From: Acidobacteriota bacterium
GTDB taxonomy: Bacteria; Acidobacteriota; Terriglobia; Terriglobales; Acidobacteriaceae
Length of the DNA: 64,000 nt
Assembly: GCA_018268755.1 (NCBI GenBank)
Contig: JAFDVW010000028.1
Coordinates: 2,070 to 66,069 of the forward strand
Direction of reading: 5' to 3'
Part shown: positions 1-64,000 of the stretch, in pieces
Layout of the letters: each line of letters begins with the position of its first letter
How positions within the stretch are numbered: position 1 is the first letter of the stretch
The notes under the pieces: generated by a model
What the model was told of the DNA's origin: nothing
Database searches by the model: none
Seen by the model: the letters and a program-made list of their open reading frames with translations, nothing else
Position numbers and translations under genes: made by a program

Positions 1-56
1 ATGTGGGCCATGATGCCGATGTTTCTGCAACGCTCTAATGGAACTGTTCTGGGCAC
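1..56 (-). CDS. fusA: Elongation factor G, N-terminal fragment (runs off the window)
   Basis: Reading leftward from a GTG at 56-54, the frame gives MPRTVPLERCRNIGIMAH and then leaves the window. This matches the start of translocation GTPase EF-G, in which the IGIMAH segment leads into the P-loop (AHIDAGKTT). EF-G moves tRNA and mRNA through the ribosome in the cytoplasm. Its position downstream of rpsL and rpsG is the classical str operon order. Only 18 codons are present, so nothing can be said about the rest. No strong ribosome binding site is visible before the GTG. Confidence 0.85.
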   Translation of the reverse strand, partial: MPRTVPLERCRNIGIMAH

Positions 57-89
57 GACTTTATCTGCTTTCTGTGGCTCAAGTACCGC

Positions 90-167
90 AATTTGGTAAT
101 CGGATAATTTGGTAATTCAAAATCAATTGCGCGGGTCTGATTTACAAAATTACCCGATTACCAAATT
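90..167. repeat. Inverted repeat of AT-rich heptads between rpsG and fusA
   Basis: AATTTGGTAATCGG at 90-103 is repeated exactly as its complement CCGATTACCAAATT at 154-167, a 14-bp perfect inverted repeat with a 50-base gap. Each arm is made of roughly 7-base units (AATTTGG, TAATCGG, GTAATTT) that continue past the perfect part. The element begins 11 bases downstream of the rpsG stop and ends about 34 bases before the fusA start. It is strikingly AT-rich compared with the genes. It may fold in the rpsG-fusA transcript; its function is unknown. Confidence 0.7.
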
Positions 168-177
168 TTCAAATCTT

Positions 178-648
<471 letters not shown>

Positions 649-711
649 TCAGCTTCTAGCTCCTGGCCGCCAGCTTTCAACCAACGACCAATTCCTCAAA
701 CCCTTACCATT

Positions 712-826
712 CCGAACCGCTTTAGCGGTGAGGAATCTACTTGCAGATGCTTCGGCTCGCCGCGCTATGCGCGGACTCGCTCAGGATGACGCCGCGAGAC
801 TCAGACGCCTCGCAAGCGGCGTCACT
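712..826. repeat. Palindromic dispersed-type repeat in the rpsL-rpsG spacer
   Basis: The spacer between rpsL and rpsG holds the perfect palindrome ACCGCTTTAGCGGT (about 717-730). It is followed by a GC-rich segment in which TGACGCCGC (787-795) pairs with GCGGCGTCA (816-824); the latter covers the rpsL stop codon. The wording resembles the 67-bp tandem repeat at 1831-2121 (both have ctcagacgcc and gcaagcgg/gcaaagcgg), which suggests one family of mobile or amplified palindromes. Any effect on str operon mRNA processing is inference. Confidence 0.55.
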
Positions 827-1193
827 TCGGTCTCTTGGCTCCGTACTTGGAACGTCCCTGCTTGCGGTTGGCCACGCCCACGGAATCGAGCGCGCCGCGC
901 ACCACGTGATAGCGCACACCCGGCAGGTCTTTCACACGGCCGCCGCGCACCAACACAATGGAGTGCTCCTGCAAATTGTGCCCCACGCCCGGAATATAAG
1001 TGGTGACCTCAATTTGATTGGTCAGACGGACACGCGCCACCTTACGCAGCGCAGAGTTCGGCTTCTTCGGGGTCTGGGTGTACACGCGGGTACAAACCCC
1101 GCGTTTTTGCGGACAACCCTGTAATGCCGGGCTGGCCGTCTTATACCGAGGCCGCTTGCGTCCGGCCCGCACCAATTGATTGAACGTAGGCAC
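822..1193 (-). CDS. rpsL: 30S ribosomal protein S12
   Basis: This 123-residue protein is full length for uS12, the decoding-site protein that contacts A-site codon-anticodon pairs and determines streptomycin response. Visible hallmarks are [12 protein letters not shown] at the start, [17 protein letters not shown] (with the lysine that is mutated in streptomycin resistance, here wild type) and [13 protein letters not shown]. Translation starts at a GTG (1193-1191) behind a good GAGGAG about eight bases upstream. It is the first gene of the str operon here. A sigma-70-like promoter lies about 400 bases upstream. Confidence 0.98.
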
Positions 1194-1740
1194 TCTTGCC
1201 GCTCCTCAGTCCGTGCTTCCTGTGCCGTACAAGCGCACTCCGGCAAGCACCGGCCTGCTCATGAATCTTTATTCTGCTGGAAGGCGCGTTCCGCCTGCCA
1301 TACTTCCCGCCGCACACACCCCGGCAGGAAATTGCGGTTTCCCGTGTCGGACTAAGCTCTCGACGGTGGCGTCAGGCCCTTGCGGGAGACGCTCCGTTTC
1401 GCTAGCTCCTCTCTGCATATCCTTCCGCTGGGAAGGTAGCGCAGAGGTTTCAGCGAGGATGCCTTCATGATCGTGCTGAAGGCCGAATGTATCACTGCTA
1501 TCAGCTGCTGTTCCTTGGAGTTAGTTCGCTCATGCATACAGCCAGCGAAGGTCCCACCGCGTACAAGCAAGCCAGAATGAACTCGCGGAACCTTATGAAT
1601 ATAACAATCAACGCCGCGCATCGTCAACAGCACTTTCTTGCATCTGACTGGCAAGCAGGCGAATGGACGTCAAAGCGTGGGCAGGAGTGGCCGAAGTTGA
1701 TGTCTCCAGGGTTTGAACTGGCTAGGCTATGACGCAGCGA
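1194..1740. other. Non-coding leader region upstream of rpsL
   Basis: No convincing gene is seen here. The open frames on either strand lack a ribosome binding site and recognisable protein features. The region contains the str promoter candidate at 1598-1627 and otherwise acts as a roughly 400-base leader. I see no tRNA. A ribosomal-protein leader structure is possible, but I could not identify one. Confidence 0.5.
1598..1627 (-). promoter_or_regulatory. Probable sigma-70 promoter of the str operon
   Basis: On the minus strand TTGACG (1627-1622) is followed after 18 bases by TATATT (1603-1598). Each hexamer matches the housekeeping consensus at five of six positions. It points toward rpsL, whose GTG lies about 400 bases downstream, so the transcript would carry a long leader (1194-1590). 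No gene was found in that leader. Confidence 0.55.
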
Positions 1741-1830
1741 ATCCGGCCCGAAGTGAGATCCATCGCTCGGGATTTCGCCTGCGGGGCTCAGTTCTTAGCT
1801 TGCCTTGAGCAAGCTGGCGGCGACCGAAAG

Positions 1831-2121
1831 GCCCCGCAAAGCGGCTCAACTTGAGATCCCTCGCTGCGGCTCGGGATTTCGCCTGCGGGGCTCAGACGCC
1901 CCGCAAAGCGGCTCAACTTGAGATCCCTCGCTTCGGCTCGGGATTTCGCCTGCGGGGCTCAGACGCCCCGCAAAGCGGCTCAACTTGAGATCCCTCGCTA
2001 CGGCTCGGGATTTCGCCTGCGGGGTTCAGACACCCCGCAAAGCCGCTCAACTTGAGATCCCTCGCTGCGGCTCGGGATTTCGCCTGCGGGGCTCAGACGC
2101 CCCGCAAAGCGGCTCAACTTG
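1831..2121. repeat. 67-bp tandem repeat array, about 4.3 copies, each unit palindromic
   Basis: Units begin at 1831, 1898, 1965 and 2032, with a partial copy from 2099, giving an exact period of 67 bases and only a few substitutions. Each unit starts with GCCCCGCAAAGCGG and ends with CGCCTGCGGGGC, which pair, and inside it GATCCCTCG faces CGGGAT, so one unit can fold into a nested hairpin. A degenerate extra copy lies at about 1755-1790. There are no spacers, so this is not a CRISPR array. It abuts the likely promoter of the lipoprotein gene. Confidence 0.9.
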
Positions 2122-2147
2122 CTGAAAATATGCGTTGCCTCTACACT
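2119..2147 (+). promoter_or_regulatory. Possible promoter of the surface lipoprotein gene
   Basis: TTGCTG (2119-2124), 17 bases, then TACACT (2142-2147) gives a weak sigma-70-like pair about 60 bases upstream of the ATG at 2208. The TTG of the -35 box is the last part of the tandem repeat, so repeat turnover could change this promoter. The match is modest (three and four of six). Confidence 0.35.
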
Positions 2148-2207
2148 GACAGTTTTCCAGCGCGAACAGGGCTCGCGTCTCCATCTAGGCGGACGCGGGG
2201 AGGGTGC

Positions 2208-4496
2208 ATGGGTAGGTTTGCTTCGGTTCTAGGAACGGCAGTACTTCTATTGTCTCTAACCTTGGGATTTGGCGGCTGCTCCTCCGGGAAGGCCACGAAC
2301 GTGACCCCTTTTCCGACCCCGGCCATCATTACGCTGAGCCCAACCCCGACCTTGTCCCTGGAATTAGGGAAATACCAAGCCTTCAGCGCCACCGCTTATC
2401 AGAAAGACCGTGCTACCACGGTGACGGTGCCCATCACTTTCAGTTCCAGTAACAATTCGGTGGCCACGATTGCCGCCAATGGACTGGTGTGCGCCGGAAC
2501 CTGGAACTCCTTGAGTAACCCACAGATTTGCACTCCGGGGTCGACTGGAACGGCGCAAATCATCGCCACGGCGCAAGGCATCAGCAGCCCGCCGACGACG
2601 GTTTTCGTGCACCAACACATTGATAACGTGGTGGTGGCGCCGGTTTCTGGACAAACCCCGCCTCCCGCCTACACCGCGCAGGGATGCTTCTCCAAGGGCA
2701 CGACTTATAACTTTGAGGCGCGGGCCTACAGCCGGGGCACTGACATTACGGCCAGCGCCGGCGACTTCGCCTGGCAGACGGTCACTGCCAATGTGGCTGC
2801 GGTGAGCGCGGCGACTTCTACCAACCCGATCGAGGGACTACTCAACGGACAGGCCAAGATCACCGCCAACATTCCCGGGACCACCGTCCTCTATGCCACC
2901 GTCGGCGGAGTTACCAGCCAGCCCTTCTCCTATGTGACCTGCTATGTGCAATCCATCAGCCTGGCCATTGATGGAGAGCCGGTGAATTCCATTTCCCTTG
3001 CCAAAGGGACCTCCAAGACGATTACTCCGACCATTACAGACATTGCAGGCAATGAGATTACGGGCAGCTTTCTGACCTGGAGTTCGTCCGACCCGACGAT
3101 CTCGGCCGTCACCACCGCGGGGGTGGTGTCCACCCCCCAGGCGGGAGGAGCCACGATTATTGCCTCCTGCACGCCTCCCAATTGCAATATCGGCACCCAC
3201 CCGGCACAACCGGTTTACCCGCAAAACTCGGTCTATGTCTCGGTCACGGGCACGGGCACTACTGCCACTACCTTGGCTTATGTCACGACGAGCGCCTGCG
3301 GCCGCACCGAGGGTTGCTTTAGCATCGTTGCCCCGATCAATATTCCGGCCAACACCGTGGGCACCCTCCGCTCCCTGCCATCCACGCCGAACTCATTTAT
3401 ATTCAGCAAGTTAAGTTCCGGCGTGAAGGCTTATTTGGGGACCGATTATCGCGCCCTGAATACCAAGGGTCTGATGACCCTCGATCCTTCGTCCAGCCCG
3501 CCCACGGTCGCCCAATATATTTCCGCTGCGGGCAAGGTACTGGCCATCTCGCCCGACGGCAAGAAGGTCATCCTGGCGGGGACGGAATCGCTGACCGACC
3601 CCAGCCCCACCGAGATCTTCGTCTTTGACACTTCCAGCAACACCAGCGTGGTGTACCCCGTCGCAGGGGCCACAGCCGCGGACTTCTCTCCTGACAGTCT
3701 GAAGGCCTATATCGTTTCCCAGGACAGCGCTTTCTGCTCGAATGGCTGCCTCTACGTCTATTCCACGCAAGACGCCTTGCAGGCCATTCAGCTCAACGCG
3801 CCCGCCAATGACGTTTCCTTTTTCCCGGAAGGAGCTTTCGGGTTTCTGGCGGGGGGCTCAGCCTCCTCGGCGGTCACGGCATGGACCACTTGCGGCGCCG
3901 GCACCAGCCCGGCCTCCAGTTTTCCGGTCCCCTTGACGCCCACTCTGATTAAGGCCTTGCCCATCGACATCTCCAACTTGGCCGCGCCTTCAGCGGCCGG
4001 CACGCCTTCCACGGCGACCGCCGTGCTGGCAGTCAATTCTCCGGGCGTCGATCTTTTCCGGGTGAATAGCTCTCCGCAGGGCTGTGCTCCCACCATCAAT
4101 GGCGGGGCGGCCAGCTCCTTCAATCTGGGTCACGGCGATTTTGTGCCGACCCAGCTGCTGGTCTCCAGCGCCGGCACGCATGCCTACATTCTAGGGAATG
4201 AGGCTTCGAGCGGCCTGCCCCTCGCCAGCATCCTGGAATTCAATCTGGTAAGCCAGACCTCCTCAAGCATCGCGCTGGCCAATAATGCCTCTCCGGTACG
4301 GGCCGCCCTGACCGGCGATGGCACCCTGCTCTATGTGACCGGCACTGACGGCGCCATTCACGTGATCAACACCGACGCCAACCTGGACACGCAGCAGATC
4401 ACCCTGGACAAAACTCTTTGCCAGACCTCCACGGGAGACAATTTCTATCCCGATGCGGCCCAGTGCATTCCGGATTTGATCGCCATCAAACCGTAA
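2208..4496 (+). CDS. Surface lipoprotein with Ig-like (BIG2) domains and a C-terminal propeller-like region
   Basis: The start at 2208 is chosen because GGGAGG lies five bases upstream and a lipoprotein signal follows at once: MGRFASVLGTAVLLLSLTLG and then GFGGC, with cysteine as the likely lipid anchor. The mature protein (762 residues with signal) begins with Ser/Thr/Pro-rich sequence, then repeated bacterial Ig-like units (for example residues about 35-110 and 245-335, with WSSSDPTISAVTTAGVVS typical of BIG2). The C-terminal half has short repeats such as LAISPDGKKVIL, ADFSPDSLKAYIV and GDGTLLYVTGTDGAIHVI, typical of a YncE-like beta propeller. It probably sits in the outer membrane or on the cell surface and binds a polymer or partner; the ligand is unknown. 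Confidence 0.8.
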   Translation: MGRFASVLGTAVLLLSLTLGFGGCSSGKATNVTPFPTPAIITLSPTPTLSLELGKYQAFSATAYQKDRATTVTVPITFSSSNNSVATIAANGLVCAGTWNSLSNPQICTPGSTGTAQIIATAQGISSPPTTVFVHQHIDNVVVAPVSGQTPPPAYTAQGCFSKGTTYNFEARAYSRGTDITASAGDFAWQTVTANVAAVSAATSTNPIEGLLNGQAKITANIPGTTVLYATVGGVTSQPFSYVTCYVQSISLAIDGEPVNSISLAKGTSKTITPTITDIAGNEITGSFLTWSSSDPTISAVTTAGVVSTPQAGGATIIASCTPPNCNIGTHPAQPVYPQNSVYVSVTGTGTTATTLAYVTTSACGRTEGCFSIVAPINIPANTVGTLRSLPSTPNSFIFSKLSSGVKAYLGTDYRALNTKGLMTLDPSSSPPTVAQYISAAGKVLAISPDGKKVILAGTESLTDPSPTEIFVFDTSSNTSVVYPVAGATAADFSPDSLKAYIVSQDSAFCSNGCLYVYSTQDALQAIQLNAPANDVSFFPEGAFGFLAGGSASSAVTAWTTCGAGTSPASSFPVPLTPTLIKALPIDISNLAAPSAAGTPSTATAVLAVNSPGVDLFRVNSSPQGCAPTINGGAASSFNLGHGDFVPTQLLVSSAGTHAYILGNEASSGLPLASILEFNLVSQTSSSIALANNASPVRAALTGDGTLLYVTGTDGAIHVINTDANLDTQQITLDKTLCQTSTGDNFYPDAAQCIPDLIAIKP

Positions 4497-4504
4497 ACGC
4501 GGTC

Positions 4505-4553
4505 GTTGGCCGTTGGCCGATAGCCATTGGCCGTTAGCTGTTGGCCGATAGAC
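4505..4553 (+). repeat. Heptad tandem repeat (7 units) between convergent genes
   Basis: Seven consecutive 7-base units read GTTGGCC, GTTGGCC, GATAGCC, ATTGGCC, GTTAGCT, GTTGGCC, GATAGAC. They fit the consensus RWTRGCY and fill much of the spacer between the lipoprotein stop (4496) and the nusB stop (4606). The same consensus recurs at 5038-5163 and 31586-31613. Confidence 0.85.
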
Positions 4554-4605
4554 GCCGGTCTTGAGCGTGCTCACCGCTGATCAGGAAGTCGGAAGAAAGC
4601 AAAGG

Positions 4606-5028
4606 CTAAGCTTGTGGTTTGGCTTCGAGGTCTTTGCCCACGCTATCGAGCACGCCGTTGATGAATTGCACCGACTCGGGCGCGGAGAATTTGCGGGCAA
4701 TTTCAATGGCTTCGTTGATGACGACTGCGTGCGGGGTATGGGGGAAGGCCAGAAATTCGGCGACGGCGGCGCGCAAAATGTTGCGGTCGACGGCGGCCAT
4801 GCGCTCCATGCGCCAATGCTGGGCATGATCTTCGATCAGCTTGTCCACTTCCTGGCTGCGCGCGGTGGCCACGCGAAATAAATCTTCCGCAAAACCCTGC
4901 ACGTCTTCGCTGACATCGCCCCGCTCCCGCCAGAAGGTCTTGCGCACATCCTCGGCCGACTGCTTCCCCATATCGGCTTGAAACAGCATTTGCAGCGTCA
5001 ATTCGCGAGATTTGCGGCGTGTGCCCAT
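4606..5028 (-). CDS. nusB: Transcription antitermination factor NusB
   Basis: This 140-residue all-helical protein has the expected length for NusB, which binds boxA RNA with NusE/S10 and prevents premature termination of rRNA transcription. Typical segments are GTRRKSRELTLQMLFQAD at the N terminus, the central MAAVDRNILRAAVAEF and HAVVINEAIEIARKFS, and the end FINGVLDSVGKDL. It lies downstream of ribH, a common pairing. There is no good Shine-Dalgarno sequence before its ATG. Instead the upstream spacer is a double array of heptad repeats that ends about ten bases before the start, which may affect its translation. Confidence 0.96.
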   Translation of the reverse strand: MGTRRKSRELTLQMLFQADMGKQSAEDVRKTFWRERGDVSEDVQGFAEDLFRVATARSQEVDKLIEDHAQHWRMERMAAVDRNILRAAVAEFLAFPHTPHAVVINEAIEIARKFSAPESVQFINGVLDSVGKDLEAKPQA

Positions 5029-5037
5029 AATTTCGTC

Positions 5038-5163
5038 GTTGGTCGTTGGCGATTAGCCGTTAGCTATTAGCCGTTGGCTATTGGCCGTTAGCTGGCGGAA
5101 TGAGTCTGCGCTAGCGGCTAACGACCAACAGCTAAAGGCTAAAGGCCAACGGCTAATGGCCAG
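5038..5163. repeat. Two opposed arrays of heptad repeats in the ribH-nusB spacer
   Basis: Positions 5038-5093 hold eight 7-base units of consensus RTTRGCY (GTTGGTC, GTTGGCG, ATTAGCC, GTTAGCT, ATTAGCC, GTTGGCT, ATTGGCC, GTTAGCT). Positions 5116-5157 hold six complementary units (GGCTAAC, GACCAAC, AGCTAAA, GGCTAAA, GGCCAAC, GGCTAAT), followed by a partial one. The two arrays can pair in many registers into a long hairpin in the ribH-nusB transcript. The array nearest nusB ends ten bases before the nusB ATG. Confidence 0.9.
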
Positions 5164-5216
5164 TTTTAGTGTACAGGAAGATGCTTTGAAATTTGCACGA
5201 TGCGCGGAGGCCGCGG

Positions 5217-5834
5217 TCAGCGCTTGCGTTTGGCGCGCAAGGATTTTTTTCGCTCTGCAGCTTGAGGCTTTTGCTTTTTTCCAACCGCCAACGACGATCG
5301 GCCCACAGCGGTTTTCTTGCCCAGGATGGCCTTGGTCAGGTTCGCCATTTCGATAGCGGCGAGCGCAGCTTCCAATCCCTTGTTGCCCATCTTCAGGCCG
5401 GCGCGATCGATGGCCTGCTCCAGTGTGTCGCAAGTGAGGACCCCGAAGGAATGCGGCACCCCGGTTTCCTGCGCCGCTTGGCCGACCCCGCGCGCCACTT
5501 CGTTCACGATGACATCATAGTGGGCGGTATCTCCGCGCAACACGCAGCCAATACACAGGATGGCGTTGTATTTTCCCGTCTCCGCCAGAGTGCGGGCGGC
5601 GGAGGGGAGTTCAAAGGCCCCGGGCACCCGCACGATGGCGATGTCCTTCTCCTTCACGCCCGAGCGCAGAAACCCGTCGTAGGCGCTTTGCAAGAGGCGC
5701 TCGGTGATAAAAGCATTGAAGCGCGCCACCACAATGCCAAAACGCTTGCCTGCGCCGTTGAATCCACCTTCGATCGCTTTCCCGTGGAAGCGGGAGCGCT
5801 CTCTGACTCCCGTATTGCTGTTCTTTTTGGTCAT
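5217..5834 (-). CDS. ribH: 6,7-dimethyl-8-ribityllumazine synthase (riboflavin pathway)
   Basis: RibH condenses 5-amino-6-ribitylamino-uracil with dihydroxybutanone phosphate in the penultimate step of riboflavin synthesis. Family motifs are clear: VVARFN (residues about 35-40), VPGAFELP, GCVLRGDTAHYDVI with the catalytic histidine, and GVLTCDTLEQA. At 205 residues it is about 50 longer than usual. The additions are a basic N-terminal stretch of about 25 residues and a C-terminal tail of about 30, ending KKQKPQAAERKKSLRAKRKR. Family members assemble into pentamers or 60-subunit shells, so the tail could line a shell or bind nucleic acid; that is inference. It forms an apparent operon with nusB. 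Confidence 0.95.
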   Translation of the reverse strand: MTKKNSNTGVRERSRFHGKAIEGGFNGAGKRFGIVVARFNAFITERLLQSAYDGFLRSGVKEKDIAIVRVPGAFELPSAARTLAETGKYNAILCIGCVLRGDTAHYDVIVNEVARGVGQAAQETGVPHSFGVLTCDTLEQAIDRAGLKMGNKGLEAALAAIEMANLTKAILGKKTAVGRSSLAVGKKQKPQAAERKKSLRAKRKR

Positions 5835-5915
5835 TCTTTTTCGTTTTCTTGCCGCACAAAATAATCCCCGACGTCCGCTAGATGCCAGCGCAGCATCCCG
5901 GCTACTAGTATGGCA

Positions 5916-6108
5916 CTACTTCACCCGATAAAACGTCTCCCGCCGCGGCAGAAAGAACTTATAGCCGGTATTTTCCAGCCAGCCTTCCTGCACCCGCGAT
6001 CTGCTGCGACCAGGATAGGAGCTCGGGCGGCTTCAGATCTTCCGCAATCGCGAGAGCGGAGAAAGAGAAACAGAGCAGGAGTAAAAGAGGGATCCGTTGC
6101 GAACGCAT
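5916..6108 (-). pseudogene. Small secreted protein gene interrupted by a frameshift
   Basis: An ATG at 6108-6106 follows a strong GAGGGG six bases upstream. It opens a clear signal peptide, MRSQRIPLLLLLCFSFSALA then IAED, but this frame stops after 49 residues with an unlikely end. The neighbouring frame, open from just after codon 24, gives a natural-looking tail: VQEGWLENTGYKFFLP, RRETFYRVK and a stop at 5918-5916. The total of 193 bases is one more than a multiple of three, so a single-base change near 6033-6040 would give a protein of about 63 residues. It is either a real pseudogene or a base error in the assembly. I do not recognise the family. Confidence 0.5.
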
Positions 6109-6160
6109 TTCCCCTCAAAATGATCATCCGTGAAAATCCGTGCTGTTCCGTGGCCAAAAC

Positions 6161-6943
6161 CTACTTTCCCTTGAACTGCGCGGCGCGCTTTTCCAGGAAG
6201 GCCGCGGTGCCTTCGGCTTTGTCTTCGGTGCCGCAGGATCGCCCGAACAGCTCAGCTTCCAGATGCAGTGCGTCGGGCAGCGGCATCTCCGCGCCCTTAT
6301 TGACCGCCTCGAGCGTGTACTGCACGGCCAGCGGGCCATTGGCGATGATTTTTTGCGCGATGGCCTCAGCGCGCGGGACCAGGTCGGCCGGCGCGGTAAC
6401 TTCATTCACCAATCCGATGCGTAGAGCGTCTTGCGCGGAGACCATCTCTCCGGTGAGCAAAATCTGATTGGCCACCCCTTTGCCCACCAGCCGCGGCAAA
6501 CGCTGTGAGCCACCGTAACCGGCGATGATACCCAGCTTCACCTCCGGCTGTCCGAGTCTGGCATTTTCGCTGGCCAGACGAAAGCTGCAAGCCAGCGCCA
6601 GTTCACAACCGCCGCCCAAAGCGAAGCCGTTGATGCAGGCGATCACCGGCTTGCCCAGCGTTTCGATCAGCGTGAACACCGATTGCCCCCGGTTGGCAAA
6701 TTCCTTGCCGAGCAGCGTCGTGAGCTTCGCAATCTCGCTGATGTCGGCGCCGGCAACGAATGCCTTCTCTCCCGCGCCCGTCAGCAGGACCACGCGCGTG
6801 CCGGGGTCATTCTTAAGTTCGCTGAAGGCCGCGCGCAGCTCTTCCATGGTCGCCGTATTCAGCGCGTTGAGGACTTTAGGCCGGTTCACCGTGACGTAGG
6901 CGATGGAGTTTTTCTTTTCGAGAAGAAGATTTTCGTAGGCCAT
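6161..6943 (-). CDS. Enoyl-CoA hydratase / crotonase-family protein
   Basis: The product hydrates trans-2-enoyl-CoA to 3-hydroxyacyl-CoA in fatty acid or butanoyl-CoA metabolism in the cytoplasm. The start at 6943 (MAYENLLLEKK) is preferred over an upstream one because AAGGAA lies ten bases before it and the family begins here; the result is 260 residues, the normal length. The oxyanion-hole segment AGADISE, the GFALGGGCELALAC segment and GQPEVKLGIIAGYGGSQRL are all present, so both catalytic glutamates (CE and PE) are kept. The C terminus EGTAAFLEKRAAQFKGK is typical. Substrate chain length cannot be read from sequence; short-chain crotonase is most likely. Confidence 0.93.
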   Translation of the reverse strand: MAYENLLLEKKNSIAYVTVNRPKVLNALNTATMEELRAAFSELKNDPGTRVVLLTGAGEKAFVAGADISEIAKLTTLLGKEFANRGQSVFTLIETLGKPVIACINGFALGGGCELALACSFRLASENARLGQPEVKLGIIAGYGGSQRLPRLVGKGVANQILLTGEMVSAQDALRIGLVNEVTAPADLVPRAEAIAQKIIANGPLAVQYTLEAVNKGAEMPLPDALHLEAELFGRSCGTEDKAEGTAAFLEKRAAQFKGK

Positions 6944-7064
6944 AAGTACAAATTCCTTGCCGTGATGGCTTCTCACGGACGAAATGTTTTTACCATAGCA
7001 CGGAAAGGAAAGGCGCTTCCCGTGTCCGGAAGCGCCACAAAACTGCCGCTGATCGAGCCCACTC

Positions 7065-7673
7065 TCAATAAAACAGATACTTCCGCCACTTGTCGTCGGA
7101 GTGCCCCATTAAACGCATGATGTGGCGGCTGGTATGCAGATTGAAAGCGCGGGGTTCCCGCATCAGCTTCATGCCCGCCTCAATCGGAGTCTGGTTCCCC
7201 TTGCTGCGGTTGCAGGTATGGCAGCAGGCCACCAGGTTTTCCCACGTGGAAGATCCGCCGCGCGAGCGCGGCACCACGTGGTCCAGGGTGAGGTCACCGG
7301 CGGGAAGCACCTCCCCGCAGTACTGGCAGGTGTTGCGGTCGCGCAGCAAAATGTTCTTGCGCGACAGGGCCCGCGTCTGGTGGGGAATGCGACGGTACTC
7401 GAGCAGGCGGATCACCGAGGGCACCCGCATGGCCACGCGCGCGGCATGCAGGAAGTGCCCATTCTCTTCCTCGGTCATGGCCACGCCCTTCAGCACCAGG
7501 ATGATGGCGCGGCGGGCGGCGCATACATTGATCGGTTCATAGGACGCATTCAACACCAGCACGGGTGCGTGCAGAGCATGGCCATTGCCGTCGTGCTGGA
7601 TTCCCAGCACGGCCGCCGGAGGCGGAAAGTATGCCCGCCCGCTATTGACCGCGTTGCTCCATTTGCCCGACAT
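7065..7673 (-). CDS. HNH endonuclease family protein
   Basis: This 202-residue protein has an N-terminal domain ([20 protein letters not shown]) followed by a compact HNH nuclease motif: [38 protein letters not shown]. The two CxxC pairs bind structural zinc, and the DH plus N residues form the metal-dependent nuclease centre. Proteins of this form are widespread single-copy bacterial genes of unsettled role, probably in DNA processing or repair. The start MSGKW at 7673 lies 16 bases after the comF stop, so the two are probably co-transcribed. A longer frame upstream overlaps comF and is not convincing. Confidence 0.88.
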
Positions 7674-7689
7674 ATTCCGTCGCGTCCTC

Positions 7690-8478
7690 TCAGGCCGCCT
7701 GCGAATACACCGCGCTGCCAGCCCCTTCCTTGAACGTCCTCGCCACGGTGGCGATCCATATCTTAGATGCGCCCGCCCGCCGCAGGACGCGCGTGCAGGC
7801 GGAAACCGTGGTGCCGGTGGTGAACACATCGTCCACCAAAAGAATTTCTCTGCCCCGCACTTCCTCAGGCACAACCACGCGAAAGGCCCCGCGCAGGTTC
7901 TCCCGCCGCTGGTGGCGGGTCAGGCCAATCTGGGGAGAGGTAGGACGCTGCCGTTCCAGCACCCGGCTATTCAGCTGCAAATTTCCCGCGAGCTGACGCA
8001 AAGCGAATCTGGCGATCTGCTCGGCTTGGTTGAATCCGCGCTGCCGGGCCTTGCTCTTATGCAAGGGCACCGGCACTACCAGGAGGCTCCGCCCCTGCAA
8101 CGGCATCTCGGCAATCACCTCCGCCAACAAACCGCCCAGCAGCTTGGCTGCGGGCCGCACCTGCTCATACTTGAGCAGGTGGATCAAGCCGCGCAGGGTG
8201 CCGGCATAGCCGCCAAATGCGCGGGCCTGCACATATTCGGGACGGGATCGGCGGCAAAGTCCACACAGCGCTTCCGGCGCGGAGGCGGCCAAGGGGCCGG
8301 GAATCTGCTCTCCACAAATCGCGCACAGCGCATCGGACACCGGCCTTACTGCGGCCAGGCAGGCTTCGCACACGGGAAGCCGGGAAATATTGGTTAGAGG
8401 AGCATGGCAGAGACGGCAGAAGGAGGGAAAAAAAGTAACGAACAGGCTCTCAGCCGCGCCGCGTATCCAGGCGCGCAA
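7690..8478 (-). CDS. comF: ComF family phosphoribosyltransferase-like protein
   Basis: The 262-residue protein has an N-terminal zinc-binding region with four CxxC pairs (CRLC, CEAC, CAIC, CGLC) and a C-terminal type-I phosphoribosyltransferase fold with the PRPP loop [13 protein letters not shown]. The segment [19 protein letters not shown] is the ComF signature. In naturally competent bacteria ComF helps handle imported single-stranded DNA. Translation probably starts at TTG 8478-8476, since GAGGT lies just before it. It shares a transcript with the HNH nuclease, and the pair may act on DNA together (inference). Confidence 0.9.
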
Positions 8479-8642
8479 CGGACCTCGCTTTGGGGATGCG
8501 AGTATCCCATTGTCCCGAATTCGTATCCAGCTACTGCTGAAGACGGGCCTCCTTCATTCGATGCGGGCTGTGGAGGCTTCCACCGAATGAAATCTCTGCC
8601 AGTATAGCGTCCCCGGCAATCCCCCCGCAATGCGCGAAGGTC

Positions 8643-8852
8643 TTAGGCGGCCGCGCGGGGGCTCACTTTCGGCTCATGCCGCTCGCGGACCTGCACGAAG
8701 ACCGATTCGTAGGTGCGGCGATAGCACACCGCGCATCGCACCGGCCGCAAGAACATCAGGGGCAGAAGGTATCTCTCCGTAAACGTGCGCGGCCGGGAAC
8801 GATACCCGTCCTGGCTACTGCAGTCGCTGCATTGGAACCTCTTGGAGAGCAT
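8643..8852 (-). CDS. Small two-zinc-knuckle protein of unknown function
   Basis: A 69-residue protein begins MLSKRFQCSDCSSQDGYRSR and has a second CxxC in PVRCAVCYRRTYESV, so it probably folds as a small zinc ribbon. Between the pairs lies TFTERYLLPLMFLRPV, which is hydrophobic enough to pack or touch a membrane. Similar short proteins with this order are familiar to me from Acidobacteriota, but no function is known. GAGG lies upstream of adjacent GTG and ATG codons; I chose the ATG. It diverges from the OPT transporter gene. Confidence 0.75.
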   Translation of the reverse strand: MLSKRFQCSDCSSQDGYRSRPRTFTERYLLPLMFLRPVRCAVCYRRTYESVFVQVRERHEPKVSPRAAA

Positions 8853-8899
8853 CACAGAACCTCAACCTGGCCAGAACAGCGTTGCATCTATCATAGCAG

Positions 8900-8921
8900 A
8901 ATAGAGACGGTATTCTCTATT
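8900..8921. promoter_or_regulatory. Inverted repeat between divergent genes, possible operator
   Basis: AATAGAGA (8900-8907) and TCTCTATT (8914-8921) are perfect complements separated by six bases. The element lies about 48 bases upstream of the zinc-knuckle gene and 150 bases upstream of the OPT transporter, where a shared regulator could bind. No regulator gene is adjacent. Confidence 0.45.
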
Positions 8922-9070
8922 GGGAACTTACCGGATCGGTCGCCTTTGGCAATGGCTTCCGGACTTGTCAGGGCCGCGCCCAGCGTGATAAGGTGCGCCG
9001 TTCATCACAATCCGGTCTGATACCGTATTGCCAGTGGTCTGAGCTGTCTTTTCCCAGAGGAATCTTATTC

Positions 9071-11128
9071 ATGAGTACGATGTCGCCTGCCGGTCCCCCC
9101 GAAGCGCCCAAAAAGTATCAACCATTCGTTCCTGAAACTATGGAAATGAAGGAGTTTACGCTGCGCGCGTTGCTCCTGGGGCTGGTCATGTGCGTGGTTC
9201 TGGGAGCGGCCAACGCATACCTGGGATTGCGCGCGGGGATCACCATCGCCGCGACCTATCCGGCCGCCGTGATTGGCATGGCGGTGCTGCGCATTTGGAA
9301 GGCTTCCGTGCTGGAGGAGAACATTGCCCGTACCTCGGGCTCGATTGGGGAATCGGTGGCCGCCGGGGCCATCTTCACCATCCCCGCCTTCCTGCTGTCC
9401 GGGGCTTGGCCGTCCTTCCGGCCGGCCGACGCCTACTGGAAATCGACTGCCCTGATTCTGGTGGGCAGCATTCTCGGAGTGCTGTTTATTTCCCTGGTGC
9501 GGCGGGTGATGGTGGAAGATCCCGAGCTGCCTTTCCCGGAATCGGTGGCCGCGTCGGAGATCCATAAGGCTGGGCAGCGCGGGGCCCAGGCAGCAAAGTA
9601 CCTGTTCTGGAATATCGGCGTCGGGGGCGTGGTCTACATGCTGGGGCGCTTTGGTCTGTTCGCCGCCGACAAAGATTTTCATTTCAACGTAGGAAGCCTG
9701 GGACACAGTCAGGTGCGGCTGGGTTCGGCGGCGGGGGCCAATACGTTGGCGGCCGGCGGAACCAGTATGTTCGCCGCCCCCAGTGTGAGCCCGGCCTATC
9801 TGGGCGTCGGTTACATCATCGGATTGCGCCTGGCCTCCATCCAGTTTGCCGGCGGCGTCCTGGCCTGGGGACTGCTGGTGCCGCTGCTTATTTTTTTCCT
9901 GGGCCCACAGATTCACGCTTATCTGCCCGCCGATACGCCGGCCAATTGGGCGGGGCAGGCCGGGGCGGTCTGGCGATTCATCGTTCGCCCCATCGCCGTG
10001 GGCGGCATGCTGGTGGGCGCGGCCTACACCTTGTTCCGCATGCGCAAGAGCCTGACCGCCGGCCTGGGCAAAGCTCTCTCCGACTTGAGCCAGAGCGCGG
10101 CGGAGCGCGCCAAACTCTCCCGCACCGAGCAATATATGAGTTCAAAGGTGGTGTTCAGCCTGATCGGGGTGATGTTTGTCCTGATGTGCATTTTGTACAT
10201 GTACATCTCCGGTCTGGTCTGGCCCGCCATTTTGGCCGCGGTGGTCATGATCCTGGTCGGGTTCTTCTTCGCAACGGTCTCGGGCAACCTGGTCGGCATT
10301 ATCGGCTCGTCCAATAACCCGATCTCCGGACTCACGCTTTCGACATTGTTGATTGCCGCCCTGCTGATGGTGGCGCTGGGCGTCTCAGGAAGCTCGGGCG
10401 TGGCTGCGGTGCTGGGAGTGGCGGCGGTAGTTTGCGTTTCTTCCGCGGTCGCGGGCGAGCTGCTGCAGGATTTCAAAGTGGGATACATTCTCGGCGGCAC
10501 GCCACGCCGAATTCAGATTGCGGAATTAATCGCCGTGGTGGTGGCTAGCCTGGTGATGTACTTCCCCTTGATGCTGCTGCATGAAGCCAACATCAAGGCG
10601 GGGGGCATCGGGTTCGGCGACCGCCAGCTTTCCGCGCCCCAGGCGGGATTGATGGCCACGCTGGCCATCGGCATCGTGGGTGGCGATATGCCCTGGCCCC
10701 TGGTGGTGGTGGGCATTCTGTTCGGCATCGCCATGATCATGATGCAGGTGAAGAGTCCCATGCTGGTGGCGGTGGGTATGTACCTGCCCTTTGAAACCAC
10801 CTTCGCCATTTTTATCGGCGGTGTTTTCCGCGCCCTGGGCGATTGGGTCGCCGAGCGCCGTGGCTACAATGCCGCACAAAAAGCACGCGTGGAAAATGCC
10901 GGCATTCTGACGGCCTCCGGCTTGATCGCAGGAGAAGCCATCTTGGGATTGGTTTGGGCCGGCCTGCAATTCGCTCCCAAATGGGCGCGCCCGCAGATTT
11001 TTGAATATCCCTCCTACCTGGTCGGCGGCATGATCGTCTTGGCCGGATTGGCCGGGCTGATGATCTTCCTGCCGCTCTCGAGCGCCGGCGATCCCAGCGA
11101 ACCCGCGCCGCCCACCGCGATAATGTAG
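9071..11128 (+). CDS. OPT-family oligopeptide transporter
   Basis: The 685-residue product is an inner-membrane protein with about 14-16 hydrophobic segments, fitting the OPT superfamily, which takes up small peptides or metal-chelate complexes with protons. Typical parts are FTLRALLLGLVMCVVLGAAN near the N terminus, a VAAGAIFTIPAF loop, MVEDPELPFPESVAASEIHK, and SSNNPISGLTLSTLL in the second half. The ATG at 9071 is chosen because AGAGGAA precedes it and the family begins here; an upstream in-frame start has no support. It is a single-gene unit. The substrate is unknown. Confidence 0.93.
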   Translation: MSTMSPAGPPEAPKKYQPFVPETMEMKEFTLRALLLGLVMCVVLGAANAYLGLRAGITIAATYPAAVIGMAVLRIWKASVLEENIARTSGSIGESVAAGAIFTIPAFLLSGAWPSFRPADAYWKSTALILVGSILGVLFISLVRRVMVEDPELPFPESVAASEIHKAGQRGAQAAKYLFWNIGVGGVVYMLGRFGLFAADKDFHFNVGSLGHSQVRLGSAAGANTLAAGGTSMFAAPSVSPAYLGVGYIIGLRLASIQFAGGVLAWGLLVPLLIFFLGPQIHAYLPADTPANWAGQAGAVWRFIVRPIAVGGMLVGAAYTLFRMRKSLTAGLGKALSDLSQSAAERAKLSRTEQYMSSKVVFSLIGVMFVLMCILYMYISGLVWPAILAAVVMILVGFFFATVSGNLVGIIGSSNNPISGLTLSTLLIAALLMVALGVSGSSGVAAVLGVAAVVCVSSAVAGELLQDFKVGYILGGTPRRIQIAELIAVVVASLVMYFPLMLLHEANIKAGGIGFGDRQLSAPQAGLMATLAIGIVGGDMPWPLVVVGILFGIAMIMMQVKSPMLVAVGMYLPFETTFAIFIGGVFRALGDWVAERRGYNAAQKARVENAGILTASGLIAGEAILGLVWAGLQFAPKWARPQIFEYPSYLVGGMIVLAGLAGLMIFLPLSSAGDPSEPAPPTAIM

Positions 11129-11542
11129 CTGTTCGACGAGCAGGATCTTTACCACTGAGGACACTGAGTTCCACAGAGGAAAAACGTGGATTGGATTTTT
11201 CTCCGTGTTCTCAATGCATCCTCCGCGCTCTCTGCGTTTTAAGATTTTTACAAAAACTCAACCGCAGAGACGCAGAGATCACAGAAAAAACGCTCAGAAA
11301 TCCAGGAAATGGCCCTCGAAACGCGCTGTCTGGGGTCCATGCGTTGTCGAGCTGTGCTCGACCGGACAGCCGGGCCTGCCCTGAGCATCGTCGAAGGGGG
11401 CGGCTGTCCCTACGTGGATCGGAAGGGTTGATCAAAATTGCACGCTATCGGAAAACGGTTTCTCTTGTAATGTTGGAAGACTTAGTGTTTACTGTGGACT
11501 CTTTTCTCGAAACCGCTTCGGAGAAAAGTATCCTTCACCCGC
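11129..11542. repeat. Intergenic stretch with dispersed-type repeats
   Basis: No gene is seen. The region carries phrases common to repetitive intergenic DNA: accactgaggacactgag with a near-complement downstream, cgcagagacgcagag, and a GC-rich hairpin in which ACAGCCG (about 11366) pairs with CGGCTGT (about 11400). A similar cacagagg-type hairpin occurs at 39825-39869. The last 100 bases are AT-richer and probably hold the permease promoter, which I could not fix. Confidence 0.5.
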
Positions 11543-13006
11543 GTGCCCGGACCTGATCCATCCAGTCTGCCTCGTGAAGTAGTCCCTCTGGAAGTTGATG
11601 ACGCCAACCGTCCGAAAAAGGTTATGGGGCTGCGTGACCTGCTGCTGTTTTACGTGGTCAGCGGGTTCAGTCTGCGCTGGATCGCCACCGCCGCGGCCGC
11701 CGGGCCCAGCTCCATCGTGGTCTGGATCGGCGCGTGGCTCGTCTTCTACATTCCGCTCGCGCTTTCGGTGCTGGAGCTGTCATCGCGCTATCCCAATGAG
11801 GGCGGGCTCTATGTGTGGAGCAAGCGCGCTTTCGGTGATTTTTCCGGCTTTATGTCGGCGTGGACGTACTGGACCAGCAATCTTCCCTACTTCCCCGCGG
11901 TGTTTTATTTCGCGGCCAGCAACATCCTGTTCATGCGGCCGGAGGTCTGGGGACACCTCTCGAGCAACGCCACCTTCTACATCGTGTTTTCGCTGCTCAC
12001 CCTGGGCGCAGCCACGCTGCTGAACGTTCTTGGGCTTAATATTGGCAAGTGGCTGCACAATATCGGCGCGGTTTCCATGTGGGTCCCCGCGCTGATCGTG
12101 ATCGCCATGGGCGTCTACGCCTGGTGGCACTTCGGCTCGGCAACCCAATTCACCTGGCGCGCCATGGTCCCCAGCACGCACCTGAACGACATCATTTTCT
12201 GGTCAGTGCTGACCTTCGCCTTCGGGGGCTGCGAAACCGCGTCCTTCATGGGCGAGGAAATCAAGAACGCCCGCCGCACCATTCCCATCTCGCTGCTTCT
12301 CGGCGGACTGACCGTCGTGCTCTGCTACATCCTGGGCACGGTGGGGGTGCTGCTGGCGCTGCCTTCGAGCGAAGTCAGCGGCCTGCAAGGCCTGGTGCAG
12401 GCCGTGGGCAAGACCTCCCATCGCATCGGAGTTCCTGGGGTCTTGCCGGTAGTGGCATTCCTGATCGCGCTCAGCAACGTGGGCGCGGCCAGCGCCTATC
12501 TGGCGGCCGTGGCGCGTCTGCCGTTCGTCGCCGGCATTGACCATTTTCTGCCCGCCGCATTCGGAAAGCTGCACGCGCGCTGGAAAACACCGTGGGTAGC
12601 TCTGCTCACCCAGGCCGTGCTGGGCGGAGTCTTCATTTTTTTGGGACAGGCCGGCACCAGCGTGAAAGGCGCCTACGACGTGCTGGTCAGCATGGGCGTG
12701 ATTACCTATTTCATCCCTTACCTGTATCTCTTCGCGTCCATGATCAAGCTGCAAAAGGAACCCGCCGGGCCGGAAATCCTGCGCGTGCCGGGCGGTTCGC
12801 GGGTGGCGCGGGTGGTTGCGGCGGTGGGCTTTCTGACCACCTCGTTTGTCATCGTGTTATCTCTGCTTCCCCAACCGGACGAACCTAATAAGCCCCTGGC
12901 CGTGCTGAAAGTGGTGGGATTGACGGGAGTGCTGATCGGAATCGGGGTCTGGCTGTATTGGGCGGGGAAGAGGAGGGCGAGAGTGCAGGAGCAGTCTTTG
13001 CAGTAG
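11543..13006 (+). CDS. APC-family amino acid permease
   Basis: This 487-residue inner-membrane protein has about 12 hydrophobic segments. Its first helix region GLRDLLLFYVVSGFSLRWIA and the SRYPNEGGLYVWSKRAFGD segment match the amino acid-polyamine-organocation superfamily, close to the glutamate:GABA antiporter-like group. It exchanges or imports amino acids. The start is a GTG at 11543 with only a weak upstream GGAG; an ATG at 11624 is an alternative. The gene faces the gcvT-like gene, with a GC hairpin between them. Confidence 0.88.
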   Translation: MPGPDPSSLPREVVPLEVDDANRPKKVMGLRDLLLFYVVSGFSLRWIATAAAAGPSSIVVWIGAWLVFYIPLALSVLELSSRYPNEGGLYVWSKRAFGDFSGFMSAWTYWTSNLPYFPAVFYFAASNILFMRPEVWGHLSSNATFYIVFSLLTLGAATLLNVLGLNIGKWLHNIGAVSMWVPALIVIAMGVYAWWHFGSATQFTWRAMVPSTHLNDIIFWSVLTFAFGGCETASFMGEEIKNARRTIPISLLLGGLTVVLCYILGTVGVLLALPSSEVSGLQGLVQAVGKTSHRIGVPGVLPVVAFLIALSNVGAASAYLAAVARLPFVAGIDHFLPAAFGKLHARWKTPWVALLTQAVLGGVFIFLGQAGTSVKGAYDVLVSMGVITYFIPYLYLFASMIKLQKEPAGPEILRVPGGSRVARVVAAVGFLTTSFVIVLSLLPQPDEPNKPLAVLKVVGLTGVLIGIGVWLYWAGKRRARVQEQSLQ

Positions 13007-13067
13007 GGATTCCTCGCCGCAAAAACACGGCTCGGAATGACAGAATTTTATACATCATAAAACCAAA

Positions 13068-13090
13068 GGGACGGGCGAGACGCCCGTCCC
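13068..13090. repeat. 10-bp perfect hairpin between convergent genes
   Basis: GGGACGGGCG (13068-13077), loop AGA, CGCCCGTCCC (13081-13090). It lies between the convergent permease and gcvT-like genes and could stop transcription from both sides. It has no T tract, and its form suggests a dispersed palindrome rather than a standard terminator. Confidence 0.6.
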
Positions 13091-13121
13091 CACACAAGTC
13101 CACACTAGCAAAGCCCACTGA

Positions 13122-14318
13122 CTAGACCGGCGTGGCGGTCTTGCGCTCGGGATTGAAGAACGGCACCTTCACTACCTTGGCCGTGACCTTCTCCCGCATG
13201 GCTTCCACGGTGATCTCCATCTGCACGGAAGAGCCGATGGCCGAGTGCTGCGTGTCGAGACTGGCCAGCGCAATCATCTTTTTCAGCACCGGCGACCAGG
13301 TGGTGGTCGTGGCTTTGCCAACCTGCTGGTCGCCCACGTAAACAGGGACCGCGACCCGCGAGGCTTGCGAGGGCGCGGCGGGGGTCAGCCCAAACTTCTC
13401 GTAGCGGGCCTCGACTTCCGTCCAGTCGAGTTCCAGTCCTACCAACTGGCGGGGCACACCGTTTTTCTTGTCCCGCTCCAGAGCCGACTTGCCCACGAAA
13501 TTTTCTTTCTCGAGGTGCACCATCTTGTCGAAGCCAAGTTCATACGGCGAATACTTCTGCGAAGGAATCAGCGCCTTCTTCGCGCTCGAATAATCCACCT
13601 CGATGAGCAGCAGTCCGGCTTCGACGCGCGCCACATCCAGCGCCAGCATGCCGGCGGCGTGCAGGTCGAAGGACTTGCCTTTTTCCATCAGCGCGTCCCA
13701 GACTTTGACCGCGTCATTCCACGGCACCCAGAGCTCATAACCGAGATCGCCGGTGTAGCCGGTGCGCGAAATGTCGACCGGAACGCCGGCAATTTTGCCG
13801 CTGGTCATGCGGAAATACTTGAGGTTGGCGATATCCGCTTCGGCCACTGCTTTCAATAACTTGGCGGAGGTCGGCCCTTGCAGGGCCAGGGCCGCCACTT
13901 TCTCCGAGATGTCCTCGATCTGCACGTCCATGTTGAGGCCGTTCTGGCGGAACCAGCGCAGGCTGGGATCAGCGGCAGTCCAGCGGTATTTGTTCTCTTC
14001 CAGGCGCGTGATGGTGCCGTCGTCGATGACCTTGCCTTCTTCGTCGCACCAGCAGCAGTAGATCACCTGTCCGACTTTCACCTTGTTGATGTCGCGGGTA
14101 ATCACGCGGTTCACCAGCTTGGTCGCGTCTTTGCCGGAGATCAGATACTTGTAGAGGGGCGAGATGTCGATGAGCGCGGCCGCATTGCGGATGGCGTTGT
14201 ACTCGTGGTCATGGTGCACTTCGTAAACGCTGACCGTGTAGTAGCCCGACCACTCGCGATAGTTCAAGCTGTGGCAAAGAGGGAATGTCCGCTCGTGAAA
14301 CGCTGTTCCGACTGGCAA
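13122..14318 (-). CDS. GcvT-family aminomethyltransferase-like protein
   Basis: The protein (398 residues) belongs to the folate-dependent family that includes the glycine cleavage T protein, sarcosine/dimethylglycine oxidase folate domains and DMSP demethylase. Supporting parts are VYEVHHDHEYNAIRNAAALI, the GKVIDDGTITRL loop with the conserved aspartates, GYTGDLGYELWVP and FVGKSAL. The start is a TTG at 14318-14316 behind a perfect AAGGAG five bases away, giving MPVGTAFHERTFPL; longer frames upstream look non-coding. No other glycine cleavage gene is nearby, so a demethylase or one-carbon role is as likely as the T protein. It diverges from two FAD oxidoreductases and purU. Confidence 0.85.
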   Translation of the reverse strand: MPVGTAFHERTFPLCHSLNYREWSGYYTVSVYEVHHDHEYNAIRNAAALIDISPLYKYLISGKDATKLVNRVITRDINKVKVGQVIYCCWCDEEGKVIDDGTITRLEENKYRWTAADPSLRWFRQNGLNMDVQIEDISEKVAALALQGPTSAKLLKAVAEADIANLKYFRMTSGKIAGVPVDISRTGYTGDLGYELWVPWNDAVKVWDALMEKGKSFDLHAAGMLALDVARVEAGLLLIEVDYSSAKKALIPSQKYSPYELGFDKMVHLEKENFVGKSALERDKKNGVPRQLVGLELDWTEVEARYEKFGLTPAAPSQASRVAVPVYVGDQQVGKATTTTWSPVLKKMIALASLDTQHSAIGSSVQMEITVEAMREKVTAKVVKVPFFNPERKTATPV

Positions 14319-14772
14319 AGTTGGCTCCTTCGTGAATCTCTCGTGGCGCCCCGGCAAGCCCTGGGAAAACGCTCTTCGCGGAAAATCCCGGAGAGCCACG
14401 AGAAATTCATGATCTTGCGCTGGATTATATGCACGCTTTCGCGAAATCGGCAATCCGTCGCGCCGCTTTTCTGCTGACTGCCAGTCATGGGATTGAGATT
14501 TTGCAGACAAAAACTCGGCTTCCGGGTAGAATGGCTTTTCCTTTTGGACGGGTGCTGCAAGAAACCATGAATACACCGTGGAGCGTCATCCTAACCTGGG
14601 CCGTCCTGCTTAGCGGGCTGTAAGACCTCTTCCCGCCTTTCCGTCCTCCGCCTTCCCCTGTGTGCACCAGCCGTCCGGGAGGGTTCCTTCCACAAACTGA
14701 ATCTGTTGCGGAGCGTACCTGCTACAATCCGGGCAAATTCCATCACGAGTACCTGAAAAGGCTGAGGCTCCT
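14319..14772. other. Divergent promoter region between the gcvT-like gene and the oxidoreductases
   Basis: I found no gene with a good start site here. A very short hydrophobic frame at about 14567-14623 (18 codons) is too small to judge. The right end carries the promoter of the oxidoreductase operon (14720-14728). The promoter of the leftward gcvT-like gene must also lie here, but I could not fix it. Confidence 0.45.
14720..14728 (+). promoter_or_regulatory. Extended -10 promoter of the FAD oxidoreductase-purU operon
   Basis: TGCTACAAT is an extended -10 element (TGn plus TACAAT, five of six), placed about 45 bases before the ATG at 14773. No clear -35 box is seen, which is acceptable for extended -10 promoters. 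Confidence 0.45.
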
Positions 14773-16374
14773 ATGGCAGCAAACGGATCGAAATACGATG
14801 TGATCGTGATCGGCGGAGGCCATAACGGCTTGACCAACGCCGCCTACCTGGCGCGCGCCGGCAAGAAGGTTCTGGTGTTGGAGCGCCGCCACGTCCTCGG
14901 CGGGGCCGCGGTCACCGAAGAAGTTTTTCCCGGATTCAAGTTCTCCGTCTGCTCCTACGTGGTCTCGCTGCTACGGCCGGAGATCATTCGCGACCTCGAC
15001 CTGCCCCGCCATGGCCTGGAGATTCTGCCCCTCGACGGCACCTTCACTCCCATGCCCAACGGCGATTATCTGTGGCGGGTGAATGACCACGGGCGCACCC
15101 ACCGCGAGATCGCCCGCCACTCCAAGCTGGATGCCGAGGCCTATGACGAATTCGGCAAAGCCATGCAGGCCATGTGCCGCTTCGTGAAGCCGATCCTCTC
15201 CATGGTGCCGCCCGATCCCACCACGCTGAATCCCAAAGACCTGGCCAAGCTGCTCTTCCTGGGCCGCCGTTTCCAGGGCATGACCAGCGACGACAAATAC
15301 AACCAGGTGCAGCTCATGACCATGAGCGCCATCGACTTCCTCGATCAGTGGTTTGAGACCGACGTACTCAAGGCCACCATGTCGGCTTCGGGAATTATCG
15401 GCACCTTCCTGGGCGTACGCTCCCCCGGCACCGCCTACGTGCTGCTGCACCACTACATGGGAGAAATCGACGGGGCCTTCCGCTCCTGGGGATTTGCCCG
15501 CGGCGGCACCGGCGCGATTTCGAACGCCATCGGCGACGCCGCCCTGGAAGCCGGGGTGGAAATTCGCAAGCAGGCGCCCATCGCCCAGATCATCGTGAAG
15601 AACGGCCGCGCCAAGGGTGTGGTGCTGGCCAACGGCGATGAGATTTACGCCGACGTCATTTCGTCCAGCGTCGATCCCCGCAACACTTTCACCAAATTCA
15701 TTGAGGAAAGCCACCTGCCGGGAGAATTTCTCGAGGAAGTGCGGCGCTACAAATTCCGCGGCTCTTCCGGCAAGGTGAATCTGGCGCTCGATGCGCTGCC
15801 AAACTTCAAGTGCATGCCGGGACCGGGGGCGCACCTGCGCGGCGCCATCTCCATTTCGCCCAGCGTGGAATACATGGAACGCGCCTACGACGATGCCAAG
15901 TACGGCAACTTCTCCCGCCGGCCTTACATCGACATGGTCATTCCCTCGCTCACCGATCCTTCGGTCGCGCCTCCGGGAAAGCATGTGCTCTCCTGCTTCG
16001 TGCAATACGCCCCCTACAAGCTGCGTCCCGGCCTGAATTGGGACGAACTGCGCGAGCCCTTCGGCAACACGGTCATCGATACCATTGCCGAGTATGCGCC
16101 CAACATTAAGGACATCATTCTGCACAAACAGGTGGTCACGCCCCTCGACCTGGAGCGCGAATGGGGATTGAGCGAAGGCAACATCTTCCAGGGCGAACTT
16201 TCGCTCGAGCAGCTGTTCTTCCTGCGTCCGGTGGCGGGATGGGCGCAGTACCGCACGCCCATCAAGAACCTCTACATGTGCGGATCGGCCACCCATCCGG
16301 GCGGCGGCATCATGGGCGCCAACGGACGTCTGGCGGCGCTGGAAATTCTGAAAGACATCAAAGGAGCGGCCTAA
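14773..16374 (+). CDS. FAD-dependent oxidoreductase, phytoene dehydrogenase/PYROXD2-like (first copy)
   Basis: The 533-residue protein begins with a Rossmann FAD-binding site, DVIVIGGGHNGLTNAAYLAR, followed by the acidic end of strand two (VLERR) and LGGAAVTEE. The C-terminal FAD motif is GSATHPGGGIMGANG. This is the COG1233 group, which includes carotenoid desaturases and PYROXD2; there are no carotenoid genes here, so pigment synthesis is unlikely. A GAGG precedes the ATG. The next gene is a paralogue three bases downstream, and purU follows, so all three are one operon. The substrate is unknown. Confidence 0.88.
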   Translation: MAANGSKYDVIVIGGGHNGLTNAAYLARAGKKVLVLERRHVLGGAAVTEEVFPGFKFSVCSYVVSLLRPEIIRDLDLPRHGLEILPLDGTFTPMPNGDYLWRVNDHGRTHREIARHSKLDAEAYDEFGKAMQAMCRFVKPILSMVPPDPTTLNPKDLAKLLFLGRRFQGMTSDDKYNQVQLMTMSAIDFLDQWFETDVLKATMSASGIIGTFLGVRSPGTAYVLLHHYMGEIDGAFRSWGFARGGTGAISNAIGDAALEAGVEIRKQAPIAQIIVKNGRAKGVVLANGDEIYADVISSSVDPRNTFTKFIEESHLPGEFLEEVRRYKFRGSSGKVNLALDALPNFKCMPGPGAHLRGAISISPSVEYMERAYDDAKYGNFSRRPYIDMVIPSLTDPSVAPPGKHVLSCFVQYAPYKLRPGLNWDELREPFGNTVIDTIAEYAPNIKDIILHKQVVTPLDLEREWGLSEGNIFQGELSLEQLFFLRPVAGWAQYRTPIKNLYMCGSATHPGGGIMGANGRLAALEILKDIKGAA

Positions 16375-16377
16375 GCC

Positions 16378-17964
16378 ATGCCAGAAACACGCGACGTCGT
16401 CATCATCGGTGGCGGTCACAACGGGCTGGTCACGGCCTTCTACCTGGCCAAGGCGGGCTACAAACCGCTGGTGCTGGAACGCCGCCCGCAACCGGGCGGG
16501 GCCGCGGTCACGGGAGAATTTCATCCCGGTTTCCGCGTCTCGACTTTGGCACACTCCGCTGGCCCGCTGCGCGCGGATGTCGTGCGCGACATGCAGCTGG
16601 CTAAACATGGCTTGGAGTTCATCACCCCGGAAGTGGGCGTGACTGCGCTCTCCCCCGACGGCCGCGCTCTGGTCCTCTATAACGACACCCAGCGTGCCGT
16701 GCAGGAAATCGCCAAATTTTCCCAAAAGGATGCGGCCCGCTATTCCGAGTTTCAGAACTCACTGGCCAAGATGGGCAAGGTCATCGGCGACGCGCTGGCT
16801 ATGACCCCACCCAATATTGACAGCCCGAGCAGCAGCGACCTGTGGGGCATGCTGAAGACCGGACGCGGTATCCGCGGCCTGGGCAAGAAAGATATGTTCC
16901 GCCTGCTGCGCTGGGGCCCCATGGCGGTGGCCGATCTGGTGGCGGAATACTTCGAAACCGAGCTGCTGCGGGCGGTCATCGCCGCGCGCGGCGTGTTTGG
17001 CACTTTCCTTGGGCCCTGGTCGGCCGGCACCAGCCTGGTGCTGCTGATTCGCGCGGCCGGAGACTCACATCCGGCAGGCTCCAGCTACTTTGCCCGCGGC
17101 GGCATTGGGTCCATCACCCAGGCCATGGCAGCAGCGGCGCAGCAGGCGGGCGCGGAAATTCGCAGCAACGCCGACGTCATTGAAGTGCGGGTGAAAAATG
17201 GCGTAGCTACCAGCGTCGTGCTCTCCACCGGAGAAGAAATCAGCGCCAAGGCGGTCGTCTCCAACGTCGATCCCAAGCGCACCCTGCTCAAGCTGGTGGA
17301 CCCCACCCACCTCTCCCCCGACTTCGCGCAGAAGCTGCAGCATGTACGCACGCCGGGCACGGTGGCCAAGATCAACCTGGCCCTCTCCGGACTGCCCAAG
17401 TTCACCGCTCTTAGCGGAGCCGAGGACGACACCGCGCTGCGCGGCCGCATCCATATTGGCCCTGAGATCGACTATCTGGAGCGCGCCTTCGATGAATCGA
17501 AGTACGGCGCCTTCGCCAAGCAGCCCTATCTCGAAGCCACCATCCCCACGCTGACCGATCCCTCGCTTGCGCCCAATGAGCAGCATGTCATGTCCATCTA
17601 CATGCAGTACGCGCCCTACAAATTGAAGGGAAGCGACTGGGAAACGCAGCGCAAGGCGCTGGGACAAGCCGTGGTGCAGACTCTGGCCCAATATGCCCCG
17701 AACCTGCCGGAACTGATCCTGACCCATCAGATCATCACCCCGCAGGACCTGGAAGAAACCTACGGCCTCACCGGCGGGCATATCTTCCACGGCGAGTTGT
17801 CTCTCGACCAGTTCTTCACCATGCGCCCGCTGCTGGATTGGGCGCGTTACCGCACGCCCATCCAGAACCTGTATTTGTGCGGCAATGGCACCCATCCCGG
17901 CACGGGCCTGACCGGCGGCTCGGGGGCCAATGCGGCCAAAGAAATCCTGAAAGGGCTCAAGTAG
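16378..17964 (+). CDS. FAD-dependent oxidoreductase, phytoene dehydrogenase/PYROXD2-like (second copy)
   Basis: This 528-residue protein is homologous along its whole length to the product of the gene just upstream. Shared parts are DVVIIGGGHNGLVTAFYLAK, GGAAVTGEFHPGF, a central YFARGGIGSITQAMA (YxxARGGxGxI in both) and GNGTHPGTGLTGGSG at the C-terminal FAD site. Tandem duplication followed by divergence is likely, and the two may form a heterodimer or act on successive substrates. Only three bases separate the reading frames. The cofactor is FAD; the substrate cannot be inferred from sequence alone. Confidence 0.88.
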   Translation: MPETRDVVIIGGGHNGLVTAFYLAKAGYKPLVLERRPQPGGAAVTGEFHPGFRVSTLAHSAGPLRADVVRDMQLAKHGLEFITPEVGVTALSPDGRALVLYNDTQRAVQEIAKFSQKDAARYSEFQNSLAKMGKVIGDALAMTPPNIDSPSSSDLWGMLKTGRGIRGLGKKDMFRLLRWGPMAVADLVAEYFETELLRAVIAARGVFGTFLGPWSAGTSLVLLIRAAGDSHPAGSSYFARGGIGSITQAMAAAAQQAGAEIRSNADVIEVRVKNGVATSVVLSTGEEISAKAVVSNVDPKRTLLKLVDPTHLSPDFAQKLQHVRTPGTVAKINLALSGLPKFTALSGAEDDTALRGRIHIGPEIDYLERAFDESKYGAFAKQPYLEATIPTLTDPSLAPNEQHVMSIYMQYAPYKLKGSDWETQRKALGQAVVQTLAQYAPNLPELILTHQIITPQDLEETYGLTGGHIFHGELSLDQFFTMRPLLDWARYRTPIQNLYLCGNGTHPGTGLTGGSGANAAKEILKGLK

Positions 17965-17973
17965 CGGCGGAGC

Positions 17974-18828
17974 ATGAAAAACTCCGCCATCCTGCTTGTC
18001 AGCTGTCCCGACCGCAAAGGCGTGGTCGCCAAGATCTCCGACTTCATCTTCCGCCACAACGGCAACATTCTTTTTGCCGATGAGCACGGCGACGCCGAGT
18101 CGAACCTCTTTTTACTGCGGGTAGAATTCGATCCCGCCGACTTCGATATTCCGCTCGAGGACTTCGGCAAACATTTCGCGCCCATCGCCCAGGAATTCCA
18201 GATGATGTACCGCCTGGCCCACTCCAACTTCCGGCCGCGCATGGTCATCATGGTCTCCCGGTACGACCATTGCCTGGTAGACCTGCTCTACCGCCACCGC
18301 AGCGGCGAGTTGAACTGCGATATTCCGCTCATTATCTCGAACCATCCGGACAATCAGCCCATCGCCGACTTTTACCGCGTGCCCTATGTCACCGTACCGG
18401 TCCCCAAAGACGGCAAGCAGGCGGCGGAACAAAAGATTCTGGGACTGCTGGCCGAGCACAAGCCCGACTTTATCGTGCTCGCCCGCTACATGCAGATCCT
18501 CTCGAACGAGTTCATCGCCCAGTACCCCGAACGCATCATTAACATTCATCACTCTTTCCTGCCCGCCTTTATCGGGGCCAAGCCCTACCATCAGGCGTTT
18601 GTGCGGGGAGTGAAGCTGATCGGCGCCACCAGCCACTATGTGACCGAAGTCCTGGACGACGGGCCCATCATTGAACAAGACGTGGTGCGCATCTCGCATC
18701 GCGACACGGTGGAAACCCTGATTGAAAAGGGCCGCGACCTGGAGAAAGTGGTGCTTTCCCGCGCCGTGCGTTGGCACATCGAGAACCGCGTGCTCCTCTA
18801 CGGCAACAAGACCGTAGTCTTCGATTAA
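17974..18828 (+). CDS. purU: Formyltetrahydrofolate deformylase
   Basis: PurU hydrolyses 10-formyl-tetrahydrofolate to formate and tetrahydrofolate, which refills the free folate pool. The 284-residue protein has an N-terminal ACT domain (ILLVSCPDRKGVVAKISDFI, residues about 5-85) and a C-terminal formyltransferase fold (about 90-284). Catalytic parts are INIHHSFLPAF with Asn and His and TEVLDDGPIIEQD with Asp. It starts 9 bases after the second oxidoreductase with a GGAG. In other bacteria purU often stands with genes for oxidative N-demethylation, where folate takes up the one-carbon unit; that fits the divergent GcvT-like gene. Confidence 0.96.
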   Translation: MKNSAILLVSCPDRKGVVAKISDFIFRHNGNILFADEHGDAESNLFLLRVEFDPADFDIPLEDFGKHFAPIAQEFQMMYRLAHSNFRPRMVIMVSRYDHCLVDLLYRHRSGELNCDIPLIISNHPDNQPIADFYRVPYVTVPVPKDGKQAAEQKILGLLAEHKPDFIVLARYMQILSNEFIAQYPERIINIHHSFLPAFIGAKPYHQAFVRGVKLIGATSHYVTEVLDDGPIIEQDVVRISHRDTVETLIEKGRDLEKVVLSRAVRWHIENRVLLYGNKTVVFD

Positions 18829-18874
18829 TGCCAGAGTCCTGTTTTTTACGGGGGCAAAAAATCAATAATCCCTA

Positions 18875-18986
18875 TTGACATACTATAGATTGTTCTTTAC
18901 TCTTCTCTTCGAGTGAGACCCATCTCACCTCCTAGGACCGCTGCCGCGCGCACTGCCTGACACCCCAAACACACCCGCGGCAGCGG
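18875..18986 (+). promoter_or_regulatory. Promoter and two inverted repeats upstream of the 499-residue protein gene
   Basis: A perfect TTGACA (18875-18880) with a 17-base spacer precedes a poor -10, TACTCT (18898-18903). Just downstream GTGAGA (18913-18918) faces TCTCAC (18923-18928), which may be an operator near the start of transcription. Then CCGCTGCCGCG (18938-18948) pairs perfectly with CGCGGCAGCGG (18976-18986) over a 27-base loop. The GTG/TTG start region of the next gene is 155 bases farther. The poor -10 hints at an activator. Confidence 0.5.
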
Positions 18987-19142
18987 ACCATATCCCCCCA
19001 CCACTCGCCGGCCGTACTCACTTCTCATCTTGGTACATGAACCAGAGTGATGCTTGTCGAGTCGGCATCCTTAGGATTTACTAATTCTGTTACTTCTTCC
19101 TTTTCCGGAAGTTGGTAAGACTGCATTTGCCGGGAGCCTGGC

Positions 19143-20642
19143 TTGGTAGAGGACCCGAAATTTGAGCTGGCCATTCTGGCCACGGTCCAGGGGTTCTATG
19201 AAAAGCTGCTGCAGGCGCCGGTGGATGGCGAAGTGCCCGTCCCCGCGGGCCTGGAGGCGGTTTCGCTGCAATCCGCCGACGGCGATGTGCAGCCCACCCT
19301 GGGAGCCATGCGGCGCTGGCTGCGGCTGCTCGATTTGGCCATTACCCCGGCCATGTTGCGGCGGGCGCTGACCCCGGAGACCGACGCGGAAATCGCAGAA
19401 GCGCTCCTGCGTTATCTTTGCCGCAAAAAAGACGCCTCCGCCGCCAATCGCGACAAAACCGACCTGGTCGCGACCTTTCTGCACCGCCATCCTCGTGTGC
19501 CCGGACAATGGGAACGCCGCGGCTACGGCCTGGATGGCTCGCTGCCGCTCTCACCTTTTGAGATTGCCCTGATTGAGATCCTGGCGGATACCGAGGTCCC
19601 GTCCCTGCCCGAAGAACATTTGCAGCTGCTGCGGGAGTTCGCCCCCTTACAGCAGGAGGCGGATGGTTTTCGCGACCTCAACTCCCTGCTAGAATCCGGC
19701 ATCATCGCCCGGGTGCGGGAACTGAAGCAAGCCTTCGAGATGTCCTTCTATCATCCCGGCGTCCTGGCCACCATCGCGCCCTACAACACGGCCTTTGGGT
19801 TGCATTTTGACACACTGTTTCGGACGGCCGCGGCCGAGATCAAAAACTTCGCCGAGGCCCTGGAAGAACAAGGTGGCAGCATTCTGGGCACGGTCGATGG
19901 CGTGGACGTGACCGTGGACCACGTGGCGGCGCTCAAGGAAAACGAACTGCTCAAGATGGATTACGGGGCGGCGCTGGAAAAGTTCAGCCGGGTCTCCAAG
20001 TTGAAAAAAGTGCTGGAACGGCGTCCGCCCATCCGGCGCGTGGCGCGCCCGCCGGTCCCGGCCGCTCTGAAGCTGCGCAGCGGCCCGCCTAAGCCTTCGG
20101 CTCCCAACCGCCGACCCGAGCTTGACGTGCCCGCCCTGCGGGGCGCGGTCACCCCACAACAAATTGCCACCGAAGAGACCAAAGTCCTAAAGGTGGAGGA
20201 ATCCATCCGCGTCTTTGTGCGCGTCGCCGATCCCAAATTCCGCCAGATCGTCCCCATGCGCTTTTTCAACCTGGCCCTCACATCGGAAGAAGCGGATATC
20301 TGCTGTGCCGAGTATTTGGGGGAAAAGAGCCTGCGCGCTGACGTAGCCCGCGTCGTCTTGCGCCTGGTGGCTTTGACCGCACGCACCACGACTGAGATCG
20401 AAGAACTGAAGCGCTGCGAAAATTCTCCTTCTCTGTGGAAGCTGCATGCGGATTCCCTCATCGTACTGCTGGAAATCGGCCGCAGCGTGCGGGAACAAGC
20501 CGCGCGCATGCAAACCGCCGCGCCGGAGGATGCCGCCGCCACCGTCGCGGCCTCTTTGCAGAAACTCCAGGAATGCGCCGAACTGGCCCTGAAAGCTCTG
20601 GGGCCCTCGCCGCGCGCCATCGGCGCCGGCACCACACAATAG
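19143..20642 (+). CDS. Hypothetical protein, 499 residues
   Basis: I do not recognise this protein. It begins at a TTG with GGGAG six bases upstream. There is no signal peptide and no membrane segment, so it is probably cytoplasmic. Residues about 1-290 are mostly helical (for example FEIALIEILADTEVPSLPEE). A proline/arginine-rich linker (RRPPIRRVARPPVPAALK and on, about 295-335) then joins a second helical domain to the end. The charged, leucine-rich C-terminal part may be an interaction domain. The promoter region upstream has unusual inverted repeats. The gene stands alone between purU and the TetR operon. Confidence 0.75.
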   Translation: MVEDPKFELAILATVQGFYEKLLQAPVDGEVPVPAGLEAVSLQSADGDVQPTLGAMRRWLRLLDLAITPAMLRRALTPETDAEIAEALLRYLCRKKDASAANRDKTDLVATFLHRHPRVPGQWERRGYGLDGSLPLSPFEIALIEILADTEVPSLPEEHLQLLREFAPLQQEADGFRDLNSLLESGIIARVRELKQAFEMSFYHPGVLATIAPYNTAFGLHFDTLFRTAAAEIKNFAEALEEQGGSILGTVDGVDVTVDHVAALKENELLKMDYGAALEKFSRVSKLKKVLERRPPIRRVARPPVPAALKLRSGPPKPSAPNRRPELDVPALRGAVTPQQIATEETKVLKVEESIRVFVRVADPKFRQIVPMRFFNLALTSEEADICCAEYLGEKSLRADVARVVLRLVALTARTTTEIEELKRCENSPSLWKLHADSLIVLLEIGRSVREQAARMQTAAPEDAAATVAASLQKLQECAELALKALGPSPRAIGAGTTQ

Positions 20643-20712
20643 CCCAGCTGCGAGGCACTCCTTACCAAGTCATTCCCCAATCCAAGAGTTAGGCGCTCCT
20701 CACTCAACTAAC

Positions 20713-20779
20713 TGAACATGTTCAATTTTTTCTTGACAAGCGGCTCAAACGGATTCATGCTTTATTTGAACATGTTCAA
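20713..20779 (+). promoter_or_regulatory. TetR-type promoter with two palindromic operators
   Basis: TGAACATGTTCA (20713-20724) and TTGAACATGTTCAA (20766-20779) share the same perfect palindrome. Between them lie a perfect -35 TTGACA (20733-20738) and, after 17 bases, a weak -10 CATGCT (20756-20761). The operators are 54 bp apart, centre to centre, about five helical turns, one upstream of the -35 and one over the likely start of transcription. The operon they precede encodes a TetR regulator, so self-control is very likely. Confidence 0.8.
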
Positions 20780-20796
20780 TTACCAATGGAGGGTTT

Positions 20797-21171
20797 ATGT
20801 ACATCATTGAATGCTATGTGAGCTATCTGGTCATCAGCCTGGCGGTAACGATGTGGGTGGCCCGCACCCTGCATAAGAATGGCCGGGTTTTCCTGATCGA
20901 TGCCTTCCACGGCAATGCCGAACTGGCGGACTCCGTCAACCACCTACTGGTAGTCGGCTTTTACCTCATCAATATCGGATACGTGGCGCTCGCCCTGAAG
21001 GCCAGTGAATCTCTGCTTACGCTGCGCTCGGCCATTGAGCTGGTCAGCGACAAGATCGGCGTGGTGCTGCTCGTCCTCGGATTCATGCACTTCTTCAATC
21101 TGTATGTTTTCTCCCGCTTGCGGAAGCGTGCCCGCGTCACCGCGCTGCCCCGTCCGCTGCCCCAGGAATAA
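20797..21171 (+). CDS. Small three-helix membrane protein in a TetR operon
   Basis: The 124-residue product has three hydrophobic segments: CYVSYLVISLAVTMWVA (about 6-22), LLVVGFYLINIGYVALAL (about 49-66) and IGVVLLVLGFMHFFNLYVF (about 86-104). It ends in a basic, proline-containing tail, so it is an inner-membrane protein. Start choice is firm: GGAGG lies six bases before the ATG. It is the first gene of an operon with a TetR regulator and an NAD(P)-binding epimerase-like protein, and is presumably induced with them. I know of no named family. Confidence 0.8.
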   Translation: MYIIECYVSYLVISLAVTMWVARTLHKNGRVFLIDAFHGNAELADSVNHLLVVGFYLINIGYVALALKASESLLTLRSAIELVSDKIGVVLLVLGFMHFFNLYVFSRLRKRARVTALPRPLPQE

Positions 21172-21174
21172 ATC

Positions 21175-21879
21175 ATGAGCCCCAAAGAGAAAGCCATCCG
21201 GAAGTCAGAAGCGACCCGGGCCCGCATTCTCGAAGCCGCGCTATCGCTGTTCCGCAAACGCGGCTTCGAGAATGCGACCATGCGCGACATCGCCAAAGAA
21301 GCCGGCGTCGCGCTGGGCGCAGCCTATTATTACTTCCACTCTAAAGAAGCGCTGGTCATGGCGTTCTACGAGCGCACCCAGATCGAGTTATCGCCTCGTC
21401 TGGAAGAGGCGCTGGCAAAGACACACGGGCTGGAAGAGCGCCTGCGGGCCATGCTCGAAATCAAGCTTGCCTACTTCGCTCCCAACCGGAAACTGATGGG
21501 GGCGCTCTCGGCGCATATTGATCCGCAACACCCGCTTTCGCCGTTCAGCGAGGCCACGCGCGCCATCCGCGAACAGGACATTCAGCTTTTCGAGCGCGCC
21601 CTGCAGGACTCCAAAACGCGTGTTCCCGAAGACCTGCGGATACATCTCCCTCGCCTTCTCTGGCTTTACCAGATGGGGCTGCTTCTGTTCTGGATTTACG
21701 ACCGCTCTCCCCAGCAGAAGCGCACGACGCTTTTGTTTAGCAAGACACTTTCGATTGTGGTGAAACTCATTCAGTTTTCCGGGTTCCCCTTGCTGCGGCC
21801 GGTACGGAAACTTGTCACCGACCTGCTGGCCATTATTTATGGCGAGGGCGAACTGACGGTGGCGGAGGAGACACTATGA
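21175..21879 (+). CDS. TetR-family transcriptional regulator
   Basis: The N-terminal part of this 234-residue protein is a TetR helix-turn-helix: ARILEAALSLFRKRGFENAT, then MRDIAKEAGVALGAAYYYF and HSKEALVMAFY. The C-terminal domain (about 70-234) would bind a small ligand and dimerise. TetR proteins usually repress their own operon. Here two identical perfect palindromes flank the promoter 400-460 bases upstream, which fits. The gene starts three bases after the membrane protein gene, and its stop overlaps the next start by four bases (ATGA), so translation is coupled. Confidence 0.93.
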   Translation: MSPKEKAIRKSEATRARILEAALSLFRKRGFENATMRDIAKEAGVALGAAYYYFHSKEALVMAFYERTQIELSPRLEEALAKTHGLEERLRAMLEIKLAYFAPNRKLMGALSAHIDPQHPLSPFSEATRAIREQDIQLFERALQDSKTRVPEDLRIHLPRLLWLYQMGLLLFWIYDRSPQQKRTTLLFSKTLSIVVKLIQFSGFPLLRPVRKLVTDLLAIIYGEGELTVAEETL

Positions 21880-22847
21880 GCAACATGCAGCGCATCGTGC
21901 TGGCCGGTGGCTCGGGACAGGTCGGCAGCATCCTGGCCCGGCATTTTCACACGCAGGGATGTGAAGTGGTCGTACTTTCGCGCCAGCCTTACTCTGCCCC
22001 CTGGCAAGTCGCGGCGTGGGATGCCGTGACCCTGGGACCATGGCGCGAGATGCTCGAGGGCACGGACGTACTTATTAATCTGACCGGCCGCAGCGTGAAT
22101 TGCCGCTACACGGAGAAGAACAAGCGGTTGATCAAAGAATCGCGCGTGCAATCGACGCGGATTCTGGGCGAGGCAATCGCGCAGATGGCAAAGCCACCGC
22201 GCCTATGGATGAACGCCAGCACGGCGACGATTTACCGTCACAGCTTCGACCGGGCGATGGATGAAGACACGGGTGAAATCGGCGGGCATGAACGTGAGAA
22301 AGATGCGCCCAGTACGTGGCGTTTCAGCATTGACGTTGCCACCAGGTGGGAGCAGGCATTTTTCTCCGCGGCCACGCCAAAGACAAGAAAAATCGCCCTG
22401 CGCAGCGCCATGACCATGAGCCCCAGCCGTGGCGGCATCTTCGATGAACTGCTACGCATTGTTCGCTTTGGCTTGGGCGGGGCCGCGGCTTCAGGAAAAC
22501 AATTTATCTCCTGGATCCACGATGCAGACTTCATCCGCGCCATCGACTTTCTGATCGCGCACGAAGAGTACATGGGCCCGTTCAATCTTGCCGCGCCTAA
22601 CCCGCTGCCGAACCGTGACTTCATGAAGGCGTTGCGGCAAGCCTGGGGGATTTCCATTGGACTGCCGGCAACCCAATGGATGCTCAAGGCCGGTGCCGTC
22701 TTCCTGGGCACGGAGACCGAACTGATTCTCAAGAGCCGGCGCGTGGTGCCCGGCCGCCTGCTGGACTCCGGATTTAGCTTTCAGTTCCCCGAATGGCCGG
22801 CAGCAGCCAAGGACCTGGTGGCGCGCTGGCGCGAAGCTCAGCCATAA
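21876..22847 (+). CDS. TIGR01777-family NAD(P)-binding epimerase-like protein
   Basis: This 323-residue protein starts with a Rossmann site, RIVLAGGSGQVGSILARHF, and continues as an extended short-chain dehydrogenase of the YfcH/TIGR01777 type. Features are DVLINLTGRSVNCRYT, a SxxxIY-like triad region (NASTATIYRHS) and a DUF1731-like C terminus (SRRVVPGRLLDSGFSFQFPE). In relatives this group acts in cell-envelope or division processes, but the substrate is unproven. It is the last gene of the TetR operon. Confidence 0.88.
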   Translation: MSNMQRIVLAGGSGQVGSILARHFHTQGCEVVVLSRQPYSAPWQVAAWDAVTLGPWREMLEGTDVLINLTGRSVNCRYTEKNKRLIKESRVQSTRILGEAIAQMAKPPRLWMNASTATIYRHSFDRAMDEDTGEIGGHEREKDAPSTWRFSIDVATRWEQAFFSAATPKTRKIALRSAMTMSPSRGGIFDELLRIVRFGLGGAAASGKQFISWIHDADFIRAIDFLIAHEEYMGPFNLAAPNPLPNRDFMKALRQAWGISIGLPATQWMLKAGAVFLGTETELILKSRRVVPGRLLDSGFSFQFPEWPAAAKDLVARWREAQP

Positions 22848-22890
22848 GGCTTGCGTTCTCCGCTTGCATGCCGTCGGTTATCCTTTTCTC

Positions 22891-24054
22891 ATGCCCAAGA
22901 ACTGGAAAACCAAGCTGATCCACTCCGATGCGCGCGTTCCCGAGGGATTTCATTCGCTCTCCACGCCGGTATATCGAGGGTCCACGGTCCTCTTTGCCAA
23001 TGCGTCCTCGGTCAACGACGGCTGGGACCAGTATGAAATCGGTTATGCCTACGGCCTTTACGGCACTCCCACCGTGCTGGAGCTGGCCACTCGAGTGTGT
23101 GAATTGGAGGGCGGCTTCCGCACCATCATCGCTCCGGGAGGACAGGCGGCGATTTCCCTGCTGAATCTCGCCCTGCTCAAGGCAGGGGACCATATTCTTA
23201 TCCCAGAGAGCATCTACACCCCAAACCGCAAGTTCGCGAGCCTGGTGTTGCGGCGCTTTGGCGTGGAAGTCGGACATTATCCTCCTGAAGCCGGGGCCGG
23301 CATCAGCAAGCTGCTTCGCCCCAACACCCGCCTGGTGTGGTGCGAGAGCCCCGGCTCCATCACCATGGAGGTACAGGACATTCCCGCCATCGCCGAGGCC
23401 GCGCACCGCGCCGGGGCGCTGGTCGTGCTCGACAACACCTGGGCGGCAGGCGTGTATTTCGATGCTTTCGCCCACGGCGTGGACATCACGTTGCAAGCCC
23501 TCACCAAGTACATCGGAGGGCACAGCGATCTTCTGCTCGGCTCCATCACCGTGCGCGATCCCAAACTTTACGAACGGATTGGAGACACTCAGCAGTTGGT
23601 AGGCTGTGGAGTTTCTCCCGACGAATGCAGCCTGGCCTTGCGCGGCATGAAGACGCTGGCCGTCCGTTTACAAACCATGGAAGCATCGGCGCGGGCGCTG
23701 GCGGAGTGGCTCGCCACCTTGCCCGAGGTCGAGCGCGTGTTGCATCCCGCGCTGCCCTCCTGTCCGGGACACGAATTGTGGAAGCGGGATTTTAGCGGCT
23801 CGGCCGGGGTCTTCTCCGTGGTCTTTGCGCAGAGCCTCACCAAGGAGCAGGTCATCCGCTTTGTCGACGCCTTGCAGCTCTTTAAGATTGGCTATAGCTG
23901 GGGCGGGGTCACCAGCCTGGCGGTGGCCTATGACTTTCATGGCATCCCCAACCGGCCCAACTACGGCGCGCGCATTGTGCGACTGAATATCGGCCTGGAG
24001 GACGTCGCCGATCTAAGAGCTGACCTGGAACAGGCCCTGAAGGCAGCAAAGTAA
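22891..24054 (+). CDS. metC: Cystathionine beta-lyase (PLP-dependent, MetC-type)
   Basis: The enzyme cleaves cystathionine to homocysteine, pyruvate and ammonia for methionine synthesis, or acts on related thioethers. The 387-residue protein has the Cys/Met-metabolism PLP fold: LIHSDARVPEGFHSLSTPVY, YGLYGTPTVLELATRVCELE, an aspartate for the pyridine nitrogen in VVLDNTWAAG, and the PLP lysine in LTKYIGGHSDLLLG. SWGGVTSLA near the end is also typical. The ATG at 22891 fits the family start, though an upstream TTG (22864) is possible; neither has a good Shine-Dalgarno. It stands alone after the TetR operon. Confidence 0.9.
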   Translation: MPKNWKTKLIHSDARVPEGFHSLSTPVYRGSTVLFANASSVNDGWDQYEIGYAYGLYGTPTVLELATRVCELEGGFRTIIAPGGQAAISLLNLALLKAGDHILIPESIYTPNRKFASLVLRRFGVEVGHYPPEAGAGISKLLRPNTRLVWCESPGSITMEVQDIPAIAEAAHRAGALVVLDNTWAAGVYFDAFAHGVDITLQALTKYIGGHSDLLLGSITVRDPKLYERIGDTQQLVGCGVSPDECSLALRGMKTLAVRLQTMEASARALAEWLATLPEVERVLHPALPSCPGHELWKRDFSGSAGVFSVVFAQSLTKEQVIRFVDALQLFKIGYSWGGVTSLAVAYDFHGIPNRPNYGARIVRLNIGLEDVADLRADLEQALKAAK

Positions 24055-24173
24055 CTGATTACCTTACAGTTAGGGGTATTCCAAACTTCTCCCGCTGGCC
24101 CATAAGTGTGCAAAACATTGCAGTTTCCCCTGCCACCCCGCTCGTAACTTGTAGGTATTACGTGCGGAAAATT

Positions 24174-24189
24174 TGGCCCGGCGCTTGCA
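24174..24189 (+). promoter_or_regulatory. Sigma-54-type (-24/-12) promoter
   Basis: TGGCCCGGCGCTTGCA fits the consensus TGGCACGN4TTGCW, with the invariant GG and GC at the correct spacing and one mismatch. It lies 138 bases before the ATG of the small secreted protein. About 70 bases upstream TGCAA-N4-TTGCA (24107-24120) could serve as part of an activator site. A RpoN activator gene is not in the window. Confidence 0.6.
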
Positions 24190-24326
24190 CTTACTCGGGG
24201 CATGGAAACGTGGCCGAAACAGATACCTACCCGGCACGCTCCGGAATTATCCCCCCTTTCGGGTGGCAAAGGTTGCCATGCCGTTGCTGATTTGAAATTT
24301 TGCGGTTCCCAAGTGGAGGGAAAACG

Positions 24327-24644
24327 ATGAAAAGCATACTTTTTGCAGCGTGCCTGTTTTGTGCGGCTAGTGCGTTTGGACAGGTCGGGACCTTCGTTCC
24401 CGGAGGACTGAGCAATCAACCTGTGTTGGCGAATCTGCCGACCAGCCATCCCGAACGGGCCCAGGCCCGTGCCATGGGCGAATGGCAGAACCTGCTGGAA
24501 AGTTCAAGCAATCGAAGCGCAAAGGGTGAGCGCCCGCTCTGGGAGTTTGCGACACCGGCGGAAACGCCGTTGGGCGATGTGGCGCGCGATTTCCGCAAGC
24601 AACGCCTCACCGCGAAAAAGGCTGAGATCGTCTGGTCAAACTAG
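24327..24644 (+). CDS. Small secreted protein, 105 residues, unknown function
   Basis: The start at 24327 is fixed by GGAGG eight bases upstream and by a clean signal peptide, MKSILFAACLFCAASAFG, with cleavage likely before QVGTF. The mature part (about 87 residues) is polar with two charged helical stretches (SHPERAQARAMGEWQNLLES and RDFRKQRLTAKKAEIVW) and no cysteines or metal motifs. It may be a periplasmic or exported helical protein. It has its own sigma-54-type promoter and a strong terminator, so it is a single, regulated gene. I recognise no family. Confidence 0.8.
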   Translation: MKSILFAACLFCAASAFGQVGTFVPGGLSNQPVLANLPTSHPERAQARAMGEWQNLLESSSNRSAKGERPLWEFATPAETPLGDVARDFRKQRLTAKKAEIVWSN

Positions 24645-24669
24645 AAGCAGCGGCAAGCCCAGGACTTGA

Positions 24670-24700
24670 GGCCCACAGCGATGTGGGCCTGTTCATTTTT
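24670..24700 (+). terminator. Rho-independent terminator after the small secreted protein gene
   Basis: GGCCCACA (24670-24677), tetraloop GCGA, TGTGGGCC (24682-24689), then TGTTCATTTTT. The eight-base stem is perfect, the loop is a GNRA tetraloop and the T-rich tail follows on the plus strand. Confidence 0.9.
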
Positions 24701-24713
24701 ATGCGCGAGGGTT

Positions 24714-27182
24714 TTAGAGAAAGCGGATCCTGTAGGGCGTTCCTGCTTCCATCTCCAGGCGGATACTTTCTCCAGAAGCCTGGGCAAACACAATTTTGCG
24801 ACCTGCGGCGTCCACCGACTGGACGCGCTGCCCCCGGGGTGGGCGGATCTGCCGTAGGCCACGACCCTCCGCGATTACCTGGGCATCTTTCGCCTTCCCG
24901 TCTTGCCAGGTCAAAGCCACCGTAAGCCCGCCTCGAGCTCGCAAGCCACGAAAGCGCCCCTCTTTCCACGCTGAAGGCAATGCCGGCAGAAAGTGGACCT
25001 CGCCGGCATGGCTTTGCAACAGCATTTCAGCAATGGCGGCCGTCATGCCAAGGTTTCCATCAATTTGGAACTCGGCGCCAATCCGCCCAAAGTTTGCTGT
25101 GCCGTTGCCATTCACATTCTGGCTGAGATGCCGCTGCAGAATCGCGAAGGCCGCTTCGGCATCGTGCAGGCGGGCGAAGGCATTGCAAGTCCAGGAGCCC
25201 ATCCAGCTGCCGGCATTTTTTGCCGCCGGTTGGCGGAAATCAAGCACTTTGCGCACCGCCGCCGCCAGCTCGGGGGTTCCGTCGGGAGTAATCTGATTGC
25301 CCGGCATGAGCGCCCACATCTGCGCGACCTGGCCATTGTGGGGTTCGGCCGCGTCCCAGTCGTCAATCCACTCCTGCAACTGCCCAGTGCGCGGACTAAC
25401 CTGCATAGGTACGAGCTTGCCGCGGGCCGCGGCAAGTTCCCGCTGGAATTCGGCATCCTGGCCGAGGATGTCCGCCGCCTGCATGGTATTGCTGAACAGA
25501 TCGTGGAGAATCTGCATGTCCATGGCCGGCCCCAGACAGCAGGTGGATTCAACACCATCAGGCTTGCGAAATGTATTCTCAAACGACGTCGAGGGATAGG
25601 TCACCAGCCAGCCCTTGGGTCCCGGCGTCAGATGGTCCAGAAAGAACTGGGCGGCTTCCCGCATGGTGGGATACACCCTGCGCAAGAATTGATCGTCGAG
25701 ATGAAATACATAATGTTCCCAAAGATGGTGACAGAGCCAGGCCCCGCCCATCTTCCAGATCGATGGACTCCAATAGATAGGAGCTGTGGTACGCCATAGG
25801 TCGGCATTGTGGTGCGCCATCCAGCCCTTGCAACCGTACATGTTGCGTGCCGTGCGGGCCCCGTCAACTTTGAGTTCTTCGATCAGCGTAAACAAGGGCG
25901 AGTGGCACTCCGCCAGATTCGCCACCTCCACCGGCCAGTAATTGATCTGGGCATTGCAGTTCAGGGTCCAGTTACTGCTCCAGTCGGGACGCAATTTGCG
26001 GTTCCAGATGCCCTGCAAATTGGCGGGCTGTGTCCCCGGGCGCGAGGAAGACATCAGCAGGTAACGGCCGATTTGAAAGTACAATCCCGCCAGTCCAGGA
26101 TCGGTCTGCGGATCAAATTTGAGAAAGCGTTCGTCCGTAGGAAGATTTTCGGGCGGAGCGCCCAGATGAATTTCAGCGCGGTCGAAGATCGCGCGATGGC
26201 TGGCCTGGTGCTCCCTCCACAATGCCTCGCAGCCTCTCTGCATCGCAGCATGCAACACCCGCTCGCACTCTGCTTGCGGGTCCTTGCCTTGGGCGCTGGG
26301 GCTTTTATCAAACCCATTGAAACTGGTGGCTGCCGCGAACAGAAAAACCACTTCATCCGCGCCCTGCACTCGGATCTGCGCCCCCTCGCGAGAAACGCTG
26401 CCGCCCCACGTTACCACCCGCACCTGGGCCTGAAAACGCATGCCTTTCCCTTGTGCGCCATCCTCCCATACCACTGGGTTGGGATGGTTCTCCACAAAGC
26501 CCGGTTCTACATGCGCCGGAGCACGGCCTTGCATCACCAGATCCTGGCCGGAGGCTTTCGTCTGGAAATGAAGCGGACTTTCCAACGTGGCGGAGAGATG
26601 CAAGCTTGCTTGGTGAGAACAGCGATAATGCAACGCAATGACTTGTCCCGGCTCGGAAGCAAAGATCTCGCGCGTATACTCCCGCTCGCCGGCGCGGAAA
26701 CGGACCCGCACCACCCCGTCGCGCAGGTCCAGCTCCCGGCGGTAATCGGTGGGCTCGCCGGAAAAGTCGCCGGCAACGGTCAGCGTTCCCAGCGGCAAGT
26801 ACGATTCGTTCCAGGGACCGATAAAACGCGCCTCGACCAACGCGTCAGCTTCCCGATTCTTGCCTTCCAGTAACAGCTTCCGGACCTCATCCAGATAACG
26901 GATGGCTTCGTAATTCTGCACATCCCGCGGTTCGCCCGACCAGAGAGTGTCTTCATTGAGGTCGAGTCTCTCCTGCCGCGCACCGCCATAGACCATCGCC
27001 CCCAGGCGTCCATTGCCGATAGGCAGGGCCTCAGTCCATTTTTCCGCCGGGGTGCGATACCACAGCAGCGCGTCCGGGCTGTCGGGCTGGATTGCAGGAG
27101 TTGCTTTGGACTGCGCGACAGAAGAAACCGCCGCCACGGCAGCAAGGCTAGAAAGAAATTCTCTACGGGTCACAGGGTCCAT
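24714..27182 (-). CDS. Glycoside hydrolase family 95 protein, alpha-L-fucosidase type, Tat-exported
   Basis: The family hydrolyses alpha-L-fucosyl (in some members galactosyl) linkages by inversion. The 822-residue protein begins [20 protein letters not shown], a twin-arginine signal, so it is exported folded. Family parts are [19 protein letters not shown] near the N terminus, [19 protein letters not shown] with [16 protein letters not shown] (the Asn-x-Asn before NYWP) and PSTSFENTF before [13 protein letters not shown] motif usually read as HRH-x-SHL is here [15 protein letters not shown], so the subfamily is divergent. The start at 27182 is preferred because longer frames run into the RNase E/G terminator. 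No Shine-Dalgarno is clear. Confidence 0.88.
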
Positions 27183-27241
27183 GGATCGTGCCGGTACTCT
27201 AGCAGAGCGTGACGGGGATTTCGAGTGGCTAATCCGCCAAC

Positions 27242-27272
27242 AAAAACGCCCCATTCGCGAGGGAATGGGGCG
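27242..27272 (-). terminator. Rho-independent terminator of the RNase E/G gene
   Basis: Read on the minus strand, CGCCCCATTC (27272-27263) and GAATGGGGCG (27256-27247) form a perfect ten-base stem around a six-base loop, and TTTTT (27246-27242) follows. It ends the long cell-shape and RNase operon 20 bases after the RNase E/G stop. Confidence 0.92.
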
Positions 27273-27293
27273 GATGGGAAAGCGGCCAGGCCG

Positions 27294-30089
27294 CTAGTTG
27301 ATGTCGAACTGTTCCTGGTGCAACGCCGGATCGCTTTTGACGATGATGGTGTGCTTGGTCAGCTCTTCCATCTCCGTCAGCCAGCGGCCGCTGTTGGCCT
27401 TCAGCGCCTTGGCCACTTCAGGATTGACCCGCAGCAAGACATCGGGACGGTCCAGATGATTGGCCAGTTTGCGCAACTCCACGTAAATCTCGTTGCAGAC
27501 GGTGGTGACGGACTTCACGAAACCAGTGGACTCGCAGTACGGGCAGGGCGAGCCGATGGTACGCTCCAGCGACTGCTTGACCCGCTTACGCGTGATCGCC
27601 ACCAAGCCAAAGTCATTGAACTGCAGCGCCTTGGAAGGGGCGCGATCGCTGCGCAGGGCCTCTTCCAGGGCCTGCATGACTTTCTGGCGATTGCGCCTCT
27701 CATCCATGTCGATGAAGTCGATCACGATGATGCCGCCCAAGTCACGCAGGCGGACCTGGCGCACAATCTCCTTCACCGCATCCACGTTGGTTTTGACGAT
27801 GGTGTCTTCCAGCCGGGCCGTCTTGCCGACATATTTCCCGGTATTGATATCGATGGCCACCAGCGCTTCGGTCTGATTGATGACGATGTAGCCGCCACTC
27901 TTCAGCCAAACCTTGGATTTCAGGGCCTTGTTGATCTCGTCGGTCAATCCGAACTGATCGAACAAGGGGGTTTCTTTGGAGTAAAGCTTGACGCGCTTGA
28001 CCAGGGCCGGCTGAAAACGGTTGGCGAAGCGCAGAATGCGTTCATACTCCTGCTCGCTGTCCACCCAGATCACGGAGAAATCAGAGGTGACCTGGTCGCG
28101 CAGCACCCGCTCCACCACATTCAGATCATGGTAGATCAGCGCCGGAGGTTTGGAGGCTTCAGCGCGGGTGCGGATTTCATTCCACAGCCCTTTCAGGAAG
28201 CGAATATCGGCACGCAGCTCTTCTTCGGAAGCGTTCTGTGCGGCGGTGCGCACGATAAAGCCGCCATGGCCGTTTTCCCGCTCACTGATCACGATCCGCT
28301 TCAGGCGCTGGCGCTCCTCCTCGGAGGAAATCTTGCGCGACACGCCGGTGTGATTCACCGTGGGCATGTAGACCAGGAAGCGCCCCGGCAAAGCGATGTG
28401 GCTGGTGATGCGGGCGCCCTTCTTGCCGATGGGCTCCTTGGCGATCTGCACCAGGATTTCCTGCCCTTCCTTGAGCAGGTCGCTGATCAGCGGCAGGTTC
28501 TGCGGCTCGCGGCGACGGAAGCGGCGTCCGGCATTGCCCTTACGGCCGCGCTGTCCCCCACCTCGGCGTTCGTGTCCCGGGCGCGGAGCGCGCTGGGTGT
28601 AGCTCGCGGTCCCGGCGGGAGCGCGCACTTCTACGCGCGCATCCACGGTGCCGTTGCCACGCGCTTCCGCGTCCAGCAAAGCCTCGGCTTCCGCCTGGGC
28701 CTCTTCCAGCTCGTCTTCCTCTTCGCCGGCTTCGTCCACCGGAGCTTCGGAGCCTTCCACTACCTCTTCGACTGCCGCGGAGAAGGCCGCGTCGCCCCCC
28801 TCTTCATCTTCGCCGGAAGCGGCCAGCTCGGGCGCTGCGTCGGCATAGCCTTCCGCCGCCTGGGTCTCTTCCTCGACATCGTCGTCTTCGAAGGCCGCGT
28901 CTTCTTCCAACTCTTCCATGTAAGAAGCCAGATCGGCTTCGTCCTCTTCAATCTCTTCTTCTTCCATGGTGCCCGCAGAAGCCGCCACCAGGGGCGTTTC
29001 TACAGGTTCGGAAACTGTGACCGCGCGATCTTCGGGAAAACCAGGTTCTTCCGCCTCTTCCTCGGCAAATTCCTCTTCTTCGATTTCTTCCCGCACCGGA
29101 CTTTCGCCAAACACCTCGGCAACGTTCTTCTGGTGCTGCCGCTGCAATTCCGCGTCCCAGGGCGAGGTCACCGCGGTTTCCATCTCGCTGGCAGCGTGTT
29201 CGAATGCCTGCGAGGCCGCCCCTAACTCCGCCGCTGCGGATGGGACCTCGGCTGGTTCCGCGAAAATGGGTTCATCCTCGGGGAAAGCCTGCGCCACCTC
29301 CGCCGGCCGGGTTTGCTCGGGTTCCACTTTTGCTTCCTGGACGGGAGCGCTCACCGGCGCCGGCGCCAGGCGTTGATATTTGGAAATCGATTCCCCGGGC
29401 AACAGAATGGGCTGGTAACCGGCGGGCGGACCGTATTCCACGTGCTCGGAACGGCGTCCTTCGCGCGGCTCGCGCCCTTCCCGTGGCTCTCGCGACCCAC
29501 GCGGCTCCCGAAGTTCCGCGGGCGGACGTGCCGACCGCGACTCTTGCCCGGCGCGTTCACTACGCTCCGGTCCCCGTTCACTGCGCTCGTTGCGGTCACT
29601 GCGCTCGCTGCGATCGTTGCGATCACCGCGACGGCCGCGCCGGCGGCGACGGCCACGCCAGCCTCGTCCTTCGCCGGCGTCCGCACCTTCTTCCTGAGCC
29701 CGCGGCGCATCCTGGCTCTCGCCATCCGCGAATTCAGGGGAAGCGATGCTGTCTTCTTCGCTGCTCTCCAACCCCGGCTCCGCCGCGGTCAGCGCCTCGC
29801 TGCGGGCGATGGGAACCGTGACCACGTTGGCGGGCAACTCTTCGCCATCCTCGGGGTCTTGCAGCTCCATGAAATCGGAAACATAGAGGAAGGCATCGCG
29901 TTCCAGCCCGATGTCCACAAATGCGGACTGCATGCCGGGAAGCACGCGGGTGACACGCCCTTTGTAAATGGAACCCGCCAGGGTGTATTCGTTCTCGCGT
30001 TCGAGGTAGATTTCTGCGAGGAGGTCGTCCTCCACCAACCCGACTTTGGTTTCGTGGGGTGTGGAAGACACAAACAATTCTTTTGTCAT
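27294..30089 (-). CDS. rne: Ribonuclease E/G family endoribonuclease with a long charged insert in the S1 domain
   Basis: The enzyme cleaves single-stranded AU-rich RNA in mRNA decay and rRNA/tRNA maturation. Conserved parts are the S1 start (IYKGRVTRVLPGMQSAFVDI, residues 41-60), the S1 end (EGQEILVQIAKEPIGKKGAR, 541-560), the catalytic aspartates in VAIDINTGKYVG (D747) and IIVIDFIDMDE (D791), and the zinc-link CPYC (849-852). Between the two S1 halves lies an insert of about 455 residues (about 76-532): Arg/Glu-rich basic stretches (141-215, 495-530) and an acidic stretch (335-470). In E. coli the scaffold is C-terminal; here it is internal. A GGAG precedes the ATG. It follows rodA, as rng follows mre genes in enterobacteria. 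Confidence 0.92.
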   Translation of the reverse strand: MTKELFVSSTPHETKVGLVEDDLLAEIYLERENEYTLAGSIYKGRVTRVLPGMQSAFVDIGLERDAFLYVSDFMELQDPEDGEELPANVVTVPIARSEALTAAEPGLESSEEDSIASPEFADGESQDAPRAQEEGADAGEGRGWRGRRRRRGRRGDRNDRSERSDRNERSERGPERSERAGQESRSARPPAELREPRGSREPREGREPREGRRSEHVEYGPPAGYQPILLPGESISKYQRLAPAPVSAPVQEAKVEPEQTRPAEVAQAFPEDEPIFAEPAEVPSAAAELGAASQAFEHAASEMETAVTSPWDAELQRQHQKNVAEVFGESPVREEIEEEEFAEEEAEEPGFPEDRAVTVSEPVETPLVAASAGTMEEEEIEEDEADLASYMEELEEDAAFEDDDVEEETQAAEGYADAAPELAASGEDEEGGDAAFSAAVEEVVEGSEAPVDEAGEEEDELEEAQAEAEALLDAEARGNGTVDARVEVRAPAGTASYTQRAPRPGHERRGGGQRGRKGNAGRRFRRREPQNLPLISDLLKEGQEILVQIAKEPIGKKGARITSHIALPGRFLVYMPTVNHTGVSRKISSEEERQRLKRIVISERENGHGGFIVRTAAQNASEEELRADIRFLKGLWNEIRTRAEASKPPALIYHDLNVVERVLRDQVTSDFSVIWVDSEQEYERILRFANRFQPALVKRVKLYSKETPLFDQFGLTDEINKALKSKVWLKSGGYIVINQTEALVAIDINTGKYVGKTARLEDTIVKTNVDAVKEIVRQVRLRDLGGIIVIDFIDMDERRNRQKVMQALEEALRSDRAPSKALQFNDFGLVAITRKRVKQSLERTIGSPCPYCESTGFVKSVTTVCNEIYVELRKLANHLDRPDVLLRVNPEVAKALKANSGRWLTEMEELTKHTIIVKSDPALHQEQFDIN

Positions 30090-30467
30090 TCGGACTCCGG
30101 TAGCAGCGGCTTTCTAGCCGCGTGCTCTACCGGCCCGGAAACAGACAGGGAACGGGAGGTTCAAGCCATGCGATACACGCCCCGCGCAGGGCACGGCTGG
30201 GGCCTTGGAGTATTCTCCAGGGCCGAATCCGTTGCAACAAACTGAGAAATCTTTCGCACTGATCGCAATTTTTTTTGGCGCCAGGTTTGTGACCGCTCTC
30301 TCGATCGCGAGGGGGCCGTTACCCGCCCGGCTTGGCTTAAGTCCTGCCCGGCCTCCAAATCTTTTTCTGCTGGCCGGCAGTGCCCTCTTCACGCGAGGGC
30401 GAACGTTCTTTTAGATCTTTTACTTTCTTACCGCGCTGGGCGCGGCGTTGATTTTCTTTCCTGCCGC
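30090..30467. other. Leader of the RNase E/G gene
   Basis: No gene is seen in these 378 bases between rodA and the RNase E/G gene. It is not clear whether RNase E/G has its own promoter or reads through from rodA. A hairpin, GCCCTC-N7-GAGGGC, lies at about 30380-30400, but without a T tract toward rodA's direction of travel. RNase E genes are autoregulated through their leaders in enterobacteria; a similar role here is only inference. Confidence 0.4.
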
Positions 30468-31568
30468 TTAATTCACAAAGCGGCGCATACGCACATTCAT
30501 CACGATGCCCAATGCCAGAAACATGAATAGGACGGAGGATCCGCCATAACTCATCAACGGCAGGGGTATCCCCGCGACCGGCATGAAGCCAACCACCATG
30601 CCGACGTTGACCAGGATGTGGAAGCTAAGCACCGCCACCACGCCCATCACCAGAAACGTGCCAGCCCGGTCAGGTGCCGTCTGTGCGTTCTGGATCAACC
30701 TCATTAATACAATAAAGTATAGCAGTAGCACTCCCATCGCGCCTACAAATCCGTGTTCCTCGGCAAAAGCCGCAAAAATGAAGTCGGTCTGGGGAATGGG
30801 CAGAAAGGCCAGATGGGTCTGGGTTCCCGTGCTGCTGCCCCAGATTCCTCCCGCGCCCACCGCGATCTTGGATTGTAAAACTTGATACCCCGCCCCCTGG
30901 CTGTCCGCCTCCGGCTCCAGAAAGCTGGTCAGCCGCTGCTGCTGATAAGGCTTCAGAATGCGCACCTGGGGCAGGAAAAACACCACTCCCACCGCAACCG
31001 CCCCCACCAGGGCCACCGATAAGGCCTGCCGCAGTTGTAGGCCCCCCAGGAAAATCGCGATGGCGGCAATCGGAATATAGGTCAGCGAGGTACCCAAGTC
31101 AGGCTGGACCAGGACCAGCGCCATGGGGAACCCCACCAGCAGACCGGCCTTAAAAAAGTCCGGCCAGGAAAGTTCCCGGTGCCGCAGGTCGGCAAAATAT
31201 TTGGAGACGGCCAGAATCAGGACCAGCTTCACCCACTCGGAAGGCTGAAAGTGCGCCCCACCCGGCATCTTGATCCAGCGCCGCGCTCCCAGATATTTCT
31301 GCCCGAACAGCAGCACCGCCATCAGCGAAGCCAGCGCGGCAATGTACATCCAGTGGGCCCGGTCGAGCAGCACATGGTAGTTGAACAAACTCATGCCAAA
31401 CATCGCGCCCACTCCGGCAATGATCCAATACACCTGCTTGATGTGGGCTCCCGCGAATTTAGTATGGGCGGTGGCGCTGCGGATCTCCCATACCCCCAGG
31501 GCGCAGATCATCAATACAAAGATCAGCAGCCACCAGTCAAAATCGCGGAATGAAACGTAGCGAGACAT
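30468..31568 (-). CDS. rodA: Rod shape-determining SEDS glycosyltransferase RodA
   Basis: RodA polymerises lipid II into glycan strands for side-wall growth with PBP2. The 366-residue membrane protein has about ten hydrophobic segments. Key parts are the catalytic aspartate in VQPDLGTSLTYIP, the FTLQPSEW-like AHFQPSEWVKLVLILAVSKY, and GFMPVAGIPLPLMSYGGSS in the last loop. It follows mrdA by 70 bases, most of which is a four-unit heptad repeat ending about 17 bases before the rodA ATG (a weaker unit brings it to ten). Identification is secure. Confidence 0.96.
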   Translation of the reverse strand: MSRYVSFRDFDWWLLIFVLMICALGVWEIRSATAHTKFAGAHIKQVYWIIAGVGAMFGMSLFNYHVLLDRAHWMYIAALASLMAVLLFGQKYLGARRWIKMPGGAHFQPSEWVKLVLILAVSKYFADLRHRELSWPDFFKAGLLVGFPMALVLVQPDLGTSLTYIPIAAIAIFLGGLQLRQALSVALVGAVAVGVVFFLPQVRILKPYQQQRLTSFLEPEADSQGAGYQVLQSKIAVGAGGIWGSSTGTQTHLAFLPIPQTDFIFAAFAEEHGFVGAMGVLLLYFIVLMRLIQNAQTAPDRAGTFLVMGVVAVLSFHILVNVGMVVGFMPVAGIPLPLMSYGGSSVLFMFLALGIVMNVRMRRFVN

Positions 31569-31585
31569 AGAATCCGTCGTGAGTC

Positions 31586-31613
31586 GTTAGCTGTTAGCCT
31601 TTAGCCGTTGGCC
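31586..31613. repeat. Heptad repeat (4 units) in the mrdA-rodA spacer
   Basis: GTTAGCT, GTTAGCC, TTTAGCC, GTTGGCC in tandem, with a weaker GTGAGTC before them. It is the same consensus as at 4505-4553 and 5038-5163. It lies 17 bases upstream of the rodA start codon. Confidence 0.85.
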
Positions 31614-31638
31614 TTGAAACTTCCCATCTCTCTGCATC

Positions 31639-33606
31639 TTATTGGATGCCCGGAGCGGCCGCCGCCAAGGGCGCCCGTTGTTTCGGTACGTCAACATAAA
31701 AGCGCCCCGCCTGCAGGCGGCTGTCGCCCCCCTCGGGATCCGGCGTGCTCCACACCGCGCCTACTTCCGCCTGGTTGGAACTGGCCACCTTGGTGGGCAG
31801 GCGGCGCTGCTTCTCCACATAGGCCTTGATCACCTGGGCCGCGGCGCGGGCGGCAAAATATCCATGTTCGCCTTCTTCCAGCAGCACACTGACCACAATT
31901 TCGGGATTGCGCCGCGGGGTCACCCCCACAAACCAGCCGTTGTCCTTGAACTTCGCCTTGCCCATCGCGCCCAGGCGGGCTTTGGCGGCATTGCTGATGG
32001 TCTGCGCGCTGCCGGTCTTGCCGGCGAAGTCGATGCCTTGCAGATGCGCGCTGGGCGCGGTCCCGATGGGGTTGACCACGTTGGCCATGGCGTCGGTGAT
32101 AATCTCCCAGTTTTCCGGGTCCAGGGGAATATTCACCTCATCCGGCACGGCCGAGACATTGCGCATGCTTTCCGGTAAGTCCTTGGGAAAAGCCACGTGC
32201 GGCCGGCGCAACGCGCCGCCGCTGGCAATGGCGCCGATCGCCCTCGCCATCTGGATCGGTGTCGCCGCCACCGCCCCCTGTCCAATCCCTACCGAAATCG
32301 TCTCGCCGGCATACCACTTCTGCTTGAAGTTGCGCGCCTTCCATTCTTCGGAAGGCATGACCCCGGTGACTTCCTGGGGCAGATCAATGCCTGATTTCTG
32401 CCCCAAGCCAAACATGGTGGCATACTTGGCGATGCGCCCGATCCCCAGCTTTTCCGCCAGGCTATAGAAGAAGACATCGCAGGATTGATAGATCGCTTTG
32501 GAGATGTCCACCACGCCGTGGGTGCGGTGCTCGGCCACCACCCAGCATTTAAAGTAGCGTCCGTAGAAGTTGGCCCCGCCGTTGCACACCACCTTCATGT
32601 CTTTGGCCACGCCTTCCTGCAATCCGGCCGCGGCCATGATGATCTTGAAGGTCGATCCGGGGGCGAGCTGGGCCTGGATGGCCTTGTTCAACAGCGGCTT
32701 GTTGGGGTCGGTCACCAGCTTCGACCACTCATCGCGCGAGATGCGCACGGCAAAGTGGTTGGGATCAAAGGTAGGCCGGCTGACCAGAGCCAGGATCTCG
32801 CCCGTGCGCGGGTCCATGGCCACCACTGCCCCATTGCGGTCTCCCAGCGCCTGCTCGGCGGCGATCTGCAGGTCGATGTCCACGGTCAGCTTCAGCTGCC
32901 GGCCCGGCTCCGCGTTCTTCTGCTCCAGCTGGCCCACTTCCTTGCCGCGGCTGTTGACCACCACCTGCCGCGAGCCGTTCTTGCCCATCAGGATGGCGTT
33001 GTATTCCAGCTCCACTCCCGACTTCCCTACCACGTCGCCGGGGTTATACAGCTCCCAGCGCGGGGAGTTGAGCATCTCTTCGCTGACCTCGCCCACATAG
33101 CCGATCAAATGGGCCATGAAGCCGTTGCGGGGATAGAGGCGGCGGTGCGCCATGATGGTATCGAGTTCCGGCAGCTCGTTGCGGTGCGATTCGATGAAAG
33201 CCAGCTCGTCGGGAGTGATGTCCTCTTTCAGGTAGATGGGCTGATATTGCGGCATGCCGTTGAAGCGGCGGATGCGCTCCTGAATGTCTTTGGGATCGAG
33301 GTGCAGGCCGGCGGCGATCTCATCGACGTCCGCCATCAGGTCGCGCGTGGAGTCGCGCAACAGCAGCGCTGTGAACGAGGGATAGTTGTCGACAATGACG
33401 CGGCCTTCGCGGTCGAGAATTTTGCCCCGCGGGGCGAGGATCGGCACATTGCGGATGCGGTTGCGCTCGGCTTGCGTGGCATACAGTTCGTTCTGCATGA
33501 CCTGCAAGCGCCACAGACCGTACACCAGCACCAGAAACACGCCCAGTATCATGTACTGCACCGCCGTCAGGCGGATGGGCGAAACTTTTTCATCGCGGCC
33601 GAACAT
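31639..33606 (-). CDS. mrdA: Penicillin-binding protein 2 (peptidoglycan transpeptidase)
   Basis: PBP2 cross-links side-wall peptidoglycan in the elongasome. The 655-residue protein has one N-terminal membrane helix (MILGVFLVLVYGLWRLQ, about 19-35), a PBP dimerisation domain and a transpeptidase domain. The active-site motifs are present: SxxK in APGSTFKIIMAA, SxD in YQSCDVFFYSL (the PBP2 form of SxN) and KTG in FAGKTGSAQT. The C terminus has a proline-rich tail. It lies between mreD and rodA in the cell-shape operon. The start codon is preceded by an unusual sequence made of heptads rather than a normal ribosome binding site. Confidence 0.96.
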   Translation of the reverse strand: MFGRDEKVSPIRLTAVQYMILGVFLVLVYGLWRLQVMQNELYATQAERNRIRNVPILAPRGKILDREGRVIVDNYPSFTALLLRDSTRDLMADVDEIAAGLHLDPKDIQERIRRFNGMPQYQPIYLKEDITPDELAFIESHRNELPELDTIMAHRRLYPRNGFMAHLIGYVGEVSEEMLNSPRWELYNPGDVVGKSGVELEYNAILMGKNGSRQVVVNSRGKEVGQLEQKNAEPGRQLKLTVDIDLQIAAEQALGDRNGAVVAMDPRTGEILALVSRPTFDPNHFAVRISRDEWSKLVTDPNKPLLNKAIQAQLAPGSTFKIIMAAAGLQEGVAKDMKVVCNGGANFYGRYFKCWVVAEHRTHGVVDISKAIYQSCDVFFYSLAEKLGIGRIAKYATMFGLGQKSGIDLPQEVTGVMPSEEWKARNFKQKWYAGETISVGIGQGAVAATPIQMARAIGAIASGGALRRPHVAFPKDLPESMRNVSAVPDEVNIPLDPENWEIITDAMANVVNPIGTAPSAHLQGIDFAGKTGSAQTISNAAKARLGAMGKAKFKDNGWFVGVTPRRNPEIVVSVLLEEGEHGYFAARAAAQVIKAYVEKQRRLPTKVASSNQAEVGAVWSTPDPEGGDSRLQAGRFYVDVPKQRAPLAAAAPGIQ

Positions 33607-33616
33607 GGAATTCTTC

Positions 33617-33636
33617 GTTGGCGGTAGCCGTTCGCT
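33617..33636. repeat. Degenerate heptads just before the mrdA start
   Basis: GTTGGCG, a six-base GTAGCC and GTTCGCT lie ten bases upstream of the mrdA ATG. They are fewer and more decayed than at nusB or rodA, but the location relative to the start is the same. On the coding strand the sequence next to the ATG reads CCAACGAAGAATTCC, close to CCAACGACGAAATT before nusB. Confidence 0.5.
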
Positions 33637-33757
33637 CCAGCACCGAGGGCTGCCTATCTATTTTGAATTCTAATCCCCGTGCCTGGCCCCCAGATGGGGC
33701 ACCAAGGTGCTCCCAGCACCAAGGTCACTTTCCCGCCCCTGCCCCATTGCGGCGGCC

Positions 33758-34267
33758 TCAGGCCCGCTGCTTGAAGCGGTCCAGTAACATGAACAGAGGC
33801 ACTGCCAGCACCGCGTTGGCCAAGGCCGCTCCCAGTTCATGCGGCCAGCTCCAGGCCAACTCCAGCCGGACCAGTCCGCGGGCCACCGAGAAATACACCA
33901 CTTCGTGGACAATATAGAAGAACAAGGTCACCAGAAAGCGCGAACCGGCATTCTCCACATCCAGCTTCACACCCAGCGAGGAAGCGCCATACCCCACCAC
34001 GGTCTTGGCGATGCCATACACCCCGATGGGAAAATTCGCCAGCGCATCCTGCAACATACCAATCACGCTGCCGGTCAGCAGACCGGCTATCTGGCTGCGC
34101 CTCGCCACCGCGAAAAAAATCGTCACCAGCAACGGCAGGTCAATGAAGTGCACCCGCTGGGGCAGAAACGCCTGCAGGAATACGGCCAGCAACGGCACCG
34201 CAATGGTCACCGGAATACTGAAGCGGTAGACCTCAATCTGCTCGCTCGAGGTGTAGGTGATGGGCAC
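33758..34267 (-). CDS. mreD: Rod shape-determining protein MreD
   Basis: MreD is a small inner-membrane part of the elongasome that pairs with MreC. The 169-residue product has about five hydrophobic segments and the typical start FSIPVTIAVPLLAVFLQAFL, the LTGSVIGMLQDALANFPIGVYG segment (the usual G-x-x-x-D region) and the C-terminal LAVPLFMLLD. It starts at a GTG two bases after the mreC stop, so translation is probably coupled. Between its stop and mrdA are two short GC hairpins (for example GGTGCT-CCC-AGCACC at about 33706-33720). Confidence 0.9.
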   Translation of the reverse strand: MPITYTSSEQIEVYRFSIPVTIAVPLLAVFLQAFLPQRVHFIDLPLLVTIFFAVARRSQIAGLLTGSVIGMLQDALANFPIGVYGIAKTVVGYGASSLGVKLDVENAGSRFLVTLFFYIVHEVVYFSVARGLVRLELAWSWPHELGAALANAVLAVPLFMLLDRFKQRA

Positions 34268-34268
34268 G

Positions 34269-35378
34269 TTATTGGTCCTGTCCGCTGGCCCCGGTCTGCG
34301 GCGGAGCGGGGGGCTTGGCTGGTTCCCCTTGGGGGGCGGCCTCCGGCGTCTTGTGGACCGGCGGCTTGGGCTGCCCGGAAACCGGAGAAGCAGGAGTAGG
34401 AGAGGCGGCAGCGCCGCTTGCCGGGGTTGCTCCCGGAGCAGCCGGCTTGGCCCCCACCACCGTCCCCGGCGCAGGCTGCGGAACCGAAGGCAGACGGTCC
34501 GCCAGAATATCCACGGCGCGGGCCGCGCCTTCCTCGGCCAAGCTGGGTTCCCGCTCCTGCTTCTCGGTAATGATCAATACTTCCTCAATTTTGCTCAGGT
34601 TGGCGGCGGGCTTAATGCGAATGTCCAGGAACGACTCTCGCCCCTTCTCCACGCTCATCACCGTGCCCACCGGCAGGCCCTTGGGAAACACCTGGTCGCC
34701 GCCGCTGGTCAGCACCTTGTCGCCGGGATGCACTTGCTCGTCGGCCATGACTTTTTCCAGGAGCACCTGGCCGGTGGGGCTGCCGCGCAGGATGCCCTGC
34801 AACCGCGAAGACTCCAGAATCGCCCCCGCCCCGCTGGTCTGATCGTTGATCAGCAGCACTTGCGAGGTCGAGTTGTACACCCGCAGGACCTTCCCCACGA
34901 TGCCTTCCGCGGTAATCACCGGCAGGTCGACGGCCAGGCCGTCGCGTTCTCCCTTATCGATGTAGATGGTGCGCGACTGAACGCTGCCGCTCGAGCCGAT
35001 GACCTGGGCGGCCACGGTCTTGGAGATGAACTGTTCCTTGAACCCCAGCAGGGCCTGCAAGCGGCGGGCCTGATGGGCGTCGTCCGACAAGCGTACCTGC
35101 TCCAGGCGGAGCTGTTCAATTTGCTGGCGCAGGGCGCGGTTCTCGTCGCGCACCCCACGCAGGTAGAGATAGTTGCGCCACAGATTGCCGGTGGAGGTCT
35201 GCGCCCAGATGAACCCTTTTTCCAGGGGCGTGACCGCACTCACCACCCAGACCCGGATCAAGCGGCTGGACTCCATGTCATTCTTGCGCCGGACCTGCAC
35301 TCCCAGGCCAATGACCTGAAGAAACAAGACCCCGGCCAGAATGCTCACATTGCGGTAACGGGTGAGAAGGCTGTCCAT
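34269..35378 (-). CDS. mreC: Rod shape-determining protein MreC
   Basis: MreC links MreB and the PBP2-RodA pair in the periplasm. The 369-residue protein has one membrane helix near the N terminus (VSILAGVLFLQVIGLGVQV, about 9-27), a coiled coil (about 70-110, RDENRALRQQIEQLRLEQ), and the double beta-barrel core with GSSGSVQSRTIYIDKGERDG and DLPVITAEGIVGKV. A Pro/Ala-rich tail of about 80 residues follows the core and is longer than in most MreC proteins. Upstream lie three tandem heptads (TTTCCAG type). It follows mreB by 75 bases. Confidence 0.95.
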   Translation of the reverse strand: MDSLLTRYRNVSILAGVLFLQVIGLGVQVRRKNDMESSRLIRVWVVSAVTPLEKGFIWAQTSTGNLWRNYLYLRGVRDENRALRQQIEQLRLEQVRLSDDAHQARRLQALLGFKEQFISKTVAAQVIGSSGSVQSRTIYIDKGERDGLAVDLPVITAEGIVGKVLRVYNSTSQVLLINDQTSGAGAILESSRLQGILRGSPTGQVLLEKVMADEQVHPGDKVLTSGGDQVFPKGLPVGTVMSVEKGRESFLDIRIKPAANLSKIEEVLIITEKQEREPSLAEEGAARAVDILADRLPSVPQPAPGTVVGAKPAAPGATPASGAAASPTPASPVSGQPKPPVHKTPEAAPQGEPAKPPAPPQTGASGQDQ

Positions 35379-35390
35379 GGCGCCAGCGAA

Positions 35391-35411
35391 TTTCCAGTTT
35401 CCAGTTTCAGG
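35391..35411. repeat. Tandem heptads of a second sequence type before mreC
   Basis: TTTCCAG, TTTCCAG, TTTCAGG on the plus strand, thus CTGGAAA-type units on the coding strand, ending 12 bases before the mreC ATG. The sequence differs from the RTTRGCY heptads but the period and the position before a start codon are the same. Confidence 0.6.
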
Positions 35412-35453
35412 TTAGACGACAAGGTGGCGGCGCCCGGTGCGGTGGTTTCCCTG

Positions 35454-36482
35454 CTACTCGATGGAAATCTTCCGCAGCAGTTTGAAATCGCTGAGCATCT
35501 TGCCGGTGCCCAGCACCACGCTGCACAGCGGATCATCGGCGATGGAAACCGGCAGGCCGGTTTCTTCCCGGATGCGCTTGTCCAGGTTCTTCAGCAGCGC
35601 GCCGCCGCCGGTCAGCACAATGCCGCGATCGCTGATGTCGGCGGAAAGCTCGGGCGGCGTACGTTCCAGGGCCACGCGGATCGCATTCATGATCGTGGAA
35701 ACGCACTCGCTCAATGCCTCGCGGATTTCACTGTCGTCGACGGTGATGGTCTTGGGCACGCCCTCGATCAGGTTGCGGCCCTTGATCTCCATGGTGAGCG
35801 GCTTGTCCAGCGGATAGGCGGAGCCGATTTCCATCTTGATCTGTTCCGCGGTCCGCTCGCCCACCAGCAGGTTATATTTCCGCTTCAGATAATTCATGAT
35901 GGCTTCGTCCATCTGGTTGCCGGCCATGCGCACGGAACGCGAGTAGACTATGCCGCTCAAAGAAATGACCGCGATGTCGGTGGTGCCGCCGCCGATATCC
36001 ACCACCATGTTGCCGGAGGGCTCGGTGATGGGCAGTCCGGCGCCGATGGCCGCCACCATGGCCTGCTCCACCAGGTGCACTTCGCTGGCTTTGGCGCGAT
36101 AGGCCGAATCCATGACCGCGCGCTTCTCCACCTGGGTGATTTCCGAAGGCACGCCGATCACGATGCGCGGATGCACCAGCATCTTGCGGTTGTGCGCCTT
36201 TTGGATGAAATAGTTCAACATCTTCTCGGTGACCTTGAAATCGGCGATGACGCCGTCTTTCATGGGCTTGATGGCCACGATGTTGCCCGGCGTGCGCCCA
36301 AGCATTTCTTTGGCTTCCTTGCCCACGGCCTCGACTTCGTTGGTGTTCTTGTTCAAGGCCACGATGGAAGGTTCGTTGACCACGATGCCTTTGCCGCGCG
36401 CATAAACGAGCGTGTTCGCGGTGCCCAGGTCAATGGCGAGGTCGCTGGAAAAAACACTGAAGAGCGACCGCAGGTTGGTCAT
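35454..36482 (-). CDS. mreB: Actin-like cell-shape protein MreB
   Basis: MreB forms membrane-bound filaments that place side-wall synthesis. The 342-residue form begins [20 protein letters not shown], with an amphipathic N terminus and phosphate-1 loop [13 protein letters not shown]. The other ATPase motifs are [16 protein letters not shown] and [15 protein letters not shown]. MreB-like [18 protein letters not shown] is present. An ATG at 36518 would add 12 unlike residues; I prefer 36482, though neither has a strong ribosome binding site. It is the first shape gene behind a good promoter at 36595-36623. Confidence 0.96.
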
Positions 36483-36594
36483 GCGTGATCCGCTGGAGTG
36501 GAAACCATTCGATGACATATGCAGCTTTGCCTTTTTGCCCGCGTGGCCGTTGCTCCGCGCTGGTGCTTTCCCTTACAACGGCGCGCCGATCCTT

Positions 36595-36623
36595 ATTCTA
36601 TGATTCTATGAGATTTCTCTTAA
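36595..36623 (-). promoter_or_regulatory. Sigma-70-like promoter of the mreBCD-mrdA-rodA operon
   Basis: On the minus strand TTAAGA (36623-36618), 17 bases, TAGAAT (36600-36595), four and five matches of six. Transcription would start near 36588, about 70-105 bases before the MreB start codon. The surrounding DNA is AT-rich compared with the genes. Confidence 0.6.
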
Positions 36624-36678
36624 CTATATCGTAAACGAAAGTTCCTGCACCTCGGGAGGGAATCCGCAACAGGGTTCA

Positions 36679-37989
36679 CTATTGGATCAACACTTTTTTC
36701 TGCAGGGTGTTGACCCCGCCCTGCGAGGTCTGGGCGGTGATCGTGATGGTGCTCTCCCCCGCCGGCAAAGGCGGCGTGAAGTAATGGAAGGTGCCATCAT
36801 TGCTGACAATGGGGACTTCCCGCCCGTTCACCATGACCCGGGCCCCCACCTCGGTCTTCCCGGTCAATTCAATGACGTGGCCATGCTGCACGAAAGGCTC
36901 CAGCTCCAAATTGATGGCCGCCGTGTCTTTCCCCTTGGGAATCACGGTGAAACGGTTGGTCTCACTCTGGATCGATTCCTTCCCCTGCGCGTCGAAGGAG
37001 TGCACCATCCAGTAATAGGCCCCCTGGTCCAGTCCAGAAACCAGAACATCCGCAGTGTTGACCTTGCGGTCCACGATGGTCGACGAGAAATAGGGATTGC
37101 GGGAAATGCGCAGGCGATAGCCCACCGCATTGGCCATTTGCGTCCACGAGAACTCGATGGGTTTAGCGTCCTTGGTCAGGAAGATGGGCATCATATTGGC
37201 CGGAGAAATCGGCATAGGGGGCCCAATTTCCTTCAACTTAGCCATGCGCGGAGATTCCGACTGGAAGCTCACCTTCTCCCAGTCCGCCAACTTGACCACT
37301 TCCCCGTTGCGGTTGATTTCACCCGACCCCTTCTTGACCAGAATTTCATGCTGGTCGGACTTGGGGTCATTGCGCACCATGGCAGCGCTGTCCGGAGCCA
37401 GGGAGGCGGTGGCCCCGGCCACGATGACCTGGGACTGCGACCCCTGGACGTAGGTCCCGGTGGACAGGTCGACCGTCCCGGTGCTCACCGCCACCGCCAC
37501 CCGGGTCTGCTGCTGCTCGTTGGCCGAATTCTCCTCGATCACAATCAGCGAATCCTGCTTCACCGTGTAGTTGGTGCCGTCGTTGAAGACGATCTTGGCC
37601 ATGCCTTCCGGCCCGGTCTGCACCACGTCGCCCTTTTCCAGAGGAATGTTGTAGTCGGCCGCCATCCAGGTGTTGCTGCTGGCTTTTTTGACCCGTACCG
37701 TGCCATCCAGGGCGGTTATGTGGGCTTGCTGCGAGGCGGAACCTTTGGACTGGTCGATATTTCCGGCCGCTCCCGCCACCCGCTCCAGCAGGGTGGTGGT
37801 AAAGCTGGTGGCGGCGCGAATGCCGCTCTGCGTGAACTGCGGGAAGGCCAGCCGCATCCCCAGCAGCAGCAGCAGGACAATCCCCAGCACCATCATCACC
37901 ACGCTGCGGTAGGTGACCGTTTTCCACGCGATATGAATGCCGGGCTTACGATTCGAGGACACAGCAACCCCTGCTAAAAATGCAGCCAA
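36679..37989 (-). CDS. FecR-domain protein with one membrane helix
   Basis: The 436-residue protein has one membrane helix (VVMMVLGIVLLLLLGMRLAF, about 30-49) and a long periplasmic part. Residues about 90-220 are a FecR domain (ALDGTVRVKKASSNTWMAA, IPLEKGDVVQTGPEGMAKIV, FNDGTNYTVKQDSLIVIEE). Residues about 250-350 are fibronectin type III-like (AVGYRLRISRNPYFSSTIV), followed by an Ig-like end (VIELTGKTEVGARVMVNGRE). No iron-signalling sigma factor is near, so a classical FecR role is doubtful; wall or surface sensing is possible. The ATG at 37989 and a GTG at 37962 (AGGGG before it) are both plausible starts. It lies upstream of mreB in the same direction. Confidence 0.82.
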   Translation of the reverse strand: MAAFLAGVAVSSNRKPGIHIAWKTVTYRSVVMMVLGIVLLLLLGMRLAFPQFTQSGIRAATSFTTTLLERVAGAAGNIDQSKGSASQQAHITALDGTVRVKKASSNTWMAADYNIPLEKGDVVQTGPEGMAKIVFNDGTNYTVKQDSLIVIEENSANEQQQTRVAVAVSTGTVDLSTGTYVQGSQSQVIVAGATASLAPDSAAMVRNDPKSDQHEILVKKGSGEINRNGEVVKLADWEKVSFQSESPRMAKLKEIGPPMPISPANMMPIFLTKDAKPIEFSWTQMANAVGYRLRISRNPYFSSTIVDRKVNTADVLVSGLDQGAYYWMVHSFDAQGKESIQSETNRFTVIPKGKDTAAINLELEPFVQHGHVIELTGKTEVGARVMVNGREVPIVSNDGTFHYFTPPLPAGESTITITAQTSQGGVNTLQKKVLIQ

Positions 37990-38254
37990 ATCCCTGGAAA
38001 ATATGGGGGCAATTTGCAGGGTACCACAGGCAAAACAGCCCTCTCTAGGGCAGCGGCCCGCACCCGGTATCGAAAGTCACCGCAGCGGAAGTCATTGAAA
38101 AATCAACCAGAAGACCCATTATGCGAGTCCCCCAGCGCGACCCCGGGAACGCTCCCGGCCCGGCTCTGGCAGCTCTCGGGCTCTGCCCTCGACTTGCCGC
38201 TTTAGCGAAGCGGGCGTTAGCATGAATAATTCGCTGGACCAAGAGGAGATCATC

Positions 38255-39793
38255 ATGGCAACCGACACTTTGACTGGGCCAACCATCGTGGGCAGCGCCA
38301 CCCGCGCCAAGGTCTACAAGAACTTCATCGACGGAGAGTGGGTGGAGTCCGTCAGCGGGCAGACCTTCGAGAACCTGAACCCCGCCGACACCCGCGACCT
38401 GGTGGGCATTTTCCAGAGATCGGTCAAGGCTGACGTGGATGCGGCCATTGCCGCCGCCAAACGCGCCTACGCCAAGTGGCGCCTGGTGCCCGCCCCCCGC
38501 CGGGCTGAGATCATTTATCGCGCCGCCGAGATGCTGATCGAGCGCAAGGAAGACTATTCGCGCGACATGACCCGCGAAATGGGCAAAGTCCTGAAAGAGA
38601 CCCGCGGCGATGTGCAGGAAGCCATCGACACCGCCTACTACTTCGCCGGCGAAGGACGCCGCCTCTTCGGCCCCACTACCCCCTCCGAGCTGCCCAACAA
38701 GTTCGCCATGGCCATCCGCCAGCCGCTCGGCGTCTGCGGCATGATCGCGCCCTGGAACTTCCCCATGGCCATTCCTTCCTGGAAGCTGCTGCCCGCGCTG
38801 GTGTGTGGCAATACCTGCGTCATCAAGCCGGCCCAGGACACTCCACTCTCCACTTATAACCTGGTCAAAGTGCTGAGCGATGCCGGCGTCCCCAAGGGCG
38901 TGGTGAACATTGTCAGCGGCTTTGGCGCCGATGCCGGCGCACCCATGCTGGAACATCCCGACGTACGGGCCATCTCCTTCACCGGTTCCAGCAGCGTGGG
39001 CCGGACTATCGGCACCACGGCGGCGCAGAGCTTCAAACACTGCTCGCTCGAACTCGGCGGCAAAAACCCGATGATCGTGCTTGACGACGCCAACCTCGAC
39101 CTCGCCATTGAAGGCGGGCTATGGGGTGCGTTCGGCACCACCGGCCAGCGCTGCACCGCCACCAGCCGCATCATTGTGCAGAAGGGCGTGTACAGCGAGT
39201 TCATCGAGCGCTATGTGGAGCGCGCCAAACAACTCAAAGTGGGCAACGGCCTGGACGAATCCATCGACATGGGCCCGGCCATCAATGAGCGGCAGCTGAT
39301 TTCCGACCTGAAATATGTAGAGATCGGCCAGTCCGAAGGCGCTCGCCTGAAGTGCGGCGGCCATCGCCTGGATTCCGGCGACCTGCGCCACGGCTTCTTC
39401 ATGGAGCCGACCGTCTTCGTAGACGTCAATCCCAAGATGCGCATCGCCCAGGAAGAAATCTTCGGGCCGGTGGTTTCCATCATTCCCTGCGACGACCTGG
39501 AAGACGCCATCGAGATCGCCAACAATATCGAATACGGCCTCTCTTCCGCGCTTTACACCCGAGACGTCAACAAGGCCTTCGCCGCCATGCGCGATCTGTA
39601 CGCCGGCATCACCTACATCAACGCCCCCACCATCGGAGCGGAAGTCCACTTGCCCTTCGGCGGGACCAAAGCTACCGGCAACGGCCACCGCGAAGGCGGA
39701 CTCGGCGCCATTGAGTTCTACAGCGAGTGGAAGGCCGTGTACGTGGATTACTCGGATCGTCTGCAAAAAGCACAGATTGACCGCGTAGACTAA
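38255..39793 (+). CDS. Aldehyde dehydrogenase family protein
   Basis: The product oxidises an aldehyde to an acid with NAD(P). The 512-residue protein has the usual motifs: [20 protein letters not shown], the nucleotide loop [12 protein letters not shown], the general base in LELGGKNP and the catalytic cysteine in [12 protein letters not shown], and EEIFGPVV. The end ([20 protein letters not shown]) resembles the semialdehyde dehydrogenase group that includes 2-oxoglutarate semialdehyde and piperideine-6-carboxylate enzymes. The start at 38255 is fixed by GAGGAG six bases upstream; an in-frame ATG at 38222 lacks this. An aminotransferase follows, which suits an amino acid breakdown step (inference). 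Confidence 0.92.
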
Positions 39794-39824
39794 GCACTGA
39801 ATCTGAAATTTTCACCCCAGGGAA

Positions 39825-39869
39825 CACAGAGGGCACGGAGTCCCTCGGTGAGACTCTGTGCCCTCTGTG
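39825..39869. repeat. 17-bp inverted repeat between aldehyde dehydrogenase and aminotransferase
   Basis: CACAGAGGGCACGGAGT (39825-39841) and ACTCTGTGCCCTCTGTG (39853-39869) pair with one mismatch around an 11-base loop. No T tract follows. Wording resembles the repeats at 11150-11300, so it is probably a dispersed palindrome. It lies 61 bases before the aminotransferase start. Confidence 0.7.
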
Positions 39870-39929
39870 GTGATGGTTTTCTTGTCTTCGGTGATTTAAG
39901 ATTTTTTCAGGTCCTGGGACCCATTCATC

Positions 39930-41141
39930 ATGCCGACAACGACACCCACTCGCGAAATCCTGGCTGCCAAACGTCTGGACAATGTTCGCTATGCCATCCG
40001 CGATCTGGCGGGCCTCGCCGACGATCTCACCAAACAAGGACACAAGATCCTGCCTTTGACGGTGGGCGATCCCATCACGTTTGACTTCGCCACCCCGCCC
40101 CACATGATTGAGGCCGTCTACAAGGCCATGCGCGATGGCAAGAACGGATACTGCGCCTCGCCCGGGGTGAAAGAAGCCCTGGATGCCATTCGCGGTGAGG
40201 CTGAGCGGCGCGGCATCACCACGGTGCGCGATGTGTTTGTCACCTCCGGCGTAAGCGAGACGGTGGATGTGTGCCTGGCGGCGCTGCTGAATCCCGGGGA
40301 AAACCTGCTCACGCCCTGCCCCGACTATCCCCTGTACTCGGCCATTCTGGCCAAGCTCGGCATTGAGCTCAACACCTATTACCTGGATGAGGACAACGGC
40401 TGGCAGCCCGACCTGGAAGACATCAAGCGCAAGATTACGCCCAAGACGCGCGGCATTGTGCTGATTAATCCCAACAATCCCACCGGCGCATTGTGTTCCC
40501 GCCAGATGCTGGAGCAGCTCGCCGACATCGCGCGCGAGCACAACCTGGTCATCTTCGCCGATGAGATTTACGACAAGCTCATTCTCGACGACCATCAGCA
40601 CATTCCCCTAGCCTCGGTCGCGCCGGATGTGCCAATCGTGACTTTCGGCGGCCTGTCGAAGAATTATCTGGCCCCAGGCTGGCGGGTGGGCTGGGGCGCA
40701 GTGAGTGGAGATGCCGCGGCCGTGGCGCCTTACATCGAAGGCATCCATCGCCTGTTGCGGGCGCGCCTGTGCGCCAACCACCCCGAACAGTACGCCATCA
40801 AGCCCGCGCTGGAAGGCCCGCAGGACCACATTGCCGCCGCCTGCAAAAAACTGCGCGCACGCCGCGACTTGACCGTGAAGTGGGCCAACGCCACGCCGCG
40901 GGTGAGCCTGGTGCCGCCGCTGGGAGCTTTCTACGCGTTCCCGCGTCTCGACATTCCGGAGAGTGACGAAGTCTTTGTCACTGAACTCTGCCGCCAGAAG
41001 CATGTGCTGGCCGTGCACGGCTCGGGCTTCGGCCAGAAACCCGGCACCAAACACTGCCGTGTCGTCTTCCTGCCCAATGAAGAAACGTTGACCAAGGCCT
41101 ATGGCGCGATCAGCGAATTCATGACGGCGCGCTACGCCTGA
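39930..41141 (+). CDS. Class I/II PLP aminotransferase, alanine transaminase-like
   Basis: A 403-residue fold type I aminotransferase. Features are ILPLTVGDPITFDFATPPHM, NPNNPTGALCSRQMLEQLAD with the PLP-binding Asn, VIFADEIYDKLILDD with the PLP aspartate, and the Schiff-base lysine in FGGLSKNYLAPGWRVGWG. The arginine in HCRVVFLP contacts the substrate carboxylate. The sequence is closest in type to AlaA-like enzymes that make alanine from pyruvate and glutamate. It follows the aldehyde dehydrogenase by 136 bases, with a dispersed palindrome between them, and ends at a strong terminator. Confidence 0.9.
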   Translation: MPTTTPTREILAAKRLDNVRYAIRDLAGLADDLTKQGHKILPLTVGDPITFDFATPPHMIEAVYKAMRDGKNGYCASPGVKEALDAIRGEAERRGITTVRDVFVTSGVSETVDVCLAALLNPGENLLTPCPDYPLYSAILAKLGIELNTYYLDEDNGWQPDLEDIKRKITPKTRGIVLINPNNPTGALCSRQMLEQLADIAREHNLVIFADEIYDKLILDDHQHIPLASVAPDVPIVTFGGLSKNYLAPGWRVGWGAVSGDAAAVAPYIEGIHRLLRARLCANHPEQYAIKPALEGPQDHIAAACKKLRARRDLTVKWANATPRVSLVPPLGAFYAFPRLDIPESDEVFVTELCRQKHVLAVHGSGFGQKPGTKHCRVVFLPNEETLTKAYGAISEFMTARYA

Positions 41142-41160
41142 AAATTTTCCCCTTCCGCTA

Positions 41161-41194
41161 AAAAAGAGGCGCAGCCTTAGCTGCGTCTCTTTTT
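41161..41194 (+). terminator. Rho-independent terminator after the aminotransferase gene
   Basis: GAGGCGCAGC (41166-41175), loop CTTA, GCTGCGTCTC (41180-41189), with one G-T pair, then TTTTT (41190-41194). Five A residues before the stem make it able to work in both directions. It insulates the vapBC pair from upstream transcription. Confidence 0.9.
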
Positions 41195-41239
41195 GCGCTC
41201 AGGAGCGTCCTTGCTCAGGCAAATGTAGATGCGTTTTTG

Positions 41240-41271
41240 TTACACATCCTTATGTGTAATACGTTACACAT
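41240..41271 (+). promoter_or_regulatory. vapB operator overlapping the start codon
   Basis: TTACACAT (41240-41247) and ATGTGTAA (41252-41259) are perfect complements four bases apart. A third half-site TTACACAT (41264-41271) runs into the ATG of vapB (41270). Toxin-antitoxin complexes repress their own promoter through such sites, so this is the likely autoregulation site. Confidence 0.75.
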
Positions 41272-41473
41272 GGCAACCAATCTGGCACTGGATGATCAGC
41301 TCATCGAAGAGGCCCGCCGCGCCGGAGGCCACAAGACCAAGAAGCAAGCCGTCACCGCCGCGCTCGATGAATACGTCAGGCTGCGCAAGCAGCGGCGTGT
41401 CATACAGGCATTCGGGACCTTTGATTTCGACCCCGCCTACAACTACAAGGCCGAGCGCCGCAAAAAACGCTGA
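41270..41473 (+). CDS. vapB: VapB-type antitoxin
   Basis: The 67-residue product MATNLALDDQLIEEARRAGG and HKTKKQAVTAALDEYVRLRK is a ribbon-helix-helix DNA-binding antitoxin of the VapB2 kind. The C-terminal FGTFDFDPAYNYKAERRKKR would wrap the toxin's active site. It neutralises VapC and represses the pair. The ATG at 41270 is chosen by family length; there is no Shine-Dalgarno, and a palindromic operator covers the start, so translation may be leaderless. Its stop overlaps the vapC start by one base (TGATG). Confidence 0.9.
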   Translation: MATNLALDDQLIEEARRAGGHKTKKQAVTAALDEYVRLRKQRRVIQAFGTFDFDPAYNYKAERRKKR

Positions 41474-41895
41474 TGCAAGTCCTGGTGGATACTCCGGTAT
41501 GGTCGCTGGCCCTGCGGCGCAAACCCAGGGGCCTGAGCTCTGAGGAAAACGAGATCACGCGAAACCTGGCGGACCTGATTCAGGAGGGACGGGCCCGCAT
41601 CATCGGCCCCATACGGCAGGAGTTGCTCTCCGGCGTCCGCGAAGAGGATCAGTTTCAGAAGCTGCGCCGCGCATTGCGCGCGTTTGATGAACCGCTCCTG
41701 CAACCGGCGGACTACGAAGAAGCCGCGCACATGAATGACCTCTGCCGCCGGCATGGAATCTCAGGATCTGCGGTGGACTATCTGATCTGCGCTGTTGCGC
41801 GGCGCCACAGTTGGGCCATTTTTACTCTCGACCTGGATTTCCGCGGCTACGAACGAATCTTGTCAGTCCAATTGTTTCGGCCGCTTCGCGGCTAG
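41473..41895 (+). CDS. vapC: VapC-type toxin, PIN-domain ribonuclease
   Basis: The 140-residue PIN-domain protein keeps all acidic residues of the metal site: D6 in VLVDTPVW, E50 in PIRQELLSG, D102 in SAVDYLICA, and D120/D122 in TLDLDF. VapC toxins cut tRNA or rRNA at defined sites and arrest growth when VapB is lost. The gene is coupled to vapB by a one-base overlap. The target RNA cannot be told from sequence. Confidence 0.92.
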   Translation: MQVLVDTPVWSLALRRKPRGLSSEENEITRNLADLIQEGRARIIGPIRQELLSGVREEDQFQKLRRALRAFDEPLLQPADYEEAAHMNDLCRRHGISGSAVDYLICAVARRHSWAIFTLDLDFRGYERILSVQLFRPLRG

Positions 41896-41945
41896 TCGCG
41901 CCATGCGCTTCGCCTTGGGCTATACTTGGCAGGCCAATTCTTGCG

Positions 41946-42911
41946 ATGGCCATGCCGATCTCCAGAAGAATTGCCGCAGTTGCTCTGGCCCTGTTCGTCG
42001 TCGCCATGACACTTGCGTCAGCCTCGGCCCAGACTGTTCCATCCGGAAAAATCAAGATCATCATCGATACCGATATCGGGGATGACATCGATGACGCCTT
42101 CGCTGTCGCTCTTGCCCTGCGCAGTTCGGAATTGGAAATTCTTGGCATCACGACAACTTTTGGGGACACCGAAGCCCGCGCCAAACTTGCCGACCGGCTG
42201 CTCGGCGAAACTGGACACAGCGACATTCCGGTCGCAGCGGGCACAGCCGCAAAAGCCCCTGGTGGATTGACCCAACGCCGTTATGCGGAAGGCGGTCATT
42301 TCGCCCGGGCAAATCATCCCCCCGCCGTGGAGTTCATTCTTGATCAGATTCGCCGCTACCCCGGGCAGATCACCCTGGTAGCGATTGGCCCTCTGGTAAA
42401 TGTGGGGGCGCTGATCGACCAGGATCCGCAGACTTTCCGTAAGCTGGCGCGCATCGTGCTTATGGGAGGGTCGGTGTATCGCGGCGGCGGAGACCTGGGA
42501 TACACGAAGCCGAGCGGCCCTCAGGCCGAGTGGAACATCAAGAACGACATTCCTTCCGCGCAGAAACTGTTCCAGTCCGGGGTCCCGATTTTCATGATGC
42601 CGCTCGATTCCACCCAGTTGAAGCTTGATGAGGTCAAGCGCGCCATCCTGTTTCAGGCGGGCACGCCGCTGACTGACGCTTTGACCCTGCTCTACCATCA
42701 GTGGGGATATGAAACTCCGACTCTGTACGACGTGATGACCCTCGCCTACATTCTCAATCCTGAGTTGTGCCCGGTGCAGGCCATGCATGTCCGAGTGGAT
42801 GCCCAGGGCTTCACGCGACCGGAGCCGGGAGTGCCCAACGCCCAGGTTTGCCTGGATTCCGATTCTGATGCATTCTTTCGCTTCTATCTCCGCCGGATTT
42901 TGGCGCCCTAG
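41946..42911 (+). CDS. Nucleoside hydrolase (inosine/uridine-preferring type), secreted
   Basis: The enzyme splits ribonucleosides into base and ribose with bound calcium. The 321-residue protein starts with a signal peptide (ISRRIAAVALALFVVAMTLA then SASAQ), so it acts outside the cytoplasm. The metal-binding signature is IIIDTDIGDDIDDAFAVALA, and VAIGPLVNVGALI and MGGSVYRGGG follow, as in the family; LYDVMTLAYILNPELC carries the late aspartate. Starts at 41946 and 41952 are both possible. A sugar isomerase-like gene follows 10 bases on, giving a likely nucleoside-scavenging pair. Confidence 0.9.
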   Translation: MAMPISRRIAAVALALFVVAMTLASASAQTVPSGKIKIIIDTDIGDDIDDAFAVALALRSSELEILGITTTFGDTEARAKLADRLLGETGHSDIPVAAGTAAKAPGGLTQRRYAEGGHFARANHPPAVEFILDQIRRYPGQITLVAIGPLVNVGALIDQDPQTFRKLARIVLMGGSVYRGGGDLGYTKPSGPQAEWNIKNDIPSAQKLFQSGVPIFMMPLDSTQLKLDEVKRAILFQAGTPLTDALTLLYHQWGYETPTLYDVMTLAYILNPELCPVQAMHVRVDAQGFTRPEPGVPNAQVCLDSDSDAFFRFYLRRILAP

Positions 42912-42921
42912 GAGAACTCTT

Positions 42922-43767
42922 ATGACCCACCTCTCCCGCCGTTCTTTTCTAGCCATGTCCACCCTGGCGCCATTTGCCCTGCGGGCCGGGGCCGCCGCGA
43001 AGAAGATCCCTGCCGGCATCGAGATGTACTCTGTCCGCGAGGAGTTGCAGAAAGACCCGGAAGCAACCGTGCGGGCGATCGCCAAGATGGGCTACGAAGG
43101 GGTGGAATTTTACGCACCCTATTTTGAGTGGAGCGAGGGCCAAACCAAAAAAATGCGCCGGCTGCTCGACGATCTGGGCATCCGCTGCTTCTCCACCCAC
43201 AACGACAGCTCTTACGTGAAAGCGGAGAATATCAACCGCGCGCGCGACCTGAACCTGATTCTGGGAAGCCACTATGTGGTGGTGGCCAGCGCCCAAGCCA
43301 AGCCGGGCCCGGATGGCTGGCTGGCCGTGGCCGAGTTGTTAAACTCCGCCGCCGATCAGCTGGAGGCCTCCGGCCTCAAGACCGGATACCACAACCACGA
43401 AACCGAGTTCACCGCAGTAGACGGACAGCGTCCCATGGAAATTCTGGCCAAGCACACCAAGCCTTCGGTGGTGTTGCAGCTGGACGTGGGCACGTGCCTC
43501 GCGGCAGGTAGCGACCCGGCAGCCTGGATCCAGGCCAACCCCGGCCGGATCCGCTCCTTGCATTTAAAAGATTGGTCGCCTGATCCGGCGAAAGGATTCA
43601 AAGTCCTCTTCGGCGAAGGCGCCGCCGATTGGAAAGGCATCTTCGCTGCGGCCGAATCCAGCGGCGGCGTCGAATACTATCTGCTGGAACAGGAGGGCAG
43701 CCGCTACTCCGAATTGGAGACCGCGCAAGTGTGCCTCAAGGCCTTCCGCGCTAAGCATACGAGCTGA
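42922..43767 (+). CDS. Sugar phosphate isomerase/epimerase-like TIM-barrel protein, Tat-exported
   Basis: The 281-residue protein begins MTHLSRRSFLAMSTLAPFAL, a twin-arginine signal, so it is exported folded. The rest is a xylose isomerase-like TIM barrel (AP endonuclease family 2): IPAGIEMYSVREELQKDP, MGYEGVEFYAP, CFSTHNDSS, GYHNHETEF, LQLDVGTCLAAGSDP and SLHLKDWSP. The metal-binding His, Glu and Asp residues are kept. AGGAG lies seven bases before the ATG, and the gene follows the nucleoside hydrolase closely. Substrate is probably a sugar; none is proven. Confidence 0.87.
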   Translation: MTHLSRRSFLAMSTLAPFALRAGAAAKKIPAGIEMYSVREELQKDPEATVRAIAKMGYEGVEFYAPYFEWSEGQTKKMRRLLDDLGIRCFSTHNDSSYVKAENINRARDLNLILGSHYVVVASAQAKPGPDGWLAVAELLNSAADQLEASGLKTGYHNHETEFTAVDGQRPMEILAKHTKPSVVLQLDVGTCLAAGSDPAAWIQANPGRIRSLHLKDWSPDPAKGFKVLFGEGAADWKGIFAAAESSGGVEYYLLEQEGSRYSELETAQVCLKAFRAKHTS

Positions 43768-43894
43768 CACGCCGTTGGATCCGCCGGGTGCGCGTGATTC
43801 TGGTTTTCCAATTTTCGGACATTGCCTGGTTGGGCTTGGCCTTTCCCGCAAAAATCTGCTTAAATCGCAGTAAGTCTTTGTCAGGCCTTGATTC

Positions 43895-44632
43895 GTGATC
43901 GACATTCATAACCACATTCTTCCGGAAGTTGACGATGGGGCAAAAACCTGGGAGGTAGCCCTGGAAATGTGCCGCATGGCCGTCGCCGACGGCATTCGCC
44001 ACATGATTGCCACGCCCCACGCCAATGATCGCTATCACTACGACCGGCCATATTTGCAGGGGGTCCTCGACCAGCTCCAGGAACGCATGGGCGGCACCTT
44101 GCGGCTGGGACTGGGCTGCGACTTCCATCTTTCCTACGAAAACCTGCAAGACGCGTTGCTCACTCCGGAAAAGTATTGCATCGAGGGGACCCGCTACCTT
44201 CTGGTGGAGCTGAGCAATTACAGTGTGCCGGCGCAGATCACGGAGTGCTATTCCCAGCTGGGCGATAAGGGCATTGTGCCCATTCTCACCCATCCCGAGC
44301 GCAACCCAATTCTGCAACAGAATATGCAGCGCGTGATTGAGTGGGTGCAGCAGGGATGCATCGTGCAAGTGACGGCTTCCGCCATCACCGGGGGCTGGGG
44401 CGAACGGGCCTGGAACGCGGCACAATGGCTGCTGAAGAGGAATGCGGTGCACGTCCTGGCCAGCGACGCGCATGACACCAAACACCGTCCGCCTGGACTT
44501 TCGGCAGCGCGCGAGGAAGTGGCCGATCTCTACGGGCAAGAAGTGGCCCAGGCGCTGGTCGACGATAACCCGCGGGCCATCGTGGAAGCCAAACCGCTTC
44601 CCTATTTCCCTGATCCTGTGGTGAAGGCGTAA
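43895..44632 (+). CDS. PHP-type tyrosine phosphatase, CpsB/YwqE family
   Basis: The product dephosphorylates tyrosine kinases that control capsule or exopolysaccharide export. The 245-residue protein is a metal-dependent PHP fold: MIDIHNHILPEVDDGAKTWE, IATPHAND, the ILTHPERNP loop and LASDAHDTKHRPPG supply the metal ligands. The start is a GTG at 43895. No exopolysaccharide genes or tyrosine kinase lie next to it, so the partner is elsewhere. It is convergent with the next gene, with only four bases between the stops. Confidence 0.9.
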   Translation: MIDIHNHILPEVDDGAKTWEVALEMCRMAVADGIRHMIATPHANDRYHYDRPYLQGVLDQLQERMGGTLRLGLGCDFHLSYENLQDALLTPEKYCIEGTRYLLVELSNYSVPAQITECYSQLGDKGIVPILTHPERNPILQQNMQRVIEWVQQGCIVQVTASAITGGWGERAWNAAQWLLKRNAVHVLASDAHDTKHRPPGLSAAREEVADLYGQEVAQALVDDNPRAIVEAKPLPYFPDPVVKA

Positions 44633-44636
44633 GAGA

Positions 44637-45239
44637 CTATTGTGGCTGGTTTTGGGGCGGATCGGCCGGCACCAGGGTCTCTCCGGCCGGGGTGGAAACC
44701 GGCGCCACGGGAGTGGACACGGGCGCGCCCATCGCGCTCTCCGGGTTCAAAAGGTGGTCGCGGCTGGGCCCCAGGCCCAACTTGATCAAGGCCCGGGAAT
44801 CGGGAATGCTTTTGCTTTGCCAGCCATTGTCGGCTTGAAATTTCTCCATGGCTTTTTGCGAAGCAGGGTCCCAGGTGCCCGAAGGCTCTCCCTCCAGATA
44901 GTGCTCCCGGATCAAGGCGGCCTGAATTTCCCGCGCTCGCTGGGGATCGATATTTTGCTGTCCGCGAGAACGCCAGTTCTTAGCGGTCTTACGCGACTTC
45001 GATTTGTGGCTGGAGGACTTTTTCCCTGTCTTGCTCGTCGGGGTGTGTTTGGACGATGTAGACCGGGTAGACCTCGTTTTGGGAGCGCTGGATTTCGCCG
45101 CCGGCTTCCGTGCCGCCGGCTTGGCGGCCGTCGAGGATTTGCTTGGGCTCTCCGCCGGCTGGGCGCAGCACAATGTGGCCGCCAGGCCCAGGACGAGCAC
45201 GACCCCCACGCTCCGCATTGGACTTGCCGTCAGGCGCAA
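44637..45239 (-). CDS. Secreted peptidoglycan-binding-like protein with a Lys/Ser/Thr-rich linker
   Basis: The 200-residue protein has a signal peptide (about 1-26, SVGVVLVLGLAATLCCAQ). A long Lys/Ser/Thr/Ala-rich linker (27-90) follows, with a histone-tail look (SSKHTPTSKTGKKSSSHKSK). Residues about 95-155 (AREIQAALIREHYLEGEPSG and TWDPASQKAMEKFQADNGWQ) match the helical PG_binding_1 type, and the last 40 are Pro-rich. It may bind wall peptidoglycan or polyanions. A second Met (residue 8) is an alternative start. Confidence 0.8.
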   Translation of the reverse strand: MRLTASPMRSVGVVLVLGLAATLCCAQPAESPSKSSTAAKPAARKPAAKSSAPKTRSTRSTSSKHTPTSKTGKKSSSHKSKSRKTAKNWRSRGQQNIDPQRAREIQAALIREHYLEGEPSGTWDPASQKAMEKFQADNGWQSKSIPDSRALIKLGLGPSRDHLLNPESAMGAPVSTPVAPVSTPAGETLVPADPPQNQPQ

Positions 45240-45381
45240 TCCTTCACCTCAAAAAGCACAAAACCCCAACCGGACAAATTGGGGGTCACGGCCTGGACAA
45301 CCCGCCCACCTCCAGGACCTGGCACTGAGTATCCCGTGATTTGGGTCTCCGCGCCAGTCCCAGAGGTGTAGGGTCTGCCGG

Positions 45382-46953
45382 TTACGGAAGTGTTCCTGCC
45401 AGAAAGATGGTGCCGTCCTGCCGTCCGGCCCCACGGGGACGGACCAGGAAAACCACGTCCTGCCCGCTCTTCAGCGAGGATTGGATGCGGCCGAAGTCAT
45501 CTTCACTGTTCACCGGCTGCTTATTGATCTCCAGGATCACGTCGCCGCGGCTCAGTCCGATGTCTTCCGCGAAGGTGCCGGACTTCACATCCTGCACCAT
45601 CACGCCCTTGCCGGCCGGAATGTCCAGGCGGTCGGCAATATCGGGGGAGACGGCCCGCACGGTGATGCCGACCTTGCTCTCTTTCGGCGCCTCGTCTTCT
45701 CCGCCTTCCTCGTCGTCACCCAGTTTGGCGGCAAAGAGTTTGGCGCGATCGGCGATGATGACGGTCGTATCCTGTTGCTTGTTATTGCGGACGAAGCCGA
45801 TTTTGGCTTTAGAACCCGGCTTGCGCCCGGCAATATCGGCCACCAGCTCGTCGCCGTTTTTGACGTCCTTGCCATCAATCGACTTGATGGTGTCGCCGAC
45901 TTTCAAGCCCGCCTGTTCCGCCGGGCTGCCCGCCACGACGTTCGAGATGGTCACACCTGCGCCATACACGCGCGCAATGGCCGGGTTCTCCTGTGCACTG
46001 AACTCAATACCGATGGAGCCACGCGCCACCCGGTGCTCGGGCCCGATCAGCTGGTTGTATACCGAGACCACGGTGTTGGAAGGCAGAGCGAAACCGACGC
46101 CGGCATAAGCATTGGTGTCAGTCAAAATCGCGGTATTGATGCCGATGACTTCGCCGGCCATATTGACCAGCGGACCGCCGGAGTTTCCTGGATTGATGGC
46201 GGCATCGGTCTGAATAAAGGACTGAAACTGACGGCGGGGAACAATATTGCGCCCTTTGGCGGAGACAATGCCGGCTGTGACCGTTTCCTGCAAGCCAAAG
46301 GGACTGCCAATCGCCAGCACCCAATCACCTACCTGCATGCCGTCGGAGTTGCCCAGCTTGGCCACCGGCAGGGCATGGTCGACATCAATCTTAATGACGG
46401 CCAAATCGGTTTCCTGATCGCTGCCAATCACTTTGGCGTCATGCAGCACGCCCGGCGGGTCATCCTGCAGCTTCACCCGGATGCGGTCCGCCTTCTCCAC
46501 CACATGGCGATTGGTCACGATGTAGCCTTTGGCATCCACAATGACCCCCGAACCCAGGGACCGCTCCTTGATCGGCCCGCTATTCTGCGGCCCGCCAAAA
46601 AAGCGGTCGAAGAAGTCATCGAAGGGATTCTGATCGGGGTCTTGTCCCTGCCCTTGCCCCTGTCCGGGCCGGGCCCGGCGGCGGGGAGCGGGTTTGACCA
46701 CCGACTCGGTATTAATGTTCACCACGCTCGGTTCCAGCTGTTTGGAAATGTTCACAAACTGGTTGGAAAGCTGTTGCGGCGAAGGAACGGTCAGCGGCGT
46801 GGCATCCGAGCCTCTCTTCTCTTGTCCCTTGACGCTGTTGGAGACCACGGTGCCAATCAGAATGCCTACCGTCAGAGTGGCCAGAATGGTGAGGGAATAC
46901 ACCAGGCGATTGGCCTTAAAACGTCCCCAAAAAGCGCTCGCGCGCGCAGTCAT
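45382..46953 (-). CDS. HtrA/DegP-type periplasmic serine protease with two PDZ domains
   Basis: The enzyme degrades or refolds damaged envelope proteins. The 523-residue protein has one N-terminal membrane anchor (VYSLTILATLTVGILIGTVV, about 18-37), then a trypsin-like domain with H150 (VTNRHVV), D183 (QETDLAVIKID) and S258 (PGNSGGPL), and two PDZ domains (about 310-400 and 430-515). An insert GQGQGQGQDPDQNP (about 97-110) is the variable loop. GGAGG precedes the ATG. It is probably a single gene. A terminator for it was not found. Confidence 0.95.
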   Translation of the reverse strand: MTARASAFWGRFKANRLVYSLTILATLTVGILIGTVVSNSVKGQEKRGSDATPLTVPSPQQLSNQFVNISKQLEPSVVNINTESVVKPAPRRRARPGQGQGQGQDPDQNPFDDFFDRFFGGPQNSGPIKERSLGSGVIVDAKGYIVTNRHVVEKADRIRVKLQDDPPGVLHDAKVIGSDQETDLAVIKIDVDHALPVAKLGNSDGMQVGDWVLAIGSPFGLQETVTAGIVSAKGRNIVPRRQFQSFIQTDAAINPGNSGGPLVNMAGEVIGINTAILTDTNAYAGVGFALPSNTVVSVYNQLIGPEHRVARGSIGIEFSAQENPAIARVYGAGVTISNVVAGSPAEQAGLKVGDTIKSIDGKDVKNGDELVADIAGRKPGSKAKIGFVRNNKQQDTTVIIADRAKLFAAKLGDDEEGGEDEAPKESKVGITVRAVSPDIADRLDIPAGKGVMVQDVKSGTFAEDIGLSRGDVILEINKQPVNSEDDFGRIQSSLKSGQDVVFLVRPRGAGRQDGTIFLAGTLP

Positions 46954-46994
46954 AATTGTGTATTCCTCCGGGAAATACCACCTCGAACTCGTAA

Positions 46995-47000
46995 ATTATA
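46995..47000 (-). promoter_or_regulatory. -10 box of the HtrA protease gene
   Basis: A perfect TATAAT (47000-46995, minus strand) lies 42 bases before the ATG. No matching -35 is seen at the usual distance, so an activator or an alternative sigma factor may help, as is usual for envelope-stress proteases. Confidence 0.45.
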
Positions 47001-47093
47001 CCTAAGCGCTACTCCGGGCGGGGTATACGAGGCCTGGGGTGAACGTCCTCTGAAGTTAGACGCAAGACGGGGCAAAAATGTTGCGGCGGCTTT

Positions 47094-48050
47094 TCAGGGC
47101 TGGGGCACGGACTGGTTCAGCTCTCGCGCACCCTCGGCCGGGACCGCGGCATGGTCGGCGGAAACCCCCAGCGATTCGCTGCTGCCCTTCTGTTCAGCGA
47201 TCAGGACACCGCCCAGGACGCAGAGCGCCCCCATCCCGGCGCGCATTCCCAGACGCTCTCCCAGAAACACAAACGACGTGGCCCAGGCAAAAACCGGCTC
47301 CAGGGAAAAGATAAGCGCGGTGTGGGTAGGAGGCGTGAATTGCTGGGCCCAGGCCTGCACCGCGAAGGCGAACGCCAGGCTCAGGCACCCGGTGATGGCG
47401 ATGCCCCAAAACACCCGCGCCGACCACACCACGGAAACGTGCTCCCCGAGGGGGGAGGCAATGGCCATAAACGTGGCCGTGACCGCCACCTGCAAGATGG
47501 CAATCTGCTTCCAGCTGTGCCGCTGCGTGGCATGGCCCACCAGAATGATGTGGAAGGCAAAAACCACGGCCGCGCCTAAAGTCAGCAAGTCGCCCCGATT
47601 CATGCCGGCCAGACCCAGGCCTGTCCCCGGCGTGCTGGGCACCGTCAAAAGATATAAGCCGAGGAATGCGGAGGCGACCCCCATCGCACTCCAGCGGTTG
47701 ATCCGCCGCTTCCAGAACAGCGCCAGAAACACCGGCACCAGTACGATGGAGACGCCCGTCAGGAACGCGGATTTCGAGGGAGAGGTATATTTCAGACCAA
47801 CCGTCTGAAAGCCATTTCCCAGGCAGAGGAAAATCCCCACCAGAAATCCCGCGCCCAGAGAGCGCATATCGATGCGCAAAAGTTCTTTGTAAAAAGCAGC
47901 GCTGAGCAGCACCGCCGCCAGCCCCATGCGCAGCGCGTTGAACAGCAGCGGCGAGATGTCGGCCAGCGCATTTTTGATGATGACGAAATTCGTCCCCCAG
48001 ATGAGGGTGACGAATACCAACAACAAATGCGCTTTGAGCGAGCGGGACAC
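47094..48050 (-). CDS. EamA-family (drug/metabolite transporter) membrane protein
   Basis: The 318-residue inner-membrane protein has ten hydrophobic segments in two EamA repeats (LLLVFVTLIWGTNFVIIKNA at the start, and LLTLGAAVVFAFHIILVG in the second half). It probably exports an amino acid or small metabolite. Translation starts at a GTG (48050) with a weak Shine-Dalgarno. Its C-terminal end is hydrophilic. It lies head-to-tail with the HtrA gene but 140 bases apart. Confidence 0.88.
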   Translation of the reverse strand: MSRSLKAHLLLVFVTLIWGTNFVIIKNALADISPLLFNALRMGLAAVLLSAAFYKELLRIDMRSLGAGFLVGIFLCLGNGFQTVGLKYTSPSKSAFLTGVSIVLVPVFLALFWKRRINRWSAMGVASAFLGLYLLTVPSTPGTGLGLAGMNRGDLLTLGAAVVFAFHIILVGHATQRHSWKQIAILQVAVTATFMAIASPLGEHVSVVWSARVFWGIAITGCLSLAFAFAVQAWAQQFTPPTHTALIFSLEPVFAWATSFVFLGERLGMRAGMGALCVLGGVLIAEQKGSSESLGVSADHAAVPAEGARELNQSVPQP

Positions 48051-48124
48051 GGTGACTACAGATTAGCAGTCCACCTGGCCGCTAAGGGTTCTTAGCTAAG
48101 TTCCCGTGGCAAGAGGGCCAGGAC

Positions 48125-48160
48125 AAAAAATTAGGAGGCAGGTCAAGGCGCCTGCCTCCT
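48125..48160 (-). terminator. Rho-independent terminator downstream of the FG-GAP operon
   Basis: On the minus strand AGGAGGCAGG (48160-48151) and CCTGCCTCCT (48042-equivalent stem at 48042 is not used; paired arm is 48033-48042 shifted: the paired arm is 48133-48142) enclose an eight-base loop, and TTTTTT (48130-48125) follows. The ten-base stem is perfect. It lies about 150 bases after the FG-GAP protein stop. Confidence 0.8.
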
Positions 48161-48308
48161 TTGTGGGGTAAACTCCTCAGTTACGGGCCGGAGAGCGCCG
48201 AGGTATGAGGACTTTGAATTGGCGCTAAATTAAAGGGAAATCCAAAAGCACGCAATACTGTAAAAATATTACGGGAAATGGGGGCTTTTCCGGCCGCTGA
48301 AAGCCGCG

Positions 48309-50015
48309 TTAAAAGCCGCTCTGCGGGCTGATTCCCTTGCCTTCCACCAGGTGGTAAGCCCGGCCGGCCGCCAGGTTCTTGTGCTCTTCCGTCGCCCCAT
48401 TCGGCCAGCGCACCAGCACCCGCTCAATCTTGTCTTGTTTGCCTAATCCAAAGGTCACGGGGAGTTCCGACTGCGACAGATAGCTGGATCCGCCCTTCAC
48501 CAGGCGCGACTGCTGCATCCCGTTGTAGAAAATCTGCACCGTGGCGCCGATGGCGTCGCGATTGGATTTCGTCCCCGTGAGCTGGAATCGGATACTCCGG
48601 TTGCCGGCGGATTGATCGTTGCGATAGAGAAATGCCGCGCCATTGTTGGTGGTGAGCAGCAGGTCGAGATCGCCATCGCGGTCAAAGTCGCCATAGGCCA
48701 GACCGCGCCCCACTTTGGGCTGCGCGAAAGCGCCGCCCACGCCGGCGGCCACGTCGCGGAACTTCCCGCTCCCGTCATTCAGAAACAGCTGCGGCGGCTG
48801 CGCGTAGCCGACGTTGCCGCGGATGTTGCGCACCGTCTCATCAATGTGGCCATTGGCCACGGCCAGGTCCAGCCAGCCGTCGAGGTCGGCATCAAAGAAA
48901 ACACACCCAAATCCCAGCTTGTCCTTGGACGCCTGCCCGACTCCGCCGGGCATCGCCACATCCACATAGTCGCCCTTCCCGGTGACTTGATACAGGCCGA
49001 TCATTTCGTTGTCGAAGTTGGTGATGGCCACGCCGGGATTGCCGGAGTTGCGATAGTCAGCGACATCCACGCCCATGCCGGCCCGGGCCTTCCCCTCGGC
49101 GCTGAAAGCAATGCCCGCCTCCACCGCGACATCTTTGAAGGTCCCGTTGTGCTGGTTGCGGTAAAGCTTGTTGGGCTGGGTGTCGTTGGCCACCAGCAAA
49201 TCCGGCCAGCCGTCCTGGTCATAATCCAGCATGGCCACGCCGAGAGATTTCGAGCTGCTGTCGAAAATGCCGCTGCGCGCCGTCACATCCTCGAAGCTGC
49301 CATCGCCGCGATTGTGAAAGAGCCAGCAGGTCTCGCCGCGATAAGCTTCCGGCGTGCAATAGGACTTGTGTTTGCCGTCCAGGCTGCAAAATACGTCGTG
49401 CTCCGGCGACCACTTCACGTAATTGCAGACGAAAAGATCGAGCAGCCCGTCCCGGTCATAGTCAAACCAGAGAGCGGAGGTGCTGAGCGTCTCGCGTCCC
49501 GCCAGCCCGCTGGCCTTGGTGGCGTCCACAAATGTGCCCTTGCCGGTGTTGCGGAACAGGCGGTTCTGGCCCACGCAGGTGATGTAGAGATCAGGAAAAC
49601 CGTCGTTGTTATAGTCTCCGACGGCGACGCCCATGCCGTACATCTCGATGTCGAGTCCGGCGGCGCGGGTGACGTCGCTGAACGTGCCGTTGCGATTGTT
49701 GCGATACAGCTTCAAGGTGCTGCGCTGGCGCTTGTGACCGGCCCAGTCCATCCCGTTGATCAACAGAATGTCCTGCCAGCCGTCGCCGTCGTAATCCAGA
49801 AATGCGCAGCCCGAACCCAGCGTTTCCGGCAGGAACTTTCCGCCGAAGGCCCCGCTGTTATGCAGGAAGTGAATGCCGGCGGAAGTGGTGACATCGGTAA
49901 AGTGGAATCCCAGCGCGGGGTTTGGCGCAGCCCGGGCCACCCGCGGGTCCCATAAGGAGAGGGCGGGCGCCGCGGCCAGGCCCGCCAGGTTCCGCAAAAA
50001 TGCGCGGCGATTCAC
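48309..50015 (-). CDS. FG-GAP/VCBS-repeat protein with C-terminal ASPIC/UnbV domain, Tat-exported
   Basis: The 568-residue protein begins MNRRAFLRNLAGLAAAPALS, a twin-arginine signal. Residues about 60-470 are integrin-like FG-GAP/VCBS repeats with calcium-binding loops such as DYDGDGWQDI, DYNNDGFPDL, DYDRDGLLDL, DYDQDGWPDL, DADLDGWLDL and DFDRDGDLDL. This gives a seven-bladed propeller. The last 100 residues (GSSYLSQSELPVTFGLGKQD, RVLVRWPNGATEEH) are an ASPIC/UnbV domain. The function is unknown. The GTG start overlaps the response regulator stop by four bases. Confidence 0.9.
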   Translation of the reverse strand: MNRRAFLRNLAGLAAAPALSLWDPRVARAAPNPALGFHFTDVTTSAGIHFLHNSGAFGGKFLPETLGSGCAFLDYDGDGWQDILLINGMDWAGHKRQRSTLKLYRNNRNGTFSDVTRAAGLDIEMYGMGVAVGDYNNDGFPDLYITCVGQNRLFRNTGKGTFVDATKASGLAGRETLSTSALWFDYDRDGLLDLFVCNYVKWSPEHDVFCSLDGKHKSYCTPEAYRGETCWLFHNRGDGSFEDVTARSGIFDSSSKSLGVAMLDYDQDGWPDLLVANDTQPNKLYRNQHNGTFKDVAVEAGIAFSAEGKARAGMGVDVADYRNSGNPGVAITNFDNEMIGLYQVTGKGDYVDVAMPGGVGQASKDKLGFGCVFFDADLDGWLDLAVANGHIDETVRNIRGNVGYAQPPQLFLNDGSGKFRDVAAGVGGAFAQPKVGRGLAYGDFDRDGDLDLLLTTNNGAAFLYRNDQSAGNRSIRFQLTGTKSNRDAIGATVQIFYNGMQQSRLVKGGSSYLSQSELPVTFGLGKQDKIERVLVRWPNGATEEHKNLAAGRAYHLVEGKGISPQSGF

Positions 50016-50641
50016 GGGATCGACACCAGCCCATTGCGAATGGCATAGACCACCAGTTCCGCGGTCTTGTGAATGCCAAGCGCGTCCATGATGTTGGCGC
50101 GGTGCACGGCGACGGTATTGACGCTCAGATCGAGCTGCGCGGCAATTTCCTTGTTGGATTTCCCATCCACGATAAATTGCAAGATTTCCAGTTCGCGCGG
50201 GGTGAGCCCATAGTCGCGCTCGCCTTTGAGGTTCTCGGCCTGGGCCAGTTGCGGGTCAAGCACGGTCTCGCCCGCCGCCACTTTGCGCACCGCCGCGCCC
50301 AGATCCAGGTCCATGGCGTTTTTCAGGATGTAGCCGCGCGCTCCGGCCTCGAGCGCCTGCCGCACCAGGGTTTCTTCGGGATGCATGCTGAGCATCAGGA
50401 TGCAGGCAGCGGGAGATTTTTCCAGAATCTTGCGGGTGGCCTGCAAGCCGCTGATGCCGGGCAGAGCGCAATCCATCACAATCACCTGGGGTTGCAATTC
50501 CCCGGCCAGGCGCACCGCCTCTTCCCCATCGCTGGCCTCGCCGGCTATGGTGATGTCCGGTTCGTCTTCCAGGATGCGGCGAAACCCGCGCCGCACCAGG
50601 CTATGATCATCCACCAGCATGACGGAAATTTTATTCGGCAT
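50012..50641 (-). CDS. NarL/FixJ-family response regulator
   Basis: The 209-residue protein has a receiver domain (IVMDCALPGISGL with phospho-acceptor D57, acid pair VDDH at 10-13) and a LuxR-type helix-turn-helix (GLTPRELEILQFIVDGKSNK then EIAAQLDLSVNTVAVHRANI). It would be phosphorylated by the histidine kinase encoded upstream, with which it overlaps by 11 bases. It probably controls transcription in the cytoplasm. Its target is unknown; the operon itself is a candidate. Confidence 0.94.
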   Translation of the reverse strand: MPNKISVMLVDDHSLVRRGFRRILEDEPDITIAGEASDGEEAVRLAGELQPQVIVMDCALPGISGLQATRKILEKSPAACILMLSMHPEETLVRQALEAGARGYILKNAMDLDLGAAVRKVAAGETVLDPQLAQAENLKGERDYGLTPRELEILQFIVDGKSNKEIAAQLDLSVNTVAVHRANIMDALGIHKTAELVVYAIRNGLVSIP

Positions 50642-51989
50642 GTGCTTCCGGCTTCTCCCGTGGGACCTTTAACCGTACCAGCGTTCCACTTCCGTTGGGA
50701 TGCAGAAACTGAATGCTGCCTCCCAGCAACTCTGCGCGCTCGCGCATGGCCACCAGCCCGATGCCCTGGCGGGAAGATTTTTCCACGAAGCCCCGGCCCC
50801 GGTCCTCGACTTCCACTTCCAGCGCCTCCGGCAAAAAACGCAGGCGCACCGCCGCTCCATTGGCCCCCGAGTGGCGCGTGACGTTGTTCAGCGCTTCCTG
50901 CACCACGCGATACACATGCACCGCATGGTTCCCGCTCACCGGGAAGGACGCGCCGGATTTTTCATAGGATATGCCAATTCCCGCCTGCCGTTCCACGGTG
51001 GGTAAATACCAATCGAGGGTACTCTCCAGGCCGGCTTCATCGAGCATGACCGGATGCAGCGCCTGGGAGAGCGTGCGTACGCTGTCCAGAGTCTTCTGCG
51101 TGATCTCGCGCACCTCCTGCAGGTCGGCGCGTAGCGGCGAGCCCTCGGGCAGTTGCGTGCCGGCGCGGCGCATCATGGCCCCGACGGCGGTCAGGATTTG
51201 CCCGAATTCATCATGCAATTCGCGCGACACATAGCGCAGCGTGGATTCCTGGGTGGCGATCAACTTTTGCGCCAGATCGCTGCGCTGCTCAGAAAGCGTG
51301 GCCAGTTGCGCAAAAAGCTGACGGTTGGCGCGAATGAGATACAAGCTGGTGAACACGATGGCCACCAGCGTCGCCCCCAGAAACAGATACACCTGTTTGC
51401 CCACGCGATTGTAGATGTCGGCAATCTGCTGCGCTGCCTGCTCTTCGCTCTCGTTGTTTTGCACCAGCAGGCGGGCCACTGCCGTGTTCAGCGCAGCTTG
51501 CCGCGCCTGCAAAGTCAGGCGGATTTGCGCCCGCGCTTCGTCTTCTTTGCCTTCCCGCGCCAGCGCGAAGGTACGGTCCACCGCGTCCCAGAACTGCATA
51601 AAGGAGTTGCCCAGATATTGCTGCTGCTCGGGAGTGCGGTCCGCCACCGCGACTTGCTTTTCCAGACGCAGCGCGTCATCCAGGTCCGCCCGCACCCGGT
51701 TAAATTGCGCCGACCAGGCGGTGAGCGGATAGGGTTCATCATTGTCCAGCATGTCGCGCATGGCCAGACCCAGCGAGTTCAGATCGTTCTGAATGCGCAG
51801 AAGCTGCAGGGAGTCCTTGCGGTTACGGTCCACCAGGTTGTTCTGCAAAGCGCGCAGGCCGGAAATCTGCCGCGAGATGTACCAGGAGTAGGCAACGACC
51901 GCGGTCAAAGTGATGACCAGCCCGAGAATGAGCCCCGCCGTAGGCGAACGGCGTGATGCAGGTGGACGCGGCACGCAGAGAGCATACAT
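50631..51989 (-). CDS. Membrane-bound histidine kinase (HisKA_3 type)
   Basis: The 452-residue kinase has two membrane helices (about 18-37 and 199-218) with a periplasmic four-helix sensor between them (about 45-195). Then come a coiled coil, the HisKA_3 dimerisation box with phospho-acceptor H259 (RYVSRELHDEFGQILT), and an HATPase_c domain (VVQEALNNVTRHSGANGAAV, DRGRGF, GIGLVAMRERAELLGG). It is the cognate sensor for the NarL-type regulator next to it. The sensor domain resembles chemoreceptor 4HB folds; the ligand is unknown. Confidence 0.93.
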   Translation of the reverse strand: MYALCVPRPPASRRSPTAGLILGLVITLTAVVAYSWYISRQISGLRALQNNLVDRNRKDSLQLLRIQNDLNSLGLAMRDMLDNDEPYPLTAWSAQFNRVRADLDDALRLEKQVAVADRTPEQQQYLGNSFMQFWDAVDRTFALAREGKEDEARAQIRLTLQARQAALNTAVARLLVQNNESEEQAAQQIADIYNRVGKQVYLFLGATLVAIVFTSLYLIRANRQLFAQLATLSEQRSDLAQKLIATQESTLRYVSRELHDEFGQILTAVGAMMRRAGTQLPEGSPLRADLQEVREITQKTLDSVRTLSQALHPVMLDEAGLESTLDWYLPTVERQAGIGISYEKSGASFPVSGNHAVHVYRVVQEALNNVTRHSGANGAAVRLRFLPEALEVEVEDRGRGFVEKSSRQGIGLVAMRERAELLGGSIQFLHPNGSGTLVRLKVPREKPEAHAE

Positions 51990-52059
51990 GGGAGATGCAG
52001 CAAAGTGCTACCCGCGCGCTGGTTTCACGATCCTAATTTATGCGTCTAATTGTTTTCCA

Positions 52060-52563
52060 TTAGTGCTGGTTGGGTGGGGCCGCGGCATCCGGGGTGTCCG
52101 CGTCTTTGGGAAACGATTTGAACTCTACTTCGCGCGTCTTGGTGGTTTCCTTTTTGTCCGCGCCGGTGGTGGATTGGGTGAGCGTGCCCTTCAGCAGGTA
52201 GTAGGCCTCATCGGCAGGTGACTTGCCCTCTCCCCGCAAGAAGTTCCCCTTGAACTGATAAAAGACACCGTGCACGGTTTTGGTGGTGAAGGTCAGACTG
52301 TCTGCCTCAAGCTTACCTTCTTTGAAAAAATGATCGAGAAACACGCCGCGATCACTTTCCAGCTCGCCATAACGCGAAATGAATCCGGTGACGTTGCCGC
52401 CCTCTTCCACCGTGACTTGGACAAACTCGCCTTCCTGCAAAAAGCTGTACATGCCGGAGTAGTCGGGAGCGGCCGGCGCGGTTGGCGCAGGCGCAGGGTT
52501 CTGGGCCAGCGCCGAAAAGCACAGCAGGGCCGCCAGCGCGGCACAGGGCAAGGCGTATCGCAT
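52060..52563 (-). CDS. Secreted protein of unknown function, 167 residues
   Basis: The start at 52563 is chosen because it opens a clean signal peptide (MRYALPCAALAALLCFSALA, cleavage likely after AQ). The mature part is a Pro/Ala-rich segment (about 20-40) and a beta-rich domain (YSFLQEGEFVQVTVEEGGNV, GVFLDHFFKEGKLEADSLTF, FKGNFLRGEGKSPADEAYYL). It ends in a charged stretch. I do not recognise it. It may be a small beta-barrel or lipocalin-like domain. It diverges from the TonB-like gene by 92 bases, so the two may share control. Confidence 0.7.
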   Translation of the reverse strand: MRYALPCAALAALLCFSALAQNPAPAPTAPAAPDYSGMYSFLQEGEFVQVTVEEGGNVTGFISRYGELESDRGVFLDHFFKEGKLEADSLTFTTKTVHGVFYQFKGNFLRGEGKSPADEAYYLLKGTLTQSTTGADKKETTKTREVEFKSFPKDADTPDAAAPPNQH

Positions 52564-52655
52564 TTCCGTATTAGAGCATGGAAGGGCATCCCCGCAAACT
52601 CCACCCCGCATTCCTGCATCTATAATGGAACGATTCGCTGGCTGTGGAACTCCGC

Positions 52656-54434
52656 ATGACCCAAGGCCCTGAGCTTCTGGAAGCCAACCCGTCACCTGTG
52701 GTGGACGCGCCTCGCCTCCTGATTCCTCAGGAAGCATGGCTAGGGGTGTTTTTCCGGAATCTGCGCGATCTCCTGTGGCCGCCACGCCAGCCCGCCATCT
52801 ACCTGACTTCGGCTCCCGGCGAGTTCTGGCCGGATGTCTTTGTGCGCCGCCCCCTGCCCTGGGGACGCTTCGCCACTTCCCTGGTGTTGCACGCCGGCGC
52901 GCTGGCCGCTTTGCTCATCGCGGCCCGCTTATGGCCCCAAAGCCCGCGCGTGATCTCGCCCCGCCCCTTCACCTCGGCCGACGTCATTTACTACAGCCCG
53001 GAAGAGTACTTGCCGCCCCTCAACAGCGGCCACCCCAAACTTTCCACGCCGCAAAAGGGACAGCCGGCGCACGCCCCGCAACCCATTCTTTCTGTGCCGC
53101 CCGAGGCGGACAACTCCACCCAGACCATCGTGGTGCCGCCGGACGTGAAACTGCACAAGGACGTGCCCCTGCCCAATATCGTCGCCTGGACTGACAAGCC
53201 AACTACGGTGGCCGTCCCCATGGCGGCGACCACGCGTTCGACTTCCGATTTCAAGGCCCCGGCCCTCAATCCATCGGTAGTAGCCCCGGCCCCGCAAGTG
53301 GAACGGACGTTGCGGCAAGCGCCCAGCCTGACCCAGTCGGTGATCGCGCCTCCGCCGGACGCAAACGTAGCCTCTTCGCGACGGGCGATCAGTGCGCCGC
53401 AAGCGGCGGTCGTAGCGCCTCCGCCTTCCGTGGACGTGTCGTCCACCCGCAAAATTGGAGACCTCAATATCGGCCACACCCAAGTCGTAGCCCCCGCCCC
53501 GCAATTGCCGGTCGCGGAGCAACGCACAGTTCGTAGCAGCGCGGGCGCAGCCGGTGGTTTGGCCAACAGCATGGCCTCGGCCGTGCCTCCGCCGCCTTCG
53601 GTGCAGGGTTCCAACGGCCAGGGCGCAAGCGGGCGCATGATTGCCCTGGGCATCCATCCCGTGGCTCCCAGCGGGCCGGTCGAAGTCCCCGCGGGCAATC
53701 GTCGCGGAACCTTCGCCGCGAATCCGCAGGGCAAACCCGGCGCGCCGGGAACACCGGATATCCCTGGAACCGGCAACCTCGCCACCTCGGGCAGTGATGG
53801 CAAGGGGAGCGGAGCGGGTGGAAGCAATGGGAAATCCGCCGCAGGAGTCCCGCCGGGAATTTCCGTGGGCGCCGGCCCGGAGAACACACGGCCCTCCACC
53901 ATGGCGGGAGATGGGCAACCCGGCCATGCCGCAAGCCCGGCCGTCATGGCGAAGGTCACGCCGCCCCGGGTGACCAGCACGCCTCCGGCACGGACCATGG
54001 GCAATGAAAATGCCACAGAGCTGGAAAAGAAAGTTTTCGGGGACAAGAAGTTTTATTCTCTGACCACCAACCTGCCTAACCTAAGCTCCGCCGGGGGAAG
54101 CTGGGTCATCCGCTTTGCCGAGCTCAAGGACAGCGGAGGCCAGGGCGACTTGACCGCTCCGGTAGTGGTCAAGAAGATTGATCCTGCCTATCCCATTGAT
54201 CTGATGCAGCACAACGTGCAGGGCACGGTGGCGCTGTATGCGGTGATTCATGCCGATGGCTCGGTGAGCGATGTGCGCGTTTTGCGCAGCGTAGATGAGC
54301 GTCTCGACGCTTACGCCAGCGCCGCTCTGGTGCGCTGGCACTTCCAGCCCGCCACCAAAAACGGCGCGCCGGTGGACCTGGAAGCGATGTTTATGATCCC
54401 CTTCAAGCCCAGCCGGTTCAAATCCAGCTTTTAA
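52656..54434 (+). CDS. TonB-family energy transducer, unusually long
   Basis: The 592-residue protein has a cytoplasmic N-terminal region of about 80 residues, one membrane helix (FATSLVLHAGALAALLIAA, about 72-90), a long Pro/Ser/Ala-rich periplasmic spacer with recurrent VVAPAPQ and VIAPPP phrases (about 200-320), Gly-rich linkers, and a C-terminal TonB domain (PAYPIDLMQHNVQGTVALYA, RSVDERLDAYASAALVRWHF). It would transfer proton motive force to outer-membrane receptors. No ExbB/ExbD lie here. It is convergent with the amidohydrolase gene (three bases). Confidence 0.85.
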   Translation: MTQGPELLEANPSPVVDAPRLLIPQEAWLGVFFRNLRDLLWPPRQPAIYLTSAPGEFWPDVFVRRPLPWGRFATSLVLHAGALAALLIAARLWPQSPRVISPRPFTSADVIYYSPEEYLPPLNSGHPKLSTPQKGQPAHAPQPILSVPPEADNSTQTIVVPPDVKLHKDVPLPNIVAWTDKPTTVAVPMAATTRSTSDFKAPALNPSVVAPAPQVERTLRQAPSLTQSVIAPPPDANVASSRRAISAPQAAVVAPPPSVDVSSTRKIGDLNIGHTQVVAPAPQLPVAEQRTVRSSAGAAGGLANSMASAVPPPPSVQGSNGQGASGRMIALGIHPVAPSGPVEVPAGNRRGTFAANPQGKPGAPGTPDIPGTGNLATSGSDGKGSGAGGSNGKSAAGVPPGISVGAGPENTRPSTMAGDGQPGHAASPAVMAKVTPPRVTSTPPARTMGNENATELEKKVFGDKKFYSLTTNLPNLSSAGGSWVIRFAELKDSGGQGDLTAPVVVKKIDPAYPIDLMQHNVQGTVALYAVIHADGSVSDVRVLRSVDERLDAYASAALVRWHFQPATKNGAPVDLEAMFMIPFKPSRFKSSF

Positions 54435-54436
54435 GT

Positions 54437-56155
54437 TTATTTGTTCTGGTAAACCGTCTTGCCGCCGACCACCGTGCGCAGGACTTTGGTCCCCAGAATT
54501 TTTGCCGGAAGCACCACGGTCGGGTCTCGGTCCAGCACCACGAAGTCCGCCAGCTGGCCAGGCGCCAGCAGGCCTTTGTCCTTCTCTGTAAATTCGGCGT
54601 AGGCCGAGCCGGTGGTGTAGGCGGCGAGGGCCTGGTCGATGGTCAGCTTCTGTTCCGGAAAATATTCTTTCTTGCCGTTTTCGCTCTTGCGCGTGACCGC
54701 GGCATACAGTCCGCGAAAGGGCGTCACCGGTTCCACTGGATAGTCGGTGCCGAAGGCCAGGGGCACATCGTTCTTCAGAAGCTCCGCCCAGGCATAGGAA
54801 TGTGCCGCGCGTTTCGGCCCCAGCCGGGCCAGAGCCCAGTTCATATCGGTCAGCAGATGGCTGGGTTGCATGGAGGCCACCACATGCAGCTGCTTGAAGC
54901 GGGCTAGCTGGGCGGGAGAAGTCACCTGGGCATGCTCAATGCGCAGGCGGAAGTTGTCGCTGCCGTCGGGGGCCTTCACCTGCCTGGCGCTCGCTTCTTT
55001 CTCGCCTTCGGCGAAAGCATCCAATGCCATCTGCACTCCGCCGTCGCCGATCGCGTGGAAGCCCAACTGGAACCCGGCAGCCATGCGCTCCCGCGCCATG
55101 GCATTCAGTTGCGCGGCTTCGTAGCGCGGCAGCCCTGAGTTTTTGGGATCATCGGCATAGGGCGCGAGCATGGCCGCTGTGTGCGAACCGAGGGAACCAT
55201 CCATGAAACCTTTGAGCTGCGTAGTGTGCAGCATAAGGTCGGCAGCCGGATGCGCCGCACGATGGGCCTGCAAATTTTCCAGGTTGTCGCCAAATGCCAG
55301 CCACTCCGATATGCGCGCGGTAAGTTTGCCTTCCCGTTCCAGTTCCTCGTAAACCTGGAAGTCTTCCCAGCCGGAATTGTCCTGTGCGGAAGTGATGCCC
55401 CATTGCGCCAGATCCCGCAACGCGGCCTCAATGGCCTGCCGCCGCTTCTCAGGAGTGGGCGCGGGAATGACGCCGCTCACCAGGCCCATGGCGGTCTCGC
55501 GCAGAATGCCCGTGGGATCGCCGTTGGCATCGCGATCAATCCGCCCGCCGTCGGGGTCTTTCGTGGCCACCGTGATGCTGGCCAGCCGCAAGGCCTGCGT
55601 GTTGGCCACCGCAATGTGCCCGTCGACGCGGTACAGGAACACGGGATGGTCCCTGGTCACTTCATCTACGTCCCAGCGTCCGGGCGTCTCCTTGACCGGC
55701 CACAGGGTCTCATCCCAGCCGCCGCCCACGATCCACTCGCCGGGCGCGGCGCGCTCCACACCGGCGCGAATGCGCGCGCGGAATTCGCTGAGCGTACGCA
55801 CGCCGCTCAGGTCCACGCTCAACTTCTGAAACCCGGCATCGGCCAGATGGAGATGCGCATCATTGAAGCCCGGCATGACGAAACGGCCGCCCAGGTCAAC
55901 TACCTGTGTCTCCGGCCCCTTCAGGGCGAGGATCTCCTTCTCGCGCCCCACGGCCAGAATGCGGTCGCCGCGCACGGCCAGCGCTTCCGCACGCTTCACC
56001 ACCGAAAACGCCGCGCTGTCAGTGACTCCCGTGTAAATGTTGGCGTGAAGAAAGAGGATGTCCGCTTTGGGCTGGGGAGATCTGCTTTGCGCGGAGAGAA
56101 GAGTGACTGCAGCCAACAGCACAGCGGCTGCCCGGGCGGCAGTTGGAAAAATCAT
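54437..56155 (-). CDS. Secreted amidohydrolase, YtcJ-like
   Basis: The 572-residue protein has a signal peptide (AARAAAVLLAAVTLLSAQ) and the amidohydrolase fold of the YtcJ/NfdA type: VMPGFNDAHLHLAD near the start of the barrel, WIVGGGWDETLWP, FHAIGDGGVQMALDA, RIEHAQVT, and PLAFGTDYPVEPVTPFRGLY with the late Asp. Metal-binding His pair in AHLHL and the two later His are present. Substrate is an amide or ester, not known. Its start overlaps the stop of the M20 peptidase gene by four bases (ATGA), so the pair is co-translated. Confidence 0.9.
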   Translation of the reverse strand: MIFPTAARAAAVLLAAVTLLSAQSRSPQPKADILFLHANIYTGVTDSAAFSVVKRAEALAVRGDRILAVGREKEILALKGPETQVVDLGGRFVMPGFNDAHLHLADAGFQKLSVDLSGVRTLSEFRARIRAGVERAAPGEWIVGGGWDETLWPVKETPGRWDVDEVTRDHPVFLYRVDGHIAVANTQALRLASITVATKDPDGGRIDRDANGDPTGILRETAMGLVSGVIPAPTPEKRRQAIEAALRDLAQWGITSAQDNSGWEDFQVYEELEREGKLTARISEWLAFGDNLENLQAHRAAHPAADLMLHTTQLKGFMDGSLGSHTAAMLAPYADDPKNSGLPRYEAAQLNAMARERMAAGFQLGFHAIGDGGVQMALDAFAEGEKEASARQVKAPDGSDNFRLRIEHAQVTSPAQLARFKQLHVVASMQPSHLLTDMNWALARLGPKRAAHSYAWAELLKNDVPLAFGTDYPVEPVTPFRGLYAAVTRKSENGKKEYFPEQKLTIDQALAAYTTGSAYAEFTEKDKGLLAPGQLADFVVLDRDPTVVLPAKILGTKVLRTVVGGKTVYQNK

Positions 56156-57450
56156 TCACTGGCTCCTGAAAGCGCGAGCAGGGTCAACAGAATGCGCTTC
56201 AGCCCGAGCTCGCGTCCGTTGCCGTCGAACCACTCCTGCAAGGTGTGCGCCCCGCCTCCCGCCCCGCCCCCGCCGATGGCGATGGCTTCCCGCCCCAGAG
56301 ACAAAGGGATATTGGCGTCGGTCGAGGCCCGCTGCACCTGCGCGGCGTTTCCTAGCTGTGTATCGACGGCACGGATGACTTGTAGGATTCTCGCCTGCGG
56401 ATCCAGCTCCCCCGCCGGGCGATTGCCGATTGTTACGACTTCGTAACTAAGTCCCACCGGGCGGCGGGCCGGCGTAGTGCGTGCCTGAACCAGGCGGGTT
56501 TCTTCCCCGACGGCATGGTCAAGGGCTGCGCGCATGGCCTGTTCCAGACGTTCGATCTCCACCGGGGAGGTGGAACGGATGTCCACTCGCATGCTGGCCG
56601 ACTCCGGAATGGAATTCACCGAGGTGCCCCCGCGAATCACGCCAATATTAAAAGTGGTTTTCGGCGAGTTCGGCACCGGGGTCTGGCTGAACGTTTGGAT
56701 GGCCCGCCCCAGCACCACAATCGGGTTGGCGGTGCCGAAGTCGCTCCAGGAATGCCCTCCCGGGCCGCGCACGATCACTTCAAAGCGGCGGCTGCCCAGG
56801 GCCTCGGCCACAATCGTGTCCGCACCCGCGCCGTCCAGCACCAGGCTGTGCAGGATCAAGTCCTTGTAGCGCGACTGGGAAAAGATGTGCCGCATGCCGC
56901 GCAGGTCGCCTTCCCCCTCTTCGCCCACGTTGGCGATAAAAAGAACCGGCACGGGATGACGCAAGCGCACCGACTGCAGCAGGGCCGCAATCGCCAGCAA
57001 CGCGGTCAGACCGGCGCCATTGTCGGAAACCCCCGGCCCATACAGGCGGCTGCCTTGCTGCCGGATGTTCAGCGGCGTGCTGGGAGGAAATACCGTGTCC
57101 ATGTGCGCGCTGAGCGCAATGAAGCCGCGTCCATAGCCGGGATGCGTCCCGTACACATTGCCCACCTCATCGCGGTGCACGTCGTCCAGCCCCAGTTCGC
57201 GGAATTTCGCCTCCAGCCAGTTCCCCCGCTCTTGCTCATGAAACGGCGGGGCGGCCACCCCCGCCACTTCCATTTGCCATTGCAAAAATTGCGGTTCCTG
57301 CGAGCGCAGCCAGTTCAAAGCGGAGCGGACCTCGGGCCGCGCCACCAGGCGCGCCACCTCCTGTTGCACCGTAGGAAAATTTTCGGAAGATTCCGCGCCT
57401 GACATCAAAGGCATCCGCACCCGACCTGTATCCGCAAGAGTTCCAGTCAT
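56152..57450 (-). CDS. M20-family metallopeptidase
   Basis: The 432-residue protein has the two-zinc M20 site: ALSAHMDTVFP (first His and Asp), GVSDNGAGLTALL (bridging Asp), NVGEEGEGDL (catalytic Glu pair) and LDGAGAD (Asp), and a late His in GGGAHTLQEW. It lacks a signal peptide, so it acts inside the cell. The family cleaves dipeptides or amino-acyl groups. The start is uncertain among 57450, 57414 and 57405. It overlaps the amidohydrolase start by four bases, which suggests stepwise processing of one substrate. Confidence 0.87.
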   Translation of the reverse strand: MTGTLADTGRVRMPLMSGAESSENFPTVQQEVARLVARPEVRSALNWLRSQEPQFLQWQMEVAGVAAPPFHEQERGNWLEAKFRELGLDDVHRDEVGNVYGTHPGYGRGFIALSAHMDTVFPPSTPLNIRQQGSRLYGPGVSDNGAGLTALLAIAALLQSVRLRHPVPVLFIANVGEEGEGDLRGMRHIFSQSRYKDLILHSLVLDGAGADTIVAEALGSRRFEVIVRGPGGHSWSDFGTANPIVVLGRAIQTFSQTPVPNSPKTTFNIGVIRGGTSVNSIPESASMRVDIRSTSPVEIERLEQAMRAALDHAVGEETRLVQARTTPARRPVGLSYEVVTIGNRPAGELDPQARILQVIRAVDTQLGNAAQVQRASTDANIPLSLGREAIAIGGGGAGGGAHTLQEWFDGNGRELGLKRILLTLLALSGASE

Positions 57451-57716
57451 CTTACATCGTCCGCTGTCGAGACGGCTGTTACCAAGGAATGTCTGGACCT
57501 GTAGAAACGTTGAGGAGATTCGAAGTGCCCTGGGCAAGGCCCTCAGCGCGGAAAATGTAAAGAAAAGTTTTTCTGGCAACTCCAGCCCACTCGCCTCAAT
57601 CTAACGAATTGGCAGAACTGCAGCTCCCGCGTCCGGCTTTCTGAGCGGAGAGAGTTGGGCGCGGCGGGCCGCAGGATTCTGCCCCCTCAAAGGTCGGCGT
57701 CCATTACACTATTGTC

Positions 57717-58562
57717 ATGAGACCCTGGTTGCGCATCGGCTGCATGGTGGCGGTCCTTTTCCTGCTGGCTGGAGCTCAGCCCCTGCGTGCCGAAGAAGGC
57801 CCGCTCGACCCCTCCCAGCCCAAAGGGATTACTCCGGAAGAAATTATTAAGCGCTTTTCCGCCAAGGAAAAGGAATTCAAGCTGGCGCGCGACCAGTACA
57901 CCTATCGCCAGTCGGTCATTGTCCAGACCATTGACGGCAATACGCCCACCGGCGAATATCGCGAGATTTTCGACGTCGTGTTCGACGATCAGAGCAAGCG
58001 GCTGGAAAATGTGGTCTTCGCCCCGCAATCCACGCTGGAAAATGGCGGCATCTCCATGTCCCAGGAAGACCTGGAAGACATCCGGCATCGCCTGCCTTTC
58101 GTGCTGACCAGCGATGAGGTCCCCGAGTACAGCATCCTATACGTGGGCCAGCAGCAGCAGGACGAACTGCACTGCTACGTTTTTGATATTGCGCCCAAAG
58201 AAATCGTGGGCAAGAAGAGATACTTCCAGGGCCGCATCTGGGTGGACGACCATGACTTTCAGATCGTGAAGACCTTTGGCAAGACCGTCCCCGATATTCG
58301 CAAAAAGAAGGGACAGGAAAATCTCTTTCCCAAATTCACCACCTGGCGTGAGCAGATCGACGAGAAATACTGGTTCCCCACCTACACCCGGGCCGATGAC
58401 ATCCTGCACTTTGCCACGGGGGACGTTCACATTCGGGAGATCGTAAAGTACACCGACTACAAACGCTTCGGGTCGAACATCAAAATTACCTACGAAGGCC
58501 AGGAAGTGCAGAAGGGCGAAGAGAAACCCAGCCCGCCCCCTGCGGATAAACCGAAGAAATAG
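57717..58562 (+). CDS. Secreted protein of unknown function, possibly LolA-like fold
   Basis: The 281-residue product has a signal peptide (WLRIGCMVAVLFLLAGAQ, cleavage near LRAEE). The mature part begins KGITPEEIIKRFSAKEKEFK and has beta-rich stretches such as RYFQGRIWVDDHDFQIVKTF and KYWFPTYTRADDILHF. The C-terminal end is Pro/Lys-rich. The pattern of a long N-terminal helix and a late 'RIWVDDHDFQIV' strand resembles LolA-like outer-membrane lipoprotein-sorting proteins, but I am not sure. It converges on the TPR-GAF gene with 23 bases between stops. Confidence 0.7.
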   Translation: MRPWLRIGCMVAVLFLLAGAQPLRAEEGPLDPSQPKGITPEEIIKRFSAKEKEFKLARDQYTYRQSVIVQTIDGNTPTGEYREIFDVVFDDQSKRLENVVFAPQSTLENGGISMSQEDLEDIRHRLPFVLTSDEVPEYSILYVGQQQQDELHCYVFDIAPKEIVGKKRYFQGRIWVDDHDFQIVKTFGKTVPDIRKKKGQENLFPKFTTWREQIDEKYWFPTYTRADDILHFATGDVHIREIVKYTDYKRFGSNIKITYEGQEVQKGEEKPSPPPADKPKK

Positions 58563-58585
58563 TTTGTCAGGAAGCGGGGAACGAT

Positions 58586-61159
58586 TTAGGCAACGGCTGC
58601 CGTGGCGAAGGACGCCGCCAATCCGACAACTTTTCCTGGGCCCTGCGCCATCGCCATATCCAGCGCGCTTTCCGCGCGATTGATCACTTCCGTGACGATA
58701 TCCACTGGATCGAAGACCGGGCGCATGACCGCCTCCGCCATGCCCGTGGCAAAGGTCACCGGCACGTCTTTTTCCGGCAGGCGCATTTCGCTGACCAGTT
58801 TGCGCAGCTTCTCGACGGCAAAGTTCGCTTCTTTTTCCGCCGTCTCTCCCAGAATCAGCGCAATGGTCGTGGCCCCATAGCGAAACGCCAGATCATTCTG
58901 TCGAATGTTGGCGGAAAATAACTGGCCGATTTGTTCCATGACCCCCTCAAAGAGGGCGCCTTCCGTGTCCTTTCCCGTCGAGCGCTTGCCAAACTGCATC
59001 AGCACCACCGTAAGCGGGGTGCTCTGCTGCAAGGCGCGGCGGGTTTCGGCCATCAATAAGTCCAGATAGGAAGCACGCTTCAGCAGTCCGGAATTTTCGT
59101 CGGTGACCGATAAGTTCTTCACCAGACGGCGCAGCCCGGCATTGTTGAGCGCGATAACGACCTGCTCGGCCAGGGTCTTGAGCACCACGATATCGCTCGA
59201 GCGCCATACCCGCGAGCCATTGCTGACAAGCACTAATACGCCCATCTGTTCCTGCCCGTCGGTAAGCGGCAGGGCCAGCAGCGAACCCACGCCCAGCGGG
59301 GCCAACACCTCCCGCACCGGCTGCAGTTCCGCGGCGGCCACGGCGTCGCTCAGGACCAAAGATCCGCGGCTCACGGCCAGATCCTGGGCCAGAGAAACCA
59401 GCTTGCCCATGAAACCCGAATCGCCGGCGGCTACCCCTTCCGCGCAGAACTCCTTGACCGCGGTCGGTGGCAGGCCGGGTTTGCGTGTGGCCACCAGGCA
59501 GCGATGTAGCTTCCATTGACTTCCAATTTCGTTGGCCGCGGTGGTCATCACGGCGTCGGCATTCCCCTGCCGGTAGAGCTTGCGGGTGATTTCGGCCACG
59601 CGGGTAAGGCTGGTCACATCGGCCGCCTCGGAGACCGACGCGGGGGCGGGTTCGCGAGCCGGCTCCCCGGCTGTAGCAGCAGGAGCGGAAGACTTCGGCG
59701 CTGTCCCGCTGCTGGAGCGGGGATTCAGTCCCACCGCCAGATACAGCCGATGTAGATCTTCGTTGCGTTCCTCTTCCTTGGGAAAGAGTTCCTGGATTCG
59801 TTGCAGCCGCTCAATGGCCTTCGACCGCATGCCATACTGCACCAGAATTTCCGCCTGTAGCATCAGGTCCTGCAAAGCGGCCGCGCCCAGCACCGGCTCC
59901 TCCGCCTGGGCGGTCTTGGCGGTGGAGGTGCTGGCGCTGGTGAAGCGGGAGGCAATCACGCGATAGCGATTTTCATCGATCTTGCCGTGCAACGACTCCA
60001 GGCGTTTCTGGTGCCCCGTTTCATAAGGATCGACCTCCGCGGCGCGGTCCAGACACTCTGCCGCCTTGGCGAAGTTTCCCATGCCAAAGTGCAGATCGTA
60101 GAGTTTGAGCAGGGTCTGCGAGTAATCCGCCTCGCGATTCGAAGCGTTGAACAGCTCGCTCATGAACTCCAGCATCTCGGGCGACGCGCGATGGTTGGCC
60201 GCGATGTCCTGCATGAGCGCGGTAAAGGTGCGCCGTTCCCCCTTGCGCCGCTGATATTGTTCCAGCTTGCGCGCCAGAGCGACGGCCTCCGTGTCCTGCT
60301 GCCCATCCAGCAACAACCCGATCAGGTTGGTGATTTCATTGATGCGCGAAGGGTTCTGCTCGAAGATTTGCCAGAGCAAGGGCTCCGCTTCGGTCAAGCG
60401 GCGGGCCGAGATCAGGGCCTTGGCAAAGGTCTCGCGCAGCTCAGGAGATTTCGCGCCCGCTGTGACATGGGGCTCCAGCACAAAGATGGCCGCCCCCACC
60501 TGCTCCTGGGCCAGCAGACTGCGGGCATAGGCCAGCGCGATCTCGACGTCGCTGGGGTCCTCGCCGTAGGCGCGTTCATACCACGGCGCGGCATTGCCGG
60601 CATTGGCCTGGGTCAATTCCGCCAGTTGCAGGAAAGAAGTGGCCGCCGTCCGGCTGTCGCCAATTTCCGCCGCCAGTTCTCCCAGACGCAGCAAGTTCCG
60701 CTCATTCGGCTCCAGCCCCACGATCCGCCGCAGCACCATGAGCGAGTCGGTCTTGCGCGCCTGCCGGGTCAATTCCTCCAGCGCGTTTTCGTAGGTTTCG
60801 ACCGCCAGTTTGCGATTGGAATTTTCCAGCAGCTGCCCAAAGCGGGCCTTCTGCTCCCAGGTGGGATTTACAAACCGGGCCAGCTTCTTGTAGGTCAGGC
60901 TGGCGCGAGTGGCGTCTCCGCTTTCGATTTGCCGATCAAATAGTTCGCCCAGCAGCCGGACCGCATCGGTCGTGCGCTGCAACGACAAGCACAGGTCGGC
61001 CGCCATCTGCCGCACGGTATCGTTTTCCGGGTCGAAGACCAGGATCTGCAGGTAAACATCCAGCGCTTCCGCGGTCTTGCCCTTTTGTAGGAGCTTTTCC
61101 GCACGCTCGACATACTTGGCAATTTCGGCTCGGTCGGCGCGCTTTGTGGGTTCTGGCAT
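58586..61159 (-). CDS. TPR-GAF protein with a degenerate GGDEF domain
   Basis: The 857-residue cytoplasmic protein begins with about 460 residues of TPR-type helical repeats (YVERAEKLLQKGKTAEALDV, YLQILVFDPENDTVRQMAAD, and others). A linker and a GAF domain (about 510-690, LRRLVKNLSVT at the end) follow, and then a GGDEF-like domain. The GGDEF signature is lost: in its place stands RYGATTIALILGET, so diguanylate cyclase activity is not expected. It could bind c-di-GMP or another nucleotide. It may be a scaffold that reports a small-molecule signal through its TPR part. Confidence 0.85.
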   Translation of the reverse strand: MPEPTKRADRAEIAKYVERAEKLLQKGKTAEALDVYLQILVFDPENDTVRQMAADLCLSLQRTTDAVRLLGELFDRQIESGDATRASLTYKKLARFVNPTWEQKARFGQLLENSNRKLAVETYENALEELTRQARKTDSLMVLRRIVGLEPNERNLLRLGELAAEIGDSRTAATSFLQLAELTQANAGNAAPWYERAYGEDPSDVEIALAYARSLLAQEQVGAAIFVLEPHVTAGAKSPELRETFAKALISARRLTEAEPLLWQIFEQNPSRINEITNLIGLLLDGQQDTEAVALARKLEQYQRRKGERRTFTALMQDIAANHRASPEMLEFMSELFNASNREADYSQTLLKLYDLHFGMGNFAKAAECLDRAAEVDPYETGHQKRLESLHGKIDENRYRVIASRFTSASTSTAKTAQAEEPVLGAAALQDLMLQAEILVQYGMRSKAIERLQRIQELFPKEEERNEDLHRLYLAVGLNPRSSSGTAPKSSAPAATAGEPAREPAPASVSEAADVTSLTRVAEITRKLYRQGNADAVMTTAANEIGSQWKLHRCLVATRKPGLPPTAVKEFCAEGVAAGDSGFMGKLVSLAQDLAVSRGSLVLSDAVAAAELQPVREVLAPLGVGSLLALPLTDGQEQMGVLVLVSNGSRVWRSSDIVVLKTLAEQVVIALNNAGLRRLVKNLSVTDENSGLLKRASYLDLLMAETRRALQQSTPLTVVLMQFGKRSTGKDTEGALFEGVMEQIGQLFSANIRQNDLAFRYGATTIALILGETAEKEANFAVEKLRKLVSEMRLPEKDVPVTFATGMAEAVMRPVFDPVDIVTEVINRAESALDMAMAQGPGKVVGLAASFATAAVA

Positions 61160-61445
61160 GAGATCTACACACGTGGGCGGAGTGACCCAAACAGGATTTT
61201 AGGAGGCGCCTTCGCCCACAGCAACGCGGGAGGCCAGCCCCCTGGTTACGAAGGTCATCCACCGCCTCCGAAATTGCTGACAATAAGCAACTTGCCAAGA
61301 CTGACATTACGTCCGTAAGGCCCCTTCCCGCTTTTTTGCTGCCTCCTCCCCGGGCTTTGGCTAGGCTCGGCCCAGCAGCGCTCCGTAGAGTCCTGCGGCG
61401 CTGCGTGGAACTGTGCCTGCCTTCGTCATCTTTCGGAGCTGGACC

Positions 61446-62468
61446 GTGAACGTGGAGTTCTGGCTGTTCGCCGGCCTGGTGGCGGGGGTCTATCTCTTCT
61501 ATCGCGGCTTTCGCCTGTTACTGCGGCGGCGGCTCATCGAGAACACCCCCACCTCCAGAATTCGCAGTGCGGCCATGGGATTGGTCGAGGTGTGTGGATT
61601 GGCCCAGGGCCCCTACACCCTGGTCGCCCCCATCACTGGCGCCGCCTGCTACTGCTATCAGACCATCGCCTGGCAGTGGAAGAAATCGGGCCGGAAAAAT
61701 ACCTGGCAGAAAGTGGCCGAGGAAAATCTGCACGTACCCTTCTTCCTCGACGACAACACCGGCCAGGTGCTGGTGGACCCGCGCGGCGCCGAGATGGAAA
61801 TCCACCGCGATTTTCGCGAAGAGTTTGCGGCTTCGCTTTTCTCCAGCAGCGCGGACCTGCCCGCCAATGTCGCCGGCTTCCTGTTGCGGCATGGGGTATC
61901 GACCGACCGCCGCACTCGCATCGAGGAACATTGCATCAAGCCGAAAAACGCGCTGTACATCCTGGGCACGCTGGCGGAAAACCCCGGCCTTCCGGTCGCG
62001 CCCACCCCTTTACGTACGACCGACGGCAAGGCCCTGGTCTTCGATAGTGAGGGATTCCACCCTGCCGCGCAGTCGCCACTGAACCAACCTGCGCCCGAAG
62101 TGGAGGTAATTTCGCTTTCCCCGGGCCGGGGTCCGCAACGCGCCGCGGAAATGACCGCGCAGGGAAAGATTGCCGCGGCCATGGCCAAGGCCGGCATCGC
62201 CAGCCCGGCGGCCTGGAGCGTCGCGGGCGTCTCTCTGCCGGGGGCGGCCCGCCAGCAGAATTCCCCGGAACAATCCGGCCACTTCGACCTGCACCCCAAG
62301 ACGGTGCTGTGCAAAGGCGAGAATGACCGCACTTTTTTCATTTCCTGGCGCAGCCAGCGGGAAATCCTGCGTGGCCTGGCTTGGCAATCCACGCTGATGA
62401 TTTGGGGCGGCCCGGCCCTCACCCTGGCTTGCCTCTATCTGCTGCTCCAGCAATGGGGAAGATTCTAG
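61446..62468 (+). CDS. GIDE/BAM-domain membrane protein (bacterial MUL1-like)
   Basis: The 340-residue protein has an N-terminal membrane helix (EFWLFAGLVAGVYLFYRGFR), then a domain (ENTPTSRIRSAAMGLVEVCG, TGAACYCYQTIAWQWKKSGR, HVPFFLDDNTGQVLVDPRGA) that matches the GIDE/BAM region of mitochondrial E3 ligase MUL1, and a C-terminal helix (STLMIWGGPALTLACLYLLL). It lacks the RING domain of the eukaryotic protein. Orientation and role are unknown. GGAG seven bases upstream favours the GTG at 61446; a GTG at 61413 would extend the N terminus by 11 residues. Confidence 0.75.
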   Translation: MNVEFWLFAGLVAGVYLFYRGFRLLLRRRLIENTPTSRIRSAAMGLVEVCGLAQGPYTLVAPITGAACYCYQTIAWQWKKSGRKNTWQKVAEENLHVPFFLDDNTGQVLVDPRGAEMEIHRDFREEFAASLFSSSADLPANVAGFLLRHGVSTDRRTRIEEHCIKPKNALYILGTLAENPGLPVAPTPLRTTDGKALVFDSEGFHPAAQSPLNQPAPEVEVISLSPGRGPQRAAEMTAQGKIAAAMAKAGIASPAAWSVAGVSLPGAARQQNSPEQSGHFDLHPKTVLCKGENDRTFFISWRSQREILRGLAWQSTLMIWGGPALTLACLYLLLQQWGRF

Positions 62469-62570
62469 GTTCTCTCCCCAGCGCGACTCCTCCCTCGCGG
62501 GAACCTCGGTCACCAACCTTCTCACCTGTCGGCCCCGGCATAAGCCAATCTTCTCCTTTACAATGCTCCC

Positions 62571-63341
62571 GTGAATGACGCCGTCCGTATTGGCATTCTG
62601 GGCGATTTCAATCCGGAGTTCCGCTCGCACCTGGCCACCAATGAGGCGCTGCAGCATGCCGCGGCCAAGCTGAACGTGCCCCTGGAACCGCTGTGGTTGC
62701 CTACCCCCTCGCTGCTACAGCCGGCCGCGCAGAAAACCCTGGAGAGCTGCGACGGAGTTTGGGCCTCGGCCGGCAGCCCCTACCAGAGCTTTGACGGTAT
62801 GCTGCGGGGCATTCAGTTTGCCCGCGAACGTGATTGGCCGTTTCTCGGTACCTGTGGCGGCTTCCAATACGCCTTCCTTGAGTGCGCCCGCAACGTGCTG
62901 GGCATCCAGGACGCCGATACTGCCGAGAACAATTCCGGTTCCAAGAACATCCTGATCTATCCCGTGGCCTGCGCCGTTCCGGGAAAAACTCCCGGCGCGC
63001 CCCGCCTGTCCGGGGTGGTGCCGGAAATTCGCCTGCGTCCCGGCTCCTACTTGCAGTCGTTTTACATGCAGGACACGGTCGCGGAAGAATTCTTTTGCAA
63101 CTTTGAAATTAATCCGGAGTTCGAGTGGACTTCCATGGAAGCGGGCATGCCGGTGGTGGCGCGCGGCCCGCAAGGCGAGATTCGCGCCATCGAATCCCCC
63201 ACCCACCGCTTCTTTATCGCCACTTTATTTCAGCCGCAGCTTTCCTCGAAGCCCGAAAATCCCCATCCTCTGGTGCTGGCATTTGTGCAGGCCGCCGCCG
63301 ACTGGGGTAAGAAAAAGCTGGACGACAGCGTGCTCGAATAG
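62571..63341 (+). CDS. Class-I glutamine amidotransferase-like protein with an altered catalytic triad
   Basis: The 256-residue protein resembles the C-terminal glutaminase domain of CTP synthase. It keeps the nucleophile elbow FLGTCGGFQYAFLE (C95) and the SPYQSFDGM loop. The usual H-P-E end, as in FHPEF, is here FQPQL (Q221, Q223), so the His and Glu of the triad are gone and glutaminase activity is unlikely. It may bind a ligand or carry another activity. Start is a GTG at 62571. There is no synthetase domain next to it. A 63-base spacer separates its stop from the convergent DUF3106 gene. Confidence 0.82.
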   Translation: MNDAVRIGILGDFNPEFRSHLATNEALQHAAAKLNVPLEPLWLPTPSLLQPAAQKTLESCDGVWASAGSPYQSFDGMLRGIQFARERDWPFLGTCGGFQYAFLECARNVLGIQDADTAENNSGSKNILIYPVACAVPGKTPGAPRLSGVVPEIRLRPGSYLQSFYMQDTVAEEFFCNFEINPEFEWTSMEAGMPVVARGPQGEIRAIESPTHRFFIATLFQPQLSSKPENPHPLVLAFVQAAADWGKKKLDDSVLE

Positions 63342-63403
63342 AGCTGCGCGCCAACTCCCGCAACGGCTGAGATTTCCTTTGGGGAAGAACCTTCCGGACC
63401 TGC

Positions 63404-63982
63404 TTACTCTTCCGGCTGGACGCCGCCGGGTTCATTCTCCGCCGAGGCCAGCGGCAATTGGGAGACCCCACTCAAGAGATTGCGCTCCTCCGGGGTGAAC
63501 TGGTTCTTGTATTGGTCGGAATCGATGGTTTGCTTGCGCTGTTCAGGCGTCATCTGCCGCAGATCGCGGATGGCGTCCGCCACCTTGCGCTTGCGCTCGG
63601 GAGGAAGGGTGCGGAACTGGGTGAAAAGCTGGCGGGCCTGCTGCTTCTGATCGGAGGTGAGGTGTTCCCAGGTCTCCATGCGATTCAGAATGCGCTGCTG
63701 CTGGTCGGCAGGCAGATTGCTGAAATGCTGCAGTCGCTGCCGCAGGGCCTGCTGCCGCGCGGGCGGAAGGTTTTGGAACTGCGGATCGCTTTCCAACGCC
63801 TTCTGCTGCTGATCGGGTGGAAGGTCCTTATACTTCCGCAACCATTCCCCGGCATGGTGCTGATTTCCTCGCGGCACGGCGCGGCGCTGCACGGCAAGAG
63901 CGGGCGAGGCGCAGCCGAGCAATAGCGCCAGGCCGAGCACTCCGCCTCCTACCTTACCCGCCATTCTGCCGCGGAACCGCAT
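63404..63982 (-). CDS. Secreted DUF3106 protein made of 18-residue repeats
   Basis: The 192-residue product has a signal peptide (GGGVLGLALLLGCASPALA, cleavage near residue 30). Residues 54-172 are six and a half tandem units of exactly 18 residues, beginning LPPDQQQ, LPPARQQ, LPADQQQ, LTSDQKQ, LPPERKR, MTPEQRK and FTPEERN. Each is a helix of about five turns starting with a Leu/Phe-x-Pro-like cap. This is the DUF3106 pattern. The function is unknown; periplasmic RNA- or protein-interaction has been supposed for helical repeat proteins. The gene is convergent with the amidotransferase-like gene. Confidence 0.85.
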   Translation of the reverse strand: MRFRGRMAGKVGGGVLGLALLLGCASPALAVQRRAVPRGNQHHAGEWLRKYKDLPPDQQQKALESDPQFQNLPPARQQALRQRLQHFSNLPADQQQRILNRMETWEHLTSDQKQQARQLFTQFRTLPPERKRKVADAIRDLRQMTPEQRKQTIDSDQYKNQFTPEERNLLSGVSQLPLASAENEPGGVQPEE

Positions 63983-64000
63983 ACTTCCCTTCTCTCCTGT

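Follow-up and report, generated by a model that had tools for sequence, protein, structure and literature searches.

Dispersed opposed heptad arrays in an acidobacterial genome, one copy of which lies in the ribH-nusB spacer

The spacer between ribH and nusB in the stretch of Acidobacteriota DNA analyzed herein (64,000 nucleotides, hereafter the window) holds one copy of a class of dispersed intergenic elements built from opposed tandem arrays of short units. Throughout the genome these arrays were found to be dispersed, inverted, and of fixed polarity, and comparison with relatives showed that the vocabulary of the two arms is matched locally and that, at an orthologous slot, both arms and the period of the repeat change together. 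An initial annotation, made on the window alone, had regarded the arrays as a feature of the nusB start codon, and this reading had to be abandoned since at least 51 sites in the genome accompany stops and starts alike.

Results

Opposed arrays in the window

As summarized in Table 1, the ribH-nusB spacer carries two arrays of RTTRGCY-type heptads facing each other across a short loop. The eight left-hand units were found just as the initial annotation had described them, while its six complementary units proved to be seven; the edge of the left array does lie close to the nusB ATG, at 9 rather than ten bases upstream, and the array extends from there away from nusB. The two arms can be aligned over 46 nt (5047-5092 with 5117-5162, 24 nt apart) with 83% complementarity, and the sense RNA of the spacer is predicted to fold very stably (-80.2 kcal/mol, z -6.5), in good agreement with the hairpin capacity formerly proposed. 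The statements that neither a protein nor a standard terminator explains the heptad period were likewise borne out: a search for intrinsic terminators (GC-rich stem plus T run) between 4480 and 5900 gave 2 matches against 2.2 expected, none of them on the nusB strand. A search against Rfam 15 gave no match at gathering score, the only hits being miRNA-like ones far under the cut-offs.

Table 1. Features of the ribH-nusB spacer and further arrays in the window
Feature	Position	Strand	Remarks
Period-8 pair in the rpsG-fusA spacer, second arm	90-117	-	AATTACCAAATTATCCGATTACCAAATT
Period-8 pair in the rpsG-fusA spacer, first arm in the sense direction	141-170	-	GAAAATTTGGTAATCGGGTAATTTTGTAAA
One-sided array of RTTRGCY-type heptads, other side of nusB	4505-4546	+	8 bp past the stop of the neighboring gene
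nusB	4606-5028	-	PF01029
Left array, 8 heptads RTTRGCY	5038-5093	+	six exact, two matching at 6/7
Loop separating the arms	5094-5115	.	
Right array, 7 heptads of a kind complementary to those on the left	5116-5164	-	three exact, four matching at 6/7
TGTACACT, box of the TGTANACT type (putative -10 element)	5168-5175	-	type seen before nusB in relatives
ribH	5217-5834	-	PF00885; gene order ribH then nusB
Further single heptad array	31586-31613	+	

The heptad arrays before nusB are beyond chance, because the longest exact RTTRGCY run in the window comprised 6 units, compared with 1-2 units in 20 shuffles of the window, and the genome-wide controls described below were far lower as well. An assembly artefact is also unlikely, because many relatives, each assembled independently, carry similar pairs at the corresponding place. 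The two single arrays and the opposed period-8 pair listed in Table 1 had escaped the initial annotation; many of the spacers examined turned out to be filled by such arrays, even inside the rpsL-rpsG-fusA operon. Also in the window, a 67-bp tandem repeat (1831-2121; 4.3 copies) is located between rpsL and a Big_2-domain gene, and a short period-10 array of the ATCCGTG type (6121-6152) borders an enoyl-CoA hydratase gene.

Dispersal, polarity, and relation to gene edges

In the genome to which the window belongs (5.36 Mb in 36 contigs), the exact two-unit pattern was found at 50 places and its reversed control at none; with three units and up to 3 mismatches, the numbers were 242 and 14, respectively. 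Clustering of these places gave at least 51 sites (a lower bound, taken from the matches listed), which consisted of 14 '+-' pairs, no '-+' pair, and 37 sites with one array only. Of the arrays lying no more than 30 bp from a gene edge, 38 pointed into the spacer and 2 out of it (30 stretches plus the window, one site shared by contigs C7 and C13 being entered twice), and the rule held at starts (11 versus 0) as well as at stops (27 versus 2); beyond that distance it was weak (7 versus 5). With polarity words that were picked for each vocabulary after inspection, 58 of 61 pairs agreed with the rule, two were tied, and the single disagreeing pair spans two different spacers. The median distance between array and gene edge was 10 bp, as against 35 bp for random placement (n = 191), and the edges lying within 15 bp of arrays were 73 stops and 35 starts, the starts being those of a purpose-written gene caller.

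Octads of the CACGGAG type were present at 17 places in this genome (control 0), and GTTTCA octads, frequent in relatives, were not found in it by the pattern used. On contig C16 (29389-29946), four CACGGAG octad arrays follow each other at a spacing of 179 bp, two of them having a reverse partner 47 bp further along, so that the opposed unit itself looks tandemly duplicated.

Known mobile repeats were considered against these data. The loops of 8 pairs in this genome showed no mutual similarity, and the loop of the ribH-nusB pair resembled none of those of other pairs, by which a MITE with a conserved interior was rejected, and none of the 8 loci for a Y1 transposase (PF01797) had an array in its flanks of about 1.5 kb, by which a REPIN driven by a RAYT was rejected. 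Inspection by eye found no REP palindrome with a GTAG or CGTC tag, the arms consisting of tandem heptads instead. The order of units in the two arms was not matched beyond the common vocabulary (61 pairs, mean z 0.65, one pair with p < 0.05), and exact copying from arm to arm was thus dismissed. A classical MITE, a RAYT-driven REPIN, and exact arm copying are hence unsupported, because the loops are unrelated, the link to a transposase is missing, and the unit order is unmatched.

Vocabularies and local matching of arms in relatives

The closest named relatives by NusB were metagenome-assembled genomes of Acidobacteriales/Terriglobales, of which 80 were used; the 80 loci (L061-L140) all center on nusB, so that array density in them does not represent the genome-wide mean, and the pairs they contain are not independent. 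In 163 kb of spacer from these relatives, self-similarity runs numbered 110 at lag 7, 53 at lag 8, and 25 at lag 10, compared with 1 to 4 each at lags 5, 6, 11, and 13. The units comprised TTAGCYN, TCAGCYN, TTCGTCG, GTTTCAAR, ATTGAGTN/GTAATTTG, and CACGGAGR, together with a 10-mer unit containing CACGGATT.

Among 92 pairs of neighboring arrays less than 300 bp apart, 53 were inverted, 2 direct, and 37 unmatched, whereas the 94 pairs at least 1000 bp apart gave 1 inverted, 5 direct, and 88 unmatched; random pairs of arrays across loci gave 26, 19, and 349, respectively. The match between arms is therefore local and not a genome-wide dialect, given 53 of 92 inverted pairs at close range and 1 of 94 at long range. 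In a search across the phylum, 51 of 149 genomes had a match among the matches listed, a figure that offers no clean contrast since the reversed control was abundant in some genomes, probably through other vocabularies. Thirteen '+-' pairs and, by eye, no '-+' pair were seen in other families among the matches listed. Reversed-control counts of 75, 44, 50, and 140 in genomes G145, G182, G217, and G237, respectively, point to further heptad vocabularies in other families, and the reversed control was likewise abundant in G055 in a separate pattern search.

Change of both arms at orthologous slots

At the ribH-nusB slot of relatives, the arms often lie around a box of the TGTANACT type, one of them inside the 3' end of ribH and its partner immediately before nusB. 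A box of this type was recognized in 69 of 77 relatives, at some 20-135 nt from the nusB start on its upstream side, and possibly represents the -10 element of a nusB promoter. In the arm-matching test, which comprised these 69 loci and omitted the 8 of 77 loci without a recognized box and the window itself, the inverted arm score was 13.1 within species and 9.5 between species, and 5000 permutations reached at most 11.0. The own partner was nevertheless the best or tied-best right arm in only 7 of the 69 species. The initial annotation had named absence of the array from close relatives, together with normal nusB translation, as evidence against its reading, and the relatives largely provide it: arms are missing in many relatives with an intact nusB, and an own-arm score of at least 13 was reached in inverted orientation in just 29 of 69 loci, as against 2 of 69 in direct orientation.

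In other species, the room between the rpsG stop and the fusA leader is taken by heptad pairs, by octad pairs, or by palindromes of other kinds, or is nearly absent. Automatic classification of 70 loci gave 11 heptad, 10 octad, 7 unclear, and 42 without a pair, a significant inverted repeat being detected in 28 of the 70. With hand-set states included, the 70 loci comprised 18 heptad pairs, 12 octad pairs, and 40 others, 9 of the 30 heptad or octad states having been set by hand (heptad in L063, L066, L069, L088, L089, L109, and L132; octad in L084 and L125). The rpsG tree requires at least 9 switches between heptad and octad at this slot, and neighbors in the tree differ in state in the cases of L118/L124, L088/L113, and L084/L085. 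These observations showed that, at the orthologous rpsG-fusA slot, the two arms change jointly, period included.

The loops were compared at the ribH-nusB locus. In the pairs L117-L139 and L129-L139, the nusB genes are 92-93% identical, the vocabularies differ, and the loops are 38% and 47% identical, close to the identity of random loops (39%, sd 14); loops of one-vocabulary pairs among L117, L118, L124, and L129 are 54-73% identical. This contrast, modest as it is, favors replacement of the whole cassette. A tally of indel lengths in related spacers was set aside, as its settings passed unrelated spacers as close (396 pairs).

Dispersed palindrome-like sequences of other kinds, TCCTTCG..CAGGATGACA and TTCCTCGCT..GGAATGACA, were found at these slots too, reaching even into coding tails, namely in the rpsG-fusA spacers of L078, L081, L085, L095, L096, and L133 and in the ribH tails of many loci of the Sulfotelmatobacter type.

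Absence of a Shine-Dalgarno motif before nusB

The initial annotation was right that nusB has no ordinary ribosome binding site, there being no Shine-Dalgarno motif in ACGACGAAATTATG, which precedes the gene. Such a motif is, however, also lacking in 75 of 77 relatives with ribH adjoining nusB, although 307 of 676 predicted genes in the same loci carry one. All of the 40 scored loci without matched arms lack it, and both of the loci that do carry it have arms. The missing motif is thus a trait of nusB in this group, independent of the array, because it is equally absent from 40 of 40 loci devoid of matched arms. A device acting at the nusB start codon was accordingly discarded as a candidate, with arrays hugging stops and starts alike and the motif absent in 75 of 77 relatives regardless.

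Discussion

Relation to known repeats

Dispersed extragenic repeats with many inverted copies, some of them just past stops, are familiar from REP, BIME, and REPIN sequences (PMC3733652, PMC12306157), which the arrays resemble in these respects; as far as the accessible parts of those papers show, they differ in that the stems here are tandem 7-8-mers of varying vocabulary and not a single conserved palindrome. The closest likeness was found in Geobacter metallireducens, for which tandem hepta- and octanucleotides in many copies, in part as opposite-strand pairs at variable distance (classes 1 and 2), were described in 2009 as sites of a putative global regulator (classes 1-3, function unproven), suggested for IHF/HU, and called unique to that genome (PMC2700814). 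Their consensuses are GTTGCTYN, TCTCCGTS[Y], and MTYCTGA, with 3-5 units per site, compared with up to 8 units of likewise 7-8 nt here (PMC2700814). The CACGGAGA octads (CACGGAG type) present in our genome are complementary to TCTCCGTS, and MTYCTGA contains the complement of the TCAG core of relatives, but the TTRGCY heptad of the window is not among the consensuses printed there (PMC2700814). The pairing is also as in G. metallireducens, yet 37 of the at least 51 sites from the matches listed here show one array only; moreover, that organism belongs to another phylum, and the accessible sections of the report neither compare orthologous slots nor mention a change of period or a rule for gene edges (PMC2700814).

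The STRR of cyanobacteria are tandem heptamers and group with the period-7 intergenic repeats. The heptameric repeats GGGAATC of Xanthomonas and GGGGATT of Nostoc are similar in period, many copies, intergenic location, and nearness to the neighboring ORF; as described, they are G-rich and quadruplex-forming, unlike the arrays here, which lack G-runs and form inverted pairs (PMC4692102). The literature covered, outside of which all preprints and most subscription journals fell, contained no description of opposed arrays in Acidobacteriota, nor of two arms changing in concert. As far as we have seen, the kind was noticed in 2009 in G. metallireducens and is apparently still unexplained, and the variant reported here is new.

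Origin of the arrays

The best explanation, to which we assign about an even chance, is a DNA-level inverted-array element, REP/BIME-like, for which a putative writer would bring about the turnover of whole cassettes in vacant slots between genes. Such an element would consist of two degenerate tandem arrays of 7-mers (elsewhere 8- or 10-mers), inverted around an unconserved loop, and would occupy free intergenic room up to the gene edges; its arrays may form a hairpin or cruciform at the DNA level. The whole cassette would be gained, lost, and replaced at slots where insertion is harmless, and its arms would afterwards drift, with slippage adding or removing units. Spread or exchange by recombination in the manner of a REP/BIME repeat, via the putative writer, would most likely be responsible. 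The limited vocabularies and the fixed polarity suggest that something recognizes or spreads the arrays. Several observations run against parts of this explanation: the unit order is not matched between arms, which speaks against exact copying from one arm to the other; the own partner is seldom the best right arm (7 of 69 species); the loop of each site is unique, which speaks against a classical transposon; none of the 8 Y1-transposase loci is flanked by an array; and in several relatives the arms straddle the widely common TGTANACT box, so that not all pairs are clearly a single inserted unit.

An origin in place, in which polymerase slippage makes the units and template switching homogenizes the arms with neither mobility nor function, would fit the period close to 7-8 nt, the local matching of arms, the enrichment in spacers and dispensable tails such as the RibH C-terminus, and the lack of strand bias in mismatches or folding. 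Template switching is known to homogenize inverted repeats (quasipalindromes; PMC8604942) and would match inverted arms locally as seen here, but by itself it gives neither a shared vocabulary nor a fixed polarity, and the exact unit order is not copied in our arrays. Slippage alone does not account for the common vocabularies and polarity either; the vocabulary is limited and the polarity fixed across sites and families, and the repeats described for G. metallireducens have a similar vocabulary (PMC2700814). We therefore regard an origin in place as unlikely. A role of the arrays as paired binding sites of a nucleoid protein or a global regulator, by analogy with the IHF/HU proposal for G. 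metallireducens, would agree with the fixed polarity, the inverted pairs of variable spacing, and the many copies, and the same architecture is seen in that organism (PMC2700814). However, a single protein would hardly tolerate periods of 7, 8, and 10 and several vocabularies, with 7 and 8 swapping at one slot, and the IHF/HU idea was itself only a suggestion as worded in that report (PMC2700814), so that this explanation appears improbable.

A hairpin in the mRNA, in which base pairing of the arms within the ribH-nusB transcript would govern the translation of nusB or the processing or stability of the mRNA, might be expected from the predicted stability of the sense spacer RNA, from the position of the right arm in relatives, often 0-6 bp away from the nusB ATG, and from the pairs inside the rpsL-rpsG-fusA operon. 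The antisense strand of the window spacer is nonetheless predicted to fold equally well (-89 kcal/mol, z -5.4), the predicted fold leaves about 20 nt preceding the AUG outside the arm-to-arm stem, pairs are present between divergent and convergent genes too, and many relatives are devoid of arms. Mismatches between the arms in sense RNA of tandem-gene pairs comprised 47 G-U and 65 A-C (p 0.11, in the wrong direction), and at 28 rpsG-fusA slots the sense strand was the more stable in 18 by energy and in 14 by z (Wilcoxon p 0.58 and 0.88, respectively). With no excess of G-U over A-C and no folding preference for the sense strand, there is no sign of selection for an mRNA hairpin, which has a small chance of being the reason for the arrays; an effect on mRNA may still exist, and under the cassette explanation a hairpin placed past the ribH stop and upstream of nusB would arise incidentally and not be the reason for the element.

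Implications

In the literature covered, the arrays have no accepted name or mechanism. That they represent an undescribed class of elements, defined by architecture (opposed arrays of fixed polarity) and not by sequence, in which several vocabularies and periods of 7, 8, and 10 are interchangeable in both arms together and which extends over at least two phyla, is a tentative proposal that we hold to be rather doubtful at present. If true, it would imply a dedicated writer, such as a transposition, reverse-transcription, or recombination system, exchanging whole cassettes between gene slots. The joint rewriting of both arms, including the repeat length, provides a sharp and testable signature of array origin, and a single copy, for example that before nusB, should not be read as a regulator of the next gene.

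Follow-up and report, generated by a model that had tools for sequence, protein, structure and literature searches.

The window analysed here is a 64,000-nucleotide stretch of an Acidobacteriota genome (Terriglobia; Acidobacteriaceae), and on its reverse strand, at 27294..30089, lies a gene for a 931-aa member of the RNase E/G family (PF10150, E 4.9e-103, 344.7 bits against a cut-off of 25.5) that also carries the PF20833 C-terminal domain. Its reading frame is intact and open across all 931 codons, and it is the sole PF10150 gene in the 5.36-Mb assembly, which is rated 100% complete. Pfam places the catalytic domain at residues 567-837 and the RNase E/G thioredoxin-like domain at 848-930; its S1 match is weak and limited to residues 39-82. 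The metal residues D747, N749, D791 and D794 and the zinc-link cysteines C849 and C852 are invariant across the 69 RNase E/G sequences that we aligned. Upstream, on the same strand, are rodA (30468..31568; TIGR02210 above its cut-off) and the shape cluster mrdA (PBP2), mreD, mreC and mreB (31639..36518), and directly downstream is a gene for a glycoside hydrolase family 95 protein, an alpha-L-fucosidase-type family (24714-27254, reverse strand). An antisense open reading frame (27225-29225, forward strand) had no match in a Pfam search. Elsewhere in the window, at 1831-2121, there is a tandem array of 4.3 copies of a 67-bp unit (95% match); each unit starts with GCCCCGC, has GCGGGGC towards its end and could therefore fold into a hairpin.

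We consider the enzyme to be RNase G-type, a term that we prefer to RNase G because its top-scoring NCBIfam model, PRK11712 (ribonuclease G), reaches 508.7 bits and so falls below the equivalog cut-off of 594. The match to this model is broken into two stretches by an insert, and PRK10811 scores 262 bits against a cut-off of 908. The C-terminal tail of RNase E-type enzymes is absent, as only 61 aa follow the core and all of them belong to the folded C-terminal domain. Gene order, too, supports the assignment: the arrangement mreBCD-mrdA-rodA-RNase is comparable to the mreBCD-yhdE-rng arrangement of E. coli (mreC-mreD-yhdE-rng), and, among acidobacterial loci with enough upstream sequence, rodA lies beside 95 of 104 copies with a long insert and 27 of 34 with a short loop, but beside none of 12 tailed RNase E-type copies. 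E. coli RNase G thus shares with the window enzyme its catalytic core, C-terminal domain and mreBCD neighbourhood, and differs from it in having 13 residues where, in the same frame, the window enzyme has 455. Since it is an orthologue of the RNase G type that carries the insert, the latter is not simply a relocated RNase E tail.

The insert, of about 454 residues (aa 78-531; 28497..29858), separates the first half of the S1 domain (about aa 35-77; 29859..29987) from the second (from aa 532; 28335..28496), all on the reverse strand, in good agreement with the approximately 455 residues that the first-pass annotation had placed at 28494-29864. The first half, which contains F57 and F67, two invariant residues of the 69-sequence alignment that are usually regarded as RNA contacts of S1, stops just past strand 3 (FLYVSDF, aa 67-73), and the second restarts at ISDLLKEGQEILVQI (aa 535). 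A phmmer comparison with E. coli RNase E (2bx2) aligned residues 4-73 and 531-862, with residue 73 corresponding to E. coli residue 80 and residue 531 to residue 93; 12 residues of the E. coli enzyme are therefore replaced by about 457 in the window enzyme. The insertion point between S1 strands 3 and 4 is that of the S1-insert enzymes of alpha-proteobacteria and plants.

An AlphaFold2 model built from the same 69-sequence alignment bears out these boundaries. In the catalytic body and the two S1 halves most blocks have a pLDDT above 90, whereas it is below 50 for residues 82-220, 242-256, 258-308, 328-384, 393-453 and 479-521, so that nearly the whole insert is predicted to be disordered; the parts of it above 50 are the region of a conserved motif described below (about 64-69) and two helices, 310-327 and 456-478. 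Foldseek by itself failed to span the insert, with low TM-scores, but VIA-align spanned it, placing both S1 halves of the model jointly on E. coli S1 (1smx; 79 of 81 residues, model residues 39..573, Z 10.6) and model residues 35..657 on the Caulobacter S1/5'-sensor fragment (4oxp; 173 residues, 2.4 A, Z 20.3). Because the two halves come together on one S1 fold, the insert lies inside that fold, and the concern that it might lie outside it can be set aside.

Could so long a low-complexity stretch be the product of a frameshift or an assembly join? This reading can be regarded as refuted by comparative data. Three related loci from metagenome-assembled genomes (L102, L109 and L110) do carry a single frame change in or near the insert, probably as assembly errors in GC-rich low-complexity DNA, but the window frame is open throughout, as are those of about 100 related loci with in-frame inserts, among them complete genomes and isolates (L118, L138 and L141). 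In addition, the insert evolves as coding DNA, with an overall pN/pS of 0.59 against 12 near relatives.

PF10150 genes are present in 172 of 199 acidobacterial genomes, and they encode two types of enzyme: an RNase G-type, whose S1 loop, measured in the frame of the window enzyme, spans 7-862 aa, and an RNase E-type with a loop of 7-15 aa and a C-terminal tail. The RNase E-type paralogue (families f5, f16, f18, f23, f26, f45, f47, f48, f51, f56, f65 and f67) resembles the window enzyme in family and in having an arginine-rich disordered region, but differs in forming a separate clade (100/100), in bearing a tail (about 180-330 aa long for most of the copies measured) and in not lying beside rodA. 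A tree of the catalytic core, from which the insert had been left out, puts every insert of at least 100 aa (range 124-862 aa) on one branch (support 98/93; present in 98% of bootstrap trees), and the inserts are grouped likewise in a larger quick tree. The alignment of acidobacterial RNase E/G by which the insertion was to be dated thus indicates a single origin of inserts of this length within the Acidobacteriota; the named members of the resulting clade include Terriglobia, Bryobacterales and Blastocatellia.

Long inserts and tails do not occur together. Tailed RNase E-type genes were found in 47 genomes (E 1e-100 or better), none of them genomes with a long insert, and in the 19 genomes in which both types were measured the loop of the RNase G-type copy is just 9-44 aa. 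As there was essentially one gain of the insert, this exclusion amounts to one phylogenetic contrast, to which no p-value can be attached. Several families have neither tail nor insert, from which it follows that a scaffold is not obligatory. A further scaffold position may be represented by one RNase G-type enzyme with a short S1 loop (L049, family f41), which appears to be extended at its N-terminus by about 100 aa, arginine-rich and acidic (MSGELKRRRRRGRRGG...), the sole plausible extension among those checked; apparent N-terminal extensions in family f34 (L024, L026 and L088) were rejected as out-of-frame translation over rodA.

The window insert had been described from its sequence as basic-acidic-basic. 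Its charge blocks are real (z = 9.8 against shuffles, with 0 of 200 shuffles as high), but their order is different: the net charge by tenths (-0.24, 0.07, 0.07, -0.06, -0.20, -0.26, -0.36, -0.39, -0.28 and 0.19) traces an acidic lead, a basic box, the conserved motif, a long acidic stretch and a basic end. In 97 of 100 inserts, charge segregation exceeds that of every shuffle. The basic box contains an arginine box, RGWRGRRRRRGRRG (aa 142-155; 29625..29666, reverse strand, as for all elements of the insert), with 84% amino acid identity and a pN/pS of 0.15 against the 12 near relatives, and such a box was found in 98 of the 100 inserts longer than 300 aa. The acidic stretch includes the block GTMEEEEIEEDEAD...EEETQ (aa 373-410; 28860..28973; pN/pS 0.35), which has comparable blocks in related inserts. 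The basic end is a C-terminal block at aa 503-528 (28506..28583), and in a set of 110 inserts the final 60 aa carry a net positive charge in 83%. The window insert therefore combines the segregated charge blocks and arginine-rich patches by which degradosome scaffolds and formers of BR-bodies are recognised; in Caulobacter RNase E, it is arginine-rich charge blocks that drive condensation (PMC10412687).

The two helices of the model also lie in the insert. One, SPWDAELQRQHQKNVAEVFG (aa 309-328; 29106..29165), is predicted to be helical at 310-327 (block pLDDT about 81) in a region partly conserved among near relatives, and the other is an acidic helix at 456-478, within aa 449-480 (28650..28745; block pLDDT about 91; pN/pS 0.30). 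We considered whether the insert might tether the RNase to some part of the cell, such as the cell-shape machinery or the membrane, given that the gene is linked to mreBCD-mrdA-rodA across the phylum. We think this improbable, as short-loop copies without an insert, and E. coli rng, share the linkage and, by eye, there is no amphipathic helix of membrane type, both predicted helices being polar or acidic.

The most conserved element of the insert is a linear motif, PILLPGESISKYQ (aa 227-239; 29373..29411), the outcome of the search for short motifs that the first-pass annotation had proposed. A pN/pS of 0.06 points to strong purifying selection at the protein level. Its 12-residue form, P-[IF]-[VIL]-L-P-G-E-S-[LI]-[SA]-K-Y, followed by [RG], recurs in 88 of 88 Terriglobia inserts longer than 300 aa, with LPGE invariant, the next residue S, T or F and the remaining positions nearly invariant, and at a relative position in the insert of 0.33 (sd 0.05). 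In a shuffle control the most frequent 5-mer was found in only 10 of 88 inserts, against 88 of 88 for LPGE[STF]. A further copy, less well matched (LPGESLSRH), is present in many inserts of Acidobacteriaceae. We searched by codon pattern for other proteins that might carry the motif as co-clients and found none in the window's own genome or in those of 20 relatives, in a search by exact pattern that misses divergent forms and gave no match even in the RNase G gene of two of the 20: the single match in its own genome, and 19 of 19 in the relatives, were in the RNase gene, and a reversed control gave 0. The motif is absent from the 12 inserts longer than 300 aa of lineages outside the Terriglobia, seven of which, Blastocatellia included, have FERV, often as FERVxDD. 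Inserts of Blastocatellia and related inserts (L059, L061, L065, L084, L166, L167 and L168) have one to three FERVxDD-type elements each, and these are possibly a different docking motif.

The rest of the insert has evolved rapidly, and one could argue from this that it is a neutral low-complexity expansion of a permissive surface loop, with no specific function. Outside the conserved elements its identity is 29% and its pN/pS 0.70, compared with 0.11 for the catalytic body, and its length is variable. Neutral expansion nevertheless seems to us very unlikely, since it would have to accommodate a motif with a pN/pS of 0.06 in 88 of 88 inserts, arginine boxes in 98 of 100 and charge segregation beyond that of shuffled sequences.

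Inserts at the same position of S1 are already known. In alpha-proteobacteria and plants they are about 50-150 aa long, charged and disordered (PMC4245959; PMC5436854), and the insert of Caulobacter RNase E (4OXP) and its kin resembles the window insert in its place in S1, its charge, its predicted disorder and the presence of some helix. What is new here is the greater length (454 aa in the window, 124-862 aa in the clade), the location in the tailless RNase G-type paralogue, and a motif of its own. In contrast, the two alpha-proteobacterial cases that we examined are RNase E enzymes with both S1 insert and C-terminal tail: that of Tistrella has a 63-residue S1 loop and a long tail, and that of S. 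meliloti a long charged S1 loop, of uncertain length, and a tail ending GGWWQRRGFF. As insert and tail coexist there, one cannot generally stand in for the other. The suggestion of a lineage-specific degradosome design holds in part, in that the long inserts form one clade within our acidobacterial sample, but an insert inside S1 has precedent in alpha-proteobacteria and plants. In the open-access literature we found no account of S1 inserts in the RNase E/G of Acidobacteriota, although subscription papers may hold an earlier mention.

The C-terminal degradosome scaffolds of E. coli and Caulobacter RNase E share with the insert their disorder, arginine boxes, charge blocks, short motifs and a fast-evolving background; the window insert differs in being internal to S1, and none of the known docking motifs of those scaffolds was recognised in it. 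A WW element is found in five of 19 acidobacterial RNase E-type tails, against one of 144 S1 loops or inserts. In these five (L014, L017, L025, L027 and L031, of families f18 and f48) it lies near the C-terminus (KRHWWRR, RRLWWRKR) and resembles the GWW PNPase-binding site of Caulobacter.

What, then, does the insert do? We favour the explanation, to which we would assign a probability of roughly 55%, that the loop between S1 strands 3 and 4 has grown into an arm of about 454 residues that serves as a degradosome or condensate scaffold, the role that the C-terminal tail of RNase E has elsewhere. The arginine boxes would hold RNA, the basic and acidic blocks would favour multivalent self-association, and the short motifs, above all LPGES(I/L)xKY, together with the helices, would dock one or more partner proteins. 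This explanation is supported by the conserved linear motif and the predicted helices, both of which a docking scaffold would be expected to have. Since the arm begins and ends in S1, it adjoins the RNA channel and the S1/5'-sensor cleft, where it may affect RNA entry, and there would be four arms if the enzyme, as we infer, forms tetramers as E. coli RNase E does. Possible partners encoded in the genome are PNPase, RNase J and DEAD-box helicases; a search of the genome for RNase Y gave no match. As the motif differs between classes, with FERVxDD in Blastocatellia, one common partner is not required. A precedent for docking at this position is that the Caulobacter S1/5'-sensor fragment carrying the S1 insert binds RhlB (PMC4245959).

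The main rival of a scaffold, in our view, is a role chiefly in cis on RNA: an autoregulatory lid whose basic boxes catch the substrate, with the acidic stretch imitating RNA and gating the S1/5'-sensor cleft. The Caulobacter insert has a helix that reaches into the predicted RNA site and may imitate RNA with its acidic side chains, and in Arabidopsis deletion of the S1 insert greatly reduces activity (PMC4245959); the window insert does have a long acidic stretch and arginine boxes. A lid of this kind would be a clearly less likely main function than a scaffold, and two features speak against it: in the most conserved element the core (PxxLPGESxSKY) is largely without charge, which sets it apart from an RNA mimic or an RNA-binding box, and the variation in length from 124 to 862 aa fits a scaffold better.

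Our observations have a bearing on how RNA decay in this phylum is viewed. A 2011 review table listed the Fibrobacteres/Acidobacteria group with an RNase E/G of 511 aa and, on the basis of protein size, no predicted degradosome (PMC3071783). The enzymes of 800-1340 aa in Terriglobia, a common soil group, contradict that entry for Acidobacteria. Going beyond the scaffold itself, we tentatively suggest, as a possibility we hold somewhat short of even, that a large clade of Acidobacteriota without RNase E builds its degradosome on RNase G by means of a giant S1-loop scaffold, with LPGES(I/L)xKY as the Terriglobia docking site of a new core partner. If this is true, scaffold function would gain a further position, inside a domain of the catalytic half of an RNase G paralogue, and the motif would be a short, directly testable bait for the RNA-decay machinery of Acidobacteriota.
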